Source: Staphylospora marina
Lineage (GTDB): Bacteria; Bacillota; Bacilli; Thermoactinomycetales; Thermoactinomycetaceae
NCBI RefSeq assembly: GCF_003856495.1
Contig: NZ_CP034118.1
Span: forward strand, 476,001 to 540,000
Direction of reading: 5' to 3'
DNA length: 64,000 nt
Below, piece by piece: positions 1-64,000 of the stretch. Position 1 is the stretch's first letter; the number at the start of each line of letters is the position of its first letter. Under the pieces are notes generated by a model, which made no database searches, was not told the origin of the DNA, and saw only the letters and a list, made by a program, of their open reading frames with translations. A program made the translations under genes and the position numbers.

Positions 1-440
1 CGTTCGTGGATGAAACATTCGATGCCGTCATCAACATGTTCACCTCGTTCGGTTATTTTGACCGGGATGAGGACAACCTGAAAGTCCTGGCCGAAATCGG
101 GCGGGTATTGAAGCCGCGCGGCCGGTTCCTGATCGATTTTTTGAACAGGGACTCCGTCGTCTCCGGCTTGATTCCCGTCAGCGAACGGGAAGTGGATGGA
201 GCATACATCCGGGAAGAACGGCACATTGAAGGAGATTTTGTCCACAAATCGATTCTCGTCCGGGATTCGGACGGAGAACGGAAATACGAAGAACGGGTCA
301 AAATGTACACCGCCGATCGGATGATGGACATGCTGAAAGGATCGGGACTCGTCATCGACAAGATCTACGGGGATTTTCAGGGGGGACCGCACACTCCCGA
401 GAGCAACCGGATGATTTTTACGGGTTGGGTGGAAAAATGA
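1..440 (+). CDS. Class I SAM-dependent methyltransferase, C-terminal part
   Basis: Partial gene cut by the left edge; the frame is open from base 3, so the GTG at 6 need not be the start. The residues DAVINMFTSFGYF followed by a leucine-rich helix and VLKPRGRFLIDFLN match the post-motif-I part of class I methyltransferases, where the segment after 'LKPGG' forms a core strand. The SAM-binding glycine motif must lie upstream of the window. The substrate cannot be told. Its TGA overlaps the ATG of the next gene (ATGA), which suggests co-translation with yutF. Confidence 0.75.
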   Translation, partial: FVDETFDAVINMFTSFGYFDRDEDNLKVLAEIGRVLKPRGRFLIDFLNRDSVVSGLIPVSEREVDGAYIREERHIEGDFVHKSILVRDSDGERKYEERVKMYTADRMMDMLKGSGLVIDKIYGDFQGGPHTPESNRMIFTGWVEK

Positions 441-1210
441 AATCGTATCGTGGCGTTTTTCTGGATTTGGACGGAACATTGTTCAAGGGAAACGAGGTGA
501 TCCCCGGGGCCGTGGAATTCGTGAACAGGCTTGAAGATGAGGGAATCCCGTTTCTCTACCTGACCAACAATTCTTCCCGCACGCCGGAACAGGTGGCCGA
601 AAAGCTTCGGGGGTTCGGTTATCCCGCGGAACCGGAACAGGTGGTTACCACCGCATTGGCGGCGGCCGCTTGGCTGAAAGAAGAAATGAACTCGCCGGCG
701 GTGTACGTCATCGGCGAAGAAGGGCTGATCCGTGCGGTGGAGGAAGCCGGATGCCGGATTGTGGATGAAGATCCGGAAGCGGTGGTGGTCGGGTTGGATC
801 GCCAATTCACTTACGAAAAAATGAAAAAAGCCTGTCTGGCCATTCGCGCGGGCGCGAGGTTCATCGGGACCAATGCAGACCGGGCGCTTCCCACCGAAGA
901 AGGATTTCTTCCCGGAAGCGGCTCCCTTTCCATGGCCATTGCCGCCAGCACCGGCGTATCGCCGTTTTTCATCGGCAAACCGGAGGCGGTGATCATGCGA
1001 TACGCTTTGAAAACATTGGGGACAAAGGCCGAAGAAACATTGGTCGTCGGAGACAATCTGGACACCGATATCCTGGCGGGAATCCGCGGGGGCATGGACA
1101 CGCTGCTGGTGCTGACCGGCGTGAGCACGGAAGAGGATCTGGAAAAGACCGACATCCGGCCCACATACGTGGTGCGGCAACTTGCCGATTGGAGTCTGCA
1201 GCAAATTTGA
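437..1210 (+). CDS. yutF: HAD-superfamily hydrolase, YutF/NagD-like (subfamily IIA)
   Basis: 257 residues, predicted cytosolic phosphatase of HAD subfamily IIA. Motif I is FLDLDGTLF (about residues 8-16), the motif II threonine lies in LTNNSSRTP (about 45), and the conserved lysine is in FIGKPE (about 179), followed by motif III VGDNLDTD (about 205). The segments ARFIGTNAD and LPTEEGFLPGSGS are characteristic of the B. subtilis YutF group. I chose the ATG at 437 because it overlaps the upstream stop as ATGA and follows GGTGG; an in-frame TTG at 425 is possible. The physiological substrate is not known from sequence. Confidence 0.9.
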   Translation: MKSYRGVFLDLDGTLFKGNEVIPGAVEFVNRLEDEGIPFLYLTNNSSRTPEQVAEKLRGFGYPAEPEQVVTTALAAAAWLKEEMNSPAVYVIGEEGLIRAVEEAGCRIVDEDPEAVVVGLDRQFTYEKMKKACLAIRAGARFIGTNADRALPTEEGFLPGSGSLSMAIAASTGVSPFFIGKPEAVIMRYALKTLGTKAEETLVVGDNLDTDILAGIRGGMDTLLVLTGVSTEEDLEKTDIRPTYVVRQLADWSLQQI

Positions 1211-1242
1211 ACCAGACGGATGATGGAAAGAGGCGAAAACAG

Positions 1243-2211
1243 ATGCTGAACCGTTTTGACGACATCGTGCAGGTGGCGCTTCCCCTGCCGTTTGCCCTCA
1301 AGATCATCAACGCGTGGCTGATTCGCGGCGATCGGGGGTATACCGTCATCGACACCGGGTTGCACACCGAAGAGGATCTGGCAACCTGGGAAGAGGTGCG
1401 GAAGGAAATCGGCTTTGACTGGAATGAAGTGGAGAAAATCGTGCTGACCCATTATCATCCGGATCACTACGGGTTGGCGGGCACCCTGCAGCAAATGACC
1501 GGCGCTCCCGTATACATGTCCGCGCTGGATTGGGAGCAGGCGCAGATGTTCCTCGGCCGGGAAAGCGACATGCCGGAGCTGATGGCCGACTTTTTCAGCA
1601 AACATGGTCTGGAAGAGGAATGGGCATCGAAAATCCCCGGTCACCTGAGGAGCTTCCATCGATGGGTGGAACCGCATCCCACGGTCCGATTTCTGGAAGC
1701 GGGAGACACCGTCCGGCTGGGGAACCGGGAGTATGAAGTGCTGCATACACCGGGTCATGCCGACGGACATCTGTCCTTTTTTGACCGGGAGCGCGGCTGG
1801 TTGATCGGCGGGGATTTCCTGTTGCCCAAGATTTCCCCCAACATCAGCCTGTGGCCCCGCTGCAATCCGGACCCGCTGTCCACGTATCTGGAAACCCTGG
1901 AAAAGATGAAGCATCTCCCCGTCAAAAAGGTGTTTCCGTCTCATGGACCGGTGTTCGATCACTATCTGGAACGGATTGAGGAGCTGAAAGATCATCATGC
2001 CCGAAGATTGCGGATGATGGACGACATCGTCCGGGAGCGGGGAGCGGTTCACGCTTATGACGTTTGCCGAAGCGTGTTCGGTGCGGAGCTTTCCGTTCAC
2101 AATCTCCGGTTTGCCTTGTCGGAGACGTTGGCTCATCTGGAATATCTGCGGCGTCAGGGAGAACTGGACACCAGGGAAGAAGACGGTGTCATTCATTACA
2201 CGAAACGTTGA
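1243..2211 (+). CDS. MBL-fold metallo-hydrolase with C-terminal winged helix
   Basis: 322 residues. The metallo-beta-lactamase signature HYHPDH is at about residues 68-73, the next ligand segment is HTPGHADGH at about 168, then GGDFLL with the bridging aspartate near 193 and SHGP near 233. After the catalytic domain comes a region of about 70 residues (ARRLRMMDDIVRERG to HLEYLRRQGEL) typical of the LACTB2/YcbL-like MBL proteins with a helical or winged C-terminal domain. Probably a zinc hydrolase or thioesterase acting on an unknown substrate. The ATG at 1243 follows AAAGAGG by about ten bases. A strong hairpin follows the gene. Confidence 0.85.
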   Translation: MLNRFDDIVQVALPLPFALKIINAWLIRGDRGYTVIDTGLHTEEDLATWEEVRKEIGFDWNEVEKIVLTHYHPDHYGLAGTLQQMTGAPVYMSALDWEQAQMFLGRESDMPELMADFFSKHGLEEEWASKIPGHLRSFHRWVEPHPTVRFLEAGDTVRLGNREYEVLHTPGHADGHLSFFDRERGWLIGGDFLLPKISPNISLWPRCNPDPLSTYLETLEKMKHLPVKKVFPSHGPVFDHYLERIEELKDHHARRLRMMDDIVRERGAVHAYDVCRSVFGAELSVHNLRFALSETLAHLEYLRRQGELDTREEDGVIHYTKR

Positions 2212-2217
2212 GTGATT

Positions 2218-2246
2218 CCGAAAGACCTGTGTTCCAGGTCTTTCGG
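2218..2246 (+). terminator. Perfect 12-bp stem-loop after the MBL gene
   Basis: Arms at 2218-2229 and 2235-2246 (CCGAAAGACCTG and its complement) enclose a five-base loop. The downstream tract is only weakly T-rich (CATTTTG), so it may terminate partly and attenuate the SDR gene that begins at 2290. Confidence 0.6.
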
Positions 2247-2289
2247 CATTTTGGGAGCGATTTCCGCGTTGAGAAAGGATGGATCGCAC

Positions 2290-3084
2290 GTGTCGATAGG
2301 GTCAGCGGGCCACGGGAGGGTCGCCCTGGTCACCGGAGGGACGGGCGGACTCGGAAAGATGGCCGCCGAATTGCTTGCCGAACGGGGTTTCCGGATCGCG
2401 GTGTGCGCCAGAAACAAATCCGGGGATCCTTCTTGGCCGGATGGGCTGCGGGCTGCAGGGGTGGAGGCGGAGTTTGTTCAAGGCGATGTGTCCCTGCCGG
2501 ATGAAGCCGTCCGTGTCGTGGAAGAGACCGTTCGCCGTTTCGGCAGGGTGGACGTCCTCGTCCATGCCGTAGGCCCCTTCATCCGGGAGCGGAAATGGTT
2601 TGTGGAACACACCGTTGACGAAATCCGGGAAATGGTGCAAGGGAATCTGCTGAGTGCCATGTGGATGGCCGGTGCGGTGTTGCCGGGCATGCGGAAGCAA
2701 AAATGGGGACGCATCATTTTCTTCGGATTCGGCAGGGCGGGTGAAGCTCCCGCCTGGCCGGACCGGTCCGTGTACGCGGCCGCCAAGACGGGGCTGGTCT
2801 CTTTCACCAAGACCCTGGCGGTGGAGGAAGCTCCGTTCGGGATCACGGTCAACATGATCTGCCCTGGAGACATCGTCGATGAAAAAAAAGAGATGCGCAT
2901 AGAAGAAGTGCTGCACCTTCCGGATGCCGAAACCCCCCGGGGCCGACCGGGATCCGGGGAAGACGCGGCCAGGGTGATCGCGTTTCTGGCCGATGAACGG
3001 TCCGATTTTCTGACGGGCAACCTGATCCAGGTGACCGGAGGGCTTGATGTGATTCATCCGGTTTCCAAAAGGGGCTCCCGCTGA
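2290..3084 (+). CDS. Short-chain dehydrogenase/reductase family protein
   Basis: 264 residues. The Rossmann glycine motif TGGTGGLG is near residue 14, the usual NNAG is replaced by HAVG, and the catalytic Tyr-Lys pair is in SVYAAAKTG. The serine expected about 13 residues before the tyrosine is not obvious (FGFGRAGEAP occupies that place), so catalysis may be altered. The C-terminal LTGNLIQVTGG is typical of FabG-like SDRs. Start chosen at GTG 2290 with AAAGGA ten bases upstream; the frame is open to 2212 without a better signal. Substrate unknown. Confidence 0.8.
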   Translation: MSIGSAGHGRVALVTGGTGGLGKMAAELLAERGFRIAVCARNKSGDPSWPDGLRAAGVEAEFVQGDVSLPDEAVRVVEETVRRFGRVDVLVHAVGPFIRERKWFVEHTVDEIREMVQGNLLSAMWMAGAVLPGMRKQKWGRIIFFGFGRAGEAPAWPDRSVYAAAKTGLVSFTKTLAVEEAPFGITVNMICPGDIVDEKKEMRIEEVLHLPDAETPRGRPGSGEDAARVIAFLADERSDFLTGNLIQVTGGLDVIHPVSKRGSR

Positions 3085-3147
3085 TCGGACACTTCACCGG
3101 TCGCCCTTCGCCCGCATAGGATGTGCGGAGAAGGCGAGGGGTGAAGC

Positions 3148-4254
3148 ATGGTGTACGAAGTGGCGGAAAAACTGGAAAGACTCACCGGGGAATACAGCTT
3201 GTCCACGTTGATCGAACATCACACGGGAATGATCGTCAAGGATGCCCGGCCGACGGGAGGCGTGCTCAAACTGAAGACCGATCACGGTTCCTTCGCTTTG
3301 AAACGCATCCGGCCGGGGGAGAAAAACCGGTGGAAGCTGCTGGATCAATTCGCCCGACATCTGGAAGAAACGTCCTCCGGGGACGTGCGGATTCAAGCGC
3401 CGATCCCCATGAGGTCGGGCAAGCTTTGGTTTGAAGGAACACGCTATTCCTATGTGCTTTTGCCATGGATCGAGGGAAAGACCGTGCGTCTGGACCGTGT
3501 GGAGGAATGGAAAGACGCTTCGAGGGAATTGGCTCGTCTTCACGTCCGTTCGTCCGGGTTTGAACCGGCACTTTCGGACGACCGATTGCAAATCTCGGGT
3601 CACTGGCAAAAGAAATGGGAACAGGATCACGAGCAAATGCACATTCTCCGGCTGGCAGCCAAATGGACGTCCAACCCGTCGGAAACGGACCGGGCATGGA
3701 TGGAAATCGCCCGTTATTCGATGGGGATCATGGAAAATCTGTTCCGGTACTACGAGAAGATCGGGGGCGATTCCACGGTCCGCAGGTATTTGACGCACGG
3801 CAACGTCTGTCACGGGCGCCTTCACCGGAAAAACATCCTTCGGGATTCACGGGGAGACGTCCGGTTCATTGACTGGAACGAAATCAGCCTCGACGCCCCG
3901 CATGCCGATTTGGCCGCGTGGTTGTCTTATGCTTACGGGCGAACGGGCAGTCTTCGCGTGATGTCGGAAATTTTGAAGGGATACGGTGAAGAAAGACCCT
4001 TGGCCGAAGAGGAATATGCATTGCTCTACGCCCGCATGTTGTATCCTGAGAGCTTGGTGAGAATGCTGAAAAACGTGTACCTGGGAGAAAGTGCCGATTC
4101 GGACGGGTCGGCGGTGCGGGTAAGCGCCGCCTCACGGCTCGAGCAAAACAAAGGCGAACTGCTTTCGGCTTTCGCCGATCTGGTCAGGCACGAGTTCCAT
4201 GTGACGGTTCCGGAGATCGATTGGATGCGCACATCGGTGTCCCGGCAGATTTGA
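3148..4254 (+). CDS. CotS/YutH-like spore coat kinase-fold protein
   Basis: 368 residues with the aminoglycoside-phosphotransferase/kinase-like fold used by the CotS-YutH family of spore coat-associated proteins. The N-lobe beta strands include KLKTDHGSFALKRI, the lysine being the likely nucleotide-contact residue. The Brenner-type catalytic loop is LTHGNVCHGRLHRKNIL and the metal-binding aspartate is in VRFIDWNEI. The catalytic aspartate of APH enzymes (HGDLHxxN) is replaced here (HGRLHRKN), a common deviation in coat members. The gene follows a GAGGGGTGA Shine-Dalgarno. The role in spores is inferred from the family. Confidence 0.75.
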   Translation: MVYEVAEKLERLTGEYSLSTLIEHHTGMIVKDARPTGGVLKLKTDHGSFALKRIRPGEKNRWKLLDQFARHLEETSSGDVRIQAPIPMRSGKLWFEGTRYSYVLLPWIEGKTVRLDRVEEWKDASRELARLHVRSSGFEPALSDDRLQISGHWQKKWEQDHEQMHILRLAAKWTSNPSETDRAWMEIARYSMGIMENLFRYYEKIGGDSTVRRYLTHGNVCHGRLHRKNILRDSRGDVRFIDWNEISLDAPHADLAAWLSYAYGRTGSLRVMSEILKGYGEERPLAEEEYALLYARMLYPESLVRMLKNVYLGESADSDGSAVRVSAASRLEQNKGELLSAFADLVRHEFHVTVPEIDWMRTSVSRQI

Positions 4255-4321
4255 GCACGATGGGCCTGACTGCAACGTCGCCCTGATCAAATGCGTCAGA
4301 TGCACGGTCTCCCATTCACTC

Positions 4322-4347
4322 ACACCGGCGGAACGGTCCGCCGGTGT
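4322..4347. terminator. 11-bp perfect inverted repeat between CotS-like and GntR genes
   Basis: Arms ACACCGGCGGA (4322-4332) and complement (4337-4347) with a four-base loop. A T6 tract follows only about 18 bases later, so it may be a terminator for the CotS-like gene or an operator near the regulator's promoter. Confidence 0.45.
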
Positions 4348-4465
4348 ATCCGTTTGAACGCCGTTTTTTCGATGATCAAAGAAGTCGTCCACTTTCGTTT
4401 GTTAAAACGGGACTGCGTTACGTGATAAAATAAAACGACGGGTTCAAGGAAACGAGGTGAGGTCC

Positions 4466-5197
4466 ATGCAGTTCAAACAAATCCATCGCAAGAAAATTTA
4501 CGAAGAAGTGGCCGATCAAATCCGGCAACTGATTCTGGACAGAAAGTTGAAGCCGGGTGACAGACTTGCCTCCGTCATCGAGCTGGCCGAGCACTTTCGG
4601 GTGGGCCGGTCGGCGGTGCGTGAAGCACTGTCTGCATTGCAGGCCATGGGATACATTGAAATGCGTCAGGGAGAAGGGACCTTTGTCCGTCATTTCGACG
4701 TGGATTCCATCACACATCCGCTGAGTCCCGTCGTGCTCCTCAAAGGGGAGGAAATCCGGCAATTGTTGGAAGTGAGACGGATCATGGAAAGCTCCTCCGC
4801 GGAACTGGCCGCATACCGGAGAACTCCCGAAGATCTTCAAACCATGAGCGAAGCGCTGGAAAGAATGAAAGAAGGAATGGACGGAGCCGAGGAGATCGGA
4901 GAAAAGGCGGACCTGGATTTCCACATGGCCGTGGCCGAAGCCACGCACAACCGCATGCTGAGTCACTTCATGAAAACGCTCTCAAGCGCCATGCGGGAAA
5001 CCATGAAGGAGAGCCGGAAAATCTGGCTGTATGGCGAACGGGCGACGGCGGAGCTCCTGTACAAGGAACATGAGTCGATCTATCAGGCCATCCGGGACGG
5101 GGACGGGGCCGAAGCCCGAAAGCGGATGTGCGGTCACATCGCCAAAGTGGAAGAATTTCTGCAGGAGCTCCTGAACAGTCAAAAAGATTTGAAATGA
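4466..5197 (+). CDS. GntR-family transcriptional regulator, FadR/FCD type
   Basis: 243 residues. The N-terminal winged helix (about residues 5-70) has the GntR pattern VADQIRQLILDRKLKPGD, the recognition-helix region RVGRSAVREALSAL and the wing MRQGEGTFV. The C-terminal FCD domain carries candidate metal ligands in DLDFHMAVAEATHN and near KEHESIYQAI, as in LutR/LldR-type regulators of carboxylate use. The ATG at 4466 follows ACGAGGTGA by about six bases; the in-frame GTG at 4457 lies inside that signal. No catabolic operon lies next to it, so its targets are unknown, and autoregulation is only an inference. Confidence 0.88.
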   Translation: MQFKQIHRKKIYEEVADQIRQLILDRKLKPGDRLASVIELAEHFRVGRSAVREALSALQAMGYIEMRQGEGTFVRHFDVDSITHPLSPVVLLKGEEIRQLLEVRRIMESSSAELAAYRRTPEDLQTMSEALERMKEGMDGAEEIGEKADLDFHMAVAEATHNRMLSHFMKTLSSAMRETMKESRKIWLYGERATAELLYKEHESIYQAIRDGDGAEARKRMCGHIAKVEEFLQELLNSQKDLK

Positions 5198-5265
5198 CTG
5201 GATCCGGACGGGACGTTTGGTTTGTCCCGGGTTTGAACACATTGAAAAAGAGGGAGGGAAGCGTG

Positions 5266-5544
5266 ATGTCCGCACCGGAGATCCGCTTCTGTCTGTCGAA
5301 TTGGAGAAACGGATCCCACAGATTGTGGGATCTGCTCGCTTCCAAGTCGCGGGAACCGAACATCCGCCTGGAACCTTGCCTCGGGTATTGTTCGTCCTGT
5401 ATCAAAGGTTCGTTCGCACTCCTGGGAAAAGTGAAGATCGAGGCGGAGACCCCCAAGGAACTGGCCGAACGGATTCTTGCGAATCCCGGGTTCATCAACC
5501 CGGAAGGAAGAGAAGGGAAAAAAGAATCAGAACCAGACCGCTGA
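5266..5544 (+). CDS. DUF1450 (YuzB-like) family protein, divergent copy
   Basis: 92 residues. The family core is visible as EIRFCLSNW near the start and EPCLGYCSSCIKGSFALL, which corresponds to the GCLGNCGLC cysteine motif of YuzB (compare the gene at 17495), then AETPKELAERIL. Four cysteines are present, which suggests a thiol or metal-binding role, though the family has no established function. ATG 5266 follows AGGGAGGGAA. The last 50 bases overlap the convergent DUF3899 gene. Confidence 0.75.
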   Translation: MSAPEIRFCLSNWRNGSHRLWDLLASKSREPNIRLEPCLGYCSSCIKGSFALLGKVKIEAETPKELAERILANPGFINPEGREGKKESEPDR

Positions 5545-5848
5545 TTGCCAGCATGACCGACCAGTTTTTCCGGCTTTGGATCCGCGCCCGGATCACATCG
5601 GGATCTTTCGGTTCTTCGGTTTGGGACCAATCCGTGCGGATTCGGTTCAATTTGCGGAATGCCCGGGCGAACCGGTTGAAAAAACCTCCGTTGAGCACGA
5701 TGAGAAAAGATGCCACACAAAGCTCCAACATGCCGACCAAAAAGAAGGAATCGGTCAGGCCGTGCGTTTGAAACGGGCTGAGTGCAAGCGCGGACAACAT
5801 GCTGCAGGCGAACACGGCGGAAAAACGGACAAAAGCGGCTTTGGTCAT
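5495..5848 (-). CDS. DUF3899-type small membrane protein
   Basis: 117 residues with two N-terminal hydrophobic segments (about residues 9-25 and 35-54), a charged cytosolic stretch (RAFRKLNRIRTDW to RIQSRKNW) and a C-terminal hydrophobic helix ending in LFLPG. This layout matches DUF3899 proteins of Bacillales; function unknown. The start ATG follows GGAGGATGTTCC. The gene converges on and overlaps the DUF1450 gene by 50 bases. Confidence 0.7.
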   Translation of the reverse strand: MTKAAFVRFSAVFACSMLSALALSPFQTHGLTDSFFLVGMLELCVASFLIVLNGGFFNRFARAFRKLNRIRTDWSQTEEPKDPDVIRARIQSRKNWSVMLAISGLVLILFSLLFLPG

Positions 5849-5937
5849 GGAACATCCTCCGTTCAGGCAGGTTTCTGGTAATTCACGGTAATTATGTGAA
5901 AGGTTAATGTTTTCTGCTATAGAACAGGATTAATATC

Positions 5938-5966
5938 TTTTCACTTCCTACTGAATCCATTATAAT
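5938..5966 (+). promoter_or_regulatory. Sigma-A type promoter of the first oppA
   Basis: TTTTCA at 5938-5943 and a perfect TATAAT at 5961-5966 with 17 bases between them, about 80 bases before the TTG start of oppA1. Confidence 0.7.
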
Positions 5967-6046
5967 GAACCCGTCAAGCACCACTTGTCTAACCATTTAA
6001 TGGAATTCTCTGAAAAGGGAAGTTTCTTCGAAAAGGGGGGTCTTGG

Positions 6047-7693
6047 TTGAAATCCAAAAGATGGAAGTTCGGGTTGGGCATTGCCGTCTCTTTGTCCCTG
6101 CTCGTCAGCGGGTGCAATCTGTTCCAGGGCGGAGGTTCATCGCGGAGCGCGGGGCTCGCGGAAAACCAGGTGTTGAAAATGGCCGAAACCACGGAACTGA
6201 TCACCCTTGACAGTGCCAAAGTGGCGGACATGTCCTCGTTCAACATCCTGAACAACGTGATGGAAGGGTTGATGCGTTCCGGCAAAGGAAAACAGCCGGA
6301 ATACGGCATCGCCACCGAGTACAAGGTCAGCCCTGACAAAAAGCAATATACGTTCACGCTGCGGGAAGACGCCGAATGGAGTGACGGAAAACCGGTCACC
6401 GCCCACGATTTCGAGTATGCGTGGAAACGGGCGCTTGATCCGAATACCGCATCCGAGTACGCGTACATCCTGTACATGATCAAAAATGCCGAGAAATACA
6501 ACAACGGCAAAGCGAAAGCTTCCGACGTCGGTGTCCGGGCATTGGATGACAAGACGCTGGAAGTGACGTTGGAGCGTCCCTCGCTCAACTTCCTTTCCGT
6601 CATCACTTTGCCGCAATTCATGCCGCAGCGCAAGGACATCGTGGAAAAATACAAAAACGAATACGGAACCAAAGTGGACAAGGTCGTCTACAACGGCCCG
6701 TTCACGTTGACCAGCTGGTCCCCGAGCAAACTGGTGCTGGTCAAAAACGCCAATTATTGGGAAGCCAACAGCGTTACTCTGGAAAAAGTGGAAATCCACA
6801 TCGTGAAGGATCCGGCCACCTCGATGAACTTGTACACGGCCAACGAGGTGGACATTTCCCCGCTGAGCTCCGCGTTGGCGGAAGCGTTCAAGAAAAGCAG
6901 TGAATTCAACGCGGTTGAAAACTCTTCCACGTTCTATATTCTGTTCAACCACGAAAAGTCGATCTTCAAGAACGAAAAGATCCGCAAGGCGATCAGTCTG
7001 GCGATCGACAGGGACGAGTTTGAAAAGCTCACCAGTGACGGCTCCAAAGGTGCCGGTTCACTTGTTCCCACTTCCATCAAAGGGCGTGGCGGGGAATCAT
7101 TCCGCGTCGTCGGAGAAGTGGTGCGTCACGATACGGACAAAGCCCGTCAGCTCTTGCAGGAAGGGCTCAGCGAACTGGGGCTGAGCAAACCCCCGTCCAC
7201 GATCGAAATGATCACGTTTGACACGTCTCCCCGGAAAGAAGTGGCCATTAACATCAAGGAGCAACTTCGCACCAAACTGGGCCTGAACATTCAGCTGAAC
7301 GCCCAGCCCGGCAAGATCCGTCTCGACCGGGTGAAGAGCGGAGACTTCCAGATGGCCATGTACGGTTGGGGAGCGGACTACGACGATCCGATGACGTTCT
7401 TCGACATCTGGATGTCCGACAATGGCATGAACCACGGAAAATTCAAGAACGCCGAGTATGATGCGCTGGTGAAAAAAGCCATGACCACGACGAACTCCGA
7501 AGAGTACGTCAAGTCGCTCGTCGAGGCCGAAAAAATTCTCGTCGGCACCGATGCCCGCGGCAAAGCCGCCATGGCTCCGCTCTTCTACGGTGCCAAAGCA
7601 TTCATGGAGAAGCCGTATGTCAAGGATCTGTACCGTCACAGCGCCGGTGCGGAATACAGCCTGAAGTGGGCGTACATCGCCAAACAAAATTAA
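6047..7693 (+). CDS. oppA: Oligopeptide ABC transporter substrate-binding lipoprotein (OppA-like), copy 1
   Basis: 548 residues. The signal peptide MKSKRWKFGLGIAVSLSLL ends in the lipobox LVSGC, so the mature protein is lipid-anchored outside the membrane. The SBP family 5 domain is seen in LRMxE-like early strands and in the motif WSDGKPVTAHDFEYAWKRAL shared with copy 2. TTG at 6047 is the start, six bases after AAAAGGGGGG. It is followed by its own terminator, so it is separately expressed from the second oppA and the oppBCDF operon. The two SBPs probably feed the same permease with different peptide preference. Confidence 0.9.
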   Translation: MKSKRWKFGLGIAVSLSLLVSGCNLFQGGGSSRSAGLAENQVLKMAETTELITLDSAKVADMSSFNILNNVMEGLMRSGKGKQPEYGIATEYKVSPDKKQYTFTLREDAEWSDGKPVTAHDFEYAWKRALDPNTASEYAYILYMIKNAEKYNNGKAKASDVGVRALDDKTLEVTLERPSLNFLSVITLPQFMPQRKDIVEKYKNEYGTKVDKVVYNGPFTLTSWSPSKLVLVKNANYWEANSVTLEKVEIHIVKDPATSMNLYTANEVDISPLSSALAEAFKKSSEFNAVENSSTFYILFNHEKSIFKNEKIRKAISLAIDRDEFEKLTSDGSKGAGSLVPTSIKGRGGESFRVVGEVVRHDTDKARQLLQEGLSELGLSKPPSTIEMITFDTSPRKEVAINIKEQLRTKLGLNIQLNAQPGKIRLDRVKSGDFQMAMYGWGADYDDPMTFFDIWMSDNGMNHGKFKNAEYDALVKKAMTTTNSEEYVKSLVEAEKILVGTDARGKAAMAPLFYGAKAFMEKPYVKDLYRHSAGAEYSLKWAYIAKQN

Positions 7694-7704
7694 CCAAATC
7701 GTAA

Positions 7705-7738
7705 AAATCCCCGCTCGATGCAAGCGGGGATTTCTTTT
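7705..7738 (+). terminator. Intrinsic terminator of oppA copy 1
   Basis: Perfect 11-bp stem AAATCCCCGCT (7705-7715) with its complement at 7723-7733, a seven-base loop, then TTTCTTTT. Confidence 0.9.
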
Positions 7739-8058
7739 CCCGCTTGTATTTCATCGGGAGCCTTGGATTTGTAAGAATTGTGTAATGTAAAGAAAACTCT
7801 TTACAACCTGGTGAAACTTGAGTTAAATAGAATTGTAATACTGCCCCCTCGGATCACGTCATGGATCAGTCTGATGACATGACGGGTTTGCGGATCCGTC
7901 ATCGGACGGTAAAATCCGTACGTGGCTGCGGTGAGGAATGAATGTTTTTTTTCATTGGAATTGTTGCAAGATTTGCAGAGTGGAACATTTTCAAAGGGTT
8001 TACGACCTTCATGGTCTAAACTATATATTTGAATCATTTTAAAAAAGGGGGCAAACAG
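7739..8058. other. Intergenic leader between the two oppA genes
   Basis: No gene is supported here. It contains an imperfect palindrome at 7858-7883 (GTCATG...CATGAC around ATCAGTCTGAT) that could be an operator, an AT-rich stretch at 7760-7840, and the promoter of oppA copy 2 at 7999-8027. Confidence 0.5.
7999..8027 (+). promoter_or_regulatory. Promoter of oppA copy 2
   Basis: TTTACG at 7999-8004 and TATATA at 8022-8027 with a 17-base spacer; the ATG is about 30 bases further on, after AAAAAAGGGGGC. Confidence 0.6.
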
Positions 8059-9678
8059 ATGAGCAAGCGGATCGCTACTTTCCTTGCAATGATCCTCGCA
8101 TTTGCGCTCGCTCTTACTGCTTGCGTGCCGGGCGGCGACAATCAAAGCAGCGGCACGGGCGAACAAGTGCTGACGCTGACCGAGACCGCCGAGCCGCCGA
8201 GCTTGGACAGCGCCAAGTCCACCGACACGGTCTCCTTCTCCATCCTGAACAACGTGATGGAAGGTTTGTACCGGATCAACAAGGATGATCAGCTTGAGCC
8301 GGGCATGGCTGACGGCGAACCCCAAATCAGCGACGACAAGCTGACCTGGACCATCAAGCTGAAAGACGCAAAATGGAGCGACGGTAAACCCGTCACCGCC
8401 CATGATTTCGAGTATGCGTGGAAACGCGCCCTTGATCCGAATACCGCTTCTGAATACGCTTACATCCTGTATCCGATTCTGAACGCGGAAGAGTTCAACA
8501 CCGGCAAAGCCAAAGCGGAAGATGTCGGTGTGAAAGCGCTGGACGACAAAACCCTGGAAGTCAAACTGAAGGCTCCGATCCCGTACTTCAAAGATCTGCT
8601 GGCCTTCCCGACCTACATGCCCCAGCGCAAGGACATCGTCGAACAACACGGCGACAAGTACGCGCTGGAAGCCTCGACCTTGGTCTACAACGGTCCGTTC
8701 GTGCTGAGCGAATGGAAGCATGAGCAAAGCTTCACCTACAAGAAAAACGAAAATTACTGGGACAAAGACACCGTCAAGCTGACCCAGGTGAACGTCAACA
8801 TCGTGAAAGACGGAGCCACCGGCATCAACCTGTATGAGACGGGCAAAGTCGATTACACCGGTGTTCCGGCCGAAATGGTGGACAAATACAAGTCCAACCC
8901 TGATCTGTTCACGATTTATGAGTCCACGGTATTCTATCTGGAAATGAACCAGAAGAAGCCGTTCTTCCAAAACAAGAAAGTGCGTCAAGCCTTCTTGATG
9001 GGGATTGACCGCAAAACCCTGACCGACAACATTCTGAAAAACGGCTCCGTTCCGGCGGAAGGTCTCGTCCCCGGTGACATCAAGGCCAATGATCAGCAGA
9101 AGTTCCGCGAGCTGAGCAAAATCAGCATCGAATTCAACAAGGACAAAGCGAAGCAGCTGCTGCAGGAAGGTCTGAAAGAGCTGAACATGAGCGCTCCGCC
9201 GAAAGTGGAGATCCTGACCGGTGACACCACCGGGGCCAAGAAAGACGCCGAGTACTTCAAAGAACAACTGCGCGTCAACCTGGGCGTGGAAGCCACCATC
9301 ACCTCCGTTCCGTTCAAAGAGCGTCTGGCTCGCTCCAAAGATGGTCGCTTTGACCTGCACTACGGCGGTTGGGGTGCGGACTACAACGACCCGATGACCT
9401 ACATCGACGTGTTCCTGTCCAACTCCGCTTACAACCGTGGTCAATGGTCCAACGCTGAGTACGATGCGCTGGTGAACAAATCCAAAACCAACGCAAACTT
9501 CGAAGAGCGTCTGCAAGACCTGATCAAGGCGGAAAAAATCCTGATCGACGATGCCGGTGTGCTGCCGCTGTACTTCCGCAGCCGTCTGGGGCTGAAGAAA
9601 CCGTACATCAAAGACTGGAAATGGCACGTCATCGGACCGGAATACACCCTGAAATGGACTTACGTGGAAGGCAAATGA
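8059..9678 (+). CDS. oppA: Oligopeptide ABC transporter substrate-binding lipoprotein (OppA-like), copy 2
   Basis: 539 residues, a paralogue of the gene at 6047. The signal peptide MSKRIATFLAMILAFALAL ends in the lipobox LTAC. Family 5 SBP features include EPPSLDSAKSTDTVSF, WSDGKPVTAHDFEYAWKRAL and YGGWGADYNDPMTYIDVF. ATG 8059 was chosen over the in-frame TTG at 8029 because AAAAAAGGGGGC lies just before it and the residues upstream do not fit a signal peptide. The codon use looks even more biased than in copy 1, consistent with high expression. It heads the oppBCDF operon. Confidence 0.92.
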   Translation: MSKRIATFLAMILAFALALTACVPGGDNQSSGTGEQVLTLTETAEPPSLDSAKSTDTVSFSILNNVMEGLYRINKDDQLEPGMADGEPQISDDKLTWTIKLKDAKWSDGKPVTAHDFEYAWKRALDPNTASEYAYILYPILNAEEFNTGKAKAEDVGVKALDDKTLEVKLKAPIPYFKDLLAFPTYMPQRKDIVEQHGDKYALEASTLVYNGPFVLSEWKHEQSFTYKKNENYWDKDTVKLTQVNVNIVKDGATGINLYETGKVDYTGVPAEMVDKYKSNPDLFTIYESTVFYLEMNQKKPFFQNKKVRQAFLMGIDRKTLTDNILKNGSVPAEGLVPGDIKANDQQKFRELSKISIEFNKDKAKQLLQEGLKELNMSAPPKVEILTGDTTGAKKDAEYFKEQLRVNLGVEATITSVPFKERLARSKDGRFDLHYGGWGADYNDPMTYIDVFLSNSAYNRGQWSNAEYDALVNKSKTNANFEERLQDLIKAEKILIDDAGVLPLYFRSRLGLKKPYIKDWKWHVIGPEYTLKWTYVEGK

Positions 9679-9706
9679 TGACGTCTCAGCTTTGAATGCG
9701 GTACGA

Positions 9707-9745
9707 GATGAAGGTATATGTCCAGAGATGGCATATACCTTCATC
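9707..9745 (+). promoter_or_regulatory. 14-bp perfect stem-loop between oppA and oppB
   Basis: Arms at 9707-9720 and 9732-9745 with an 11-base loop, followed by TTGCTTGTG instead of a clean T tract. Such a hairpin between a binding-protein gene and its permease genes usually acts as a leaky terminator or a 3' mRNA stabiliser, giving more SBP than permease. Confidence 0.65.
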
Positions 9746-9868
9746 TTGCTTGTGAGATGAAAAATTTACAAGAAATTCTCGTTTTTATACCTTTGCCGAT
9801 TTGATATTCTTAAATTGGCAATTCCTTATCCGGTTTTGTCGATCTTGTGAGAAAGGATGTGAGCCCGG

Positions 9869-10798
9869 GTGTTCAGGTACGTGATGACGCGTCTCGGATA
9901 TTCGATCGTCACCCTTTGGGCGATCGTGACCGTCACCTTTTTCTTGATGCATATGCTTCCGGGATCTCCGCTCAAAAACGAGGAAAAGATTCCGGAACAG
10001 ATCAGGGAGCAGATTTTGGAACAGTATGGTCTGAAAGACCCGCTTCCGGTTCAATACGTCAAATTTCTCGGAAGCCTGGTTCAGGGGGACCTCGGGAAAT
10101 CCATGACCATGGACGGACGTGCGGTGACCGAGCTGATCTCTGAAACCTTCCCCGTTTCCGCATTTGTCGGCAGTCAGGCCGTCATTTTCGGAACCGTGAT
10201 CGGACTCCTCCTCGGAGTGATCGCCGGGATCAAAAAAGGAAGTTGGATGGATGACGTCTCCACCGCCGTCGCGGTCTTTGGTGTCTCCATTCCGAGCTTT
10301 GTGTTGGCCGGACTTCTTGCCTACTGGGTGGGCGTCAAGTGGGGCATCCTGCCGCCGGCGCTCTGGACATCGTATGAATCTTCGATTTTGCCTTCCTTTG
10401 CGTTGTCCGTGTTTGTCATTGCGCAGATTTCCCGCTACATCCGTACGGAAATGGTGGAAGTGATGGAAGCGGACTACATCCGCACGGCCAAAGCGAAAGG
10501 GCTGAGCCGTCGTCAGGTGATTTACGGTCATGCTCTTCGGAATGCCCTGATTCCGGCCGTCACCGTCCTCGGGCCACTGTTGGTCAATATCATCACCGGC
10601 TCGCTGGTCATTGAGCAAATCTTTGCGCTGCCGGGTCTGGGTGGGTACTTCATCCGATCCATCCAAACCAATGATTACACGATGATCATGGGAACCACCA
10701 TTTTCTTCAGCGTTTTGTTCATCAGCATGGTGCTCCTGGTGGACATCCTGTATGGTATCATCGACCCGAGAATCCGGCTTGCCGAGGCAAAGGAGTGA
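9869..10798 (+). CDS. oppB: Oligopeptide ABC transporter permease OppB
   Basis: 309 residues, about six membrane helices. The N-terminal pattern MFRYVMTRLGYSIVTLWAIV and the sequence FLMHMLPGSP are typical of OppB/DppB. The EAA loop is ADYIRTAKAKGLSRRQVIYGHALRNALIP (read in shorter pieces: EADYIRTAKAKG, then HALRNALIP), which contacts the ATPases. GTG 9869 follows AAAGGATG. It lies in an operon with oppC, oppD and oppF and pairs with OppC to form the membrane channel. Confidence 0.92.
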   Translation: MFRYVMTRLGYSIVTLWAIVTVTFFLMHMLPGSPLKNEEKIPEQIREQILEQYGLKDPLPVQYVKFLGSLVQGDLGKSMTMDGRAVTELISETFPVSAFVGSQAVIFGTVIGLLLGVIAGIKKGSWMDDVSTAVAVFGVSIPSFVLAGLLAYWVGVKWGILPPALWTSYESSILPSFALSVFVIAQISRYIRTEMVEVMEADYIRTAKAKGLSRRQVIYGHALRNALIPAVTVLGPLLVNIITGSLVIEQIFALPGLGGYFIRSIQTNDYTMIMGTTIFFSVLFISMVLLVDILYGIIDPRIRLAEAKE

Positions 10799-10805
10799 AT
10801 ATCGG

Positions 10806-11732
10806 ATGAACACCACACCCAAACTGAGCCCCGACATGTTTGAGCCGGCCCGGATCGATGCCGGAGCCAAAGATCGTCTCTCGACAAAGAGGGTCGGTTA
10901 CTGGCAAGATGTCAGACGCCGTTTCATGAGCAACACGGGGGCCGTCATCGGACTCATCCTGCTTCTTCTCATCGCTTTCCTTGCCATTTTCGGCCCGCTG
11001 GCGAACGGGTACGATTGGGAAAGCCAAAACATCTCGATTCAAAACCAGGAATTCCTGGATGATCACTGGTTCGGTACCGACACCTTCGGACGGGACCTGT
11101 GGCAGCGCACCTGGTACGGAGCCAAAATTTCGCTGCTGATCGCATTCCTGGCTGCATTCATCGATTTGGTGATCGGTGTGACGTACGGAGGCATTTCCGG
11201 TTACTTCGGCGGCCGGGTGGACAACATCATGCAGCGCATTCTGGAAGTGATTTATTCCATTCCCAACCTGATCATCATCATCCTGATGCTTCTGGTGTTT
11301 GAACCCGGAATCGTCCCGATCGCCCTGGCCTTGTCGATCACCGGATGGACGGGGATGGCCCGGATCGTCCGTGCCCAGATCCTGAAACTGAAATCGCAGG
11401 AATACGTGCTGGCGGCGCGTACGCTGGGTGCCAGCCACTCCCGCATTCTGATCAAACACCTGATTCCCAACGTGGTGGGCCCGATCATCGTCGCGATCAC
11501 CTTCACCATCCCGGGAGCCATCTTTTTCGAGGCGTTTCTCAGCTACATCGGTCTCGGACTTCGTCCTCCGGAAGCCAGCCTCGGCGTGCTGGTGAGCGAA
11601 GGGCATACGTACATGCGGGTATATCCGTACCAGCTTTTCTGGCCTGCACTGGTGCTCAGCATGATCATGTTGGCCTTCAACATGCTGGGGAACGGTCTCA
11701 GAGACGCACTCGATCCGAGAATGCGCAAATAG
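10806..11732 (+). CDS. oppC: Oligopeptide ABC transporter permease OppC
   Basis: 308 residues. It begins with a soluble N-terminal arm, then the OppC_N hydrophobic helix (GAVIGLILLLLIAFLAIFGP), the segment HWFGTDTFGRDLWQRTWYG that is diagnostic for OppC/DppC, and an EAA loop in SQEYVLAARTLGASHSRIL followed by KHLIPNVVGP. It ends GLRDALDPRMRK as in the family. The start ATG 10806 follows AAGGAG, which overlaps the oppB stop region. Partner of OppB. Confidence 0.92.
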   Translation: MNTTPKLSPDMFEPARIDAGAKDRLSTKRVGYWQDVRRRFMSNTGAVIGLILLLLIAFLAIFGPLANGYDWESQNISIQNQEFLDDHWFGTDTFGRDLWQRTWYGAKISLLIAFLAAFIDLVIGVTYGGISGYFGGRVDNIMQRILEVIYSIPNLIIIILMLLVFEPGIVPIALALSITGWTGMARIVRAQILKLKSQEYVLAARTLGASHSRILIKHLIPNVVGPIIVAITFTIPGAIFFEAFLSYIGLGLRPPEASLGVLVSEGHTYMRVYPYQLFWPALVLSMIMLAFNMLGNGLRDALDPRMRK

Positions 11733-11744
11733 GGGGGAATCAGG

Positions 11745-12761
11745 ATGAGCAAAGTTTTGGAAGTGCGTGACCTGCATGTATCGTTTGAAACATTCAACGG
11801 TGAAGTGAAAGCGGTGCGCGGAGTCTCCTTTCACGTGAACAAGGGAGAAACCGTGGCCATCGTGGGAGAATCGGGATGCGGCAAAAGCGTGACGTCGCAG
11901 ACGATCATGCGCCTGATTCCCAACCCGCCCGGCATCATCAAACAAGGTGAAATCATCTTTGAAGGAAAAGATTTGACCAAGCTGCCCGAAAAGCAGATGG
12001 AAAGAATCCGCGGTGCGGAAATCGCCATGATCTTCCAGGATCCGATGACTTCCCTGAACCCGACGATGACGGTCGGCAAACAGATCATGGAAGGGCTCAT
12101 GAAACACCAGAAAATGAGCTCCGAACAGGCCAAGAAACGCGCCATCGAGATGCTGCGCCTTGTCGGCATTCCCAGCCCGGAGTCCCGGTTCGGTCAATAT
12201 CCTCACCAGTTCTCCGGCGGCATGCGGCAGCGGGCGATGATCGCCATCGCATTGGCATGTCAACCGAAACTGCTGATTGCCGACGAGCCGACCACGGCGC
12301 TCGACGTGACCATTCAGGCGCAAATCATTGATTTGATGAAAGATCTGCAGGAAAAGACCGACTCCTCCATCATCCTGATCACCCACGATCTCGGGGTGGT
12401 GGCGGACATCGCCGACCGCGTCGTGGTCATGTATGCGGGCAAAGTGATCGAAAGCGGTCTCTTGGACGAGGTGTTCTACAACCCGCGCCATCCGTATACT
12501 TGGGGTCTGTTGGGATCCATGCCGCGTCTGGACCTGTCCAGCGATCAGGAACTGACGCCGATTCCGGGCGCACCGCCCAACTTGCTCAACCCTCCGAAAG
12601 GTTGTCCGTTCGCGGCGCGCTGCAAGCACGCCATGAAGATCTGCACGGAACAAATGCCGGACACCACCCAGGTTTCCGAAACACATCAGGTGGCCTGCTG
12701 GCTGGAGCACCCCATGGCTCCGAAAGTGGATCCGCCGGCCGCCGCGGCAGGAGGGAAATGA
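11745..12761 (+). CDS. oppD: Oligopeptide ABC transporter ATPase OppD
   Basis: 338 residues. Walker A GESGCGKS near residue 42, Q-loop FQDPMTSLNP, ABC signature FSGGMRQR, Walker B LLIADEPTTALD and the H-loop ITHDLGVV are all intact. The C-terminal oligopeptide-transporter extension has the cysteine pattern GCPFAARCKHAMKIC, which in this family can carry an Fe-S cluster. ATG 11745 follows GGGGGG and GG. Energises OppBC together with OppF. Confidence 0.93.
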   Translation: MSKVLEVRDLHVSFETFNGEVKAVRGVSFHVNKGETVAIVGESGCGKSVTSQTIMRLIPNPPGIIKQGEIIFEGKDLTKLPEKQMERIRGAEIAMIFQDPMTSLNPTMTVGKQIMEGLMKHQKMSSEQAKKRAIEMLRLVGIPSPESRFGQYPHQFSGGMRQRAMIAIALACQPKLLIADEPTTALDVTIQAQIIDLMKDLQEKTDSSIILITHDLGVVADIADRVVVMYAGKVIESGLLDEVFYNPRHPYTWGLLGSMPRLDLSSDQELTPIPGAPPNLLNPPKGCPFAARCKHAMKICTEQMPDTTQVSETHQVACWLEHPMAPKVDPPAAAAGGK

Positions 12762-12764
12762 GAG

Positions 12765-13775
12765 ATGAGCCAGCAAACGGAAAACATCAAGGCGAATGTG
12801 AACCAACAAGACCGGGAAGTCATTCTTGAAGTGACCAATCTGAAGAAGCATTTCCATCTGGGCAAAAACCAGGTGGTGCAAGCAGTGGACGGTGTCACGT
12901 TCTCCGTTTACCGTGGGGAAACCCTGGGGCTCGTGGGTGAGTCCGGATGCGGAAAGTCCACGGTCGGCCGGACCCTGATCGGCCTGTACAGCCCGACCGG
13001 CGGCACCGTCAAATTCAAGGGGAAGGACATCACCGGGCTCAAGGGCGCCGACAGGAAGAAATTCAACCGCGAAATGCAGATGATCTTCCAGGATCCGTAC
13101 GCATCGCTCAACCCGCGGATGAACGTGCTGGACATCATCGCGGAAGGCATTGACATTCATGGTCTGGCATCGGGGGATGAGCGTCGGAGACGTGTGATCG
13201 AACTGTTGGAGACGGTGGGTCTGAACGAAGAGCATGCCGATCGTTTCCCGCACGAATTCAGTGGCGGTCAGCGTCAACGGATCGGAATTGCCCGGGCACT
13301 GGCCGTGGAACCGGACTTCATCATCGCCGACGAGCCGATTTCCGCCCTGGACGTGTCCATCCAGGCACAGGTCGTCAATCTGATGAAAAAGCTTCAGAAA
13401 GAACGGGGCCTCACCTACCTGTTCATCGCGCATGACCTGTCGATGGTGAAGTACATCTCCGACCGCGTGGGTGTGATGTACCTGGGCAACCTGGTGGAGT
13501 TGGCCGACAGCGACGAGCTGTACGAGCATCCTCTTCATCCTTACACCGAAGCCCTGCTCTCCGCCGTGCCGATTCCGGACCCGGAAACGGCAAGAACGCG
13601 CGAGCGCATCATCTTGGAAGGGGATGTGCCCAGCCCGATCAACCCGCCCAGCGGTTGCCGCTTCCGCACCCGTTGTCCGAAAGCGATGGACATCTGCGCG
13701 AAAGTGGTGCCGACCTGGGAGGAAGTGCGCCCGAATCACTGGGTGGCCTGCCATCTGTACAACGAGGAAAAATAA
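12765..13775 (+). CDS. oppF: Oligopeptide ABC transporter ATPase OppF
   Basis: 336 residues. Walker [10 protein letters not shown], signature FSGGQRQR, Walker [12 protein letters not shown] and H-loop IAHDLSMV are present; the C-terminal cysteine motif is [15 protein letters not shown]. An N-terminal arm of about 20 polar residues precedes the first strand. It starts three bases after the oppD stop with GAGGGAAATGAGAG as ribosome site, so the two ATPases are translationally coupled. Last gene of the operon before a bidirectional terminator. Confidence 0.93.
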
Positions 13776-13831
13776 TAGACCGGAACGGTGGCAGATGCTT
13801 GACCCGTCACATGTTTCGGAGCGAGAATCCG

Positions 13832-13868
13832 AAAAAAAGCGGTTTCCCTTTGCGGGAGCCGCTTTTTT
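13832..13868. terminator. Bidirectional terminator between oppF and the DinB gene
   Basis: An A7 run and AGCGG pair with CCGCT and a T6 run around an inner CCC/GGG stem, so the hairpin has T tracts on both strands and can end both convergent units. Confidence 0.8.
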
Positions 13869-13883
13869 CGAAGGTCCGGTTCC

Positions 13884-14351
13884 TCAGGCCTCACGTTTCG
13901 GAGGCTGCCGGAGGAAAAACGGAAGTTCGCTGATGCCGAGCATCCTGGCGTAAACAAACAGCTGACCTTTGTGATGAATCTCGTGGTCACGCATGATTTC
14001 CAGCCAGGTTTTGCCCGTGGCCGTGTAGGGACCCCAATCGATGGCAAGATTCAGTCGATCGTCCGGGATGCGAGCGAAAACGGCTTCCGTTCGTTCGGTC
14101 GCTTGTCTGACCAAAGATTGCAGTTCACCGGCCGATGCGGGTTCGATCTGACCGGACGGTTCGTATGAAGTCCCTTCCACCAGATGAACGAACATTTCCG
14201 CGGATTGGGCGACATGAAGCGCCAGTTCCCCCAATGTCATGGCCCCTTCCCAAGGTTTGAACGACAGGTGATCCTCCTCAAACCGTTCCAACAGGTCCAA
14301 CAACACTTTGCGGTGGCGCCACCAGCCCTCACGAAGCTCCGAAATCGCCAT
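13884..14351 (-). CDS. DinB/YfiT-family four-helix protein
   Basis: 155 residues. Helical metal-dependent DinB fold: first ligand region LGELALHVAQSAE (about residue 50), and the second pair in RDHEIHHKGQLFVYARMLG near the C-terminal third. These histidines match the three-His metal site of DinB-like thiol-transferase or stress proteins. The frame is open 36 codons further upstream, but ATG 14351 follows GGAGGGAATGCC and gives the normal family length. Function in the cell unknown. Confidence 0.85.
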   Translation of the reverse strand: MAISELREGWWRHRKVLLDLLERFEEDHLSFKPWEGAMTLGELALHVAQSAEMFVHLVEGTSYEPSGQIEPASAGELQSLVRQATERTEAVFARIPDDRLNLAIDWGPYTATGKTWLEIMRDHEIHHKGQLFVYARMLGISELPFFLRQPPKREA

Positions 14352-14402
14352 GGCATTCCCTCCGGATTGAAAAGGATGTGATTCACACGTCCGGAAAACG
14401 AA

Positions 14403-14438
14403 AGGGTTCGGACGCGCTTGGAAGCCCGCCCGAACCCT
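14403..14438 (-). terminator. Terminator of yutI
   Basis: AGGGTTCGG (14403-14411) pairs with 14430-14438. Read on the minus strand the stem is followed by TTTCGTTTT. Confidence 0.65.
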
Positions 14439-14455
14439 CGGGTCATGCAGGTTCG

Positions 14456-14683
14456 TCACAGAACCTGTTCCACTTCACGGACCTCCGGAATTTCTTCCAT
14501 CAGGGCCCGTTCGATTCCTGCTTTCAACGTGATCGTGGAGCTGGGGCAGCTGCCGCAGGCGCCCAACAGTCGAACGCGGACGATGCCGTCTTCCACTTCC
14601 ACCAGTTCCACGTCACCGCCGTCCCGTTGGATATAGGGACGCAATTTATCCAATACTTCTTGCACGCGTTCTTCGATGGCCAT
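14456..14683 (-). CDS. yutI: NifU C-terminal-domain Fe-S scaffold protein
   Basis: 75 residues, a stand-alone NifU C-terminal (Nfu) domain. The cluster-binding CxxC is in [19 protein letters not shown], preceded by the strand [12 protein letters not shown]. It is the usual size of Firmicute Nfu proteins such as B. subtilis YutI, which carry and transfer Fe-S clusters. It lies close to other Fe-S and thiol genes (yuzD, yuzB, yutM). The start follows GGAAAGGGGAACGG on the minus strand. Confidence 0.92.
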
Positions 14684-14917
14684 GTGAGCCGTTCCCCTTT
14701 CCGTGTTGTCAAGCCCGGTTTTGTCGGGACAAAAGAAACCGCCAAGGGCGGATCCGGGGTTTCATGTTCATTGTAGGGGTTTTTCCGGCCAAAATCAACG
14801 GGGAGAGGCCGCGATGCCCGTCTTGCCCTTTTTTCCCGATCTGAAAACTGATAATATGAAGGTGGCACCTGCCGTGCCGAATGTTTGTATATCCGAGTAT
14901 AAGGGAGTCATTTCCAT

Positions 14918-15844
14918 ATGAAGAGGATATATGAAAACGTGAAGGAACTGATCGGTCATACTCCGATGGTCCGGTTGGGACGCATGGGGATTCCCGAAGG
15001 CGTTCATGTTTACGCCAAGCTGGAGTTTTTCAATCCCGGAGGAAGCGTGAAAGACCGGCTGGGCATGGCGCTGATTCGGGACGGTGAAAAAAGCGGGAAA
15101 CTGAAGCCCGGCGGCACCATCATCGAACCGACCGCGGGCAACACCGGGATCGGTTTGGCATTGGCAGCCGTTGGAACCGGTTACAAAGTGATGTTTGTCG
15201 TCCCCGAGAAGTTTTCCGAGGAAAAGCAGGAGCTGATGCGCGCACTCGGGGCGGAAGTGGTGAACACGCCGACGGAACGGGGCATGAAAGGCGCCATCGA
15301 AAAAGCGATGGAGCTGGCCCGGGAGATCCCGGGAGCATGGGTGCCCCAACAGTTCGCCAACCCGGCCAACCCGCAGGCCCATTATGAAACGACGGGCCCG
15401 GAGATCTGGGAACAGATGGACGGGAAGATCGACGTGTTTGTCGCCGGTGCCGGTTCCTCCGGAACGTTCATGGGAGCGGCCCGCTATCTCAAGGAAAAAA
15501 ATCCGCGTCTGCGCGCGGTGATCGTCGAGCCGGAAGGTTCGATCATTGCCGGAGGGGCCCCCGGTCCGCACAAGACGGAAGGAATCGGGATGGAGATGTT
15601 TCCGGAGTATTTCGACCGTTCGCTGATCGATGAGGTCTACACCGTCATGGATGAAGATGCGTTTCGTCTGGTGAAAGAGCTGGCCCTGAATGAAGGGCTT
15701 CTGGTGGGAAGCTCTTCGGGAGCGGCATGCTGGGCGGCGCTCCGGGAAGCGGAAAAAGCGGCTCCCGGGACGAGAATCGCCGTCATATTCGCGGACAGCA
15801 GCGAACGGTATCTGAGCAAGAAAATTTATCAGGGCGGAGTGTGA
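14918..15844 (+). CDS. mccA: O-acetylserine-dependent cystathionine beta-synthase MccA
   Basis: 308 residues, PLP fold type II. The PLP lysine is in NPGGSVKDRLG (about residue 44), the substrate loop is PTAGNTGIGLAL, the phosphate-binding loop is AGAGSSGTFMG, and the serine contacting the pyridine nitrogen is in GSSSGAA. The ends FSEEKQELM and SSERYLSKKIYQGG match B. subtilis MccA (YrhA) rather than CysK. With mccB it forms reverse transsulfuration, turning homocysteine into cysteine. ATG 14918 follows AAGGGAG. The two genes are separated by six bases. Confidence 0.88.
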   Translation: MKRIYENVKELIGHTPMVRLGRMGIPEGVHVYAKLEFFNPGGSVKDRLGMALIRDGEKSGKLKPGGTIIEPTAGNTGIGLALAAVGTGYKVMFVVPEKFSEEKQELMRALGAEVVNTPTERGMKGAIEKAMELAREIPGAWVPQQFANPANPQAHYETTGPEIWEQMDGKIDVFVAGAGSSGTFMGAARYLKEKNPRLRAVIVEPEGSIIAGGAPGPHKTEGIGMEMFPEYFDRSLIDEVYTVMDEDAFRLVKELALNEGLLVGSSSGAACWAALREAEKAAPGTRIAVIFADSSERYLSKKIYQGGV

Positions 15845-15850
15845 TGAGCC

Positions 15851-16984
15851 GTGAAAATGGATACAAAATTGATCCACGGCGGCGTGTTCGGCGATCCGCA
15901 CACCGGAGCGGTGAGCGTGCCGATCTATCAGGTTTCCACCTACAAACAACGCCGTGTCGGGGAACATGCCGGCTATGAGTATTCCCGCACCGGCAATCCG
16001 ACCCGCGCCGCGCTTGAAAGCCTGATTGCCGAACTGGAAAACGGAGCGCGCGGTTTGGCGTTCGCTTCCGGCATGGCCGCCATCTCCACGCTGGTTTCCC
16101 TGTTCAACCAGGGGGATCATCTGGTGGTGGGAGATGACGTGTACGGCGGCACGTACCGCGTGCTGAGCAAAGTCTTCTCCCGGCTGGGCATCGATGCCGA
16201 TTTCGTGGACACCAGCGACCTGGATCAAGTGAAAGCGGCCATCCGCGAAAATACCCGCGCCGTGTACATGGAAACTCCCAGCAACCCGTTGCTCAAAGTG
16301 AGTGACATCCGTGCGCTGGCCGATTTGTGCAAAGAACGGGGACTGCTCCTGATCGTGGACAACACGTTCCTGACCCCGTACTGGCAAAATCCGCTGGATC
16401 TCGGAGCGGACGTGGTGGTGCACAGCGCGACCAAATATTTGGGCGGACACAGTGACGTCGTGGCCGGCCTTCTCGTCACGAAGGATGAACAGCTGGGGGA
16501 ACAGCTGCATTTCCTGCAAAATTCCATCGGGGGCATCCTGGGACCGCAGGATTCGTGGCTGCTCATGCGGGGCATCAAAACCCTCGGGCTGCGCATGAAA
16601 CAGCATGAAGCGAACGCCCGCAGAATCGCCGAATGGCTCCGCGAGCATCCCAAAGTGAAAAACGTGTTTTATCCGGGGCTTCCGGATCATCCGGGCCACG
16701 CATTGGCCGCTCGGCAGGCCCGTGGCTTCGGGGGAATCATTTCCTTCGATGTCGGCAGTGCGGAAGCGGCCGACAAGGTGTTGGAATCCACCCGGTTCTT
16801 CACGCTGGCGGAAAGTTTGGGCGCGGTGGAGAGCCTGATTTCCGTTCCGGCCCGGATGACCCATGCCTCGATTCCTCCCGAGCGTCGCGCCGAATTGGGT
16901 ATCACCGACGGATTGATCCGGATCTCCGTCGGCGTGGAAGACGTGGAAGATCTGATCGAAGACCTGGGCCGCGCGCTTGGCTGA
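15851..16984 (+). CDS. mccB: Cystathionine gamma-lyase/homocysteine gamma-lyase MccB
   Basis: 377 residues, Cys/Met-metabolism PLP enzyme (fold type I). Features are YEYSRTGNPTR (PLP phosphate and tyrosine contact), the aspartate in LLIVDNTFLTPYWQNPL, the PLP lysine in HSATKYLGGHSD (about residue 198), and the C-terminal SLGAVESLISVPARMTHAS. The GTG at 15851 has GGAG eleven bases upstream; ATG 15857 is the alternative. Completes the pathway from cystathionine to cysteine with mccA. Confidence 0.9.
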   Translation: MKMDTKLIHGGVFGDPHTGAVSVPIYQVSTYKQRRVGEHAGYEYSRTGNPTRAALESLIAELENGARGLAFASGMAAISTLVSLFNQGDHLVVGDDVYGGTYRVLSKVFSRLGIDADFVDTSDLDQVKAAIRENTRAVYMETPSNPLLKVSDIRALADLCKERGLLLIVDNTFLTPYWQNPLDLGADVVVHSATKYLGGHSDVVAGLLVTKDEQLGEQLHFLQNSIGGILGPQDSWLLMRGIKTLGLRMKQHEANARRIAEWLREHPKVKNVFYPGLPDHPGHALAARQARGFGGIISFDVGSAEAADKVLESTRFFTLAESLGAVESLISVPARMTHASIPPERRAELGITDGLIRISVGVEDVEDLIEDLGRALG

Positions 16985-17011
16985 TCCCCATTGACAAAGG
17001 AAGAGATTCTC

Positions 17012-17338
17012 ATGTCCGTACAGATCGAAGTGCTGGTGTACGGGGCGGAAACGATCTGCCCAAGTTGTGTCAATCTGCCTTCTTCCCGGGAAACGGCCAG
17101 CTGGTTGGAAGCGGCTCTCGCACGCAAGTACGGTCAGCAGGTCACCGTTCGCCATGTGGACATCCATCAACCGGACGGAGAAGAGGAAGCCGCCTTTTCG
17201 AAGCGGGTCATCGAAGAAGATCTCTGGTATCCCGTCGTGGTGATCGACGGAGTGATCATCGCCGAAGGGAATCCCAAACTGAAAAAGATCCGGGAAGAGT
17301 TGGAAAAACGGGGTTGCGTTCCGATCGACCGGGATTGA
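17012..17338 (+). CDS. yuzD: YuzD (DUF1462) thioredoxin-fold protein
   Basis: 108 residues. The motif ICPSCVNLPSSRETASWL is diagnostic for YuzD/DUF1462; CPSC sits where a thioredoxin has its CxxC, and a cis-proline-like YPVVVIDG follows at about residue 75, then ENGKL-like EGNPKLKKI. Probably a cytosolic redox or Fe-S-related protein. ATG 17012 follows AAAGGAAGAG; a TTG at 16991 is in frame but lacks a signal. The gene sits immediately behind mccB. Confidence 0.88.
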   Translation: MSVQIEVLVYGAETICPSCVNLPSSRETASWLEAALARKYGQQVTVRHVDIHQPDGEEEAAFSKRVIEEDLWYPVVVIDGVIIAEGNPKLKKIREELEKRGCVPIDRD

Positions 17339-17381
17339 ACGGATCGACCCGGAATCCGCGACAGGTTCGTTTCACCGATGG

Positions 17382-17420
17382 ATCCTGCCGGTTTGCACAA
17401 AGCCGGCGGGATTTTTTTCA
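17382..17420 (+). terminator. Terminator after yuzD
   Basis: A 13-bp stem with one G-T pair (ATCCTGCCGG with CCGGCGGGAT) and a five-base loop is followed by T7. Confidence 0.85.
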
Positions 17421-17446
17421 TTGCTCCGGTTTTCCGGACGGAAGTG

Positions 17447-17452
17447 TATAAT
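17447..17452 (+). promoter_or_regulatory. Candidate -10 of yuzB
   Basis: A perfect TATAAT lies about 40 bases before the yuzB ATG. TTGCTC at 17421-17426 is the only -35-like hexamer, at a long 20-base spacing, so the assignment is partial. Confidence 0.45.
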
Positions 17453-17494
17453 ACGGGTGGGGAAAAGAATTGACAGCAAACGGAGTGACCATAG

Positions 17495-17734
17495 ATGTTT
17501 CCGCTCGTGGAATTTTGCGTGAACAACCTCACCGATGAAGTGCTTGCCGTTAAGAAAAAACTGGAAGAAAACCGGGAGATCGATGTTTTGGAGTACGGGT
17601 GCCTCGGAAACTGCGGCCTGTGTGCGGAGAAGCCGTACGCGCTCGTTGACGGCGAGATCGTGTCCGCGGAAACGGGCGATGAGCTGTTGGAGAAAATCCT
17701 CAAGGCCATTGAGGAAATGGAAGTGAGGTACTGA
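17495..17734 (+). CDS. yuzB: YuzB (DUF1450) family protein
   Basis: 79 residues, very close to B. subtilis YuzB: PLVEFCVNNL at the start, the core DVLEYGCLGNCGLCAEKPYA with three cysteines, then LVDGEIVSAETGDELLEKIL. Function unknown, but the cysteine motif suggests metal or thiol chemistry. ATG 17495 follows CGGAGTGACC. A divergent second copy lies at 5266. Confidence 0.9.
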   Translation: MFPLVEFCVNNLTDEVLAVKKKLEENREIDVLEYGCLGNCGLCAEKPYALVDGEIVSAETGDELLEKILKAIEEMEVRY

Positions 17735-17741
17735 AAAAGCA

Positions 17742-17768
17742 AGGCTTCCCTTTCACCGGGAAGCCTTG
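17742..17768. repeat. 27-base terminator hairpin, copy 1
   Basis: Perfect 10-bp stem (AGGCTTCCC arms) with loop TTTCACC. Preceded by AAAAAGC, so on the minus strand it ends the AT-rich gene at 17787 with a T tract. The same 27 bases recur exactly at 18620-18646. Confidence 0.9.
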
Positions 17769-17786
17769 AGGCTTTTACATAGTGAT

Positions 17787-18455
17787 TCAATTTGTTTTCG
17801 AATATTGATTGTTGATCTGGTGCAAAAACTCTTGGAACAGTTCTGCGGGAAATTCCTTCAAGTCAGGATGGCGTAAAGTAAGAGCATCCTCTCCCTCCAA
17901 ATACCATCCAAAGTCTTGATCATATTTCCATTGTTGATCTTGAACGCGATGACAACACGTTTCAAGAATCACTTTCAACTCTTGATCGGAAAACAGGTTC
18001 AGGGAGCGCCAGGCTGATTCCGATTGTTTCTGCGCTTTTTCCAACTCTTCATCCGTCGTGATCAACGTGAACAGACTCAGCAATAAAAAAGGAGCACTTG
18101 GGCACTCCGGTACCTGTGGCGAAAGTAACTTTCCCAATTTTTCAATTTCACTCCAACGAAGAACATGGGGATGAGGACAATATCCATCCATCCACCCCAA
18201 TTCGACCCCTTCCGGAACCGTATCGTGATACAGCTTCAATGAACAATACCAAAAGTATGGATCCACTTCAAAGCCCAATTGAAAAGATTCAGATGCCTTA
18301 AATCGTATTTCATGTTCCAATTCAGGATAGGTTCGATCATCTTGATAAGGAATGGACAGCCATGAATAATCCACTTTGGAAGGTTCTGTGATCCAAAAAT
18401 AATCAGTCCAGAATGATCTTTTCTTCAAAGCTGTTTTCCATGTATCTGTCACCAT
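17787..18455 (-). CDS. Unknown AT-rich orphan gene
   Basis: 222 residues, no family recognised. No signal peptide or membrane helix. The protein is rich in aromatic residues (FWTDYFWITEPSKVDYSWL, DPYFWYCSLKLYHD) and has an acidic C-terminal half (TTDEELEKAQKQSESAW). The DNA is visibly poorer in G+C than its neighbours (26 of 60 bases in 17821-17880) and uses different codons. It lies between two exact copies of a terminator hairpin. Start chosen at 18455 after AAAGGTG; the frame is open to 18521. It might be a recently acquired cargo such as an orphan immunity protein, but nothing in it proves that. Confidence 0.65.
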   Translation of the reverse strand: MVTDTWKTALKKRSFWTDYFWITEPSKVDYSWLSIPYQDDRTYPELEHEIRFKASESFQLGFEVDPYFWYCSLKLYHDTVPEGVELGWMDGYCPHPHVLRWSEIEKLGKLLSPQVPECPSAPFLLLSLFTLITTDEELEKAQKQSESAWRSLNLFSDQELKVILETCCHRVQDQQWKYDQDFGWYLEGEDALTLRHPDLKEFPAELFQEFLHQINNQYSKTN

Positions 18456-18570
18456 ATACACCTTTCTTTCGATAAATTCACTCTCGTTTATTACTAAATC
18501 AGAATGAATCATTCTTTGCAATCACTCAGAGAGACGCCTCATTGAGGAAAACGGGTCTGAAAACATGTAA

Positions 18571-18604
18571 CCCCTGGTGCTTTTCTTGCGAAAAGAGCCA
18601 GGGG
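18571..18604. other. Hairpin upstream of the AT-rich gene
   Basis: CCCCTGG and CCAGGGG flank inner arms GCTTTTC/GAAAAG. There is no T tract on either strand; it may be a remnant of another terminator or an operator. Confidence 0.4.
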
Positions 18605-18619
18605 ATTGTCATCCATCTC

Positions 18620-18646
18620 AGGCTTCCCTTTCACCGGGAAGCCTTG
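18620..18646 (+). repeat. 27-base terminator hairpin, copy 2
   Basis: Identical to 17742-17768 and followed by T6 on the plus strand, so it is the better plus-strand terminator. It lies just after the convergent mqnE stop. It was probably the original end of yuzB before the AT-rich gene came in. Confidence 0.9.
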
Positions 18647-18651
18647 TTTTT

Positions 18652-19752
18652 TCATTTGTATTCTTCGATCACGTTGTAGAACGTATCCCGCTCCACCGGG
18701 ATGCGGTTGGCCCCTTTGATGAGCCAAATCAGTTCATCTTTGGTCAGAGCCTGTTGGGTCAGGGCCCCGGCGGCGTGACTGATTCGCTCCTCGATCAACG
18801 TGCCGTGCAAGTCGGAAGCCCCGAAGTGCATGGAGAGCTGGGCCAGCTGCGTGCCGATGTTGATGAAGTATGCCTTGATGTGGGGGAAGTTGTCCAACAT
18901 CAACCGGCTGATGGCCATGGTTTTCATGTCATCCATCGCCGTCGTGCGCCGCTTGATCGAAGCCCTGACGCTTTTCGGCTGAACGGCGAGCGGGATGAAC
19001 ACCATGAAGCCGCCCGTTTCATCCTGCAGTTCCCGAAGACGCAGCATGTGAATCAGACGCTCTTCCTTCGTTTCGATCGAACCGTACAACATGGTGGCGT
19101 GCGTCTTCAGCCCCAGTTTGTGGGCGATCCGGTGAACTTCCAGCCAATCGTCGGTGCTCGCCTTGTCGGGGCTCATTTTCAACCGGTATCGTTCGGTCAG
19201 GATTTCCGCTCCGCCTCCCGGCAGGGTGTCCAGGCCTGCATCGATCAGTTCTTTGAGCACCGCTTCGAAGCTCCGGCCGGTGATCCGGGAGAAGAACTCG
19301 ATTTCCGCGGCCGTGTAAGCCTTGATGGTCACATGCGGAAAGTGTTTTTTGAGCGTGGAAATGGTCTCCAGATACCAATCGAAACCTACCACGTGATTGT
19401 GACCGCCCACGATGTGAAACTCGCGGATTCCGTCATAATACCGCTGATTGACGTATTCCAGCAGCTCTTGCGTGGACATCGTGTAGGCGCCTTCTTCTCC
19501 GGGATCCCGCCGAAATCCGCAAAACGCGCATTTGGCTTCACACACGTTGGTCGGGTTGATGTACATGTTTTGAATGAAGTATACGCGGTTTCCGTTTTTT
19601 CGCAGGTTGACTTCGTTGGCCAACTGGGCAACGGTGAGCAGATCCTCGGACTCGTACAGGGCGAGACCGTCCTCCAGAGTCAGGCGTTGACCGGCCCGCA
19701 CTTTTTCGGCGATTTCCGCAATCCGGCGGTCCGCAGGGGTTGTTTGAATCAT
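18652..19752 (-). CDS. mqnE: Aminofutalosine synthase MqnE (radical SAM)
   Basis: 366 residues. The radical SAM cysteines are in NVCEAKCAFCGF (CxxxCxxC, about residues 65-72). Family-specific stretches are EFHIVGGHNH, GLDTLPGGGAEIL, HATMLYGSIET and the C-terminal NRIPVERDTFYNVI. MqnE joins 3-[(1-carboxyvinyl)oxy]benzoate to SAM in the futalosine route to menaquinone. ATG 19752 follows GGAGGAGGACCCTC. A long leader with a hairpin and a Rex-like site precedes it. The rest of the mqn pathway is outside the window. Confidence 0.92.
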   Translation of the reverse strand: MIQTTPADRRIAEIAEKVRAGQRLTLEDGLALYESEDLLTVAQLANEVNLRKNGNRVYFIQNMYINPTNVCEAKCAFCGFRRDPGEEGAYTMSTQELLEYVNQRYYDGIREFHIVGGHNHVVGFDWYLETISTLKKHFPHVTIKAYTAAEIEFFSRITGRSFEAVLKELIDAGLDTLPGGGAEILTERYRLKMSPDKASTDDWLEVHRIAHKLGLKTHATMLYGSIETKEERLIHMLRLRELQDETGGFMVFIPLAVQPKSVRASIKRRTTAMDDMKTMAISRLMLDNFPHIKAYFINIGTQLAQLSMHFGASDLHGTLIEERISHAAGALTQQALTKDELIWLIKGANRIPVERDTFYNVIEEYK

Positions 19753-19856
19753 GAGGGTCCTCCTCCCGGATGACATCATGTCGACTTGATGCTTGCATGA
19801 AAGATAACAGGGCAACATCCGGCGATTTTCGTTCGTGGACGGTGCCCCGATCCGGA

Positions 19857-19874
19857 GTGTGAAAAATTGCACAA
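19857..19874. promoter_or_regulatory. Rex-like operator upstream of mqnE
   Basis: GTGTGA-N6-GCACAA matches 10 of the 12 half-site positions of the Rex consensus TTGTGA-N6-TCACAA (read on the minus strand as TTGTGC-N6-TCACAC). Rex is an NADH-responsive repressor of respiratory and fermentative genes, which suits a menaquinone gene. The ndh region carries a second such site. Confidence 0.45.
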
Positions 19875-20074
19875 AATCAGGCCGCACCACTTCCGAACCA
19901 CTCGGAAGAGGTGGTGATGCTTCTATCATTCTAACACAGGCGGGCCGAGAAGGAAATGAACCGGGAACTTCTCCCCGGCGGTTTCGGATCTTCACGGATT
20001 CTGTCTGATGCCGTCGTTCTTTCCGGTTTGGTCAAATCCCGGAAGAGCGGGAGGAAAAATGTAAAATTTCCTCC

Positions 20075-20103
20075 TTTTCAAAAGACTGATGTCGGTGTAT
20101 ACT
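20075..20103 (+). promoter_or_regulatory. Promoter of the Spo0E-like gene
   Basis: TTTTCA at 20075-20080 and TATACT at 20098-20103 with 17 bases between; the GGAGGAAA hairpin just upstream overlaps the -35 side. Confidence 0.6.
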
Positions 20104-20189
20104 TGGGGTGACAAAAAAACTCGAACACATGTGCCTATTTTTTATGAAGAAAAACAATCAAAGGGTCAAGACAAAAGGAGGCGGTCCGT

Positions 20190-20453
20190 TTGACAACTGA
20201 TGTTTGGAAACGGACTTTGGAACACAGAATGGAAATGGTGCGAAGACAAATGGAGGAAACGGCCGGACAGTTGGGAATCGGTCATCCGGCGGTGTACCGG
20301 CTGAGCCTGGAGCTGGACCGGTTGCACAACGAATGGGAGCAGTGGGCGGCTCGGGAGAGAAACCGTCGGGAAAGCCGGTATTGTTGTGCGCATGGAGGAT
20401 GTCAGGTCCGGGAAACGCCTGACTATTTGTACTTTCGGGTCCGGGCGATGTGA
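20190..20453 (+). CDS. Spo0E-family aspartyl-phosphate phosphatase with cysteine tail
   Basis: 87 residues. Two helices carry the Spo0E signature SLELDRLHNEW near residues 35-45, which in Spo0E, YisI and YnzD places the catalytic SxxxD on the second helix to dephosphorylate Spo0A~P. This predicts a negative control of sporulation. Start at TTG 20190 with an ideal AAAAGGAGG eight bases before. Beyond the usual domain it has an extra tail RYCCAHGGCQ and ends YLYFRVRAM, which is unusual for these roughly 50-60 residue proteins and could bind a metal. Confidence 0.75.
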   Translation: MTTDVWKRTLEHRMEMVRRQMEETAGQLGIGHPAVYRLSLELDRLHNEWEQWAARERNRRESRYCCAHGGCQVRETPDYLYFRVRAM

Positions 20454-20478
20454 ATCTTTGCGTTGGTTCCGCCTTCTC

Positions 20479-20508
20479 TTGAGTCCCGTTTCGGCAGACT
20501 GGTATACT
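20479..20508 (+). promoter_or_regulatory. Promoter of yutM
   Basis: TTGAGT at 20479-20484 and TATACT at 20503-20508 with an 18-base spacer, 25 bases before the GTG start. Confidence 0.6.
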
Positions 20509-20532
20509 GGAAGGAGAAGGAGGGAAAGGCCC

Positions 20533-20889
20533 GTGATCGAATTGACGGAACAAGCCGCCGCGAAAGTTCGCGAAATGTTGGCGGAGGAAGAACATCCGGA
20601 GAAGCTGTACCTCAGGTTCAGTGTCCAGTACGGAGGTTGCAGCGGGCTTTCTTACGGTCTGGGGTTTGATCAGGAAAAGACCGACAAGGATGAAGTGCTG
20701 GAATTTCACGGAGTCCGTGTGCTGGTGAACCGAAACGACGAACCGTTCATCAAGGGAACGGTGATTGATTATAAAGAGTCTTTGATGGGTGGGGGATTCA
20801 GCATTGAAAACCCCAATGCCATCGCCACCTGCGGTTGCGGTTCTTCGTTCCGGACCGCCACTGAAGCCGGAAAACCGGAAGATTGCTGA
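20533..20889 (+). CDS. yutM: HesB/IscA A-type Fe-S carrier YutM
   Basis: 118 residues. The three conserved cysteines are in YGGCSGLSYG (about residue 36) and ATCGCGSSFRTA (about 98-100), the standard A-type carrier pattern. The stretch VIDYKESLMGGGFSIENPNA and the end AGKPEDC are nearly the B. subtilis YutM sequence. It receives and passes on Fe-S clusters. GTG 20533 follows GGAGGGAAAGG; the frame is open to 20386 inside the previous gene but that part is a shadow. Confidence 0.9.
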   Translation: MIELTEQAAAKVREMLAEEEHPEKLYLRFSVQYGGCSGLSYGLGFDQEKTDKDEVLEFHGVRVLVNRNDEPFIKGTVIDYKESLMGGGFSIENPNAIATCGCGSSFRTATEAGKPEDC

Positions 20890-20897
20890 AAAAAAAG

Positions 20898-20928
20898 AAC
20901 CGGTCCGTGCAAACGGACCGGTTTTTTT
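20898..20928. terminator. Bidirectional terminator after yutM
   Basis: Perfect 11-bp stem AACCGGTCCGT with a GCAA loop, T7 on the plus side and A7 before it for the convergent zinc-ribbon gene. Confidence 0.9.
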
Positions 20929-20948
20929 CTTTTCGGAAAGATTCGCTT

Positions 20949-21206
20949 TCAGAGCGGAAGTTCTCCGATCAACCGGATTTCTTTGTGTCCGCAGGACGGA
21001 CACCAGATTTGGTGGGGGCATCGGTGCGATTCGAGATCATGCAGCCCGTCCGTCATCTTCAGATCATCGATCGGGCGGTACGGGCTGTAATCGCCGAACA
21101 AATCCAATACCCGCCCGGCGTCCGCCAACTCATGCCCGCATTTCGGACACCCTGCCCTGAAGACGTCCAATCCGTTGCACACGGGACATACCGACGTAAG
21201 ACGCAT
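20949..21206 (-). CDS. Small double zinc-ribbon protein
   Basis: 85 residues with three CxxC/CxxCG pairs: VCPVCNGLDVF, GCPKCGHELADAG and WCPSCGHKEIRLI. These give one or two zinc ribbons around a conserved middle RVLDLFGDYSPYRPIDD. No catalytic motif; function unknown. ATG 21206 follows GAGGGGGGATG; 13 further in-frame codons upstream lack a signal. Convergent with yutM. Confidence 0.75.
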   Translation of the reverse strand: MRLTSVCPVCNGLDVFRAGCPKCGHELADAGRVLDLFGDYSPYRPIDDLKMTDGLHDLESHRCPHQIWCPSCGHKEIRLIGELPL

Positions 21207-21320
21207 GCAAACATCCCCCCTCTTGCTTTTCTTAGTCTTTGGCAATCGGGGGGGATGGCATGAATGGTTTCCGACTTCAAGAAATCAGGCCGGGTGGATG
21301 CATCGTCGTGACGGTTTTCG

Positions 21321-22325
21321 TCAGAACTTCATGTTGGAGCTGTGGCCGGGTTGCAGTCGTGCATCCGGATCGATGTATTGTTTCGCGTTGTTGACGGCGG
21401 TGGGCGCTTCGCCGAATCCCACGGCGATCAGTTTCACCTTGCCGGGGTAGGTGGCGATGTCTCCGGCGGCATAGATGCCGGGGATGTTGGTTTCCATGCG
21501 GGAGTTCACCTTGATGGAACCGCCTTCAATTTCAAGTCCCCATTCCTTGATGGGTCCCAACGAAGACACAAAGCCGAAGCTGACGATCAAGGCGTCGACA
21601 TCCAGGGTTTCCCGGGTGCCGCTCTTCTTGTCCGCGATCGTGACCCGTTCGATCCGTTCATCGCCGTGAAGTTCTTCGATTTCTCTGGGCGTGATGATCC
21701 GGACGCTCGATTCCTGCAGTTGACGGACACTGTGTTCATGGGCGCGGAATTTGTCACGACGGTGAATCAGCGTCACGCTTTTGGCGATCGGCTCCAGCAT
21801 CAGGGCCCAGTCCACCGCGGAATCTCCGCCGCCGGCGATCAATACGTCTTTCCCGGCGAAAGATTGTTTGTCCGTGACGAAATAATGGAGATTGGAGGAT
21901 TCAAACCGTTCCGCTCCGGGCACATCCAATCTTCTGGGTTCAAACGCGCCGCATCCGGCGGTGATGATCACGCTGCGGGCATAATGGGTTTGTTTCTGGG
22001 TGACGATTTCAAAGAGGCGTTCTTCCAGCTTTTTCACCTGAAGCACTTTCTCGTCCAGGCACCAAACGGGTTGGAAACGGCTCGCCTGTTCGATCAGGTT
22101 GTTGACCAGGTCCTGTGCGGTCACTTTGGGGAAACCGGCGACATCATAAATGTATTTTTCCGGATACAGGGCCGAGAGTTGACCGCCGAGTTGAGGCATG
22201 CTCTCGATCACCTTGACCGAAGCTTGGCGCATGCCGGCATAAAAAGCGGCGAACAGGCCGGCGGGACCTCCGCCGATGATCGCAATGTCCGTGACGTCCC
22301 GTTGATCTGTATGCACCAATGCCAT
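21321..22325 (-). CDS. yumC: Ferredoxin/flavodoxin-NADP reductase type 2, YumC
   Basis: 334 residues, thioredoxin-reductase-like FNR. The FAD-binding [16 protein letters not shown] is at about residues 18-33, the NADP-binding [11 protein letters not shown] is near 164, and the second FAD segment [18 protein letters not shown] is near 283. It lacks the CxxC of thioredoxin reductase, and has the HSSNMKF-type tail that in YumC-like enzymes stacks on the flavin. ATG 22325 follows GGAGGTG. It sits back-to-back with ndh. Confidence 0.92.
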
Positions 22326-22490
22326 TCGCACCTCCGAATATTTAAAATATACAGTGAAAAAATGAGATTCGACAACAATATCATAACGCAAATCAGGACG
22401 GTTGGTCATGCAGTTCAAAAATTACCACATGAGTTCGTGTTTTTGTCGAAACTGGGAAAAATAAACGGAAATCATGTGAACAAAAAGTCC

Positions 22491-22519
22491 TTGCCAAAAG
22501 ATCGTGAAAATCATATCAT
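22491..22519 (+). promoter_or_regulatory. Candidate promoter of ndh
   Basis: TTGCCA at 22491-22496 and TATCAT at 22514-22519 with a 17-base spacer. Confidence 0.5.
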
Positions 22520-22558
22520 AAACAATGGCATGATTCAATACGAACGTTGAAAGCCCTT

Positions 22559-22585
22559 TCTCACACTTTGTGAGATCTTTTACAT
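22559..22585. promoter_or_regulatory. Inverted repeat and Rex-like site upstream of ndh
   Basis: The perfect repeat TCTCACA-CTT-TGTGAGA (22559-22575) is overlapped by TTGTGA-N6-TTACAT (22568-22585), which matches 10 of 12 Rex half-site positions. In B. subtilis Rex represses ndh, so a site here is biologically reasonable. Confidence 0.4.
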
Positions 22586-22628
22586 TTCTCCCCACGACGG
22601 GACAAAATCTCGGATGGAAGTGATCAGC

Positions 22629-23816
22629 ATGAGTGTACCGAAAATCGTCATCCTGGGTGCAGGATTCGGAGGACTGATGACGGCCAAGGGGCTGCAAAAG
22701 GAGCTCGGTTACAACGAAGCCGACATCACGCTGGTGAACCAAAACTCCTATCACTACATCACCACCAAGCTTCATGAGCCCGCGGCGGGAACCTCCCATC
22801 ATGACCATGCCCGCCTGTCGATCTCTTCGGTCATCAATACCAACCGGATCAAGTTCATCCAGGATCGCGTTTCGGCGATCAAGCCGGAAGCGAAAGAAGT
22901 TCACCTTGAAAACGGTGAACCGCTGTCCTACGACTATCTGGTCGTGGCATTGGGCGGCGCGCCGGAAACTTTCGGCATCAAGGGTCTCTTGGAGAATGCG
23001 TTTTTCATCCGCAACATCAACAGCGTGCGCATGATCCGTGAACATATGGAGTACATGTTCTCCCGTTACCAGGAGGAGAAGCGGGAAGACCTGATCACCA
23101 TCGTGGTGGGCGGTGCCGGATTCACCGGCATCGAATATGTGGGAGAATTGGTTGACCGCATGCCGGAACTGTGCCGTGAATACGACATTCCGCTGGAAAA
23201 AGTGCGCATCATCAACGTGGAAGCGGCGCCCACCGTGCTTCCGGGCTTTGACAAGGAACTGGTGGACTATGCGGTCAAATACCTGGAGAGCAAAGGGGTC
23301 GAATTCCTCATCAGCACGCCGATCGAAGAATGCACCGAAGACGGCGTGATCCTCAAAGGCGGCAAGGAGATCAAAGCGGCCACCATCGTGTGGACCGGCG
23401 GCGTCCGCGGAAACAAAGTCGTCGAGGAATCCGGCATCGAGACCATGCGCGGTCGCGTGAAAGTGGACGAGTATCTGCGTGCTCCCGGATACGACAATGT
23501 GTTCATCATCGGAGACAGCTCCCTGGTGTTCAACGAGCAGGAGCGCCCGTATCCGCCGACCGCCCAAATGGCCACCCAACAAGGACAACATCTTGCCAAG
23601 AACATCGCATCCCTGATCCGCGGCGGTGAGTTGAAGCCGTTCAAATACGAGCCGAAAGGAACCATCGCTTCCCTGGGAAACAAAGAAGCGATCGGAATCC
23701 TCGGAGACAAGAAGATGACGGGTTGGTCCGCCGCATTCATGAAAAAGATCGTCGACCTGCGTTGGCTGTTCCTGCTGGGCGGCATTTCGCTGGTTCTTCG
23801 CAAAGGAAAACTTTGA
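22629..23816 (+). CDS. ndh: Type II NADH dehydrogenase (NDH-2)
   Basis: 395 residues. FAD-binding [16 protein letters not shown] at the N-terminus, NADH-binding [16 protein letters not shown] near residue 160, the family stretch [12 protein letters not shown], and the second FAD motif [11 protein letters not shown]; the quinone-site [15 protein letters not shown] follows. The C-terminal amphipathic part ([20 protein letters not shown]) anchors the monotopic enzyme to the membrane. It passes electrons from NADH to menaquinone without pumping protons. ATG 22629 follows GGAAGTGAT; ATG 22614 is possible but lacks a signal. Confidence 0.92.
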
Positions 23817-23833
23817 TCGGTCAACCGGAAACA

Positions 23834-23921
23834 AACGCTCCCCGACCGGGCAGGTATCTTCGTGCCGATGCGCGCGTGGAAAACGACCGGGAAGGGAGCG
23901 TTCCCTTTGGCTGTTTTTTTT
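23834..23921 (+). terminator. Terminator-like structure after ndh
   Basis: AACGCTCCC (23834-23842) pairs at long range with 23894-23902, and a local AAGGGA/TCCCTT hairpin precedes a T8 run at 23914-23921. Confidence 0.5.
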
Positions 23922-24018
23922 CTGTATTTTCGGAAGATGATCCGGAAATCCAAGAAATCGGATGAAAGAAGGAGATGGAATCGCTTACATTCGAAATGTC
24001 GACGTAAAATTCCTTAAC

Positions 24019-24047
24019 TTGGAACTTCTCTTTTTTTCATGTATCAT
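24019..24047 (+). promoter_or_regulatory. Promoter of yuiA
   Basis: TTGGAA at 24019-24024 and TATCAT at 24042-24047, 17 bases apart; a TATAAT overlaps at 24049-24054. Confidence 0.5.
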
Positions 24048-24082
24048 ATATAATATTCAGAAAAGGAAGAGGGGCGATTTAT

Positions 24083-24214
24083 TTGGAAAACCAAACAACA
24101 ACGGCATTGAAAGAGAAAACCTGCGTGTATTGCGGCGGGGATGGCTACGTTCATCTTCTCCTCGGCGGGTCGGAAACCTGTCATGCCTGCAAAGGAACAG
24201 GAAAGCAGTCCTGA
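24083..24214 (+). CDS. yuiA: YuiA-like small zinc-finger protein
   Basis: 43 residues. It has two CxxCxGxG repeats of the DnaJ zinc-finger kind, CVYCGGDGY and CHACKGTGK, around LLLGGSETC, as in B. subtilis YuiA. TTG 24083 follows AGAGGGG by about eight bases and the frame closes with TGA at 24214. The position between ndh and yuiB also matches the B. subtilis order. Function unknown; the zinc site is predicted from the cysteines. Confidence 0.8.
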   Translation: MENQTTTALKEKTCVYCGGDGYVHLLLGGSETCHACKGTGKQS

Positions 24215-24386
24215 AGGGGTTCTTGTTGCCTGTTTTATCCTGAATGTTCACAATATTGAAAAACAAAACCCAAAGTCTTCCTGATGCGAGTGATGCACTT
24301 TTTCCTGTTGAACTTTTTCCATGATCCCGCCTTGCGTCCCGCGAGAAAACGGAGCAAGGAACGGCGTCGGGAGACTTTGGCCCTCC

Positions 24387-24411
24387 CCCCGGATGTTCCG
24401 GGGTTTTTTTT
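24387..24411 (+). terminator. Terminator of yuiA
   Basis: CCCCGGA-TGT-TCCGGGG followed by T8. The 50 bases before it can also fold (CCTTGC/GCAAGG around CCG/CGG), giving a compact 3' UTR structure. The rest of 24215-24429 shows no gene. Confidence 0.85.
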
Positions 24412-24429
24412 GTTCGAAACCCCTTTCAT

Positions 24430-24458
24430 TTGACCGTCCGAAACCCGTCCGGTACAAT
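24430..24458 (+). promoter_or_regulatory. Promoter of yuiB
   Basis: TTGACC at 24430-24435 and TACAAT at 24453-24458 with 17 bases between, 50 bases before the ATG. Confidence 0.7.
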
Positions 24459-24507
24459 AAGGGACGGAATCAACGCTTGATTTTACCCGTCCCAAGGAGG
24501 CGGTCCC

Positions 24508-24768
24508 ATGTATCTGGCACAACTGATCGTTGCCATTCCGCTTCTGTTCGTGCTTTTTTTCGGAATCGGCTTCATTTTGAACATGATCCTCAAAACCACC
24601 TGGCTTCCGCTTGCGATTTTCCTGGCCGTGGTGATTTACGTGGGCAAGGATGTGACTCAAATCTTCACGGTCGTCAACATGGTTTTGTTTTTTTCGGGTT
24701 TGGCCGGAACCGTTGGTGGAATCTGGACCATCAAAACGCTCCGGGCCAAAGGGTACAAGATGTTTTGA
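24508..24768 (+). CDS. yuiB: YuiB-like small membrane protein
   Basis: 86 residues with three hydrophobic helices (about residues 3-28, 32-50 and 52-72) and a short basic end (TLRAKGYKMF). The start MYLAQLIVAIPLLFVLFFGIG matches YuiB-type proteins and the order ndh-yuiA-yuiB is conserved in Bacillus. An ideal AAGGAGG lies eight bases before the ATG. Function unknown. Confidence 0.8.
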   Translation: MYLAQLIVAIPLLFVLFFGIGFILNMILKTTWLPLAIFLAVVIYVGKDVTQIFTVVNMVLFFSGLAGTVGGIWTIKTLRAKGYKMF

Positions 24769-24781
24769 GGGCTCCCGCTTG

Positions 24782-24897
24782 TTGAACGAAAAACCGGTGT
24801 GCCGTTTGTCGCCGTCTCCCGTTCAAATCGGGGAACGGTGGGAAACGGCATCAACCGAAACGAGACGTTCGGCTCCCGGATTGGCGGGGGCTTTTTT
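24782..24897 (+). other. Structured RNA-like element ending in a terminator
   Basis: Several nested or mutually exclusive stems are visible: GCCGTTT (24801-24807) with AAACGGC (24843-24849) enclosing CCGTTC (24819-24824) with GAACGG (24833-24838); alternative pairing TTGAACG (24782-24788) with CGTTCAA (24820-24826); hairpin CCGAA...TTCGG (24855-24872); and a terminator GCTCCCG/CGGGGGC plus T6 (24872-24897). It may be only the yuiB 3' end, or a cis-regulatory leader of the gene at 24978. Confidence 0.45.
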
Positions 24898-24977
24898 GTA
24901 TTCATTTCCTGAGAAGGAATAGTGTTCCAGTTTCGAGGAGCATACTACCTTGTGAAAATGCAAGGAGGGAGATCCTC

Positions 24978-26066
24978 ATGGACAGGTACTATCTGGCCGG
25001 AGACTGGAACAGAACCCCGACTCTTCAGCGGTTTAAAGAGCAAATGAAACAGCGGCTGGAAGCGACCGGCTACGTGCCCGGCGATGAAAGCGGCGAAGAC
25101 ATCCGCATCGTGCTGAACGCGGTGGATCCGGACCATCCCCGTCATTTCCGGCGGAAAGGGAAGGGCACGTTCGTGGTGACGGTGGCTGAATCGGACCGGC
25201 CGATGGGTCATGTGCTGCGGACCGCGTATCCGGTACTGGTGCGTTCGTTGGGCAATTTGCTGATCTGGCTGGACCGGTCGGCCGATCCCGCCAACATGTG
25301 GTTTGTCACGCTTGAGCAGGGATGTTATTCCATTCCGGAAGATCCGGCCGACGGGGCCTGTTTCGACAAAGTGTTTGAGCGTCTTCTCCCCTTGGCGACC
25401 TCCCGGTTGGTCATCGACAACATTTTCGAACCGGATTTGCCGGAACATCTCCACCACGGGGATGATGCCACCCGAAGTTTGTCGGAGGCCGGCAAAAAAC
25501 TGGATCGGATGAATTTGCTGCCGGCTCCTTTTCCGATCGAGGAACTCCTTTCTCCCCGGGAGCTCCGTCACATCAAGCGGCTTTACGGGATCGGCGGCCT
25601 CAGTTACGGCAATTTGAGTGTCCGGCAGGAAGGGAATCGCTTCTGGATGAGTGCCAGCGGAGTGAACAAGGCCGATCTGCGGGAGATCGGAAGGGACATT
25701 TTGCTCATCAAGGATTTCGATGAAGAAAAAGCCGCCATGAGAATCAGCGTTCCTCCCCATGTGGAACCGAAGCGGGCCTCCGTGGATGCAATCGAACACT
25801 GGATGATTTACACGGAGCATCCGGAAGTGGGGGCCATCGTGCACATTCATGCCTGGATGGAGGGAGTCCGGTCCACGGAGATCAACTATCCCTGCGGGAC
25901 GGTTCAACTGGCGGAAGCGGTGGCCGATCTCGTCCGGCAAGCGGATGACCCCGCCGCGGCGGTGGTGGGACTCAAAAACCACGGGCTTACCATCACGGGT
26001 CGGAACCTCGAAGACATTTTCCAAAGAATCGAAGGAAAGATCATTCCCCAGGTTCCGATGAACTGA
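24978..26066 (+). CDS. Class II aldolase/adducin-domain protein with N-terminal extension
   Basis: 362 residues. The C-terminal half (from about residue 185) is a class II aldolase/adducin domain: GLSYGNLSVR, FWMSASGVNK, the metal ligands in VGAIVHIHAWM (HxH) and the third histidine in LKNHGLTITG. The N-terminal 180 residues are not part of that domain; they contain strands such as IRIVLNAVDPDHPRH and TFVVTVAESDRP and I do not recognise them. It may bind sugar phosphates or related aldols. The start follows AAGGAGGGAGATCCTC. The next gene starts 15 bases after the stop. Confidence 0.75.
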   Translation: MDRYYLAGDWNRTPTLQRFKEQMKQRLEATGYVPGDESGEDIRIVLNAVDPDHPRHFRRKGKGTFVVTVAESDRPMGHVLRTAYPVLVRSLGNLLIWLDRSADPANMWFVTLEQGCYSIPEDPADGACFDKVFERLLPLATSRLVIDNIFEPDLPEHLHHGDDATRSLSEAGKKLDRMNLLPAPFPIEELLSPRELRHIKRLYGIGGLSYGNLSVRQEGNRFWMSASGVNKADLREIGRDILLIKDFDEEKAAMRISVPPHVEPKRASVDAIEHWMIYTEHPEVGAIVHIHAWMEGVRSTEINYPCGTVQLAEAVADLVRQADDPAAAVVGLKNHGLTITGRNLEDIFQRIEGKIIPQVPMN

Positions 26067-26080
26067 AGAGGTCATCCCCC

Positions 26081-26872
26081 ATGAAACAGCGAATCGTATT
26101 GGTGACCGGTGCATCCAGCGGCATCGGAACGGAATTGGTCCGGCTTTTGGCCGCAAGAGGAGATGTTCCCGTCATGGCGGCGCGGAAGATCGAGGTGCTG
26201 GAGGAACTCAGACGGGAGATCGGGACGGGGCTTGTCTTCCGCTGTGACGTGACCGACGGCGAACAAGTGTCCCGATTGATCCGGGAAACGGCAGGCCGCC
26301 TGGGCAGGATCGACGTGTTGGTGAACAATGCCGGGTTCGGTAAATTCGGGGGGCTCTTGGATGTGCCGATGGATGAGTACCGGGCGATGATGGAGGTCAA
26401 TTATCTGGGAGCCGTACGGACGACGATGCAGGTGATTCCCGTCATGCTGAAGCAGGGTGGAGGCAGGATCATCAACATTGCGTCGGTGGCCGGACTCACG
26501 GGCATCCCCAATCTGGCGGGTTATGTGGCCAGCAAATACGCTCTGATCGGTTTTTCCGAATCGGTCCACATGGAGTACGCGCCGCGAATCCGGGTTGGCG
26601 TGTTGTGTCCGGGACCGGTGGACACTCCGTTTTTCGGAGACGATCATCCGCGCGATCTGTTTCCGGGGGTTGTTTATCGGCAAATGCTTGATGCCCGCAC
26701 CGTTGCCGAAGAAGCGATGAAACTGATGGATCGCCCCCGTTTTCGCGTGATTCCCTCCGGCATTCGCTGGGCATTCCGCATTCGCGGATGGTTTCCCGCT
26801 CTCAGCCGGGCGGTGACGGGGAGGTTGTACCGTCCGTTGCTGAACAAAGGCGGCATCAGGTCACAAGTTTGA
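26081..26872 (+). CDS. Short-chain dehydrogenase/reductase
   Basis: 263 residues, classical SDR. NAD(P) motif TGASSGIG near residue 9, NNAG in VLVNNAGFGKFGG, catalytic Ser in INIASVAGLTG and Tyr-Lys in GYVASKYALIGF. The arginine after the first strand (MAARKIEVLEEL) suggests NADPH use. The extended C-terminus with hydrophobic-basic RIRGWFPALSRAVTGRLYRPLL is typical of YqjQ/DltE-like SDRs that may touch the membrane. It lies in a run with the aldolase-like and lipid-kinase genes. Confidence 0.85.
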   Translation: MKQRIVLVTGASSGIGTELVRLLAARGDVPVMAARKIEVLEELRREIGTGLVFRCDVTDGEQVSRLIRETAGRLGRIDVLVNNAGFGKFGGLLDVPMDEYRAMMEVNYLGAVRTTMQVIPVMLKQGGGRIINIASVAGLTGIPNLAGYVASKYALIGFSESVHMEYAPRIRVGVLCPGPVDTPFFGDDHPRDLFPGVVYRQMLDARTVAEEAMKLMDRPRFRVIPSGIRWAFRIRGWFPALSRAVTGRLYRPLLNKGGIRSQV

Positions 26873-26891
26873 ACATCGGGGTGGGAGAGGC

Positions 26892-27764
26892 GTGTATCTG
26901 TTTGTCGTCAATCCGGCTTCGGGCCATGGCCTGGGGCATCAAACGTGGCAATTCACGGAAAAACTGTTGCGTGGACAAGAAGTCTCCCATCGGGTGATTT
27001 TCACGACACAGGGAGACCCTGTCGGGGACAGGTTGAAACGGATGTTGGATCAACTGGCACCCAAAGCCGTGGTCGTGGTGGGCGGAGACGGAACGGTGAA
27101 CGAGGTGGGGGGGATCCTCGCGGGCAGCTCCGTTCCCTTGGGGCTGATTCCGGCCGGCCGTGGTAATGATTTTGCCCTTGCCCACCGGATTCCGCTTCAT
27201 CCCGAACAGGCACTGAAACGGATTCTGGAAGACAGGCCGGTCTGGCAGGACACGGCGGATCTCGGATTCCGGAAGATGATCGGATTCATGGGAGCGGGAT
27301 TTGACGCCGTTGTGGCGGACACGGTCAACCGGAACCGCCCCAATCGCTGGTTGGGAAGGCTTACATACGGCCTGGAGGCGATCAAGGCACTGCGCGGTTT
27401 CAGGCCGCATCGGCTGGAACTGACGGTGGACGGGGAAAAACAAGAACATGACGGCGTTTGGTTGGTGGCGGTCACCAACATCCCCAATTATGCGGGCGGA
27501 ATGAAGATTTGCCCGGGAGCGGTGCCGGATGACGGAAAGCTGGACATCTGCCTGGTGAAGGACCTGGCGGCTTCCCGGTTCTTGCGTGTGTTCCCCAAGG
27601 TGTACGGCGGCAAGCATGCGGGAGATCCTTCCGTGCATTTTCTGAGGGGAACGGACATCCACATCCATTCAGAAGAACCCGTGATGTTGCACGTGGACGG
27701 AGAGGTTGTCGGGCGCGTTCCCGTGCGGATCCGGGTTCAGCCCAAATCCCTGATGGTGCTTTGA
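26892..27764 (+). CDS. Diacylglycerol/lipid kinase family protein (YegS/DagK-like)
   Basis: 290 residues. The catalytic-domain motifs are LFVVNPASGHG at the N-terminus, VVVGGDGTVNEV (about 58-70, the nucleotide-binding GGDGT), LIPAGRGNDFA and GFMGAGFDAVVAD. The second domain ends with HVDGEVVGRVPVRI as in DgkB/YegS/BmrU proteins. It phosphorylates a lipid alcohol, with substrate not decided by sequence. The GTG start at 26892 follows GGGAGAGG. A bidirectional terminator follows. Confidence 0.88.
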   Translation: MYLFVVNPASGHGLGHQTWQFTEKLLRGQEVSHRVIFTTQGDPVGDRLKRMLDQLAPKAVVVVGGDGTVNEVGGILAGSSVPLGLIPAGRGNDFALAHRIPLHPEQALKRILEDRPVWQDTADLGFRKMIGFMGAGFDAVVADTVNRNRPNRWLGRLTYGLEAIKALRGFRPHRLELTVDGEKQEHDGVWLVAVTNIPNYAGGMKICPGAVPDDGKLDICLVKDLAASRFLRVFPKVYGGKHAGDPSVHFLRGTDIHIHSEEPVMLHVDGEVVGRVPVRIRVQPKSLMVL

Positions 27765-27810
27765 AAAAACCCCCGGCGGCGTTCGTGAACATGCCGCGCG
27801 GGGGCTTTTT
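27764..27810. terminator. Bidirectional terminator between lipid kinase and cobalamin-binding-like gene
   Basis: A6 and CCCCCGGCGGC pair, with one bulge, with GCCGCGCGGGGG and T5. Confidence 0.85.
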
Positions 27811-27811
27811 G

Positions 27812-28630
27812 TCACAAATGGTTGGAGGCGTAGGGATCGTCCGGAACCACCGGACGAAACCGGTCCGGATACAGAAGATGGGCCAGATGTTTCAAGCCCG
27901 TGAGCAGGCGGGGAGAAGGCCGGCAATACCAGCCTTCTTCGAGGATGTGCACACGGGATTCTTCGGCGAAGGGTTCACCCTGCCAAGCCGGTCTGGACGT
28001 GATCAGGGACGGTTTGACCCGATGGCTCGGAACCCCGGTCCACACCGCAAGGACCCGGTCCGGCCTCCGGCGCTTCACTTCTTCCCAGTCGGTACGGACG
28101 CTGCCTGAAGGTTCGTCTTCGAACACATTGACGGCACCTGCCAATCGGCTCAGTTCCGTCAACCAGTTGCGTCCCCCCGGCGTAAACACCGGTTTGGGCC
28201 ACCATTCCCAGTACAACCGGACGGGAGCGGGATTCTTCGGAATGCGTGAAGCCACGGAACGGACCTCTTCCAGGAAACGACGGGCCTCTTCCTTTCCGCG
28301 ATCCGGCATCCCCAATTCCGCTCCCAGGCGGCCGAGGTCTTCGGCGATGTCGGCGAATGTTGTCGGGTTGAGCACCACGTGCGGGATCTTTTCGCGTTCC
28401 AGTCGTTCCACGTTCTTTTCCATGCCGGGGACGCTCAGGGAGGCGATGACCAGATCGGGTTTCAATGCTTTCACCTTGTCCATGTCAATGTCAAGATCCG
28501 GACCGACACGGGGAAGGTGACCCAGACCGACGGGCCAGTCGGACCAGTCATCCAGACCGACAAGCTTGTCGGCGGCACCGAGAAACCAGATCAATTCGGT
28601 ATTGCTGGGGCAAATGGAAATGATGCGCAT
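27812..28630 (-). CDS. Cobalamin/iron-type substrate-binding-fold protein without signal peptide
   Basis: 272 residues of the BtuF/FhuD (periplasmic-binding class III) fold: it opens RIISICPSNTELIWFLGAADKLVGLDDW, seen here in parts (ISICPSNTELIWFLGA, then LVGLDDWSDWP), the middle strand LKPDLVIASLSVPGME, and EWWPKPVFTPGGRNWL. No lipobox or signal is seen at the N-terminus, so it may act in the cytosol or be mis-anchored. ATG 28630 follows GGAGGGATTGACC. It is 14 bases downstream of yuiD on the same strand. Confidence 0.75.
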   Translation of the reverse strand: MRIISICPSNTELIWFLGAADKLVGLDDWSDWPVGLGHLPRVGPDLDIDMDKVKALKPDLVIASLSVPGMEKNVERLEREKIPHVVLNPTTFADIAEDLGRLGAELGMPDRGKEEARRFLEEVRSVASRIPKNPAPVRLYWEWWPKPVFTPGGRNWLTELSRLAGAVNVFEDEPSGSVRTDWEEVKRRRPDRVLAVWTGVPSHRVKPSLITSRPAWQGEPFAEESRVHILEEGWYCRPSPRLLTGLKHLAHLLYPDRFRPVVPDDPYASNHL

Positions 28631-28644
28631 GGTCAATCCCTCCG

Positions 28645-29127
28645 TCAACCCCAGAGCCAATACATGACGAGTGCGACGGCGATGCCGAACCAGGCGCCCG
28701 TAAACACTTCAATCGGCTGATGACCGAGAATTTCCTTCAGTCTCGTACCCGTCTCTCTGGGAGAAAAATCCTTGATGTGGCGCAGTTCCCCGAGCAATGC
28801 CGCAAAATCGTCCACCAGCTGATTCAGCACGCGTGCCTGCATGCCGGCATGACGACGTACACCGGTGGCATCGTACATCACGATGATCGCCAACACGCTG
28901 CTGACGGCGAAAGCGGCGGAATCCCATCCGCGATACAGTCCCACGGCCACCGCCAACGAAGACACGGCGGACGTATGAGCACTCGGCATACCGCCTGAAC
29001 TGAGCAGCCAGTTCCAGTCCCAGCTGCGGGTGACGATGAAATTCCAAAGCACTTTCAGAATCTGTGCCAGCAGGATGGCCGTCAGTGATGTCCATAGCGG
29101 AAAATTGACGAGAAGCTGATGCAGCAT
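28645..29127 (-). CDS. yuiD: YuiD, divergent PAP2-family membrane protein
   Basis: 160 residues. The motif SSGGMPSAHTSAVSSLA is the divergent PAP2 (acid phosphatase/VanZ-like) signature, followed by the membrane helix AFAVSSVLAIIVMYDATGVRRHAG and HQPIEVFTGAWFG near the C-terminus. Four to five hydrophobic helices are visible. A lipid phosphatase-like role is expected from the family. B. subtilis YuiD lies in the same cluster as yuiA and yuiB. The start is preceded by AAAGGGTG. Confidence 0.88.
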   Translation of the reverse strand: MLHQLLVNFPLWTSLTAILLAQILKVLWNFIVTRSWDWNWLLSSGGMPSAHTSAVSSLAVAVGLYRGWDSAAFAVSSVLAIIVMYDATGVRRHAGMQARVLNQLVDDFAALLGELRHIKDFSPRETGTRLKEILGHQPIEVFTGAWFGIAVALVMYWLWG

Positions 29128-29658
29128 GCGAACAGGTCACCCTTTCGTGGGGGCTTGGGTCAGCGACCCGAACGGCCTCTCCATGCCAGAGCCATTCATC
29201 CGGTTCAGTGAAACTATTTCATTATATCGCATCAACCGAACCTTTTTAAACGGGGGTTCTCATGTCTCCTGAAAAAAGATCGGGAACGTCAAGTAAAATC
29301 CTGTGAAATTTATGGGTCATTTCATAGAAAAAAATCTATGAAATCAGTATACTATTCTTACAAGAGATCTGAACATGTTCACCGTCTGAACGGATCCTCC
29401 GACATGCGTTGAAGCGCTTTCCGGAAAATCGGAACGATCCGTGAATCTTCATGTCTCCGTGCACCTTCTCAAGAATGTGATTCGCATGATGAAATCATTT
29501 TATTCCGGCCGGAAGGATTATCCAGACCGGGATCGAAACACAACAGGGGATTGTCAGCGGATGAACCAAGAGGTATTTATCAGAATAATGGAACAACTAA
29601 TTCTAATTTTGTAGGATTTTATTATATCGAATAAGTATCAGATGTGGAGGAAGGGTTC
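29128..29658. other. AT-rich intergenic region with a large operator-like palindrome
   Basis: No convincing gene over about 530 bases. At 29319-29344 the arms ATTTCATAGA and TCTATGAAAT (10 bp, perfect) enclose A6; a TATACT follows at 29348-29353. A 42-codon frame from ATG 29486 lacks a ribosome site. An AT-rich stretch at 29590-29640 precedes the next gene and probably holds its promoter. Confidence 0.5.
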
Positions 29659-29925
29659 ATGTGGGATCATTTGCCGGAATCATTGCCCATCATTCATGAT
29701 CTCGAGTGCCCGGAATGCGGGACACGGTTCAGATTGCGCGACGATACTCCCGTCAAAGACAAGGTCGTCTGTCCGGGATGCGGAAGGCGCAGACCGTATG
29801 GGGAATGTGTCACGCATGAAGCATTGATGCACGAATTGTCGATCGCCGCCCGAAAATTGGCCAAAGCGGTGTTTCAATCCAAGAACGAATCGGGAAAAAA
29901 CGGACCTTCCGAAGAAGAGGACTGA
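29659..29925 (+). CDS. Small zinc-ribbon protein
   Basis: 88 residues. A single zinc ribbon is formed by LECPECGTRFRL and VVCPGCGRRRPYG in the first half; the second half is a charged helix (HELSIAARKLAKAVFQSKNE) and an acidic tail. Function unknown. The ATG at 29659 follows GGAGGAAGGG; an in-frame GTG at 29644 overlaps that signal and is less likely. Its 3' end overlaps the terminator of the convergent gene. Confidence 0.7.
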   Translation: MWDHLPESLPIIHDLECPECGTRFRLRDDTPVKDKVVCPGCGRRRPYGECVTHEALMHELSIAARKLAKAVFQSKNESGKNGPSEEED

Positions 29926-29943
29926 AGTGCTCCGGAAGGTCCG
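29901..29943 (-). terminator. Terminator of the gene at 29966, minus strand
   Basis: Perfect 11-bp arms CGGACCTTCCG (29901-29911) and complement (29933-29943); on the minus strand the stem is followed by T6. It overlaps the last codons of the plus-strand zinc-ribbon gene. Confidence 0.75.
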
Positions 29944-29965
29944 AAGAGACGTTTCACGGATTTCG

Positions 29966-30295
29966 TTACGGACATGGCAGGCTTTTTGCGGCGGGAAGCC
30001 GGGACATGGCCAGGACTTCCGCTTTGTCCGGGGCTTCATGAACCACTTCCAGCACGTGTTTGAGAACGAGATAGGCCGAAAAAGGGTCCGCGAGATAATT
30101 TTCCGTATAACACAGACGGGTCTCGGGACAGAGGAAGAAGGCCCCGATTTCCTCCAGTTTGCGGATTTTTTCCTTGACGGATGCGAGGATCTCGGGGTTG
30201 TCACTGGAAAGAGTGCCTTCCCGCCAGATCAGGGTGACGGGTTCGTAGAGCCATCCCTTGATCACAAATTCCCGGGCGTCTTCCGATTTCGGCAT
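29966..30295 (-). CDS. Hypothetical protein
   Basis: 109 residues, not recognised. Soluble, with the segments FVIKGWLYEPVTLIWREGTL, then a helical KEKIRKLEEIGAFFLCPET, and YLADPFSAYLVLKHVLEVV. One proline-rich end (AAKSLPCP). ATG 30295 follows GGAGGGAG and seven extra upstream codons lack a signal. The terminator at 29901-29943 ends it. A conserved hypothetical of Thermoactinomycetaceae seems likely, with no function to offer. Confidence 0.65.
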   Translation of the reverse strand: MPKSEDAREFVIKGWLYEPVTLIWREGTLSSDNPEILASVKEKIRKLEEIGAFFLCPETRLCYTENYLADPFSAYLVLKHVLEVVHEAPDKAEVLAMSRLPAAKSLPCP

Positions 30296-30438
30296 GAAGT
30301 TCTCCCTCCGTTCCATCTGCTGTCACGATCGGTCCGTTTCCAAGCTGAATTCGATTTCTCCGATCTGTTTCCTTCCGGATTATTTTATACCAAAATGAAA
30401 TGCCTGAAAATACGGGCAATGCATGAGGGGGTTTGGTG

Positions 30439-30444
30439 TATAAT
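30439..30444 (+). promoter_or_regulatory. Candidate -10 of the Uma2 gene
   Basis: TATAAT preceded directly by TG, 22 bases before the GTG start; no clear -35 hexamer at the right distance. Confidence 0.4.
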
Positions 30445-30466
30445 GTCCATACAGGGAGGTGACACC

Positions 30467-31057
30467 GTGAAAGCCCCCACGTTTCACGAAGGAATCAAAT
30501 ACTCGTACCGCGATTATTTGCAATGGGACGATGAGCAGAGTTGGGAGATCATTGACGGTGTCCCGCACAACATGGCTCCGGCCCCCTCATCCAAGCACCA
30601 GGAAGTTCTGGGCAACGTGTTTGCTCTGTTTCATCAGTATTTGAAAGGAAAACGGTGCAAGGTCTACATCGCTCCGTTTGAAGTGCGACTGTCTGAATCG
30701 GGTTTGGATGAAGAGACCTTCAACATCGTGCAGCCGGACCTCACCGTGGTGTGCGACCGGAAAAAAATCGACGAACGGGGATGCAACGGCACCCCCGATC
30801 TGATCGTGGAAGTCTTGTCGCCGGGCATGGCGGCCAAACGGGACAAGATCGTCAAATTCGAACTGTATGAGAGATTCGGCGTGAAGGAATATTGGATTGT
30901 CGATCCGTATCATGAAAACGTGGAAGTGTTTCTGCTGGAGGAAGGAAAGTTCGGGAACCGGCAAGTGTATGTCAAGGGGGATGTGTTTGCCGTTTCCCTG
31001 TTCGGGGATCTGCTCATCGATCTGAATGCCGTCTTTCAGGAGGAGTCTTTCGAATGA
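30467..31057 (+). CDS. Uma2-family (DUF820) restriction-endonuclease-fold protein
   Basis: 196 residues. The PD-(D/E)xK-type core is visible as IVQPDLTVV, TPDLIVEVLSPG and RDKIVKFELYERFGVKEYWIVDP, the pattern of Uma2 nuclease-like proteins. The early segment EIIDGVPHNMAPAPSSKHQ is also family-typical. Uma2 genes are abundant in some Bacillales and cyanobacteria and their role is unclear. GTG 30467 follows AGGGAGGTGACACC. The terminator overlaps the stop codon. Confidence 0.88.
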   Translation: MKAPTFHEGIKYSYRDYLQWDDEQSWEIIDGVPHNMAPAPSSKHQEVLGNVFALFHQYLKGKRCKVYIAPFEVRLSESGLDEETFNIVQPDLTVVCDRKKIDERGCNGTPDLIVEVLSPGMAAKRDKIVKFELYERFGVKEYWIVDPYHENVEVFLLEEGKFGNRQVYVKGDVFAVSLFGDLLIDLNAVFQEESFE

Positions 31058-31080
31058 TCATTCGAAGGACTGTTTTTTTT
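31044..31080 (+). terminator. Terminator of the Uma2 gene
   Basis: A 14-bp stem (one G-T pair) centred on 31057-31058 and a T8 run at 31073-31080; it overlaps the last codons. Confidence 0.9.
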
Positions 31081-31088
31081 GCGGAGAG

Positions 31089-32378
31089 TCATCCTCTCTT
31101 CACCACCTGGAAGTTTTCTCCGATCAACAGCCAGTTTTGCGGAAAGGAAAGTCCCAATTTCCAGTAACTGATTCCGCGCAAGCCCATTCTCTTGACCAGA
31201 TCAAATTTTGCCTGGATGGACCGGGCATCTTCAAACCAGACCTGGTGGGATCGTCCCCGGTCGTCGGTATAGCGAAAGTGGGGAGCTTGCGCCCGTGTGT
31301 CATATTGGATCGCGGCGCCTTCCCGCGCGGCGATGCGGATCGCTTCCTGCGGGCTGACGGCGCGGGCGGGAGGATTTCCGGGACGGAAAGGAAGCGTCCA
31401 ATCGTATCCGTACAAATTTTGTCCCATCATGATCTTGTTTCTCGGGATTTCGGTGACCGCGTAATCCAGCACCCGGCGGACTTCGTTGATCGGCGAGACC
31501 GGCAAGGGCGGACCGCCGCTGTATCCCCATTCGTAGGTCATCAGGACGACGAAGTCAACGATTTGACCATGTGCCCGGTAATCATGGGCTTCATACCACT
31601 GACCGCGCTGGGTGCGCGACGTTTTCGGGGCGAGAGCGGTGGAGATGAGCAGTCCTTCCGCATGCAGCCGGTCCCGGGCTCTTCGCAAAAACCGGTTGTA
31701 CGCTTCCCGGTCTTCCGGGGGCAAAAATTCGAAGTCGAAATGCACGTCCCGGAACCCGATCTGCCGCGCCGTGGAAACAATCTCATTGAGCAACCGGGTT
31801 TGCACGTTTTCATCGGTGACGAGGATGTGACCCAGCTCGTCACTGAACCGGTCCCCTTCCAGATTGGTCACCACCATCATGAGGGAGGCCCGGTTCTGCC
31901 GGGCGATGTTCGGAAAATCGTCCAGCGGAGGTGCCTGAAGCGTACCGTCCCGACGTGCCCGGTAGCTGAAGGGAGCCAGATAGGTCAGGGAAGGGGCCGC
32001 TTCCCGGGCATCGGCCACCAGTCTTTCGGGAACTTCTCTGCCCAAAGGTTCCACGTACGCGTTGATCTCGGCAGTTCGCCGGGGAGCGGACGGGATGAAC
32101 AGGCGCATCCCCGGAGTCAGCAAAGCATTCAGCGGGATCCGGTTCGCCTCCGCGATCCTGAGCACCGGGATTCCGAATCTGCGGGCAATGGTCGTCAGCG
32201 TATCTCCGCGTCGAACCCAGTAATAACGGCCCTGAATCGGGATCACCAGTGCCTGCCCCGGAACGAGGCGCGACGGATCGGGAATCCGATTGGCACGGAC
32301 CACTGCCTCGACCGTGGTCGAATAGGCGGCCGCGATCCCGGTCAGTGTCTGGCCGGGACTTACCACGTGAATCTGCAT
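31089..32378 (-). CDS. SleL/YaaH-type spore germination enzyme (two LysM + GH18)
   Basis: 429 residues. Two N-terminal LysM domains: IHVVSPGQTLTGIAAAYSTT (residues 2-45) and YYWVRRGDTLTTIARRFGI (about 52-95), which bind peptidoglycan. The GH18 domain follows, with catalytic VHFDFEFLPP (DxxDxE-like, the glutamate being the acid) and LMTYEWGYSGGPP. This is the build of SleL/YaaH N-acetylglucosaminidases that degrade spore cortex fragments on germination. Start at ATG 32378 or 32381 after GGAGGATGC. Divergent from the AlaX gene. Confidence 0.9.
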   Translation of the reverse strand: MQIHVVSPGQTLTGIAAAYSTTVEAVVRANRIPDPSRLVPGQALVIPIQGRYYWVRRGDTLTTIARRFGIPVLRIAEANRIPLNALLTPGMRLFIPSAPRRTAEINAYVEPLGREVPERLVADAREAAPSLTYLAPFSYRARRDGTLQAPPLDDFPNIARQNRASLMMVVTNLEGDRFSDELGHILVTDENVQTRLLNEIVSTARQIGFRDVHFDFEFLPPEDREAYNRFLRRARDRLHAEGLLISTALAPKTSRTQRGQWYEAHDYRAHGQIVDFVVLMTYEWGYSGGPPLPVSPINEVRRVLDYAVTEIPRNKIMMGQNLYGYDWTLPFRPGNPPARAVSPQEAIRIAAREGAAIQYDTRAQAPHFRYTDDRGRSHQVWFEDARSIQAKFDLVKRMGLRGISYWKLGLSFPQNWLLIGENFQVVKRG

Positions 32379-32466
32379 CATGCATCCTCCGTTTCGGGAT
32401 TTATTGATGATGTATATGTCGGCGGGAAAAAACGTATGTGAAGCGGGGGATGCAGGAAAGGAACGG

Positions 32467-33690
32467 ATGAAAATGAACAAGGAAACTCCGCGCACGCGTC
32501 TTCTGTATTATGAAGATCCCCGTCAGATGCGTTTTTCGGCAACCGTTCTGAAAAGGGGAGAGGTCGGGGGTCAACCGGCGGTGGTGCTGGACCGGACCGC
32601 CTTTTACCCGGAAGGAGGCGGACAACCGGCGGACCGCGGCGTGCTTGATGGCGTGAGGGTGTTGGATGTCCGCAGGGAAAGCGGTGACGTGTGGCATGTC
32701 CTGGAACGGGACATGCCCGCCGGACCGGGAGAGGAAGTCACGGGGATGGTGGATTGGGAGCGGCGCTTTGATTTCATGCAGCAGCATCACGGCCAACATC
32801 TGTTGTCCGCCGCGTTTGAAGACGTGTTGGGGGCGAAAACGCTCTCCGTGCACATGGGAGAGAAGACGTGCACGCTGGATGTGGACCGTCCGAATCTGAC
32901 GGAGAAAGAGGTGACCGACGTGCTGGAACGGGCCAATTTCATGGTCTGGTCCAACGTTCCGGTTCACGCGCGCTTTGTGGATGAGGAGGAGTTGAAGCGT
33001 CTTTCCCTGCGCAATCCTCCGAAAGTGTCGGGACCGGTGCGGATCGTGTCCGCGGGTGAGTTTGACCATTCTCCCTGTGGCGGAACTCATCCGCTCCGTA
33101 CCGGTGAGGTGGGCATGATCGTCATTTTGCGCCATGAACGGCACAAGCGGGGAACCCGGGTGGAATTTGTTTGCGGGAAGCGGGCGCTGACGGAATTCCT
33201 GCGAAGAAACGAACGGCTCCTGAGCGCATCCATGCTGACGGGAACCGGATGGGACATGCTTCCCGAACGCGTGCGTCAACTGCGCGCATCGGGAGAGGAA
33301 GCCAACAAGGCTTTGCGCAGGATGAAGGAAAGGCTGGCGGAACGGGAAGCGGACGAGCTGCTGCTGTCCGGCGAGCGGCTTTCCGGGGAAATTCCGCTTG
33401 TCTGTCGCGCTTGGGAACATCGACCGGTCGACGAATTGAAACGGATCGCCGAGCGCATTTCCGAGCGGGGAGGGGTCGCGCTGCTGGGGACGATGGAAGG
33501 AGACGCCGCCAAATTGGTGTTCGCCCGTGGCTCCCGACCCGATGTCAACATGTCTGACCTTCTGAAAGAATGCATCAAAATCGCCGGTGGAAAAGGAGGC
33601 GGGAGACCCCATCTCGCACAGGGGTCGGCTCCGAACCCTCAGCGGCTCGGGGACATGCTGGAGCATGCGAAACGCCGTCTGTCGCAATGA
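32467..33690 (+). CDS. AlaX-type alanyl-tRNA editing hydrolase with DHHA1 domain
   Basis: 407 residues. The editing domain has the zinc ligands in MQQHHGQHLLSAAF (HxxxH) and CGGTHPLRTGE (CxxxH), preceded by the FYPEGGGQPADRG motif. A coiled linker (NKALRRMKERLAEREADELL) leads to a DHHA1 domain ending KGGGRPHLAQGSA. This is the AlaX-L type that clears Ser-tRNA(Ala) or Gly-tRNA(Ala). ATG 32467 follows AGGAAAGGA; the open frame reaches 32380 without a signal. Confidence 0.9.
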   Translation: MKMNKETPRTRLLYYEDPRQMRFSATVLKRGEVGGQPAVVLDRTAFYPEGGGQPADRGVLDGVRVLDVRRESGDVWHVLERDMPAGPGEEVTGMVDWERRFDFMQQHHGQHLLSAAFEDVLGAKTLSVHMGEKTCTLDVDRPNLTEKEVTDVLERANFMVWSNVPVHARFVDEEELKRLSLRNPPKVSGPVRIVSAGEFDHSPCGGTHPLRTGEVGMIVILRHERHKRGTRVEFVCGKRALTEFLRRNERLLSASMLTGTGWDMLPERVRQLRASGEEANKALRRMKERLAEREADELLLSGERLSGEIPLVCRAWEHRPVDELKRIAERISERGGVALLGTMEGDAAKLVFARGSRPDVNMSDLLKECIKIAGGKGGGRPHLAQGSAPNPQRLGDMLEHAKRRLSQ

Positions 33691-33694
33691 AAAA

Positions 33695-33715
33695 CGCCCC
33701 GGGCAAACCGGGGCG
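33695..33715. terminator. Hairpin after the AlaX gene
   Basis: CGCCCCGG and complement with a five-base loop, directly after the stop. No T tract on the plus strand, so efficiency is uncertain; 33716-33874 holds a second GC-rich hairpin and no gene. Confidence 0.45.
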
Positions 33716-33874
33716 CGGGAGCCGGCATCATTCTCCGGAGCCGGCAGGAATCGGGAAGAATCCTTTCCCGAAGCCGAAGGAAAAATGCCGGATCATGGGT
33801 CATGCGTTCCTGCCGCATGACAGGATGTGACCGTTTTTCAGGAAACCGGCCGGGCTCGGGGCCGTTTGATCCGT

Positions 33875-34087
33875 TCAGTCGGACCAGGACTCATTGTCGG
33901 TGTGACGGGGAGCCGGTCTCCATTGTCCCCGCTCCAGCCGATCCACCCGGCGTTCCAGCTGCTGAACCGTGCGGTTCAGACGCCGAACTTCCGCCTCCAG
34001 CACCGCAACCCGCTGGTTGAGGTTGAAAAACGGCGGGAATTGCTGTTGGCTGGCGTAAAGGTCTTCGTAGTCGTAATAATAGTACAT
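33875..34087 (-). CDS. Small coiled-coil protein, possibly spore-related
   Basis: 70 residues. An unusual N-terminus MYYYYDYEDLYASQQQFPPF is followed by a heptad-rich helix (NQRVAVLEAEVRRLNRTVQQ, then LERRVDRLER) and a polar tail. The tyrosine-rich start and short coiled coil resemble small coat-type proteins of spore formers, but I cannot name a family. AAAGGTGGG precedes the ATG. Confidence 0.6.
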   Translation of the reverse strand: MYYYYDYEDLYASQQQFPPFFNLNQRVAVLEAEVRRLNRTVQQLERRVDRLERGQWRPAPRHTDNESWSD

Positions 34088-34198
34088 GCTCGACCCACCT
34101 TTCCGTTTTCAGTCACGGCATGATATGCACCCGGAGGCGAATCGGCAACGGTCAACCGTCCATCTTTTTTCCCGTCGATCCAAGCACGGTTTGGCGGC

Positions 34199-34222
34199 AA
34201 AAAAACCTGCCCTGCGGCAGGC
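34199..34222 (-). terminator. Terminator of the small lipoprotein gene
   Basis: CCTGCC-CTGC-GGCAGG with T7 on the minus strand (A7 at 34199-34205). Confidence 0.8.
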
Positions 34223-34242
34223 TTGTTTTCTTTCTTGAAGAT

Positions 34243-34452
34243 TCAGCTGCAAAACATGATGAATTTGTCCCAAGCATTGTCACTCATATAAAAACCATCT
34301 GCTCTTCTCTCATATTTGATGCCCTTTTGCTCCATACATGGTACTCTCGGCGACAGATCACCACGATTTTTCAAAGGTTTCGTTTGAGCACAGGCGACCA
34401 TCACCAACATGGACAGAGACAAGACGGAGATGGACTTCAAAAGGTTTCTCAC
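34243..34452 (-). CDS. Small putative lipoprotein
   Basis: 69 residues. Signal peptide MRNLLKSISVLSLSMLVMV with lipobox MVAC, so the mature 49-residue peptide would be lipid-anchored. The end YERRADGFYMSDNAWDKFIMF has no recognised domain. GTG 34452 follows AAAAGGAGGAG, a strong signal that decides the start over the longer open frame to 34533. AT-richer than its neighbours. Function unknown. Confidence 0.65.
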   Translation of the reverse strand: MRNLLKSISVLSLSMLVMVACAQTKPLKNRGDLSPRVPCMEQKGIKYERRADGFYMSDNAWDKFIMFCS

Positions 34453-34545
34453 CCGACTCCTCCTTTTGATCAGGTTCAAAGATTGGATTGCAGTTGTATT
34501 ACCCGTGGGGTGGTGGCTCACAAACCCTTTCAATGAAGGGTTTTG

Positions 34546-34588
34546 GAAAAAGACAAAGTCTGCTTCCCATGCGGATCGGAAGCAGACT
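34546..34588 (-). terminator. Terminator of the gene at 34632, minus strand
   Basis: Perfect 11-bp arms AGTCTGCTTCC (34557-34567) and complement (34578-34588); on the minus strand it is followed by TTGTCTTTTT. Another 8-bp hairpin lies at 34522-34545. Confidence 0.8.
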
Positions 34589-34631
34589 TCGGATGATGTT
34601 TTCCTGATTCGACTCCGCCGGATCAGGGAAA

Positions 34632-34850
34632 TCAGAGTTCGTAATCGCGCAGGGTGCGGATTTTTTCCGGCTGATCCTCGTCAATCACCCAACCGATTTT
34701 TTGCAAAGCCGTTTCAATGTGAATCTTCCGGTCGGGATCTTGGGCCGTGGTCCCATCAAAATACGCGTTTTTCAGTGAAGAAACGATCTGCCCCAGTTCT
34801 TCGCTGGTGAAAATCTGGTCAAGGGTGTCCTGGATTTGTCCTTGGTCCAT
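34632..34850 (-). CDS. Hypothetical small soluble protein
   Basis: 72 residues, acidic, no signal or membrane helix. It reads as two helices (IQDTLDQIFTSEELGQIVSS and KIHIETALQKIGWVIDE) with a short linker FDGTTAQDPDR. No family recognised. ATG 34850 follows GGGGGGAACG; 19 further upstream codons are open but lack a signal. It has its own terminator, which supports expression. Confidence 0.6.
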   Translation of the reverse strand: MDQGQIQDTLDQIFTSEELGQIVSSLKNAYFDGTTAQDPDRKIHIETALQKIGWVIDEDQPEKIRTLRDYEL

Positions 34851-34914
34851 GAAGCGTTCCCCCCGGATGAGGTCTTTGGAGCCTAGAATGTGCAGAATGG
34901 GGGGCATTTATCCC

Positions 34915-35154
34915 GTGAAAGCGCTGATCTTCGATTTTGACGGTTTGATTGTGGACACGGAAACGACATGGTATCAAGTATACCGGGATGATGTAATAAG
35001 GATCAAGCCTGATCCGGAACTGTATCTGCGTGCCTTGGAGAGACCGGGGAAGTCGAAAAGAATGGACTTTCCACCCATCGAGGCCCGGATTTCCTCGTTT
35101 GAAGAGATCACGCCGGAGGGGCTGGCGGACTTGCTCTTCCCGGAGGCTCGCTGA
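34915..35154 (+). pseudogene. Internally deleted HAD-superfamily gene (YhcW/phosphoglucomutase-like)
   Basis: 79 codons. The start KALIFDFDGLIVDTETTWYQV is the motif I end of a YhcW-like HAD phosphatase, which is normally about 215-220 residues. It jumps straight to RIKPDPELYLRALER, the segment that normally lies about 150 residues later, and then to SSFEEITPEGLADLL, which looks like the family's C-terminal helix. The cap domain, motif II and motif III are missing, so the product cannot be a working phosphatase. The reading frame is kept through both deletions. GTG 34915 has GGGGGG ten bases upstream. Confidence 0.65.
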
Positions 35155-35285
35155 CATGGATTCACTGACCGAAGGAAGGAAGAAGACGGCTTTCTTCCTG
35201 TCATTTTGTTTGTAACGATATGCCGGAAAACTTGGTATTCATTCGTTGCATCACGGAGCAGATGGCGGGAATCTTATGGATGAAC

Positions 35286-35313
35286 AAAGGCCAGGATTGA
35301 TCTCCTGGCCTTT
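35286..35313. terminator. Terminator of the liv operon
   Basis: Perfect 10-bp arms AAAGGCCAGG and complement with an eight-base loop, located 50 bases beyond the livK stop. The T tract is short on both strands. Confidence 0.6.
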
Positions 35314-35363
35314 GAAATGTCCGAAATTCAACTGCCCATCTCCACATGGATCGGGTGTTTTTC

Positions 35364-36524
35364 TTATTTTTTCAGCACCCATTTGCCGCCTTTCACTTCG
35401 GCCATCACCATCGTTTCGGAGGTCAGGCCGTTGTGGTCCTTGGCGGAGAAGTTGAACACGCCGGTGGTGCCTGCCCAGTTTTGCGTGTTCTCCAGGAAGT
35501 TGCGAATGCCTTCGCGGGTCGTGTTCCCCTGTTCGATGGCATCCATGATCAGATGGAACGCGTCATAGGCATAGGAAGCGAAGTTGGTGGGTTCGCTCTG
35601 GTGGACGGACACGTATTGATCATAAAATTCCTTCAGCACTTTGGATTGGGGGTCACTGTCGGGAATCTCGGACGGGAACAGCAATTTGCCCGTGGGAATG
35701 ACCACGCCTTCCGCCGCATCGCCGGCCAGCTGAATGAACGCTTCGTTGGCGATTCCGTGGCTGCCGATGTACGGCATGGTCATGCCGAGCGCTTTGCGGT
35801 TTTTGGCGATGATGGCCGGTCCCGGATTGGTTCCCCACACGATCATGGCCTGCGCGCCCGAGTTTTTGATCTTGGTCAGCTGCACCGTCATGTCCTGATC
35901 CTTGGTGTTGTACGATTCGCTGGCGACGATGGAGACGCCGTATTTGCCGGCCAGTTTGGAGAGTTCTTCCTTGCCGCTGGTTCCGAAGGCATTGGAGTCA
36001 TGGATGATGGCCAGTTTGGTCCAGTTGTTCTTTTTGGCCCAATCCAGAACCCGTTCGGCGGCGTGTTCATCCGAGTGCGGAGTTTTGAACACCCAAGTGG
36101 ATTCTTCCACCGGTTGCACCACTTTGACGCTGGCGGCGAGGGAAATCAGGGGAACTTCGTTTTCCATGGCCAGTCCTTTCATCGCCAGGCTGGCACCGGT
36201 GGTGGTGGAGCCGATGAGAGCCAGCACGTTTTCATCGTGGATCAGCCGGTTGGTTTCTTCCTGTGCTTTTTGCGGGTCGCTTTCATCATCGACGAGAACG
36301 AGTCTCACCTTGATCTTGCCCTGTTCATTCACCTGTTTTTCCAGGAGTTTCAGGGTGTTGTACTCGGGTTCCCCCAGCGGGCTGGCCGCTCCCGTCTTGG
36401 AGACCACGGCCCCGATCACATACTCTTCGGGAGCCTCTCCCTGCCCGCTTCCTCCCGAACAACCGGCCATCACCAGACCGGCTGCCAGACTTGTCGACAA
36501 CAAGATTCGCCACATGCGTTTCAT
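35364..36524 (-). CDS. livK: Branched-chain amino acid ABC transporter substrate-binding lipoprotein LivK
   Basis: 386 residues. Signal peptide KRMWRILLSTSLAAGLVM with lipobox MAGC. The Leu/Ile/Val-binding (peripla_BP_6) features are IGAVVSKTGAASPLGEPEYN, GSTTTGASLA and FKTPHSDEHAA. The last gene of the liv unit; the order here is livH-livM-livG-livF-livK. ATG 36524 follows GGAGG by nine bases; a TTG two codons earlier is less likely. Captures branched-chain amino acids or related compounds outside the cell. Confidence 0.9.
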   Translation of the reverse strand: MKRMWRILLSTSLAAGLVMAGCSGGSGQGEAPEEYVIGAVVSKTGAASPLGEPEYNTLKLLEKQVNEQGKIKVRLVLVDDESDPQKAQEETNRLIHDENVLALIGSTTTGASLAMKGLAMENEVPLISLAASVKVVQPVEESTWVFKTPHSDEHAAERVLDWAKKNNWTKLAIIHDSNAFGTSGKEELSKLAGKYGVSIVASESYNTKDQDMTVQLTKIKNSGAQAMIVWGTNPGPAIIAKNRKALGMTMPYIGSHGIANEAFIQLAGDAAEGVVIPTGKLLFPSEIPDSDPQSKVLKEFYDQYVSVHQSEPTNFASYAYDAFHLIMDAIEQGNTTREGIRNFLENTQNWAGTTGVFNFSAKDHNGLTSETMVMAEVKGGKWVLKK

Positions 36525-36539
36525 TTGCAAGCCTCCTTT

Positions 36540-37277
36540 TCAGGATGTCAAAGATTTGCCGAGATAAGAGTCCTGGATCGCCGGGTCTTTCGCCAGTTCG
36601 GCGGCGTCCCCTTCCCGCGCGATCCGACCGGTCTGCAAGATGTACGCCCTGTCGGCGATGCGCAGGGCTCCCCGGGCGTTTTGCTCCACCAGCAGCACGG
36701 AGGTGGAAGCTTGGTCCCGGAGTCTCCGGACGAGCGCGAACACCTCCTGCGTCATCAGGGGAGAAAGGCCCAGGGACGGCTCGTCCAGGAGAAGCAAAAC
36801 GGGTTTGGACATCATGGCCCGCCCGATGGCCAGCATTTGTTGCTGGCCGCCGGAGAGCGTTCCCCCCAGCTGCTTCTCCCGTTCCTTCAGCACCGGAAAC
36901 AGTTCATACACTTCCCCGAGCCGCTTTTCGATCTCCCGTTTGCCGGCTTTTCGCAACGTCCATGCCCCCATCAGCAGGTTCTCGTGAACCGTGAGCGTTC
37001 CGAAGATTTGCCGGTGTTCGGGTACGTGAACGATGCCCATTTTCACGAGATCTTCCGCCGGCAGCCGGTGGATGTCCCGGTCCCGGAAGCGGACGGTTCC
37101 GGCGATGCTCGGGAGCAGCCCGGAAATGACCCGCAGCAGGGTGGTTTTTCCCGAACCGTTTGCCCCCAGCATGGCCACGATTTCGCCGGAGCGAATTTCC
37201 AGCGACACATCTTTGAGCACCTGGATGGGGCCGTAGCCCGCCGACAATTTTTCCGTGCACAAAAGGGTCTCGCTCAT
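36540..37277 (-). CDS. livF: Branched-chain amino acid ABC transporter ATPase LivF
   Basis: 245 residues. Walker A GANGSGKTT (about residue 38), Q-loop HVPEHRQIFGTLTV, signature LSGGQQQMLAIGRA, Walker B LLLLDEPSLGLSP and H-loop LVEQN are intact and of the LivF type. Its ATG overlaps the livG stop by four bases (ATGA), so the two ATPases are coupled. The frame stays open far upstream inside livG, but that part is a shadow. Confidence 0.92.
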   Translation of the reverse strand: MSETLLCTEKLSAGYGPIQVLKDVSLEIRSGEIVAMLGANGSGKTTLLRVISGLLPSIAGTVRFRDRDIHRLPAEDLVKMGIVHVPEHRQIFGTLTVHENLLMGAWTLRKAGKREIEKRLGEVYELFPVLKEREKQLGGTLSGGQQQMLAIGRAMMSKPVLLLLDEPSLGLSPLMTQEVFALVRRLRDQASTSVLLVEQNARGALRIADRAYILQTGRIAREGDAAELAKDPAIQDSYLGKSLTS

Positions 37278-38053
37278 CCCGTCACCTCCGTCTCTTCCCC
37301 GAGATACGCGCGGATCACGTTTTCGTCCGTGCGCACCTCCTCCGGCGTTCCTTCCGCGATTTTTTGACCTTGATTCAGCACCACCACCCGATCGCAAATG
37401 CTCATGACCAGATCCATGTCGTGTTCCACCAGCAGGACGGTGACACCCTGTTCCCGGATCTTTCGGATCAGCGCACCCATCCGTTTGGTTTCGGTATGAT
37501 TGAGACCGGCGGCGATCTCGTCCAGAAGCAGAAGCTTGGGACGGGAAGCGAGCGCTCGGGCCAGCTCCAGCAATCTCAACTGCCCGAGAGGCAACAAGTG
37601 GGCGGGTTTGTGAGCATCCTGCTCCAATCCGACGAATGAAAGCGCTTCCAAAGCGGAGCGAATCAAACGCCGTTCTTCCTCCCGCACGCCGCGTGTGGGA
37701 AACGCCGTTTTCAAAAATCCGGCGGATCCTTGCAAATGACATCCGATCAGCGTGTTTTCCAGCACGCTCATTTCCTTGACGATCTGAATGTTCTGGAACG
37801 TGCGCGACATGCCGAGCGCGGCGATCTCATGCGGCTCCCGGCCGTGAATCGGTGTTTGGTCAAAGAACATTTCGCCTTCCGTCGGTGAGAGAACTCCGGA
37901 AATGACATGGAACAACGTGCTTTTTCCGGCGCCGTTGGGCCCGATCAGTCCCGTGATCGTTTCCTTTGAGACGTCCAGGTCGACCGCGTCGACCGCCACC
38001 AGTCCGCCGAATCGGCGACTCACTTTTGTCAGACGGAGGAGCGGATGTCGCAT
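37274..38053 (-). CDS. livG: Branched-chain amino acid ABC transporter ATPase LivG
   Basis: 259 residues. Walker A GPNGAGKST near residue 38, the LivG-specific FQNIQIVKEMSVLENTLIG, Walker B LLLLDEIAAGLNHTE and H-loop LVEHDMDLVM. The ABC signature, normally LSYGQQR in LivG, reads LPLGQLRLLELARAL, so the canonical serine is a proline; activity may still be supported by the partner LivF site. Start ATG 38053 follows AAAAGGAGGG and overlaps livM by 25 bases. Confidence 0.9.
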   Translation of the reverse strand: MRHPLLRLTKVSRRFGGLVAVDAVDLDVSKETITGLIGPNGAGKSTLFHVISGVLSPTEGEMFFDQTPIHGREPHEIAALGMSRTFQNIQIVKEMSVLENTLIGCHLQGSAGFLKTAFPTRGVREEERRLIRSALEALSFVGLEQDAHKPAHLLPLGQLRLLELARALASRPKLLLLDEIAAGLNHTETKRMGALIRKIREQGVTVLLVEHDMDLVMSICDRVVVLNQGQKIAEGTPEEVRTDENVIRAYLGEETEVTG

Positions 38054-39045
38054 GCGGATCCCTCCTTTTCAGATCCGGCCGCCAGCGCCGCTTTCGGTTT
38101 TCGCCACCGATTCTGAAAACGCTCCTTCAGCTCGGGGACAAGTCCCCGCGGCAGGAACAGGACGACCAGCATCAGGATGAGACCGAAAAGCACCAGTTCA
38201 AATTCACTGGTGATCCCGGGGATTTCTTCCCCCAGGAACTTGACACCCACCCGGATGGATGAGATGAGGATGGCTCCCACCACGGCTCCCCAGACCGAAC
38301 GCATGCCGCCGAGCACCACCATGGTGACGAACAGGATCGACGTGGACAGCCCGAACGTTTCCGGAGACAGGCTGTATCCCATGTGAGCGAACAGGGCGCC
38401 GGCCAGACCCGCCAACATGGCACTGAACACGAAGGCCTGCATCTTGTGTTTGCCGATCGCCACTCCCATGGCCGCCGAAGCCGCTTCGCTGCCGTGAATG
38501 GAGGAGAGGGCGCGGCCGATCCGGTGCCTGGCGATGTTGAGCGTCATGAACACCGCGAGCAGGGCGAAAAACCAGACGAAGTAGTAGTAAGGAATCCCCG
38601 TTTTGATTTTCAGGCCGAGCAGCTCCGGCTTCATGATGCCGTACAGGCCGGAAGCTCCGCCGGTCAGGCTCGTCCACTCATTCAGCAACACGTGGATGCC
38701 GATGCCGAACGCCAGCGTGGCCATCGCCAGGTAATACCCGCGCAGTCTGGACAGGGTTCTGCCCAACAGGAACGCCACCAATCCCGGAAGAATCATTCCG
38801 GCAACCATGCCGAGCCAGGGACTGAAACCCGCTTTCACGCTCAACACGGCGGAGGTGTACGCCCCGATGCCGAAAAACGCCGCCTGTCCGAGCGAGATTT
38901 GTCCCGCATATCCCATCAACAGGCCCAACCCCACCGCCACGATGGCGTAAATGCCGGTGAACGTGGCCACCGTCAGCAGGTACGAGGAATCCGTCAGCCA
39001 GGGGAACAGCAAAACAACCAACGTGAACAGACCCAACGCCCGCAA
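38029..39045 (-). CDS. livM: Branched-chain amino acid ABC transporter permease LivM
   Basis: 338 residues, eight to nine hydrophobic helices. Family segments are YAGQISLGQAAFFGIGAYTS, GYYLAMATLAFGIG and the cytosolic loop SSIHGSEAASAAMGVAIGKHK, then GLAGALFAHMGYSLSPETFG. The TTG start at 39045 follows GGAGG by seven bases and lies right behind the livH stop. Forms the channel with LivH. Confidence 0.9.
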   Translation of the reverse strand: MRALGLFTLVVLLFPWLTDSSYLLTVATFTGIYAIVAVGLGLLMGYAGQISLGQAAFFGIGAYTSAVLSVKAGFSPWLGMVAGMILPGLVAFLLGRTLSRLRGYYLAMATLAFGIGIHVLLNEWTSLTGGASGLYGIMKPELLGLKIKTGIPYYYFVWFFALLAVFMTLNIARHRIGRALSSIHGSEAASAAMGVAIGKHKMQAFVFSAMLAGLAGALFAHMGYSLSPETFGLSTSILFVTMVVLGGMRSVWGAVVGAILISSIRVGVKFLGEEIPGITSEFELVLFGLILMLVVLFLPRGLVPELKERFQNRWRKPKAALAAGSEKEGSACDIRSSV

Positions 39046-39924
39046 TCAAAGTCCTCCTTTCCCGACGGATTTTTCTCCGAAGAGCCCTTGCGGCCGAATC
39101 AGGAGAGCGATCAGCACAATGGCGAACACGATCGCGTCTTTCATGCCGGAATCCACATATCCGGCTCCGAAGGACTCCATGACTCCCATCAACACTCCGC
39201 CGGTCACCGCACCGGCAGGATTGCCGAGTCCGCCCAGAATGGCCGCTGAAAACCCTTTCACGCCGAGCAGCGTGCCGACGTCATACGCGGGATAAAGGAC
39301 GGGGGAAATCACGATGCCCGCCGCCGCGCCCAGCACGCCGCTGATGACGAAAGACAGGGCGGACATGCGGAGAGGACGGATGCCCATCAGGCGTGCTGCC
39401 GTGCGATTGGAGGCGACGGCCTGGAATGCCTTGCCGGTGAGGGTTTTTTCCAGGAACAGATAGAGCAGGATCACCAGTACCAGCACCGTTCCCACGATCC
39501 AAAGGGTTTGCGGGGTGACCGGAACCGGACCGAGCATGAGGGGATCATCTCCGGTGAAAGAGCTCACTTTGACGGCATCTTTGCCCCAGATCATGCTGGC
39601 CACGCCCCGGAGAAAGATCGACGCCCCGATCGTCAGGATGATCAGGCTGAGTTCGTCGGCGTTGCCCGCTCTCCGCACAAGCCCCCACTCGATGAGAAAA
39701 CCGAGGAGAGCCACCAGCAACACGGTGGAAACAGCGGCCGCCCACAGGGGAAGACCCGCTTCCAGCAGCGTGTACAACAGCATCCCGCCCAGCATCACAA
39801 ACTCTCCCTGGGCCAGATTGACCACCCTGGACACGCTGTAAATCGTGACAAATCCCAATGCCACCACGGCATAGGTGCTTCCGATCGTCACTCCGGTCCA
39901 CAGAAACTGGAAAAATTCTTCCAA
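39046..39924 (-). CDS. livH: Branched-chain amino acid ABC transporter permease LivH
   Basis: 292 residues, about eight helices. Family segments: GSTYAVVALGFVTIYSVSRV, NLAQGEFVMLGG, the loop AVASNRTAARLMGI and GFSAAILGGLGNPAGAV. I place the start at TTG 39924, eight bases after AGGAG; the GTG two codons earlier touches that signal and the longer frame to 40005 has no ribosome site. First gene of the operon, with a promoter about 100 bases upstream. Confidence 0.88.
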   Translation of the reverse strand: MEEFFQFLWTGVTIGSTYAVVALGFVTIYSVSRVVNLAQGEFVMLGGMLLYTLLEAGLPLWAAAVSTVLLVALLGFLIEWGLVRRAGNADELSLIILTIGASIFLRGVASMIWGKDAVKVSSFTGDDPLMLGPVPVTPQTLWIVGTVLVLVILLYLFLEKTLTGKAFQAVASNRTAARLMGIRPLRMSALSFVISGVLGAAAGIVISPVLYPAYDVGTLLGVKGFSAAILGGLGNPAGAVTGGVLMGVMESFGAGYVDSGMKDAIVFAIVLIALLIRPQGLFGEKSVGKGGL

Positions 39925-40020
39925 GGCATTCACTCCTCTCGTTGGGAAAATGAGGGGATGCAACCAAGGAGTGCCGTGCATCATGCAGAAAATATAGTGA
40001 AACATGAATAGTTGTTAAAA

Positions 40021-40050
40021 ATAGTAGTTGAAATTGCAATGTTTTGTCAA
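40021..40050 (-). promoter_or_regulatory. Promoter of the liv operon
   Basis: On the minus strand a perfect TTGACA (40045-40050) and TACTAT (40021-40026) lie 18 bases apart. Confidence 0.7.
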
Positions 40051-40158
40051 TAATGAAAACATTTCCTTTATATTAAAAGAAATTTTGAAATAATCAGCAG
40101 AACAATTGGATTCATCCATGGGACACGCACGTCCGATGCCGATGACTCCCGGTCAAAT

Positions 40159-40181
40159 AAAAAACGCGCTGAAACATCAGC
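40159..40181 (-). terminator. Weak terminator for the gene at 40270
   Basis: On the minus strand GCTGA-TGTT-TCAGC-GCG is followed by T6. The stem is only five to six bp. Confidence 0.45.
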
Positions 40182-40269
40182 TCCATTCAAGCCCGACGGA
40201 TCGGGTCGGCCGTTTTTGGAGCCGAAGATTCAGCACGTGAATGGTGCATGGCAAGTCATGCCGGCTTCG

Positions 40270-40503
40270 TCAGCCGAACAACAACTCTGAAATGCGGGGC
40301 AATCTCCCCAAGTGGGTCATGTAGGCCAACGCAAGAAAAACAACGATATGAACAAAGATTCCATACAAAACGACAAACTTCTTGTTTATGACAAGCTTAT
40401 TGTCTATGACAACCTTAAAGTTTGGGGTCATGAACTTGGCTATGATGACAACATCCACCACACAGAGCAAGGCGACGATGACGAACAGAATCAGGTAATC
40501 CAT
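40270..40503 (-). CDS. Small two-helix membrane protein A
   Basis: 77 residues with two hydrophobic helices (MDYLILFVIVALLCVVDVVI and VVLYGIFVHIVVFLALAYM) separated by the polar FMTPNFKVVIDNKLVINKK. Related in layout to the gene at 40627 (shared ILF...VD pattern in helix 1 and VhhhhhhHhhVFhhLA in helix 2). ATG 40503 follows AAAGGTGGG by about ten bases. No family recognised. Confidence 0.6.
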   Translation of the reverse strand: MDYLILFVIVALLCVVDVVIIAKFMTPNFKVVIDNKLVINKKFVVLYGIFVHIVVFLALAYMTHLGRLPRISELLFG

Positions 40504-40626
40504 CAAAATCAATCCCACCTTTTTTTGTCAAGGGTTCGACGCCGGCGTCATGGACATGGAATGTTTTCCCGGGCGGATTTATTCTGAAACTTTGTTTTTC
40601 GCCTGACTCATTGAGGAGGACCGCAA

Positions 40627-40818
40627 TCACTTCTCCGCCAACAATTCCGTAATGCCCGGAATGAATCCGGTATATGTCAACAAAGCCAAAATCACGAACA
40701 CAATGACATGGGCAGACATGACATAGACAAGAACCTGTTTCGGGAGTGATTTCAGGACAATCCAATCCACCAGAATGAAGATGACGAAAATGCCAAACAG
40801 AATCAGAATGTCGAGCAA
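40627..40818 (-). CDS. Small two-helix membrane protein B
   Basis: 63 residues with two helices (LDILILFGIFVIFILVDWIV and VLVYVMSAHVIVFVILALL) joined by LKSLPKQ. It ends TGFIPGITELLAEK, matching GRLPRISELLFG of protein A, so the two are tandem paralogues. TTG 40818 lies seven bases behind AAAGGCGGG, which I prefer over the ATG nine codons upstream. Function unknown. Confidence 0.55.
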   Translation of the reverse strand: MLDILILFGIFVIFILVDWIVLKSLPKQVLVYVMSAHVIVFVILALLTYTGFIPGITELLAEK

Positions 40819-40940
40819 GACCGGTCCCGCCTTTCGAAAATGCAACTGATTTAGTGAACTAACTATTATTTCTTTGAGTTTTATAGGAATACCTGTAGTG
40901 TAAAGAAGGTTTTGAAAGATTTTGATGGAATTAGCATGTA

Positions 40941-41083
40941 ATGTGTGAACGTCACTGTTGGAAGACCGGACCGTGTCTAGAAGTCGAACGAGGGTGCGAT
41001 GCGGGGAATCCCGTGATCTATCCTTGCATGGGGATGATGTTCCGACTCGTGAATCGAACAGACAGAATCAGGAGGAGACAGGC
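40941..41083 (+). other. Structured leader upstream of pnuC
   Basis: The 140 bases before pnuC can fold: ACGAG pairs with CTCGT around an inner ATGC/GCAT stem that holds the hairpin CGGG-GAAT-CCCG. pnuC leaders in other Firmicutes carry NAD+-sensing riboswitches, so this may be a regulatory RNA; the match to a known class was not established. Confidence 0.3.
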
Positions 41084-41782
41084 ATGCCGCTGAAAAACTG
41101 GAATTGGTTTGAAAAGATCTGGCTTTTGTCATTTTCCGGCGTGGCACTCATTCTTTCCGTGCTTTGGAAGGATACGCTGTTCGGATTCTCCGTCTTTCTT
41201 TCCGGCGTGATTTGCGTGGTGCTGGCGGCGAAGGGCAGCATCTGGACGTATGCTTGGGGCATGTACAACACGCTGGGGCATGCGTGGATCAGTTGGCAAA
41301 GCGGGTTGTACGGAGAGACCATGTTGAATGCGCTTTATTTCTTCCCCATGCAAATCGTCGGATGGTGGCTGTGGAGAGAACGCATGAATGAAGAGACGGT
41401 GCAAATGCGCAAGATCTCGCCTGCAGGAGGAATCGCGTTGGGAGTGTTGTGTGCACTGGGCACCTGGGGGTACGGGTGGTGGCTGTCAACGCTTCCGGGG
41501 CAACAGACGCCGTACATGGATTCTCTCACCAACGTGTTGTCGGTGGCGGCTCAAATCCTGATGGCGCTTCGCTATCGGGAGCAGTGGGCGCTGTGGATCA
41601 TCATCAACATGGTTTCCGTTGCGATGTGGAGCCTCCGCCTGACGGATGGTGCGGAAGAGGCGGCCACCATGGTGGCGATGTGGTCCGCGTACCTGGTGAA
41701 CAGCGTGTACGGATGGATCTCCTGGAGCCGTGGCGCCGATCGGGACATGAAGGAAGAGAAACACAGGGAGCTGACGGCATGA
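41084..41782 (+). CDS. pnuC: Nicotinamide riboside transporter PnuC
   Basis: 232 residues, about seven membrane helices. The PnuC family features are WGMYNTLGHAWISWQSGLYG, the aromatic MQIVGWWLWRERM and MDSLTNVLSVAAQILMALRY, with WIIINMVSVAMWSLRL. It imports nicotinamide riboside by facilitated diffusion, trapped inside by NadR phosphorylation. Start ATG 41084 follows AGGAGGAGAC. Its stop overlaps the nadR start (ATGA), which ties transport to the kinase. Confidence 0.92.
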   Translation: MPLKNWNWFEKIWLLSFSGVALILSVLWKDTLFGFSVFLSGVICVVLAAKGSIWTYAWGMYNTLGHAWISWQSGLYGETMLNALYFFPMQIVGWWLWRERMNEETVQMRKISPAGGIALGVLCALGTWGYGWWLSTLPGQQTPYMDSLTNVLSVAAQILMALRYREQWALWIIINMVSVAMWSLRLTDGAEEAATMVAMWSAYLVNSVYGWISWSRGADRDMKEEKHRELTA

Positions 41783-42813
41783 GGATCAAGAGGACGGGCC
41801 TTACCCTGGGAAAATTCGCCCCCTTGCACAAAGGACACCAGTACATGATCGAGACGGCCCTTTCCGAAGTGGATGAACTGGTCATTCTGATCTATGATGC
41901 GGCGGAAACGGAAATTCCGCTCAGCGTGCGGGCGGAGTGGCTCCGCCGTCTCTATCCGCAAGCGGTGGTGCTGGAAGCGTGGGACGGACCGCAGGAAGTC
42001 GGAGACACTCCAAAGATCCGGACGATGCATGAAGAATACATTCTCCGGAGAATCAAGGGCCGGAGAATCACCCATTTCTATTCAAGCGAGTTTTACGGAG
42101 AACATGTCAGCCGGCGATTGGGGGCGATCAACCGTCAGGTCGACCCGGGCCGGACCGTCTTTCCGGTGTCCGGAACCCTGGTCCGGGAAGATCCCTTCAA
42201 ATGGCGCGATTACGTGCACCCGCTCGTGTACCGGGATCTGATCACCGGCGTCGTGTTTCTGGGAGCGCCGTCCACGGGAAAATCCACGCTCGCGGAAGCG
42301 TTGGCCCGCAAGTACGGCACCGTTTGCATGCCCGAGTACGGCCGGGAATACTGGGAGGCTCACCAAGTGGACCGCCGCCTGACTCCGGAACAGCTGGTGG
42401 AGATTGCACGCGGTCATCTGGAGCGCGAAGAACGGCTCCTCACCTCGGCCAACCGGTATCTGTTCGTCGATACGAACGCCATCACCACGTACATGTTTTC
42501 CTTGGATTATCACGGATTTGCCCTGCCGGAGCTGGAAGAGCTCGCCCGGATGGCGGCGTCCCGTTATGATCTGGTCTTTTTGTGCGCGGATGACATTCCG
42601 TACGACGACACCTGGGACCGGTCCGGAGAAGTGAAACGAGCCGTTTTCCAGAAACGGATCATCGCCGATCTCAAACAACGGCGGATTCCGTACATCGAAT
42701 TGCGCGGCAATCTGGATGAGCGGATCGCCACCGTGGAGCGGGTGCTGGCCCGCTTCCGCAAGTATGACAGCCTCGGGGAATGGGCGCTTCGCGGCATTGA
42801 GGGACGGATGTGA
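41779..42813 (+). CDS. nadR: NadR: NMN adenylyltransferase / ribosylnicotinamide kinase
   Basis: 344 residues. The N-terminal nucleotidyltransferase domain has LGKFAPLHKGHQYMI (HxGH) and VSGTLVREDPFKW (the ISGTxIR motif). The C-terminal kinase domain has Walker A LGAPSTGKSTLAEAL at about residue 157 and a lid region CADDIPYDDTWDRSG. It lacks the N-terminal HTH of enterobacterial NadR, so it is an enzyme only. Together with PnuC it makes NAD from nicotinamide riboside in two steps. Translationally coupled to pnuC. Confidence 0.92.
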   Translation: MRIKRTGLTLGKFAPLHKGHQYMIETALSEVDELVILIYDAAETEIPLSVRAEWLRRLYPQAVVLEAWDGPQEVGDTPKIRTMHEEYILRRIKGRRITHFYSSEFYGEHVSRRLGAINRQVDPGRTVFPVSGTLVREDPFKWRDYVHPLVYRDLITGVVFLGAPSTGKSTLAEALARKYGTVCMPEYGREYWEAHQVDRRLTPEQLVEIARGHLEREERLLTSANRYLFVDTNAITTYMFSLDYHGFALPELEELARMAASRYDLVFLCADDIPYDDTWDRSGEVKRAVFQKRIIADLKQRRIPYIELRGNLDERIATVERVLARFRKYDSLGEWALRGIEGRM

Positions 42814-42814
42814 C

Positions 42815-43513
42815 ATGAAAAAGTGGCTGTGGTTTTTGGGGGGTTCAGCCCTGCTCCCCCTTTTGGGCTGGCTGAACTGGAACGGCTACATCTGGCACAA
42901 TGAGTTGTTTGCCATGCCGTACGAAGTCCGGGGTTTGGATGTTTCCCATTATCAGGGGCGGATCGACTGGGAGCGGGTGGGGAAAGACGAGGACATCCGT
43001 TTTGTTTTCATCAAGGCGACCGAGGGAAAGACGCTGGTCGACCGGCGGTTCCGGGAGAACTGGAGTGGAGCGAAAGCCCAAGGGCTCAAGGTGGGGGCGT
43101 ATCATTTTTTCACCACGAAAAGCACCGGGCTGGAGCAGGCGGAGAATTTCATCCGGACCGTCCCCAAGGAACCGGACAGCCTGCCACCGGTGATTGACGT
43201 GGAAATCCATCTCGGACACGATCGGAACAACATCCGGAACGAGCTGGAGACGCTTCGGTCCAGCCTGGAGAAGCACTACGGGAAAGCGCCCGTCTTTTAT
43301 GTCACGTACGACACCTGGAGAACGTACATTTCCCGTGATTTCGGGGAACATCCGGTTTGGATTCGCGACATTTACACGCACCCGGACCTGGACGGAAAGG
43401 AGTGGCTGTTTTGGCAATACGCCAACCGGGGGCATGTCGACGGCATTGACACCTGGGTTGATTTGAACGCATTTCGAGGAAGTTTGGAGGATTTTGAAAC
43501 CATGTTTCCTTGA
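42815..43513 (+). CDS. GH25 lysozyme-like muramidase
   Basis: 232 residues. An N-terminal hydrophobic signal or anchor (KKWLWFLGGSALLPLLGWL) precedes a GH25 domain: VRGLDVSHYQGRIDW, IRFVFIKATEG, AYHFF and the catalytic pair in PPVIDVEIH, ending WLFWQYANRGHVDGI and VDLNAF. It cleaves muramic acid linkages in the wall. It begins one base after the nadR stop, an odd partner for NAD salvage; a role in wall turnover is expected. Confidence 0.9.
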   Translation: MKKWLWFLGGSALLPLLGWLNWNGYIWHNELFAMPYEVRGLDVSHYQGRIDWERVGKDEDIRFVFIKATEGKTLVDRRFRENWSGAKAQGLKVGAYHFFTTKSTGLEQAENFIRTVPKEPDSLPPVIDVEIHLGHDRNNIRNELETLRSSLEKHYGKAPVFYVTYDTWRTYISRDFGEHPVWIRDIYTHPDLDGKEWLFWQYANRGHVDGIDTWVDLNAFRGSLEDFETMFP

Positions 43514-43544
43514 AGGATTCGCGTCTTCTGTTTGGACATGGATG

Positions 43545-43573
43545 GCCGCCCGCAAGTCGGGCGGCTTTTTTTT
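43545..43573 (+). terminator. Terminator of pnuC-nadR-lysozyme operon
   Basis: GCCGCCCG-CAAGT-CGGGCGGC followed by T8. Confidence 0.92.
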
Positions 43574-43686
43574 TGTGGCTGCCATTCCGACACCGTTCCA
43601 ATAAAAAGATAATATTTTTCCGGTTGCTTTCCGAATGAATGAAAACGATTACGGGTTTCTATATGAAAAATTTTATTGATCATTTA

Positions 43687-43716
43687 TTTACAACGATTTT
43701 TGAATTCATTTATAAT
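43687..43716 (+). promoter_or_regulatory. Promoter of the T4SS locus, first unit
   Basis: TTTACA at 43687-43692 and TATAAT at 43711-43716 with an 18-base spacer in a very AT-rich stretch, 38 bases before the first gene. Confidence 0.7.
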
Positions 43717-43753
43717 CTATTTTAAAAATTTGTTGTAAGATGAGGTGACCGGT

Positions 43754-43990
43754 TTGAACCCCTTCAAAAAGCTGGAAGATTTTCTGATGAAAGACGTCGT
43801 GAGCGGTTTGCTGGACATTATCACCCCACTGGCCATCATTGGAATCTTGGTCAGTGCCATCGGCATGTATCTGTCCACGGAAGAACATAACCGGGAACGT
43901 TTCAAGAAGAGCCTGATTTCCATTTCGATCGTCACCATCATTGCCTTCATGGCTCAGGGAATCATCAAATGGTTGGAAGTCAAATTCTGA
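43754..43990 (+). CDS. Small two-helix T4SS membrane subunit (VirB2/PrgF-like position)
   Basis: 78 residues. A short N-terminal amphipathic part (NPFKKLEDFLMKDVVSG) is followed by two hydrophobic helices (LLDIITPLAIIGILVSAIGM and SLISISIVTIIAFMAQGIIK) separated by the charged turn STEEHNRERFKK. Size, topology and first place in the operon fit the pilin-like/VirB2-type small subunit, but sequence alone does not prove pilin identity. TTG 43754 lies seven bases after GAGGTGA. Confidence 0.6.
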   Translation: MNPFKKLEDFLMKDVVSGLLDIITPLAIIGILVSAIGMYLSTEEHNRERFKKSLISISIVTIIAFMAQGIIKWLEVKF

Positions 43991-44002
43991 GGAGGGGTTG
44001 AA

Positions 44003-44317
44003 TTGCAGGAACAAAAGCGGTTCAAAATCCCCAATCAGATTGATTCGAGCATACATATCTGGAGATTTGTCAGATTGAAAGATTTGATCATTTTGACGCC
44101 ACCGGTTGCCGTTTCGGTGGTGTTGTTTATGTATGTCCTGCCGGATCTTCCGTTTCAGATCCGCTTTTTTTTCAGTGTGTTGCCGTCTCTGACGACGGCT
44201 TGCCTGATCTTCATCCGGCCCATGGAACGGAAAAACATCACGCTCTTTGACTACATCCGGTACAAAGTCGAGTATGACCGCAGGCAGCGGATCTATTATT
44301 TCAAAAAACGAAGATAG
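44003..44317 (+). CDS. PrgI-like T4SS membrane protein
   Basis: 104 residues. The N-terminal RFKIPNQIDSSIHIWRFVRLKD (in parts: FKIPNQIDSSIHIWRF), two hydrophobic segments (LIILTPPVAVSVVLFMYVL, FFSVLPSLTTACLIFI) and the end YIRYKVEYDRRQRIYYFKKR follow the PrgI family, which sits between the small subunit and VirB4 in Gram-positive conjugation loci and parallels VirB3. TTG 44003 follows GGAGGGG. Confidence 0.75.
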   Translation: MQEQKRFKIPNQIDSSIHIWRFVRLKDLIILTPPVAVSVVLFMYVLPDLPFQIRFFFSVLPSLTTACLIFIRPMERKNITLFDYIRYKVEYDRRQRIYYFKKRR

Positions 44318-44329
44318 GGGGGAGAGTCG

Positions 44330-44998
44330 TTGGCGAAAAAGAAGAAAGCTCCGGAAATGACCGTTCAGGATTTGATTCCTGTCCGGAACATCTACGATTC
44401 GATGATCGAAACCACGGACAATCGCTTGGTCAAAGTGGTGTCCGTGACCGCGGTCAACACGCATCTCATGAGTCATTCCGAAGTGAGAGAGGTGCTGGAA
44501 GGATATGAAAACTTCCTGCGTTCACTGAAAAAGCCCATCCAGATCGCCCGGGTGTCGGAACCGGTGAATCTGAAAAAGTACATTGCCTCACTGACGGACC
44601 GGCTGAAGACGACAACCAACCCGTTCAAGCGACGCATGCTGGAGAGTTACATTGAATACGCCGAACAGCTTCAAAAAGACCGGGACATGATCAAGCGGAA
44701 CCGGTACATCATCATCGACGAGCCGTTCTCCGGGGAAGCGGACAAAGAAAAAGCCGTCCGCGAGCTGAAACGCCGCGTGGATGAACTCAGGCTGAATCTG
44801 GAGGACATGCTTTTCCGGCAAAAGCTGGAGGTTCACGTGCTGACGGACCAGGAACTCCGAAAATACCTGCACATGCTCTTTGACTACGAAAATGCTCAAT
44901 TGTATCACATGGAAGACAGGAAAGAGTATCCGTACATCATCGGACCGAGAAACCTGTTGGAAACCGCGGAAGCCATCCGGAAACGGGAAGAACTCTGA
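44330..44998 (+). CDS. Separate VirB4 N-terminal-type protein
   Basis: 222 residues, soluble, strongly helical and charged. It opens with the strand set TVQDLIPVRNIYDSMIETTD and LVKVVSVTAVNTHLMS that resembles the N-terminal region of VirB4/TraC-like ATPases before the P-loop domain, then long helices (RMLESYIEYAEQLQKDRDM) and NRYIIIDEPFSGEAD. No P-loop. It sits directly before the VirB4 ATPase and may be its split N-domain or docking partner. TTG 44330 follows GGGGGGAGA. Confidence 0.6.
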   Translation: MAKKKKAPEMTVQDLIPVRNIYDSMIETTDNRLVKVVSVTAVNTHLMSHSEVREVLEGYENFLRSLKKPIQIARVSEPVNLKKYIASLTDRLKTTTNPFKRRMLESYIEYAEQLQKDRDMIKRNRYIIIDEPFSGEADKEKAVRELKRRVDELRLNLEDMLFRQKLEVHVLTDQELRKYLHMLFDYENAQLYHMEDRKEYPYIIGPRNLLETAEAIRKREEL

Positions 44999-45013
44999 TC
45001 GGGGGTGAAGCGC

Positions 45014-46900
45014 ATGTTCGGCTGGTTCAAAAAGAAAAAAGAGGAGCCGACGCAAACGTTGGAAAGTCTGATCGGGGACAATCGGGGCTTCCTGGACATC
45101 ATTTCTCCGGACAGCATCGAGGAGCAACCCAACTATATCCGGTTGGGCGGCAATTATTGCCGGACTCTCTGCGTCTCCTATTTCACCAACGACGTGCAGG
45201 CCAATTTCCTGCAAAACCTGCACAATATTCCCCATAACGTGTCCATCATTCATCACATCGAGCCCACGGACAGTGAAGCGATGATCAAGTCTTTGAACCG
45301 TGCGGTCATCGAATACCGTTCCCGGCTCAACGAGCCCGGCCTCCGGCCGATGGACGAGATCCGCATCACCAATGACCTGAAAGACGCGGAGATCTTGCTG
45401 GACAACCTCACTTCCGGCCGGTCGCAAATGTTCAACGAACACATGTACATCCACATCCAGGCAAGCAGTCTGGAAGAGCTGAATGAAGTCACGCTGCTGG
45501 TGAGAAACCACGTCAGCAAGACGATGAAACTGCTGATTCCCCATTATCGGATGTTGCCGGCCTTTCAATCGGTGCTGCCGCTGAGACAAAACCTTCTCAG
45601 TGACATGACATACAGGAACTTTGACACGGAATCCCTGTCTTCCCTGTTTCCGTTCGACGAGTGTGAGATTTTCTCCGAGAAAGGCATCATCAAGGGGAAA
45701 AACCTGAAAACCAACAGCATCGTCATCGTGGACCATGATCAGTTGCTGAATCGCAATGAAGTGGTCATCGCCACCAGCGGCGGGGGAAAATCCACCTATT
45801 TGTTCGGGGACATGATCCGTCGGTGGATGCAGGGAACCGTGATCCGGGTGGTGTGTCCGAAAGGGGAATTCGGAGACAAGGCCAAACAGCTGGGCGGGGA
45901 ATGGGTGAAGATTTCCCCGTTGAACGGCAACATCATCAACCCGTTCGAGATCATGTACTCCTTGATCCCGGAGGATGAAACGGGAGAAAAAGTGGCCGCG
46001 TCGCTGCTGCACCAGAAGATCAGCCGCCTCAAAACCATGTTCACCCTGATTTACAAGGACCTGAAAAACAAGCAGGTGGAACTGGCGCTGCTTGAAAAAT
46101 TGCTGGTGGAATTGTACGCGGACAAGGGAATCACCTGGGACACGGATTTTTCGACCAAAGGGCGCGAAGATTTTCCTATCATGATCGACCTGTACCGGAA
46201 AATCGCGCAGAAGATGGAAGAATCGGAGCAGTACCGGTTGCTGGAGGACCTGTATCAGGTGCTCTATCCGTATGCGGAAGGATCCTACGCCAAATGTTTC
46301 AACGGATACACCAACGTGGACCTGTCCAATGATTTCATTGTCTTCGATATTTCCGATTTGCGGGATGAGTCGGATTTGCAACAGGTGGCCATGTTCAATA
46401 TCCTCACCTTCCTTCAGGATGACGCGCTCAAGGACAAAACGACCGTCACGCAAATTTACGTGGATGAAGCCCACGTGCTCGCCGACCCGCGAAATCCGCT
46501 GGCCATGAAGTTCTTGTCCAACATGTACAAGCTGATCCGTTCGTTCCAGGGAGGCGTGACCAGCGCCACGCAGCAGGTGGGGGACTTCCTGTCCGCCGTC
46601 GAGGGATCCCGGAACTACGGGGAAGCGGTGATTCTCAACTCCATCTCCAAACTGTATCTTCCGATGCTCCGTGAAGAGATGAACGCCATCATGCAGCGGA
46701 CTTCCGAGGTGTTTTCGGAAGAGGAGCAACGGTTGCTGGTGGTCAAGGAGGAGGAGAAAGGAAAAAGTGCCGGTCGGGGCATTTATGTGGTCGGCTCCAA
46801 GAAAGTCAACCTGTATGTGGAGCTCACACCGGAAGAATTGAAAATCTGGGATCCGAAATGGTACCAGCGCAAATACGGTCGCAAAGGGGACACCATGTGA
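45014..46900 (+). CDS. VirB4/PrgJ-type T4SS ATPase
   Basis: 628 residues. Walker A is ATSGGGKSTYLFG (about residue 255), Walker B TQIYVDEAHVLAD (about 485), and the downstream FQGGVTSATQQVGDF matches the family's motif after Walker B. The N-terminal 240 residues include the substrate-side domain with PHYRMLPAFQSVLPL. It powers assembly or transport in the T4SS. ATG 45014 follows GGGGGTG by six bases; the GTG at 45005 lies inside that signal. Its stop overlaps the next start (GTGA). Confidence 0.9.
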   Translation: MFGWFKKKKEEPTQTLESLIGDNRGFLDIISPDSIEEQPNYIRLGGNYCRTLCVSYFTNDVQANFLQNLHNIPHNVSIIHHIEPTDSEAMIKSLNRAVIEYRSRLNEPGLRPMDEIRITNDLKDAEILLDNLTSGRSQMFNEHMYIHIQASSLEELNEVTLLVRNHVSKTMKLLIPHYRMLPAFQSVLPLRQNLLSDMTYRNFDTESLSSLFPFDECEIFSEKGIIKGKNLKTNSIVIVDHDQLLNRNEVVIATSGGGKSTYLFGDMIRRWMQGTVIRVVCPKGEFGDKAKQLGGEWVKISPLNGNIINPFEIMYSLIPEDETGEKVAASLLHQKISRLKTMFTLIYKDLKNKQVELALLEKLLVELYADKGITWDTDFSTKGREDFPIMIDLYRKIAQKMEESEQYRLLEDLYQVLYPYAEGSYAKCFNGYTNVDLSNDFIVFDISDLRDESDLQQVAMFNILTFLQDDALKDKTTVTQIYVDEAHVLADPRNPLAMKFLSNMYKLIRSFQGGVTSATQQVGDFLSAVEGSRNYGEAVILNSISKLYLPMLREEMNAIMQRTSEVFSEEEQRLLVVKEEEKGKSAGRGIYVVGSKKVNLYVELTPEELKIWDPKWYQRKYGRKGDTM

Positions 46901-47901
46901 TTTCAAAAGCCCTGGTGATCAAAGAACTGATCAGGTACGGAGCGTATGTGGCACTCGGCTTGTTGGTTGTGATCATATTAGGGGTTTTCGGCAGCAGCGA
47001 TGGTTCAGAGCAAGTCGCGGAAGCCGTCCATTGCCGACCTTCCGGCCAAACTCCCACCGTGGAGGAATTGAACAAAAAACTCCTCGGGAAGGGAGTTTTT
47101 GAGGGGAAAGCGGATGCCTTTATCGAAGCGGGAAAACGTCACGGGGTGGATCCCGTGCTCGTGGCGGCCATCGCCTTCCACGAGACCGGAATGGGTACTT
47201 CCCATATGGTACGCACCAAGAACAACCCGGGGGGATTGTATGCCAACGGGGGCTTCATGGAGTTTCCCACCTTGGACGACGGGATCGACAAAATGACCGA
47301 AAATCTGGCGAAGAATTACATCCGGCAAGGCCTCAAGACACCGGAACAGATCGGCCCCAAATATGCCCCGGTTCCCGATGAAAACGATCCGAACGGGCTG
47401 AACCGGCATTGGATTCCCAATGTGATCAGGTATGTCAATCAACTCGGGGGTCTGTCCTATGACTGTTCTCCTGTGGATCTGGAAAATCTGGGTCCGGTTT
47501 CCGCAAGCGGATTTCTTCGACCGATACCGACGAATTTCCGGATTACCAGCAAGTTCGGACCTCGGTGGGGCCGAATTCATACAGGGCTGGATTTTGCATG
47601 CCAGGGAGGGGTCACCCCGATCGTGGCTTCCAAAAGTGGAAGAGTGGCGGCTTCCCTGTTCGGGACACCGGGATCCGGGTTCTTCGGATACGGCGAAGTG
47701 GTGCTGGTGGATCACGGAGGCGGGGTCCAAACGTTGTACGCCCACATGACCCAAAGGAATGTGAACGTCGGCGATCAGGTGGCGCAAGGACAACAACTGG
47801 GCATTTGCGGTTCCACCGGCAACAGCACCGGTCCTCATCTGCACTTTGAAGTTCGGATCAATGGTGGAAGGTTTGATCCGCTGCCATTTTTGGAGCACTG
47901 A
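46897..47901 (+). CDS. Bifunctional murein hydrolase (glucosaminidase-like + M23), VirB1/PrgK role
   Basis: 334 residues. One N-terminal membrane helix (IRYGAYVALGLLVVIILGVF) then a GH73/lysozyme-like domain with AIAFHETGMGTSHMVRTKNN (catalytic Glu in HETG) and GGFMEFPTLDDGIDKM, and a C-terminal M23 LytM endopeptidase domain: zinc ligands in HTGLDFAC and HLHFEV, with TLYAHM. This fusion opens the wall for the secretion channel, as CwlT or PrgK do in conjugation systems. GTG 46897 overlaps the virB4 stop. Confidence 0.88.
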   Translation: MISKALVIKELIRYGAYVALGLLVVIILGVFGSSDGSEQVAEAVHCRPSGQTPTVEELNKKLLGKGVFEGKADAFIEAGKRHGVDPVLVAAIAFHETGMGTSHMVRTKNNPGGLYANGGFMEFPTLDDGIDKMTENLAKNYIRQGLKTPEQIGPKYAPVPDENDPNGLNRHWIPNVIRYVNQLGGLSYDCSPVDLENLGPVSASGFLRPIPTNFRITSKFGPRWGRIHTGLDFACQGGVTPIVASKSGRVAASLFGTPGSGFFGYGEVVLVDHGGGVQTLYAHMTQRNVNVGDQVAQGQQLGICGSTGNSTGPHLHFEVRINGGRFDPLPFLEH

Positions 47902-47918
47902 ACGGAAAGGGTGATTGG

Positions 47919-48434
47919 GTGAACAAAGCCCTGGTTTACGGTACGATCTTGGGGGCGCTGTTGGTCGTTTCCCTGACCGGCAACGCCGTTTTGTACTCGG
48001 AGAACAGCCGGCTCAAAGAGACGGTGGACAAGCTTCAGGAGCACGATCGGGCCACCGGGGTTGCCAGGGAGTTCGTTCTTGCCCTGATGGGAAAACCGGG
48101 TCCGGAACAGGAGAAGAACATCCGGGCCATTTCCACAAGAAAAGCCCAAAACAAAATCTTTGAAGAGGATCCGCACGGCGAACAGGGACCGGCCGAGGGA
48201 GTGGAACCGTCCGTCACCATTATGAGGACCTACTGGAACCGGGTGAACACGGACAAAATTAACGTGATCGTCCGCTTCCGCATCGACTTCAGCGTCGGAA
48301 ACGGCGGTACGACGGGTTTGTATGAAATGGGAGTGGACGTGATCCGGGAGGGGGATGGTTGGAAAGTGGACGATTATGACTTCGAGGAGATGCAAGGAGA
48401 AAGCGACCGGCCGGGAGGGGGAGATCATGAGTAG
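47919..48434 (+). CDS. VirB8/PrgL-like single-pass membrane protein
   Basis: 171 residues. An N-terminal membrane helix (VYGTILGALLVVSLTGNAVL) is followed by a short coiled stretch (ENSRLKETVDKLQEHD) and a domain of about 110 residues with the NTF2-like pattern AREFVLALMG, YWNRVNTDKINVIVRF and VIREGDGWKVDDYDFEE. This is the layout of VirB8/TcpC-type proteins that build the T4SS extracytoplasmic scaffold. GTG 47919 after GAAAGGGTG. The last eight bases overlap the next gene. Confidence 0.75.
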   Translation: MNKALVYGTILGALLVVSLTGNAVLYSENSRLKETVDKLQEHDRATGVAREFVLALMGKPGPEQEKNIRAISTRKAQNKIFEEDPHGEQGPAEGVEPSVTIMRTYWNRVNTDKINVIVRFRIDFSVGNGGTTGLYEMGVDVIREGDGWKVDDYDFEEMQGESDRPGGGDHE

Positions 48435-49380
48435 GCTCCGGAAGTGGCTCCTTCTGTTCTGCATGTTTGCGGTTCTCCTGATCATCAATCCCGGCGTCGC
48501 CAGTGCGGAAGAGATCGATTTCAAATGCGGTACATTTGATCCGGGGTGCCATATCGATCAGTGGTTGGCGAATATTGCCGTATCCACCACGAAAAAAGGG
48601 GTTGAATTCATTGCGAATCTGGCCAAAGAACCGAGTAAGTTACTCAGTAATACAAAGGTAAGAGAATTTAAAGGATATTTTGAAAAAGCGGCTTGGTCAT
48701 TCATTACGGTTTTTTTCCTCTTCCATCTGGTGCGGGTCCTTGCCATGTACTGGGTGGATGAAGATTTGGTGCTTTTCAAACGGATGTTGGTCAAGTTGAT
48801 CATTACGGTGACCATGTGTACCGGATATACATGGGCAATGACTGAGATGACAGCAGTCGCCAATGATACCATGATGGGGTTCGCGAAATTGGAGTTGTCG
48901 GTCACTCGAACAAATTTGTTGTTACAGGTGTTTAAAATACAACGGGGGTTCGTCATCATTTTGGCCCTGATATTTGCCATCTTGTTGATCATTGTGGCCA
49001 TTCAGGTGGCCATCCGGGCAGCGGAGTTGGCGTTCCTGTTCATTTCCGGTCCCTTTGCCATCGCCACCAATCTGAATGAAAATTTCAATCTGTTTCCCGC
49101 ATGGTGGCGAAGCTTGTTGTCAATTCTGATTACCCAGGTATTCCAAATCATCATGCTGTCCCTCACCATCCAGTTGTTCAGCGATGTGCGCATCGATAAC
49201 GATGCCAGCCTGACCAATTTCATCTGGGGAATGGGGATGATGGTTCTCACCCTTAAATCACCTTCGTACCTCAAGGAATTGATGTACTCCACGGGAGCTG
49301 GGCAAGCAGTGGTCGGAGCAGCCGCAAAGTCCGGGATGGAGATGGGAAAAGCCGTGTTGAGCCGGCTGATGAGAAAATGA
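48427..49380 (+). CDS. VirB6/TrbL-like polytopic T4SS channel protein
   Basis: 317 residues. A cleavable-looking signal (LRKWLLLFCMFAVLLIINPG, ending VASAE) leads to an extracytoplasmic part with two cysteines (DFKCGTFDPGCHIDQW). Five or more membrane helices follow, and the family-typical AFLFISGPFAIATNLNENFN and PAWWRSLLSILITQVFQI. It ends with a glycine/alanine-rich GAGQAVVGAAAKSGMEMGKA. Equivalent to PrgH/ConG. The middle (48640-48960) is AT-richer than its ends. ATG follows GGGAGGGGGAGATC. Confidence 0.82.
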   Translation: MSRLRKWLLLFCMFAVLLIINPGVASAEEIDFKCGTFDPGCHIDQWLANIAVSTTKKGVEFIANLAKEPSKLLSNTKVREFKGYFEKAAWSFITVFFLFHLVRVLAMYWVDEDLVLFKRMLVKLIITVTMCTGYTWAMTEMTAVANDTMMGFAKLELSVTRTNLLLQVFKIQRGFVIILALIFAILLIIVAIQVAIRAAELAFLFISGPFAIATNLNENFNLFPAWWRSLLSILITQVFQIIMLSLTIQLFSDVRIDNDASLTNFIWGMGMMVLTLKSPSYLKELMYSTGAGQAVVGAAAKSGMEMGKAVLSRLMRK

Positions 49381-49409
49381 ATAACCAGGAGAGATCCTCT
49401 CCTGGTTAT
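49381..49409. terminator. Terminator of the first T4SS unit, shared with the convergent lipoprotein gene
   Basis: Perfect 13-bp stem ATAACCAGGAGAG with a three-base loop directly after the virB6 stop, then TGTTTCTTCTT. It overlaps the stop codon of the lipoprotein gene on the other strand. Confidence 0.85.
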
Positions 49410-49747
49410 TGTTTCTTCTTGTATGTGCATTTAAGTTTGCCATCAACCAGAAGCAACGTACCATCTTCCTGAAGTTTAAGCTCAATGACTTCAGTCAAGA
49501 CCTTCAGATCATATGTATATTTGTCGCCTTCCAGTTTTTTGATCGTCCCGGTAACGTCATCATTGTCTTCTCGTTCCATATGGAGCAATCCTTTTTCATA
49601 AAATATCAGTTCAATGGGGCAGAGCCAATTATCATTGGTTATGCGGGTCCATTCCCCGATAAACTGATCTTCGTCTTGGGAACATCCCGTGACGGACATG
49701 AGAGCCAACACCGAAATGACAAGGAACACCCACGCGTTTCTTTTCAA
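49406..49747 (-). CDS. Small lipoprotein, tandem copy 1
   Basis: 113 residues. Signal peptide KRNAWVFLVISVLALMS with lipobox VTGC, then QDEDQF(I)GEWTRI and a beta-rich domain with YEKGLL, GTIKKLEGDKYTYDLKV and EVIELKLQEDGTLLL, ending CTYKKKQ. It looks like a small beta-barrel similar in layout to lipocalin-like lipoproteins. I place the start at TTG 49747 with AAAGGATG eight bases upstream; the ATG at 49756 is inside that signal, and the paralogue shows the same arrangement. Function unknown; an exclusion or immunity role is conceivable from position only. Confidence 0.7.
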   Translation of the reverse strand: MKRNAWVFLVISVLALMSVTGCSQDEDQFIGEWTRITNDNWLCPIELIFYEKGLLHMEREDNDDVTGTIKKLEGDKYTYDLKVLTEVIELKLQEDGTLLLVDGKLKCTYKKKQ

Positions 49748-49904
49748 TTCTGACATCCTTTCAGAGCGTTCAGAGCGTTGCTAGGTATATTCAAGCATTC
49801 ATATCAACATGAAATCGTTGATTTTTTTGAATGGATATCCTTCTGCGTGAATGAGTAGTATCCATGTTCCAAGAGGGAAATAACAAGTAGGATTGATTTC
49901 CTCG

Positions 49905-50249
49905 TCATTGTTTCTTCTTGTATATGCATTTCTCCTTACCGTCTCTTGACAAGAACACAGTCTGATCTTCCTGAAGTTTGAGCTGAATGACTCTTGTTTC
50001 GACCTTCAGATCAAATGCGTAATTGTCGTTTTCCATCTTCTTGATGGTACCGGTATAATCCATGCCATGATCAATCACCAAGGTGAGCAAGCCATTTTCA
50101 TAAAATTTCAGTGCGGAAGGGCAGATGGGATCATCATCATTGATGCGGGTCCATTCACCGCGAAACTGATCTTCGTCTTGGGAACATCCCGTGACGGCCG
50201 CGAGAACCAGCACCGAAATGAAGAAAAGCACCCAAGCGTTTCTTTTCAA
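49905..50249 (-). CDS. Small lipoprotein, tandem copy 2
   Basis: 114 residues, a paralogue of copy 1: KRNAWVLFFISVLVLAAV with lipobox VTGC, CSQDEDQFRGEWTRINDD, GTIKKMENDNYAFDLKV and an end CIYKKKQ. Identity is high at both ends and lower in the middle (CPSALKFYENGLLTLVIDHG against CPIELIFYEKGLLHMERED). TTG 50249 follows AAAGGATG as in copy 1. The pair lies antisense within the T4SS locus. Confidence 0.7.
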   Translation of the reverse strand: MKRNAWVLFFISVLVLAAVTGCSQDEDQFRGEWTRINDDDPICPSALKFYENGLLTLVIDHGMDYTGTIKKMENDNYAFDLKVETRVIQLKLQEDQTVFLSRDGKEKCIYKKKQ

Positions 50250-50304
50250 TTCCGTCATCCTTTCTTTCATGGAGGAACGACTGGCTGCGTTATTTAATTT
50301 TACT

Positions 50305-50333
50305 TTGACATTGTTGTTTTTGTACAGTAAAAT
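50305..50333 (+). promoter_or_regulatory. Strong promoter of the second T4SS unit
   Basis: Perfect TTGACA at 50305-50310 and TAAAAT at 50328-50333 with a 17-base spacer, about 48 bases before the coiled-coil gene; it restarts transcription after the antisense lipoprotein genes. Confidence 0.75.
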
Positions 50334-50380
50334 TTTTCGGCATGATCCAAGATATTGAAATATTTCTCGGGAGGGGAACC

Positions 50381-51232
50381 ATGACGGCGTGGGACGTGTT
50401 GCGGGATCGTGTGAGTGACGGTGTGGCGGAGCTGCTCGCGGAATGGTTCCGCTTGTGGCTGGAACGAAAACACCGGGAGAACAGGTCGGCGGAAGAAGCA
50501 TACGCGGCACACAGGGAAACGCTGAATTCACTGGAGGAGCGGGTAAAAAAAGAGCTCAAGGATCACGAACGGCAACCTTCCGATGCCGTTCTGACCAAGG
50601 CGGAGGCGTTCGTGTCCCTCAAAACGATGGAACGGGAAGAATGGGTCCTCGAGTTCGAACAAGCCCGGCAGACCTCCATCCAAACGGGGAGATCCGCGGA
50701 AGAAACGTTTCATGAGCGTCTGAAAGCCAGACTGATTCATCAGGTCATGGACCGTCCTGCCGGTACGTTGGTTCAGGTGAACGCAATCGTGGAACGGGTG
50801 GAGAAAGTCAAGCGAAATCTGTGGAGCATGGATAAAGACATCAACGAACGTCTCGGCCATCTGTACCGGATGCACATGGAAGGGAAAATCGGCAAAGAAG
50901 AGTTTGTCGGGAAGCGGGACGAATTGTTGAAAGACAGAGATGCCGTTCTGCTTCGGAAAGACAAGTGTTTGGGACTGGAAAAAAGGCTTCAACTGAAGCT
51001 GCAGCAGGAACTTCAATCCATCAGTCCGGGAGTGCGAACGGAGAGACTGAGTCTGCGTCAGACGTGGGAACGGATCGCGATTATCAAATCGGGACAATTG
51101 ATCCACGCGGTGGAAGGCAAGAGGGAAACTCCGGATCAGGAGCGAACGTCCGACCGATCCCGGTCTGATCAAGATCGTTCCCGACCGGACAGGGACGCAG
51201 GCAGTAAGGATGCTATTTCTTTGGAACGATGA
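50381..51232 (+). CDS. Coiled-coil cytosolic protein of the T4SS locus
   Basis: 283 residues, almost all helical and highly charged; no membrane segment, no known domain. Helical repeats include LERKHRENRSAEEAYAAHRE and KEEFVGKRDELLKDRDAVL, and the end is a run of Arg/Asp/Ser (SDRSRSDQDRSRPDRD). The ATG at 50381 follows GGGAGGGG. It is the first gene of the second unit and lies immediately before VirD4, so it may be a coupling-protein adaptor or substrate-presenting factor; this is inference from position. Confidence 0.6.
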   Translation: MTAWDVLRDRVSDGVAELLAEWFRLWLERKHRENRSAEEAYAAHRETLNSLEERVKKELKDHERQPSDAVLTKAEAFVSLKTMEREEWVLEFEQARQTSIQTGRSAEETFHERLKARLIHQVMDRPAGTLVQVNAIVERVEKVKRNLWSMDKDINERLGHLYRMHMEGKIGKEEFVGKRDELLKDRDAVLLRKDKCLGLEKRLQLKLQQELQSISPGVRTERLSLRQTWERIAIIKSGQLIHAVEGKRETPDQERTSDRSRSDQDRSRPDRDAGSKDAISLER

Positions 51233-51273
51233 ATGAAGGTTTTCCTGATCAGGGAAGGGGAGGACATGGTGCG

Positions 51274-53205
51274 ATGCAAAAAGCCGACATGCGAAGTTTG
51301 ATCGGCGCCCTGGTCGCGACATTGCTCGCGGTGGCGGGAGTGGAGTGGGTGTTGATTGCCTTGATCGCCACTTTTCCCGCGTTGGACCAATTTCAGGGCG
51401 CCTTGCTTTCTCTCTCACCGGAGATGCTCGAGCGGGCATTCCGTGAACGAATGTTTCTCACGCTGCAAATCGGTGTGGCCGGAGGGGCTGTCTGGTTGTT
51501 TTTCCGGCTGCTCAAGATGTTCGGAGGGGATGGCCGTTACCGGAACGCGGCGGATTACGGAGCATACGGAACCAGCCAGGAGAGCAGGCCGGAGGAGATT
51601 TTTGACGACCGGCAGTTTTGCAAAAGAACCTGGAACAAATCACCCGAGCGAAATCTGGAAAATCCGCGGGGACTGATTTTCGGCCTGTTGGACGGACGGC
51701 CCGTCATTCTGCCGGAGAACACCTCCATTCCCAACCGCAACGTGTTTATCGTGGGACCACCGGGATCGGCCAAAACGCAAGGATATGTGCTGACCAACAT
51801 CATTCACGAGCGCGATCGGTCCATGGTGGTCACGGACCCCAAAGGAGAGATTTTCGAAGCGACGTATCGCCTGAAAAAGGAACAGGGGTATGAAGTCCGT
51901 CTGGTCAACTTCAAGGAGATGAAAGTCTCCGACCGCTATAATCCCATCGATTACATCACCAAGGAAGTGGATGCCGAGCAGGTGGCCACCACCATCGTAC
52001 TCAACGCCCAACAGGACCAGAAGGCGGATTTCTGGACCCGGGCGGAAGTCGCTCTGCTGAAAACGCTGCTCCTTTACGTGAAGTATCACTGCCCGGAAAA
52101 TCCGACCATGGCGAAGGTGAAGGAAATCCTGACCGTACACGGGCAGACGCCGGAACAGATGGACGAGTTTTTCGCCAGGCTTTCTCCGGACGATCCGGCC
52201 TATCGGGCCTATCAAATCGTCCGGATGGCCCAGGATCGGACGAGAGCCTCGATATTCATTTCGCTCGGGATCACCTTGAGCAAATTTGACAGCAATGATG
52301 TCCGCCGGTTCACGTCCACCAGCGATTTCCGCTTCGATGACATCGGCAAAAAGAAAATGATTTTGTATGTGATCCTCCCCGTGGCCGACTCCACCTGGGA
52401 GCCGCTCATCAGCACCTTCTTCAACCAGCTGTTCCAACGCCTGTACGACGTGGCGGACCACCACTTCAACCGTTTGCCGGTGCCGGTCAATCTGTTCCTG
52501 GACGAATTTCCGAACCTCGGGAAAATCCCGGGCTACGAAGAGATTCTCGCCACCTGCCGAAGCTACGGAATCAGTTGCAGCACCATCGTGCAGTCGTTCG
52601 GTCAGCTGATTGACAAATACAACAAGGAAAAGGCCGAGGCCATCCTGGCCAACTGCTCGCTCCGTCTCTTGCTGGGAGTCAACGACAAATTGACGGCCGA
52701 GTATTTCAGTGAACTGATCGGAAAAACCACGATCAAAACGTCTTCGTCGTCCGTTTCCAAAGGCAAGGGCGGAGGCAGTGAATCCAGCTCGGAAAGTTTT
52801 GCGCAGCGAAACCTCTACACGCCCGACGAACTGATGCGAATGGAACGGGACACGTCCATTCTGCTGGTGACCGGGTTGAACCCGATTCGCTTGAAAAAGA
52901 TATTTCAGTTCCGGTTCTTCAAAGGGTTGTTGGGGGATCACAACAAAACCAGCCGCTTTGATTTTTTGAAGCTGGAGCGGGGAGAGGCTTGGATCGAGGA
53001 CGAAACGAAAACCCTGTCGGCCAGGGAGACACCGACGCCGGTCCGAACGGAACCCGTCCGAAAAGAACCTGACCGCCCGGAATCGCAACAGATGGAAGAG
53101 ATGACCATGGAAGACCTCGACGCGTTGATCGCAGACCTGGAAAAACAGGTTGAGGAAATTGAACGGAAACAGCTGCAGGAGGAAGAACAATCCGCAGTCG
53201 GGTGA
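51274..53205 (+). CDS. VirD4/PcfC-type T4SS coupling ATPase
   Basis: 643 residues. Two N-terminal membrane helices (VATLLAVAGVEWVLIALIAT, MFLTLQIGVAGGAVWLFFRL) precede the ATPase: Walker A GPPGSAKTQGY (about residue 160), VVTDPKGEIFEATY, Walker B VNLFLDEFPNLGKI and the arginine-containing MAQDRTRASIFIS. The tail is acidic-coiled (EEMTMEDLDALIADLEKQVE). It normally recruits relaxase-DNA or protein effectors to the channel. ATG 51274 follows GGGGAGGA; ATG 51229 lacks a signal. Confidence 0.9.
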   Translation: MQKADMRSLIGALVATLLAVAGVEWVLIALIATFPALDQFQGALLSLSPEMLERAFRERMFLTLQIGVAGGAVWLFFRLLKMFGGDGRYRNAADYGAYGTSQESRPEEIFDDRQFCKRTWNKSPERNLENPRGLIFGLLDGRPVILPENTSIPNRNVFIVGPPGSAKTQGYVLTNIIHERDRSMVVTDPKGEIFEATYRLKKEQGYEVRLVNFKEMKVSDRYNPIDYITKEVDAEQVATTIVLNAQQDQKADFWTRAEVALLKTLLLYVKYHCPENPTMAKVKEILTVHGQTPEQMDEFFARLSPDDPAYRAYQIVRMAQDRTRASIFISLGITLSKFDSNDVRRFTSTSDFRFDDIGKKKMILYVILPVADSTWEPLISTFFNQLFQRLYDVADHHFNRLPVPVNLFLDEFPNLGKIPGYEEILATCRSYGISCSTIVQSFGQLIDKYNKEKAEAILANCSLRLLLGVNDKLTAEYFSELIGKTTIKTSSSSVSKGKGGGSESSSESFAQRNLYTPDELMRMERDTSILLVTGLNPIRLKKIFQFRFFKGLLGDHNKTSRFDFLKLERGEAWIEDETKTLSARETPTPVRTEPVRKEPDRPESQQMEEMTMEDLDALIADLEKQVEEIERKQLQEEEQSAVG

Positions 53206-53246
53206 CAACATCCAAGAAACAAATCACGGAGACAGGGGGATGTGGG

Positions 53247-54530
53247 ATGAAACGCATACCAATGGGAGACGGGACTCTGACCATTGACGGAGATCAGATC
53301 TTCTATCGCATTCCCGCGAAAGATTGCAACGTGACCCGCGAAGAGTTGATTGAAATCGAGGATTTACCGGGCATCGGTTTCCGGGCAAAAGCCCGGTTTA
53401 CGGAAGACGAAAGCCAGTTGGAGTTGCACTTTGTTCCCGAGGAGAAATTCGTACCGTTTGATCGGATCCGCAACGATTGGTTTCAGGACGTTTCCGTCCG
53501 GCTGACCATTTCGCGCAACTTGCTGCTGATCGCCGACTATTTCATGCACAGGCCGCAATGGGTCACGCTGTTTCACCCCATGAATTTCTTCGTGCACGAG
53601 CAAGACGGCACCGTGTTGGTCCTTTACCGGGGACTGAAGGGACAGATGCCGGCACCGGGATATGAGGAAGAATCGCTGGCGGAACAGGTGAAGCGGCTGA
53701 TTCTGCTCCTGTTCACCTCTTCAAAGTATGAGGAGCTCTTGCTCAACGGGAACAGTTATGCCGCTCGCCGGTTGATCGAAGCCTACCGCCCGCTCGTCAG
53801 GAAATTGCTGAAGGCCCGCGAGTTGGAAGAGTTGCAGCAAGTCATGGACGAAGCGATCGAAGAACATGCGCGGGAGATGGAACAGAAGGAAGAGGCTTCC
53901 CAGGCGGCCGGAGCTTCGGAGAAAAAACCGATCCCCTGGCTTCCCGTGGCGGGCGGGGTGGTCGGGCTGTTGGCGCTCATGGCGGTATTGTGGATGGATC
54001 CGGAGAGCGCTCCCCCGGAAGAATCGGCCTTGCCAAGGGAGTATGTGGACAGTCTCCGGGCGATGGCCATCCGCGATACCCGGTGGCTCACCCGTTCCCT
54101 GGAGCAACTGGATGATCAGGAACTGAAATCCCTGAGCCCGGATGACCGGCAAAGTGCATTGGAACTTCTTGTGTTCATCGGGGACATCGACCGCGTGAAC
54201 AAAGTGGATCCGGAGTTTATGGCGAATTTCGCGCGGAAAGAGCAAAAGATCAAAGAGCTGCGATTTGAAAAAGCCGTCTATCAAAAAGACAACGGATTGA
54301 TCACCGAACTGTGGAACCAGATTTACCTGACTCCCCGCCGTTACAAAATCGCCGTGGAGGCTTTCGCCCATCTCGGCAAGTATGAAGAGGCAAAGAAAAC
54401 CGCCGAACAAAGCAAAGACCACCGTCTGGTGGAATGGGTGCAAAAACAACAATCACAGCAGCAATCCGGCGGTCAACAAAAGGCGAATCCGTCAACACCA
54501 CAGCAGACATCGACCCAAAAAAACTCGTGA
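53247..54530 (+). CDS. EssB/YukC-like pseudokinase membrane protein
   Basis: 427 residues with the three-part layout of EssB/YukC of type VII secretion. First an N-terminal pseudokinase-like domain: LTISRNLLLIADYFMHRPQW, LFHPMNFFVHEQDGTVLVLY, the RGLKGQMPAPG step and LFTSSKYEELLLNGN. These match the order of EssB segments (L-PDELFF, RGLQN, FxxLxxGN). Second, one membrane helix WLPVAGGVVGLLALMAVLWM (about 230-250). Third, an extracytoplasmic helical domain LPREYVDSLRAMAIRDTRWL to RRYKIAVEAF and a Gln-rich end. No kinase residues are evident. ATG 53247 follows AGGGGGATGTGGG; the GTG at 53202 overlaps the virD4 stop. Confidence 0.75.
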   Translation: MKRIPMGDGTLTIDGDQIFYRIPAKDCNVTREELIEIEDLPGIGFRAKARFTEDESQLELHFVPEEKFVPFDRIRNDWFQDVSVRLTISRNLLLIADYFMHRPQWVTLFHPMNFFVHEQDGTVLVLYRGLKGQMPAPGYEEESLAEQVKRLILLLFTSSKYEELLLNGNSYAARRLIEAYRPLVRKLLKARELEELQQVMDEAIEEHAREMEQKEEASQAAGASEKKPIPWLPVAGGVVGLLALMAVLWMDPESAPPEESALPREYVDSLRAMAIRDTRWLTRSLEQLDDQELKSLSPDDRQSALELLVFIGDIDRVNKVDPEFMANFARKEQKIKELRFEKAVYQKDNGLITELWNQIYLTPRRYKIAVEAFAHLGKYEEAKKTAEQSKDHRLVEWVQKQQSQQQSGGQQKANPSTPQQTSTQKNS

Positions 54531-54687
54531 ACGGTCTTGCTCCGCATTGCTGAACAGACTGAAAGGAATGATCAGAAGAATGAGAGGGATCTTGCACTCC
54601 GGGGTACGAATGATCGATCCAACCGTGGGGACGAAGACATGGGTTTGAACATGTAATAAAAAAATGAATCAACAAGGAGGATTTATG

Positions 54688-54999
54688 ATGTTGAAATTTG
54701 ACGAAGAGGTAATGAAAAGGGAATTAATGAAGCGGCTCAATTATGGCGAAAGAGGGGCTGAATCTGTCATGGAAAAGTTGCGGAATCTGGATGATCAACT
54801 GCAGCCTGTCTTGGATCGATGGCTGGAAGGGGAAGATGAACCGGATGTGGCCGTCAATGGAGTGACGTTGGGGATGGTCAGGAAATACATTGACCGTAAT
54901 TTCTATTGGGCCATGCGTTATCTCTCCAGTTTTGCGGAGTCTGCAGAATTTGCAGCATTATTTCTCGAGGATCCGATACAATTCGGAAGAATACGTTGA
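54688..54999 (+). CDS. Tandem small protein, repeat unit 1
   Basis: 103 residues, cytosolic, family unknown to me. It reads MLKFDEEVMKREL, then KLRNLDDQLQPVLDRWLEGE, DEPDVAVNGVTLGMVRKYID and a C-terminal helix. The pattern 'LD.RLQPhLDRWLEGE.PDhxVxGhTLxMhxxxxxxxFxxAhxxLS' is shared by all three neighbours. AAGGAGGATTT precedes the start; ATG 54685 is equally placed. Located between two EssB-like genes. Confidence 0.75.
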   Translation: MLKFDEEVMKRELMKRLNYGERGAESVMEKLRNLDDQLQPVLDRWLEGEDEPDVAVNGVTLGMVRKYIDRNFYWAMRYLSSFAESAEFAALFLEDPIQFGRIR

Positions 55000-55018
55000 C
55001 GGGGAGAGGGGCTCCGCG

Positions 55019-55330
55019 ATGCTCAAATTTGACGAAGAGGTATTGAAGAGAGAATTGATGAAACGGCTCAATTATGGCGAAAGCGGAGCTGAATTTATCA
55101 TGGAAAAGTTGCGGAATTTGGATGACCGACTGCAGCCTGTCTTGGATCGTTGGCTGGAAGGGGAAGATGAACCGGACGTGGCTGTCAACGGAGTGACGCT
55201 GGGGATGGTGAGGAAATACATAGACCGCGATTTCCTTTATGCGATGATCAGATTATCCCGTTATGCAGAATCAGAAGAATCTGCGGCACGCTTTCTCAAT
55301 AATCCTGAGCGGTTCAGAATGAGAAGATGA
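55019..55330 (+). CDS. Tandem small protein, repeat unit 2
   Basis: 103 residues, same family as unit 1: MLKFDEEVLKRELMKRLNYG, KLRNLDDRLQPVLDRWLEGE, RKYIDRDFLYAMIRLSRYAE and the end RFRMRR. ATG 55019 follows GGGGAGAGGGG. It is closest to unit 1 in its first half and to unit 3 in its last third, as expected from stepwise duplication. Confidence 0.75.
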   Translation: MLKFDEEVLKRELMKRLNYGESGAEFIMEKLRNLDDRLQPVLDRWLEGEDEPDVAVNGVTLGMVRKYIDRDFLYAMIRLSRYAESEESAARFLNNPERFRMRR

Positions 55331-55354
55331 CGTGGAACAAAGGAGGAATTCACA

Positions 55355-55744
55355 ATCCTGCGCTTTGATGAACAGGCTTTGAAAAGGGAATTGGTGAAGC
55401 GGGCCGGTTATCCCGAAGAATCAACCGAATATGTCATTGAAAAATTGAGGAATTTGGACGATCGTCTTCAGCCGGTCCTGGATCGCTGGCTGGAAGGGGA
55501 AGATGAACCGGACGTGGCCGTCAACGGAGTGACGTTGGCGAAGGTGAGGAAATACATGGACCGCGAGTTTCTTCGTGCGATGATCAGATTATCCCGTTAT
55601 GCAGAATCAGAGGAATTCGCGGCACGCTTTCTCGAAGATCCGGATCGGTTCAGAATGAGGAGATGTGATGTGAGCCGGCTGCGATTTTCCTGGGTGGAAG
55701 CAAACCAATACAGGAGAGGGGACGATCATGGCCAGCGGAACTGA
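55355..55744 (+). CDS. Tandem small protein, repeat unit 3, with degenerate start and read-through end
   Basis: Aligned with units 1 and 2, the start codon falls on ATC at 55355, eight bases after an ideal AAAGGAGG, where the others have ATG. Either ATC is used, or translation begins at TTG 55379 (MKRELVKRAGYPEES), which would remove eight residues. The units' common end FRMRR is not followed by a stop here: the frame runs on for CDVSRLRFSWVEANQYRRGD and a few more residues and overlaps the next gene by 17 bases. It may be a decaying copy. Confidence 0.55.
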   Translation: MLRFDEQALKRELVKRAGYPEESTEYVIEKLRNLDDRLQPVLDRWLEGEDEPDVAVNGVTLAKVRKYMDREFLRAMIRLSRYAESEEFAARFLEDPDRFRMRRCDVSRLRFSWVEANQYRRGDDHGQRN

Positions 55745-56354
55745 GAATCAGATGCAACGGCAGAAGATCATCGGTTGGATTTCGCTGGGGGGAGGAATCG
55801 CCGGGTTGATGGCGTTGATGATGATGTTGTTTTCCGGCGGTTCGGAAGAACCCGTTCATGCCGAGGGATCCCTCCCGAGGGAATACATTGATGCGTTGCG
55901 GGCGGTTTCCGCCAGAGATTACCGGCTGATGAGTGAGGAATTGGCCAAGCTGGACGTTGAGGAGCTCAAGGCGCTGTCTCCCGAAGACCGGAAGTCGGCG
56001 TTGGAAATGCTCCTTTTTATCGGGGAAGTCGACAAGGTGAACCAGACGGATCCCGAATTCCTGGACCGTTTGGCCGAGACGGATCCGTGGGTGGGGGAAT
56101 TGCAGTTTGAAAAGGCGGTTCACATCGGAAATGCGAAAGCGATCGCCGGCATGTGGAAACAGACGTACATGACTCCCCGGAGATATAAAATCGCGGTGGA
56201 GGCTTGCGTGAAAATCGGTGATTGGCAAAACGCGGAAGAAGCCGCCAAGTCGAGCGGAGACCAAACGCTGGTGAATTGGGTTCAGGAGCAAAAACAGAAA
56301 CAAACGCAGCAAAAGCCGGCCGGACAGAATTCGGCGCCGGCGGGTTCTTCCTGA
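55728..56354 (+). CDS. EssB-like protein lacking the pseudokinase domain
   Basis: 208 residues, a paralogue of the C-terminal half of the protein at 53247. It has a short cytosolic start (ASGTENQMQRQK), one membrane helix IIGWISLGGGIAGLMALMMM, then LPREYIDALRAVSARDYRLM, LSPEDRKSALEMLLFIGEVD, MTPRRYKIAVEACVKIGDWQ and a Gln-rich end, each matching the larger copy segment by segment. The pseudokinase half is absent. ATG 55728 follows AGGAGAGGGG. A terminator follows. It could be a competing or complementary subunit. Confidence 0.75.
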   Translation: MASGTENQMQRQKIIGWISLGGGIAGLMALMMMLFSGGSEEPVHAEGSLPREYIDALRAVSARDYRLMSEELAKLDVEELKALSPEDRKSALEMLLFIGEVDKVNQTDPEFLDRLAETDPWVGELQFEKAVHIGNAKAIAGMWKQTYMTPRRYKIAVEACVKIGDWQNAEEAAKSSGDQTLVNWVQEQKQKQTQQKPAGQNSAPAGSS

Positions 56355-56377
56355 GCCGCGCCATGTCCGTGACAGAG

Positions 56378-56405
56378 ACGCTTCCCGAATGGGGAGCGTT
56401 CTTTT
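56378..56405 (+). terminator. Terminator of the second T4SS unit
   Basis: ACGCTTCCC-GAAT-GGGGAGCGT (one G-T pair) followed by TCTTTTT. Confidence 0.85.
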
Positions 56406-56416
56406 TATTTGAGAGT

Positions 56417-56426
56417 GAATATTCAT
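56417..56426. promoter_or_regulatory. Palindrome upstream of the acyl-CoA ligase gene
   Basis: TGAATATTCA is a perfect 10-base palindrome followed by TTATTG. It resembles part of the B. subtilis FadR (TetR-type) operator TGAATGA...TCATTCA, which would fit a fatty acid gene, but the match is incomplete. Confidence 0.25.
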
Positions 56427-56506
56427 TATTGTGTTGATTAATAAGAATATATACTTAAAATAGTAAATACAAGCGAATTGGAAGAGAGAAAGGGGCAGAT
56501 GACATC

Positions 56507-58138
56507 ATGAAGGGAACCATGATGAATTATCCGCTGACCTTGCCGCATCTTTTGGAGAGGGCCCGTCTGATTCACGGCTCCGCCGAAATCGTTTCGCGCA
56601 TGCCGGACAAAAGCTTGCACCGGTATACGTATGACGATTTTGTGCGCAGGGCCAAGTCACTGGCCAAGGCATTGATCCAGGCGGGACTTCGCAAGGGAGA
56701 CCGGGTGGGAACGCTGATGTGGAACCATTATGTCCATTTGGAGGCGTATTTCGGCATTCCCGTCTCCGGAGGAGTGTTGCACACGCTGAATCTTCGTCTG
56801 CATCCGGATGAAATCGCATACATTGCCGGACACGCCGAAGATCGGTTCCTGATCGTGGATGATGTCTTGCTGCCTCTTTTGAAACGATTTGAGGACAAGC
56901 TCCGGGTGGAAAAAATCATCGTGGTGCCGCTGACCGGCCAGCCCGTCCCCGAGCCGTACACGGATTATGAAGCGTTCATTGCGGGAGCCGGATCCCCGGA
57001 TGATTTCGAATACCCCGACCTGGACGAACAGGATGCGTTGGGAATGTGTTACACGTCCGGGACGACGGGAAGACCGAAGGGAGTCGTTTACTCGCACCGG
57101 TCCATGATTCTCCATTCGTTCGCTTGTGCCATGACGGATACCATGGGCCTGAGCATCAAGGATTCTGCCATGCCGGTGGTTCCGATGTTTCACGTCAATG
57201 CCTGGGGGCTGCCGTTCACGCTGACGATGGTGGGCTCCAAACAGGTCTATCCCGGTCCGCATTTGGATCCCGTCAGCCTGCTGGAATTGATGCAGCATGA
57301 GCAGGTGACGTTTGCGGCGGGTGTTCCGACGATTTGGTTCGGGATCCTGCAGGAGTTGGAGAAGAATCCGGGTCATTGGAAATTGCAGGACGGGTTGAGA
57401 ACGGCGGTGGGCGGATCAGCCGCTCCCGAATCGATGCTCCGGGGAATGGACCGACACGGTGTCAGGGTGATTCATGCCTGGGGAATGACCGAAACGGCTC
57501 CGGTCGGAACGGTGGGCATTTTGAAGCCGCATCTGTTGAAGCGTTCCGAAGATGAGCAGTATGCCTGGCGGGCCAAGCAGGGCATTCCCGTGCCGTTCGT
57601 CGAGATTCGGGTGGTGGGGGAAAACGGAGAGGCTCCCTGGGACGGCAAGTCGATGGGAGAGCTGGAAGTGCGCGGTCCCTGGGTGGCGGCCGCCTACCAC
57701 AACTTGCCCGATGGTTCCGATTCCTTCACGGAAGACGGATGGTTCCGGACCGGAGACGTGGCGACGATCGATGAGGAAGGGTACATGAAAATCACCGACC
57801 GGACGAAGGATCTCATCAAATCGGGCGGTGAGTGGATCAGCTCCGTCGATCTGGAAAACGCGATCATGGCCCATCCTGCCGTGAAGGAAGCCGCCGTGGT
57901 GGGAATTTCCCATCCCAAGTGGCAGGAACGACCGCTGGCCGTGGTGGTCAAAAAAGAGGGAGCCGACCTGACGCTGGAAGGGCTTCATGCGTTTCTCGCT
58001 CCGAAATTCGCCAAGTGGTGGTTGCCCGATGAAATGGTGTTCGTCGATGAAATCCCCCGGACTTCGGCAGGAAAGTTCCTCAAGTCCCGATTGAGGGAAG
58101 AGTACAAGGATCTGTATTCGGGCGGTTCGGCGAGCTGA
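56507..58138 (+). CDS. Long/medium-chain fatty acid-CoA ligase (AMP-binding)
   Basis: 543 residues. The ANL-superfamily motifs are intact: P-loop [19 protein letters not shown]5-like [11 protein letters not shown]7-A8 [20 protein letters not shown] and [15 protein letters not shown], and the catalytic lysine in [10 protein letters not shown] near the end. It activates fatty acids as acyl-AMP then acyl-CoA in the cytosol. ATG 56507 has AAAGGGGC eleven bases upstream; ATG 56519 (after AAGGGAACC) is an equally good start. It stands alone, convergent with the amine oxidase gene. Confidence 0.9.
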
Positions 58139-58160
58139 CGGAACAGCCGTTGGCCCGCCT

Positions 58161-59648
58161 TCACCCTGCTGACGGCGGATGTTGTCCGTCCGATTCGGAC
58201 GCGCGGTGAATCTCGTACGCGGCACGGATTCCCGACTGGATGGCGCCTTCGATCCACGCACGGACCGTGGAGGTGTGTTCGCCCGCGAAATGAACCCTGC
58301 CTTCCGGAACCGCGATATAAGGTCCCAGCTCGGATTCCTGCCCCGGCTTGAAGACGACGAAACCTCCCCCGATAAATGGATCCTGGATCCAACTTTTCGA
58401 ACGGCCGGTCACAAAGTCGCGGTACACCACGTCCCCGTGAATCCGGTGCAGGTTTCGGAGCGCCAGTCTCAGGCGTTCTTCTTCCGGCTGGCTGTTCCAG
58501 GGATGGGTGTCGTCTTCCCAGGTATAGCTGGCAAGGACCACTGCGGGAGTGGGCGTGCCGATTCCATGACTGGGATAATACGTAAAACGGGTGGGCAAGT
58601 CCGTAACGGTCTGACCTCCATCCATGCCTTCCCGTTCCCAAAAACGGGTTTTGAATTCGATGCCCACCTTGGTGGCCGGGACGTAGTGCAGCGTCCGGAT
58701 GGCTTTTCGCTTGTAGTAGGAGAAAGCGTCATAGGGTTCCACGGTCACCGAGCGGAGCATCGAAAACGGAATGGCGATGATGACGTAATCCCCGGTCCAG
58801 GAAGAAACGGCGCCGGTGCGCGTGTTTTCCGTGTAGAGCGTGACCTCTTCTCCGTGGGAAGCGATGTGAAACAGTTTTTCCCGAAAGCGGACAAGCTCTT
58901 GGACTTCCTTGTACATGCTGCGGGGAAGTCGGTCCATGCCTCCTTCGATGAAATCGTACGAAATCGTGGGATCGAGGAATTGGCTCAAAATCCGGATATT
59001 GTCCAGAAATGAGAGTTCCGCCAACCCCTGCACGTCCAGGAGGACCCGGACCATGTCGACCGCTCCGGTGGAAAGCTCGATGCCGTACGGATTGTCTTTG
59101 AGGAATGAGTCGAAGGGGAGGCTTTCCAGTCTTCGGGTCAGTTCCGGCCGAAGCTCGGGCCGGGTGCGGTGATAGAGATCGTTCACCTGCCGGATGATGT
59201 TCCTGACCAGTTCTTCCGCCGTCTTTCCCCGTTCATTGGGGGCCACGGGATATCGGAGGATGTCGGGGTTCCCCTCATAATCCTTCCGCCTCACTTTGAC
59301 GCCGTTGACGTAAATCCGGTCTTCCGGGGTGCTGTTGATGAAAGGCTTCAGGGACAATCCGAATTTGCGGATGTATTCCCGGATCAGCTTGTGAGTGGAT
59401 GGGATGCGCATCGCTCCCGCTTCAAAGAATTGGCCGGGTGAAAACGGTCTCCGAATCGTGTATACCCTTCCGCCGATCCGGCAGGACGCTTCCAGAATCA
59501 CCACCCGGTATCCTGCTTGTTTCAACAAGGAACCGGCCGTCAATCCCGCCATTCCCGCCCCGACAATGACCACTTTTTCGGGGCTGGTGGCCATGCCGAG
59601 CCCTTCACGGACGATCGAGACCATTTGCTCGATGGAAAGTTCCGCCAT
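58161..59648 (-). CDS. FAD-dependent flavin monoamine/L-amino acid oxidase
   Basis: 495 residues. Dinucleotide-binding motif VVIVGAGMAGLTAGSLLK at about residue 26, followed by ILEASCRIGGRVYT and the FFEAGAMRIPSTH segment typical of amine oxidases. Near the C-terminus VHFAGEHTSTVRAWIEGAIQ binds the flavin. The build is that of the flavin-containing amine oxidase family (L-amino acid oxidase or MAO-like); the exact amine is unknown. It has a 25-residue N-terminal helix before the Rossmann fold and no signal peptide. ATG 59648 follows GGGGAGGAAACCC. Confidence 0.88.
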   Translation of the reverse strand: MAELSIEQMVSIVREGLGMATSPEKVVIVGAGMAGLTAGSLLKQAGYRVVILEASCRIGGRVYTIRRPFSPGQFFEAGAMRIPSTHKLIREYIRKFGLSLKPFINSTPEDRIYVNGVKVRRKDYEGNPDILRYPVAPNERGKTAEELVRNIIRQVNDLYHRTRPELRPELTRRLESLPFDSFLKDNPYGIELSTGAVDMVRVLLDVQGLAELSFLDNIRILSQFLDPTISYDFIEGGMDRLPRSMYKEVQELVRFREKLFHIASHGEEVTLYTENTRTGAVSSWTGDYVIIAIPFSMLRSVTVEPYDAFSYYKRKAIRTLHYVPATKVGIEFKTRFWEREGMDGGQTVTDLPTRFTYYPSHGIGTPTPAVVLASYTWEDDTHPWNSQPEEERLRLALRNLHRIHGDVVYRDFVTGRSKSWIQDPFIGGGFVVFKPGQESELGPYIAVPEGRVHFAGEHTSTVRAWIEGAIQSGIRAAYEIHRASESDGQHPPSAG

Positions 59649-59795
59649 CCGGGTTTCCTCCCCTGTACGCGTATGTTCGGTGGCTGCCGCCGCTCCGCGG
59701 ATTCCGGGATCCGACCCGGTCGCGGGGCTTTTTTGATTTCCGTGCAAACGTCCATGACGCCATTTCATGTTTATGTCGTGCCGCCCGTTTTTTTC

Positions 59796-59852
59796 AAAAA
59801 AAAAAGAGCCGGATCAGGCACCCGGAGTTCATGTCACGGGTTCTGATCCGGC
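59796..59852 (-). terminator. Terminator of the gene at 59834, minus strand
   Basis: On the minus strand GCCGGATCAG (59843-59852) pairs with 59808-59817 around an inner CCCG/CGGG stem and is followed by a T-rich run of ten bases. It overlaps the gene's last codons. Confidence 0.85.
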
Positions 59853-60484
59853 CGGAAGTCATTCTTTCCGTCCCGCGTTTTCGAACGATCCCGTCGCCAA
59901 TCGTTTTTGTTTGGACGGTCCGAACGGGAACGGTCATCCTCATTCCGCGGTTCCGTACGGTTTGCGGAAGAGTTCTCTCCGTCCTCCGCTTCCGAACGGG
60001 AAGGACGTTTCTTTTTTTGGGCGGAGGGAGTGTCGGCGTTCTCCTTGTCCGTCAAAGAGGTTTCCGTCTTCCCGGATTCTTTTTGGATTCCGGTTTGGTT
60101 TCGCGTCTTTTCTCCGGCGGAGGGACGAATCGCTTTGGAATCGGAGGAAGTTTGTTTCCCGGGACGGGGAGGAGTGGATTCCATATGCGTCCATCCGGAT
60201 TCAGGCGTAAGGGGGCGATCGGAAGCCGGTTTGAAATAAATCTCCTTGGCCAAAGCCCCGCCGCTCAGGACGATGAACAATCCGACCAGGATGAAAGCCC
60301 CTCCGATCAACCGGATCGAAGAGGGGAGTCGAACTTTTCGGAACATCACCCGCTCCGGATGAATGACCGAAATCACCCCCACTCCCGCCGCACAGACTCC
60401 CAACAGAAGCAACATCACGGGAGAAAAGAAGAAAAAGGACATGACGGCGAGCAACAGCAGGAGCAATTGAAAGAACCGGATCAT
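59834..60484 (-). CDS. Membrane protein with long charged disordered tail
   Basis: 216 residues. Two to three hydrophobic helices in the first 75 residues (IRFFQLLLLLLAVMSFFFFS, VMLLLLGVCAAGVGVISVI, IRLIGGAFILVGLFIVLSGG) are followed by a tail of about 130 residues rich in Arg, Asp, Lys, Ser and Asn (for example RDRSKTRDGKNDF). No family recognised. ATG 60484 follows AAGGAG by nine bases. It diverges from the polysaccharide gene at 60686. Confidence 0.65.
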   Translation of the reverse strand: MIRFFQLLLLLLAVMSFFFFSPVMLLLLGVCAAGVGVISVIHPERVMFRKVRLPSSIRLIGGAFILVGLFIVLSGGALAKEIYFKPASDRPLTPESGWTHMESTPPRPGKQTSSDSKAIRPSAGEKTRNQTGIQKESGKTETSLTDKENADTPSAQKKKRPSRSEAEDGENSSANRTEPRNEDDRSRSDRPNKNDWRRDRSKTRDGKNDFRPDQNP

Positions 60485-60502
60485 CCGCAAAGTCTCCTTA
60501 TT

Positions 60503-60516
60503 TGCAAACGCTTGCC
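60503..60516. promoter_or_regulatory. cre-like palindrome
   Basis: TGCAAACGCTTGCC fits the CcpA cre consensus at most positions (A-ACG core with GCAA/TTGC arms). It lies between the divergent genes at 60484 and 60686. Confidence 0.25.
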
Positions 60517-60685
60517 TGTGTTAGAATGTTTTTCAATGAAATCTATATCTAACTCTATCAATTCCAACTGGCAGGAACAATGATTTCTGAAATATTTCGA
60601 TCAATTGTCGGAGATTTCCAATGGAGACGGGGCAAAGGGAGCTTGTCATTGGAACTGCCATGAATATGTGCAAGGATGGTGTGCG

Positions 60686-61375
60686 ATGAAGCGAAAAATC
60701 GCCGGATTTTTGTTCGCGCCCTTTTTCGTCGGGCCTCCCGTCAAAAGGGCTGTGGCTGCTTCCGTCGGTTTGTTGTTGGCCGGAGTCTCCCCGGAAGGGT
60801 GGGGAATCTGGCTGTTGTTGGTGTTGGCTTGGTTGTTGGGTCTCAATCTGTTGGCGCTGGCGGTCGGCTTCGGAACATGGATGTTGCTGCCTTTTGTGGA
60901 ATGGGTGAGCTTGAAGGCCGGGTTTGACGGATTCGTTCCGGATGATCCGCTCGGGAAAGGGATTGCGGGCGTATTGATGGCAGCTCTGTTTTTTCCGGTG
61001 TTCCTCTTGCTGTTCAAGGATCGGCAGCAGCGGAAGGAACCGGAATCCCGCAGGTTCGTGTTTCAGGATGACGGGCGGAGATGGAGGTTTCTGACCCGGT
61101 GTGCAATCATCTTGTTGACCATCTCCCTGATGTCCCTGACCGTCTTTGTGGACGGGCTCAGGTTGGATGCCGTCGTTCCCGACGTGTCCGTGGATCACGA
61201 TGTGCGCATCGTTCCGGTGACGGAAAAGCTGACCCGGTCGGAGCGGGAACCTGCCGGACTCCGGCGTCTGTTTTCAAAAGAAGCCGGATTTTCGGACGCC
61301 GAAAAGCCCGAAGCTTATGGATTTTACGCTCCGTGGGATCCCCGGGGATTCGTGGAGCTGAAAGAAGGGGAGTGA
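60686..61375 (+). CDS. N-terminal part of a GH18-deacetylase-GT2 protein, cut by a frameshift
   Basis: 229 residues before the stop. The first 110 residues are hydrophobic (GLLLAGVSPEGWGIWLLLVL, LGLNLLALAVGFGTWMLLPF, GIAGVLMAALFFPVFLLLFK). From about 125 it continues as FVFQDDGRRWRFLTRC plus a further membrane helix, the usual beginning of these trifunctional proteins. The last residues AYGFYAPWDPRGFVELKEG are the first strand of the GH18 domain, which resumes in the -1 frame at 61372. One extra G in the run 61367-61370 would join both frames. ATG 60686 follows AAGGATGG. Confidence 0.65.
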   Translation: MKRKIAGFLFAPFFVGPPVKRAVAASVGLLLAGVSPEGWGIWLLLVLAWLLGLNLLALAVGFGTWMLLPFVEWVSLKAGFDGFVPDDPLGKGIAGVLMAALFFPVFLLLFKDRQQRKEPESRRFVFQDDGRRWRFLTRCAIILLTISLMSLTVFVDGLRLDAVVPDVSVDHDVRIVPVTEKLTRSEREPAGLRRLFSKEAGFSDAEKPEAYGFYAPWDPRGFVELKEGE

Positions 61376-64000
61376 TCAGAAATCTGGATGTGCTGATTCC
61401 GCAGTGGTATTCCATCGGGGAGGATTTTCTTCCTGAAATCCGCAAACAACCGGAAGTGGATCAACTGGCGAAAAAACACGGTGTCAAGATCCTGCCGCTC
61501 GTCCACAACGTTCGGAACGGCCAGTGGGACGGAGAGTGGCTTCACCGGTTGCTCTCTTCTCCCGAACGGAGAGAGGCGTTCATCCGGGCACTTCTGGCGG
61601 ATGTGAAAGAAAGCGGATATCACGGGATCAACGTGGATTTCGATGCGGTGCTCCCGGACGACAGAAACTTGTTGACGAATTTCATGAAAGAACTCTCCGA
61701 AGCTTTCCGCAGCGAAGGGCTCTTGGTCACACAGGACGTGCCGGCGGATGATCCCGCGTTCAACTACCGGGAATTGGGGAAAGCGGTGGACAAGCTGGTG
61801 GTGATGTTGTACGAGGAGAACTTCGCCGACGGAGAACCGGGTCCGCTCGCGTCGTTGGACTGGGTCCGGAAAACGTTGGAGACAATGCCCGTCCCGAAGG
61901 AAAAATTGGTGGTCAGCCTGGGGAACTACGGATATGATTGGACGATCGGGAGCGAAGAGCCGGCCGAGCCGCTCACGTTCCATGAAATCATGAAACTGGT
62001 GGACCGTCACGGGCTCCGCATTTTCTGGGATTCCGTCAGTCACACGCCTTATGTCCGTTACAACAAGAACGGAGAGGAACATGTCATCTGGTTCTTGGAC
62101 GGAGCCACTTTCCACAACCAGATGACGGCGGCCGTTCAGGCCGGAGTCAGCGGTGTGGCCTTGTGGCGGGTCGGATCGGAGGATCTGTCCGTGTGGAACG
62201 TCTTCGGGAAAAACGGCAAGCCGGGGAACGTCGATTCCTTGCAAACGTTCGGAGGAGAGATCCCCCTGTATCAGGGTGACGGGGAAATTTTGCGCATCGT
62301 TCCCCCGTCCGGTCACGGAGAGCGAACGTTCCAAAAAAACGTGAACGGCTGGATCGTGGATGTGACGTACAAAAAAGCATACACGCCGCTCACGGTGGAA
62401 CAGATGGGAATCCCCGCTTCCGAAAAGACCGTGGTGTTGTCGTTCGACGACGGGCCGGATCCCGATTACACCGAAGATATCCTGGATATTCTCAAGGAAC
62501 ACAATGTGAAGGCTTCCTTCTTCGTCACCGGGCTCAATACGCTTCGAAACCCGGAGCTGGTCAAGCGGATGGTGGAAGAGGGACATGACGTCGGCAATCA
62601 CAGCTTCACCCACGCGGATCTGGGTCGGGTGTCGGAAACCGTCGCCCGCCTGGAAATGATCGCCACTCAACGCCTGTTCCAAGGCTTGACCGGCCGCACG
62701 ATGACGATGGTTCGACCGCCTTATCAGGCAGGAGTGGTTCCGGTCAGCGAGTGGGACTGGACGGTTCTCAAAAGAACGCAACAGGGCGGATCCGTGATCG
62801 TCGGGGAGCGTGTGGACGCCAAGGATTGGTACTTCAGCAAGCCGGAAGAGATTCAGCGGCAGTTGGTGAAAGAGCTTCCGAACGGACACATCGTCCTTCT
62901 GCATGACGCCGGCGGAGACAGGAGCGGCACCGTCAAGGCCTTGCCGGAAATCATCCGGACCCTGAAGCAGCAAGGCTTCGTCTTCGCACCCCCCAGGGAA
63001 TTGCTGGGCAAATCGGTGGATCAAGTGATGCCTCGCGTTCAACCGGAGGAAAAAGTGTACGCGGAAGTATCCGCAACGGTGTTTGCCTCGTTGGGGATCT
63101 TTCGGCAGGCGTTCTCCCTGTTCCTGGGGGCGGCTCTGGTCATGGGATTTGTCCGCGTGGCTCTGCTGATCTATTTTGCGTTCAGACAACGGAAAAACCT
63201 GTGGCAGCGCAGACGGGCGCAGACCTTTACCGTGGTCCGCAGCAATTTCAACCCGCTGGTCAGCGTGGTGATCGCGGCCTACAACGAAGAAAAAGTGATC
63301 AACAAAACGATTCGCTCCGTTCTTGCCAGCGATTACCGTCCGCTTGAAGTCATCATCGTGAACGACGGTTCCACCGACCGGACGGCGGAGGTGATTCGGG
63401 AAGAGTTTGCGGGAACGCCGGGCATTCGCGTCATCACCAAGCCGAACAGCGGCAAAACGGATTCCATCAATGTCGGATACAAGTACGCCAAAGGGGAAAT
63501 CATCGTTTCCATCGACGCCGACACCATCATCGCGCCGGATGCCATCACCCTGATGGTCCGCCATTTCGTCGACGAAAAGGTGGCGGCTGTTTCCGGAAAC
63601 GTCAAGGTTGGCAACATCCGCAATCTGCTCACACTGTGGCAGCATGTGGAATACATCACCGGATTCAACCTGGAGCGCAGGGCTTTTGACGAACTGAACG
63701 CCATTCCGGTGGTACCCGGAGCGATCGGGGCCTGGAGAAAAAGCGCGGTGGAGGAAGCGGGTTATTATCAGCATGACACGTTGGCGGAAGACACCGACAT
63801 CACGCTGACGCTCCTGCGGCTCGGTTACAAGGTGCAATATGAGGACCGGGCCTACGCCTGGACGGAAGCTCCCGAGGATGTCCGGAGCTTCCTCAAGCAG
63901 CGTACCCGCTGGATTTACGGGACCCTGCAGTGTCTCTGGAAACATCGCGGAGCGTTGTTCTCCGGAAAGCAAAAAACGCTGGGCTACATCACCCTGCCCA
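61372..64000 (+). CDS. GH18 / polysaccharide deacetylase / GT2 fusion, runs off the right edge
   Basis: At least 876 codons, no stop before the edge. GH18 domain first (NLDVLIPQWYS, GYHGINVDFDAVLPDD, GNYGYDW, GVALWRVGSED); the usual catalytic Glu after DF is Asp. Then a NodB deacetylase: VVLSFDDGPDPDYTEDIL (about residue 360), GHDVGNHSFTHADL and RPPYQAG. A membrane helix follows (AFSLFLGAALVMGFVRVALL) and a processive GT2: VSVVIAAYNEE, SIDADTII, AEDTDITLTLLR and QRTRW. Together this resembles PgaB plus PgaC functions for a poly-N-acetylglucosamine-type polymer. GTG 61372 overlaps the previous stop (GTGA). Confidence 0.8.
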   Translation, partial: MIRNLDVLIPQWYSIGEDFLPEIRKQPEVDQLAKKHGVKILPLVHNVRNGQWDGEWLHRLLSSPERREAFIRALLADVKESGYHGINVDFDAVLPDDRNLLTNFMKELSEAFRSEGLLVTQDVPADDPAFNYRELGKAVDKLVVMLYEENFADGEPGPLASLDWVRKTLETMPVPKEKLVVSLGNYGYDWTIGSEEPAEPLTFHEIMKLVDRHGLRIFWDSVSHTPYVRYNKNGEEHVIWFLDGATFHNQMTAAVQAGVSGVALWRVGSEDLSVWNVFGKNGKPGNVDSLQTFGGEIPLYQGDGEILRIVPPSGHGERTFQKNVNGWIVDVTYKKAYTPLTVEQMGIPASEKTVVLSFDDGPDPDYTEDILDILKEHNVKASFFVTGLNTLRNPELVKRMVEEGHDVGNHSFTHADLGRVSETVARLEMIATQRLFQGLTGRTMTMVRPPYQAGVVPVSEWDWTVLKRTQQGGSVIVGERVDAKDWYFSKPEEIQRQLVKELPNGHIVLLHDAGGDRSGTVKALPEIIRTLKQQGFVFAPPRELLGKSVDQVMPRVQPEEKVYAEVSATVFASLGIFRQAFSLFLGAALVMGFVRVALLIYFAFRQRKNLWQRRRAQTFTVVRSNFNPLVSVVIAAYNEEKVINKTIRSVLASDYRPLEVIIVNDGSTDRTAEVIREEFAGTPGIRVITKPNSGKTDSINVGYKYAKGEIIVSIDADTIIAPDAITLMVRHFVDEKVAAVSGNVKVGNIRNLLTLWQHVEYITGFNLERRAFDELNAIPVVPGAIGAWRKSAVEEAGYYQHDTLAEDTDITLTLLRLGYKVQYEDRAYAWTEAPEDVRSFLKQRTRWIYGTLQCLWKHRGALFSGKQKTLGYITLP

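What the first reader, a model, noticed from the sequence alone, without database searches (positions are those of the whole stretch)
53247..54530. EssB-like pseudokinase subunit coupled to VirD4
The segments ADYFMHRPQW, LFHPMNFFVHEQDG, RGLKG and YEELLLNGN follow the order of the EssB/YukC pseudokinase domain, then one membrane helix and a helical outer domain. EssB normally works with EssC, EsxA and EssA. Here the only nearby motor is a VirD4/VirB4 pair. It may be the receptor or regulator of a coupling ATPase.
Basis: partly seen in the sequence, partly recalled or inferred. Interest (0 to 1): 0.8.

Follow-up and report, generated by a model that had tools for sequence, protein, structure and literature searches.

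The report
EssB-like scaffold in a conjugation-type machine
A membrane protein related to a core part of one bacterial secretion machine (type VII) is here built into a different machine (type IV, the kind used for gene transfer), and relatives in many Bacilli suggest that this is a recurring part and not a one-off borrowing.

Summary
ORF 53247-54530 (427 aa) matches Pfam YukC/EssB above its cut-off (42.6 v 27.4 bits); its model is a kinase-like domain, linker/membrane helix and outer helical domain. Best PDB matches: TraF of plasmid pIP501, EssB, YukC. The genome has no EssC over cut-off and no WXG100 hit. The gene follows VirD4 by 41 bases, after a VirB2-B3-B4(split)-B1-B8?-B6 operon. Of 23 family genomes, 7 hold this VirB4 type; all 7 have the EssB-like gene on the VirD4 contig. 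Of 21 matching genomes elsewhere in the class, 15 have it within 1.4 kb of EssC; of the other 6 (no EssC), 4 lie in T4SS loci, 2 in Flp-pilus-like loci. Not wholly new: Kuhlmann et al. (2026) showed that TraF is an EssB/YukC structural homolog, but wrote that no other T4SS has one. Profile comparison here links TraF to this family by sequence (E 4e-7), and relatives sit on several Bacillales plasmids. Two relatives (G001, G009) probably serve an EssC system in trans, so the lineage is not T4SS-exclusive. Likely role: scaffold docking VirD4/VirB4 on the channel; a VirD4-specific receptor role is untested.

The parts
53247..54530 (+). EssB/YukC-like (TraF-type) pseudokinase - TM - outer helical domain protein, 427 aa
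51274..53205 (+). VirD4 coupling ATPase, CD1115 family
   Evidence: NF045973 1.2e-130, PF02534 5e-104
50381..51232 (+). coiled-coil protein (CC family), before VirD4
   Evidence: relatives in Hazenella (5.5e-26) and on the G020 contig (1.2e-12) by phmmer; no Pfam family above cut-off
43745..43990 (+). VirB2-like small membrane protein
   Evidence: position, and 36-45% identity to genes in the same place in L024, L027, L028
44003..44317 (+). VirB3-like
   Evidence: pRE25 TraC 8e-4
44330..44998 (+). VirB4, N-terminal part as its own gene
   Evidence: 57-60% identity in L024, L027, L028
45005..46900 (+). VirB4, P-loop ATPase part
   Evidence: PF19044 9.2e-16; pRE25 TraE 1.4e-61
46858..47901 (+). 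VirB1-like glucosaminidase + M23 peptidase
   Evidence: PF01551, PF01832
47919..48434 (+). probable VirB8-like protein
   Evidence: position and one TM start only; 25% identity in L024; no Pfam match
48355..49380 (+). VirB6/TrbL
   Evidence: PF19597 3.7e-27; pRE25 TraL 9.8e-7
49406..49747 (-). small lipoprotein-like ORF
   Evidence: ORF with lipobox-like start, role unknown
49905..50249 (-). paralog of the lipoprotein-like ORF
   Evidence: relative in Hazenella, 4.8e-7
54685..54999 (+). ~104-aa paralog 1
   Evidence: AF2 of paralog 2 pLDDT 90.8, helical, no PDB match
55019..55330 (+). ~104-aa paralog 2
55379..55744 (+). ~104-aa paralog 3 (start shortened)
55728..56354 (+). paralog of the TM + outer domain of the EssB-like protein, no pseudokinase domain
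   Evidence: 48% identity to residues 225-413, alignment A4

Best explanation
It is the TraF-type subunit (EssB/YukC superfamily) of a Gram-positive T4SS with pIP501-like gene set. A kinase fold without catalytic residues sits in the cytoplasm, one helix crosses the membrane, a TPR-like helical domain lies outside. It most likely works as a dimeric scaffold: the inner domain docks the VirD4/VirB4 motors and the outer domain the VirB8/VirB6 channel parts. Computed here: fold, family, topology, linkage to the T4SS, absence of EssC and WXG100 in this genome. Inferred: dimer, binding partners and scaffold role (by analogy with TraF and YukC), and lack of kinase activity (N113 and G129 are kept, the catalytic and metal-binding Asp seem absent; the kinase motif is recalled).
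For: YukC above cut-off. PDB profile search: 4ano 1.3e-7, 6z0f 3e-7. Foldseek best 8cba TraF-N 8.1e-8, next 9e-5; VIA Z 4ano 18.5, 6z0f 18.5 (rmsd 29.7), 8cba 17.6, 9qks 16.4, 4ann 15.9, best other kinase 15.0. TraF of pRE25 against the 15-row profile: score 58.4, E 4e-7, 346 columns, against at most 19.0 for 11 other Tra proteins and 22.3 for the best of 60 shuffles. Window-type VirB4 in 7 of 23 family genomes, the same 7 that have CD1115 VirD4 over cut-off plus the EssB-like protein. In 4 of the 6 EssC-less genomes outside the family the gene lies in a T4SS locus. Priestia plasmid: TrbL - EssB/YukC - VirD4.
Against: No interaction, transfer or kinase data for this protein. In G001 and G009 the lineage's only EssB-like gene found is far from a T4SS, and those genomes have an EssC/WXG100/YukD locus without an EssB near it, so some relatives probably serve EssC. 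G022 and G019 keep further copies (3 of 3 in G022 away from any CD1115 VirD4, 1 in G019). G002 and G011 have CD1115 VirD4 without a match to the profile. Model confidence is moderate.
Confidence: 0.7

Rival explanations
1. VirD4-specific receptor or regulator: the pseudokinase domain binds VirD4 or its cargo and gates the coupling ATPase, as YukC's pseudokinase domain contacts the FHA domain of YukB/EssC (cited in PMC13037476).
For: VirD4 and the EssB-like gene are less than 300 bases apart in 4 of the 7 family T4SS genomes (window, Hazenella, G006, G010); also adjacent in Priestia pPmC-129-1 and G332, where only the outer half is present.
Against: In G019 the VirB operon lies between them and in G118, G247, G341, Paenibacillus and Halobacillus the gene follows VirB6 and one more gene instead. 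TraF binds TraM(VirB8) most strongly (PMC13037476). No FHA partner was sought in the window's VirD4 beyond Pfam (none).
Confidence: 0.2
2. A stranded or degenerate T7SS EssB that has no tie to the T4SS.
For: Pfam YukC match; relatives in G001 and G009 sit in genomes with an EssC locus.
Against: Intact gene, no EssC or WXG100 in this genome, 7 of 7 co-occurrence with this T4SS, tree position apart from 15 EssC-adjacent EssBs.
Confidence: 0.03
3. A cell-surface exclusion or recognition protein of the element and not a part of the machine.
For: Outer-domain-only paralog next door and small lipoprotein-like genes near by.
Against: TraF is essential for transfer in the donor system (PMC13037476); full-length profile kinship to TraF.
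Confidence: 0.04

Closest known systems
TraF of conjugative plasmid pIP501 (Kuhlmann et al. 2026, PMC13037476; PDB 8cba), compared here through TraF of the related pRE25
   Same: Pseudokinase fold, one TM, outer helical domain, encoded with VirB4 (split), VirB1, VirB6 and CD1115 VirD4; profile kinship over 346 columns.
   Different: TraF has no Pfam YukC match, the window protein has; TraF lies between VirB4 and VirB1 genes on a plasmid with a MobQ relaxase, the window gene follows VirD4 on a 2.7-Mb contig with no MobA/MobL relaxase in the genome and has an outer-domain-only paralog.
EssB/YukC of T7SSb (PDB 4ano, 4ann, 6z0f)
   Same: Pseudokinase fold and sequence, bitopic layout.
   Different: No EssC, no WXG100; TIGR03926 cut-off not reached; separate side of the tree from 15 EssC-adjacent EssBs; one such EssB (G204) aligns to the profile over the pseudokinase only, 160 columns.
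Mycobacterial conjugative plasmids needing T4SS and T7SS (Ummels et al. 2014; seen only as cited in PMC13037476)
   Same: T4SS and T7SS-type parts in one transfer system.
   Different: There a whole T7SSa is present; here only an EssB-like subunit.

Membership tests
EssB/YukC protein family (PF10140) | Profile score over the curated cut-off | tested here: met
   42.6 v 27.4 bits, residues 50-214
EssB/YukC protein family (PF10140) | Pseudokinase fold like 4ano/6z0f | tested here: met
   VIA Z 18.5 to both
T7SSb EssB (functional subunit) | TIGR03926 equivalog cut-off | tested here: not met
   48.2 v 229.75 bits
T7SSb EssB (functional subunit) | EssC and WXG100 substrate in the genome | tested here: not met
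   EssC not over cut-off, WXG100 absent in G000
TraF-type T4SS pseudokinase subunit | Pseudokinase fold close to TraF-N | tested here: met
   8cba first in Foldseek, E 8.1e-8; Z 17.6
TraF-type T4SS pseudokinase subunit | Sequence kinship over both domains | tested here: met
   hhalign E 4e-7, 346 columns, with controls; plain BLASTP of TraF finds the window protein at no useful score
TraF-type T4SS pseudokinase subunit | Encoded with a pIP501-like T4SS | tested here: met
   VirB4 1.4e-61, VirD4 1.1e-98, VirB6 9.8e-7 to pRE25
TraF-type T4SS pseudokinase subunit | Essential for transfer; binds VirB8-like protein | not testable with these tools
   needs bench work
Conjugative element | Relaxase encoded with the T4SS | tested here: inconclusive
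   MobA/MobL (PF03389) absent from the genome; other relaxase families not searched genome-wide

The most novel reading that the evidence does not exclude
In this and related Thermoactinomycetaceae the MobA/MobL-less chromosomal T4SS is a protein delivery machine that shares a toxin-like cargo repertoire with T7SS-type systems, the EssB-like subunit being the common docking part. In Hazenella the ~104-aa family of the window occurs in tandem arrays both beside the T4SS-EssB locus and beside an FtsK/WXG100 locus, in both cases next to genes for a shared N-terminal motif, two of which carry a metallopeptidase-like domain; the small proteins would be immunity or adaptor proteins.
Probability: 0.18. 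Interest if true: 0.85.

Novelty: new variant of a known kind. Interest (0 to 1): 0.6.

Why it matters
[quoted passage not shown] These data point to a wider lineage of EssB-like proteins in Bacillales T4SSs, give a sequence bridge between TraF and EssB, and show hints of exchange between EssC and VirD4 as partner motor within one lineage. That makes a shared docking part of T4SS and T7SS (and perhaps Flp-type pili) testable, with harmless thermophilic versions for structural work.

Tried and rejected
Stranded T7SS remnant: judged unlikely for the window, but two relatives probably do serve an EssC (see report). First genome-contig scan with the single protein found no relative, the second found 3 loci; the viral-contig scan found none. 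The ~104-aa proteins: no Pfam or NCBIfam match of weight, no plasmid match, no PDB fold match at E <= 0.001. CC domain as an export signal: hhalign 30.4 (Hazenella metallopeptidase-like C-terminus) and 34.5 (G020 relaxase C-terminus) against shuffle maxima of 17.0 and 19.3, but shuffles do not keep coiled-coil periodicity and the CC-like gene of G019 did not match (13.4): a lead only. The metallopeptidase label itself is weak (DUF6782 24.4 bits, cut-off 27).

Rows dropped before counts: of 13 of 23 family genomes with a profile match at E <= 0.001 I count 11, dropping G003 and G016 (21.8 and 19.8 bits, about 35-65 kinase-core columns), and weak second matches in G018, G019, G001. VirD4: 13 of 23 at E <= 0.001, 9 over cut-off. 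VirB4: 9 of 23 match at 1e-10, 7 with 65% identity or more. Not in the tree: G118 (gene in two frames), G341, G332 (outer half only), the Planococcus and B. velezensis proteins, and the plasmid hits that I did not open; 9 of the 15 T7SS rows come from one genus and are near-copies; TraF is a long branch that meets another long one, so its place is unsure. The T4SS rows are not one clade: the label needs 6 changes. VIA's YukC row has rmsd 29.7, the two domains lying at another angle. My notes say that G118 has VirD4 on the EssB contig; that is wrong, its CD1115 VirD4 is on another contig.

Full report
What is there. The ORF at 53247-54530 (+) encodes 427 aa. Pfam YukC/EssB matches residues 50-214 with 42.6 bits (cut-off 27.4); NCBIfam T7_EssB gives 48.2 bits, far under its equivalog cut-off. 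A profile of 15 relatives (A1) finds EssB 4ano (1.3e-7) and YukC 6z0f (3e-7) first among PDB sequences; 9 of the 15 match Pfam YukC on their own at E <= 0.01. The AlphaFold2 model (mean pLDDT 75.1, pTM 0.51, five sequences) has a kinase-like part to about residue 221, a low-confidence linker and membrane region, and helical hairpins at 264-407. Foldseek's best match is TraF-N of pIP501 (8cba, 8.1e-8), then ordinary kinases from 9e-5. VIA-align puts EssB 4ano (Z 18.5), YukC 6z0f (18.5, rmsd 29.7), TraF 8cba (17.6), a T7SSb core unit (16.4) and EssB 4ann (15.9) over the best other kinase (15.0). N113 and G129 are invariant in A1; I read them as the catalytic-loop Asn and the Gly of DFG with the Asp residues missing (motif recalled).

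Surroundings. Upstream on the same strand are genes for VirB2-like, VirB3-like, VirB4 in two parts, a glucosaminidase/M23 enzyme (VirB1-like), a probable VirB8, VirB6/TrbL, a coiled-coil protein, and CD1115-family VirD4 (1.2e-130), which ends 41 bases before the EssB-like ATG. Downstream are three ~104-aa paralogs and a 208-aa paralog of the TM and outer domain only, 48% identical to residues 225-413. The genome (2.75 Mb, 2 contigs, 99.8% complete) has one YukC match, no EssC over cut-off, no WXG100 and no MobA/MobL relaxase; other relaxases were not searched.

Rule or chance? Of 23 family genomes, 11 have the EssB-like protein (13 by the call's own tally; two kinase-core matches dropped), 9 have CD1115 VirD4 over cut-off and 7 have VirB4 at 65% identity or more. 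These 7 (G000, G006, G010, G013, G018, G019, G020) all have both others, with EssB and VirD4 on one contig in 7 of 7 (VirB4 is on another contig in the fragmented G006). Against 4 of 16 genomes without this VirB4, one-sided Fisher p is 0.0013; shared ancestry makes that optimistic. VirD4 and EssB are under 300 bases apart in the window, Hazenella, G006 and G010; three genes lie between in G018; the VirB operon lies between in G019; in G020 they are at the two ends of a 57.6-kb contig whose ends carry the same repeats, so about 3 kb apart if it is a circle. G020's contig has a MobA/MobL relaxase next to VirD4. G005 (Seinonella) has only a broken VirD4 beside the gene. Against the rule: G002 and G011 have CD1115 VirD4 and no profile match, though the gene after VirD4 in G002 aligns weakly to the pseudokinase part (hhalign E 1.8e-4; no Pfam match).

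Outside the family. Of 398 class genomes 29 match A1 at 1e-8, 21 of them outside the family. In 15 of the 21 an EssC over cut-off lies within 1.4 kb of the match. The other 6 have no EssC: G118, G247 and G341 have the gene at the end of a VirB operon, about 1 kb from VirB6; G332 has only an outer-half relative directly before VirD4; G378 and G244 have it in Flp-pilus-like loci (prepilin peptidase, FHA, PP2C and kinase genes; Flp pilin). CD1115 VirD4 is in 4 of these 6, on the same contig in 3. The matches of G118, G247, G341 and G332 are mainly to the outer domain, and the G247 protein has no Pfam YukC match.

Plasmids. The window protein hits 1 plasmid record; the pOM18, G247 and G019 members used as queries hit 27, 70 and 15 records, many over the outer domain only. 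Of 7 records opened, 6 have T4SS genes in the stretches read (pOM18, pLW1071, pPmC-129-1, Planococcus XJ11, Paenibacillus pPlas3, Halobacillus); in pOM18 VirD4 is 14 kb away; B. velezensis p1_DKU_NT_04 shows none annotated within 12 kb. In pPmC-129-1 the public annotation reads TrbL, 'type VII secretion protein EssB/YukC', VirD4, with 93.7 bits for YukC. The Geobacillus, Planococcus, Paenibacillus and Halobacillus proteins have no Pfam YukC match; for Paenibacillus the profile comparison gives E 6.7e-17 over 402 columns.

Descent. In a tree of 38 rows the 15 EssC-adjacent EssBs form one side of a 100/100 branch; the window pairs with Hazenella (100/100) in a 15-row set of family rows plus pOM18 (99/95). 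The T4SS rows are not one clade (6 changes of label), because copies away from a T4SS lie among them. A check made at the end bears on this: G001 and G009 have EssC, WXG100 and YukD-like genes on other contigs, and tblastn of 38 EssB rows finds no EssB next to them (in G009 the contig ends near by). A gene beside the lone EssB-like gene of G001 has its relative beside EssC in G009 (35% over 241 aa). So these two members probably serve an EssC system from a distance. Their EssC is 1350 and 1353 aa, and FHA is not among the 25 best Pfam matches shown. The lineage thus seems to have changed partner motor; the root and direction are unknown.

What is known. Five full-text searches gave one paper on the point, Kuhlmann et al. 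2026 (PMC13037476; seen: abstract, Introduction, 12 found passages, Discussion part 1 of 2; the other papers only as listings). TraF of pIP501 has a pseudokinase crystal structure, is essential for transfer, was isolated with 12 of 14 Tra proteins tested and binds TraM(VirB8) most strongly; the authors state that no TraF homologs were found in other T4SSs and suggest capture from T7SS. TraF of the related pRE25 against A1: score 58.4, E 4e-7, 346 columns; 11 other Tra proteins at most 19.0, best of 60 shuffles 22.3, reversed 19.9. BLASTP alone does not show this. pRE25 shares VirB4 (1.4e-61), VirD4 (1.1e-98) and VirB6 (9.8e-7) with the window. I therefore call the window protein a TraF-type T4SS subunit of the EssB/YukC superfamily; the statement that TraF stands alone does not hold on these data.

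How it probably works. By analogy, a dimeric bitopic scaffold: the inner domain docks VirD4/VirB4, the outer one VirB8/VirB6. A VirD4-specific receptor is possible (0.2). The outer-domain-only paralog might form mixed dimers (speculation). The cargo is open: DNA transfer is shown for pIP501 and likely for G020's element.

Bold reading. In Hazenella six ~104-aa relatives lie in an array beside the T4SS-EssB locus, some next to metallopeptidase-like genes, and further ones (E 1e-20 to each other's group) lie in an array beside an FtsK-type ATPase and a WXG100 protein on another contig; a short motif of the gene beside that array recurs next to the small genes of the first locus (E 4e-5, 5e-5). 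This fits a cargo/immunity or adaptor set shared by a T7SS-type and this T4SS system. It is unproven, and the small proteins have no known fold match.

Noticed in passing
L020:805-7705 and L097:10735-13354 (Hazenella): Tandem arrays of the window's ~104-aa protein family at two loci, one with T4SS-EssB, one with FtsK-type ATPase and WXG100.
   Followed up: partly
L081:4331-10020; L082:7483-10749: EssB-like genes in Flp-pilus-like loci of two Bacilli without EssC or CD1115 VirD4; the L081 protein scores 85 bits for YukC.
   Followed up: partly
L030:8926-12392; L032:9140-12090; L024:9092-12140; L029:9637-12461: EssB-like gene next to a lipoprotein-like gene with a similar KKxGAT-type start; in L030 and L032 between an hfq-like and an AAA ATPase gene, without T4SS.
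   Followed up: no
L083:11025-12599 (G002): Gene after VirD4 aligns weakly to the pseudokinase part of the profile (E 1.8e-4) though the genome has no profile match.
   Followed up: partly
window 50381-51232; L085:4751-8536; L020:4940-9514: CC coiled-coil family; its C-terminal part may recur in a plasmid relaxase and metallopeptidase-like proteins, possibly an export signal.
   Followed up: partly
window 40958-42813; L020:16514-18228: PnuC-like and NadR-like genes lie beside the T4SS-EssB locus in both genera (by eye from the ORFs), hinting at an old chromosomal site.
   Followed up: no
L027:9505-17636; L028:1606-12474: Two species of one genus keep a VirB2-B3-B4-B6-VirD4-EssB cluster next to an rlmH-like and an HtrA-like gene, with no MobA/MobL relaxase in the genome.
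   Followed up: no
L095:8522-12574; L096:8997-13058: EssC of 1350-1353 aa with no FHA among its 25 best Pfam matches and no EssB beside it.
   Followed up: partly
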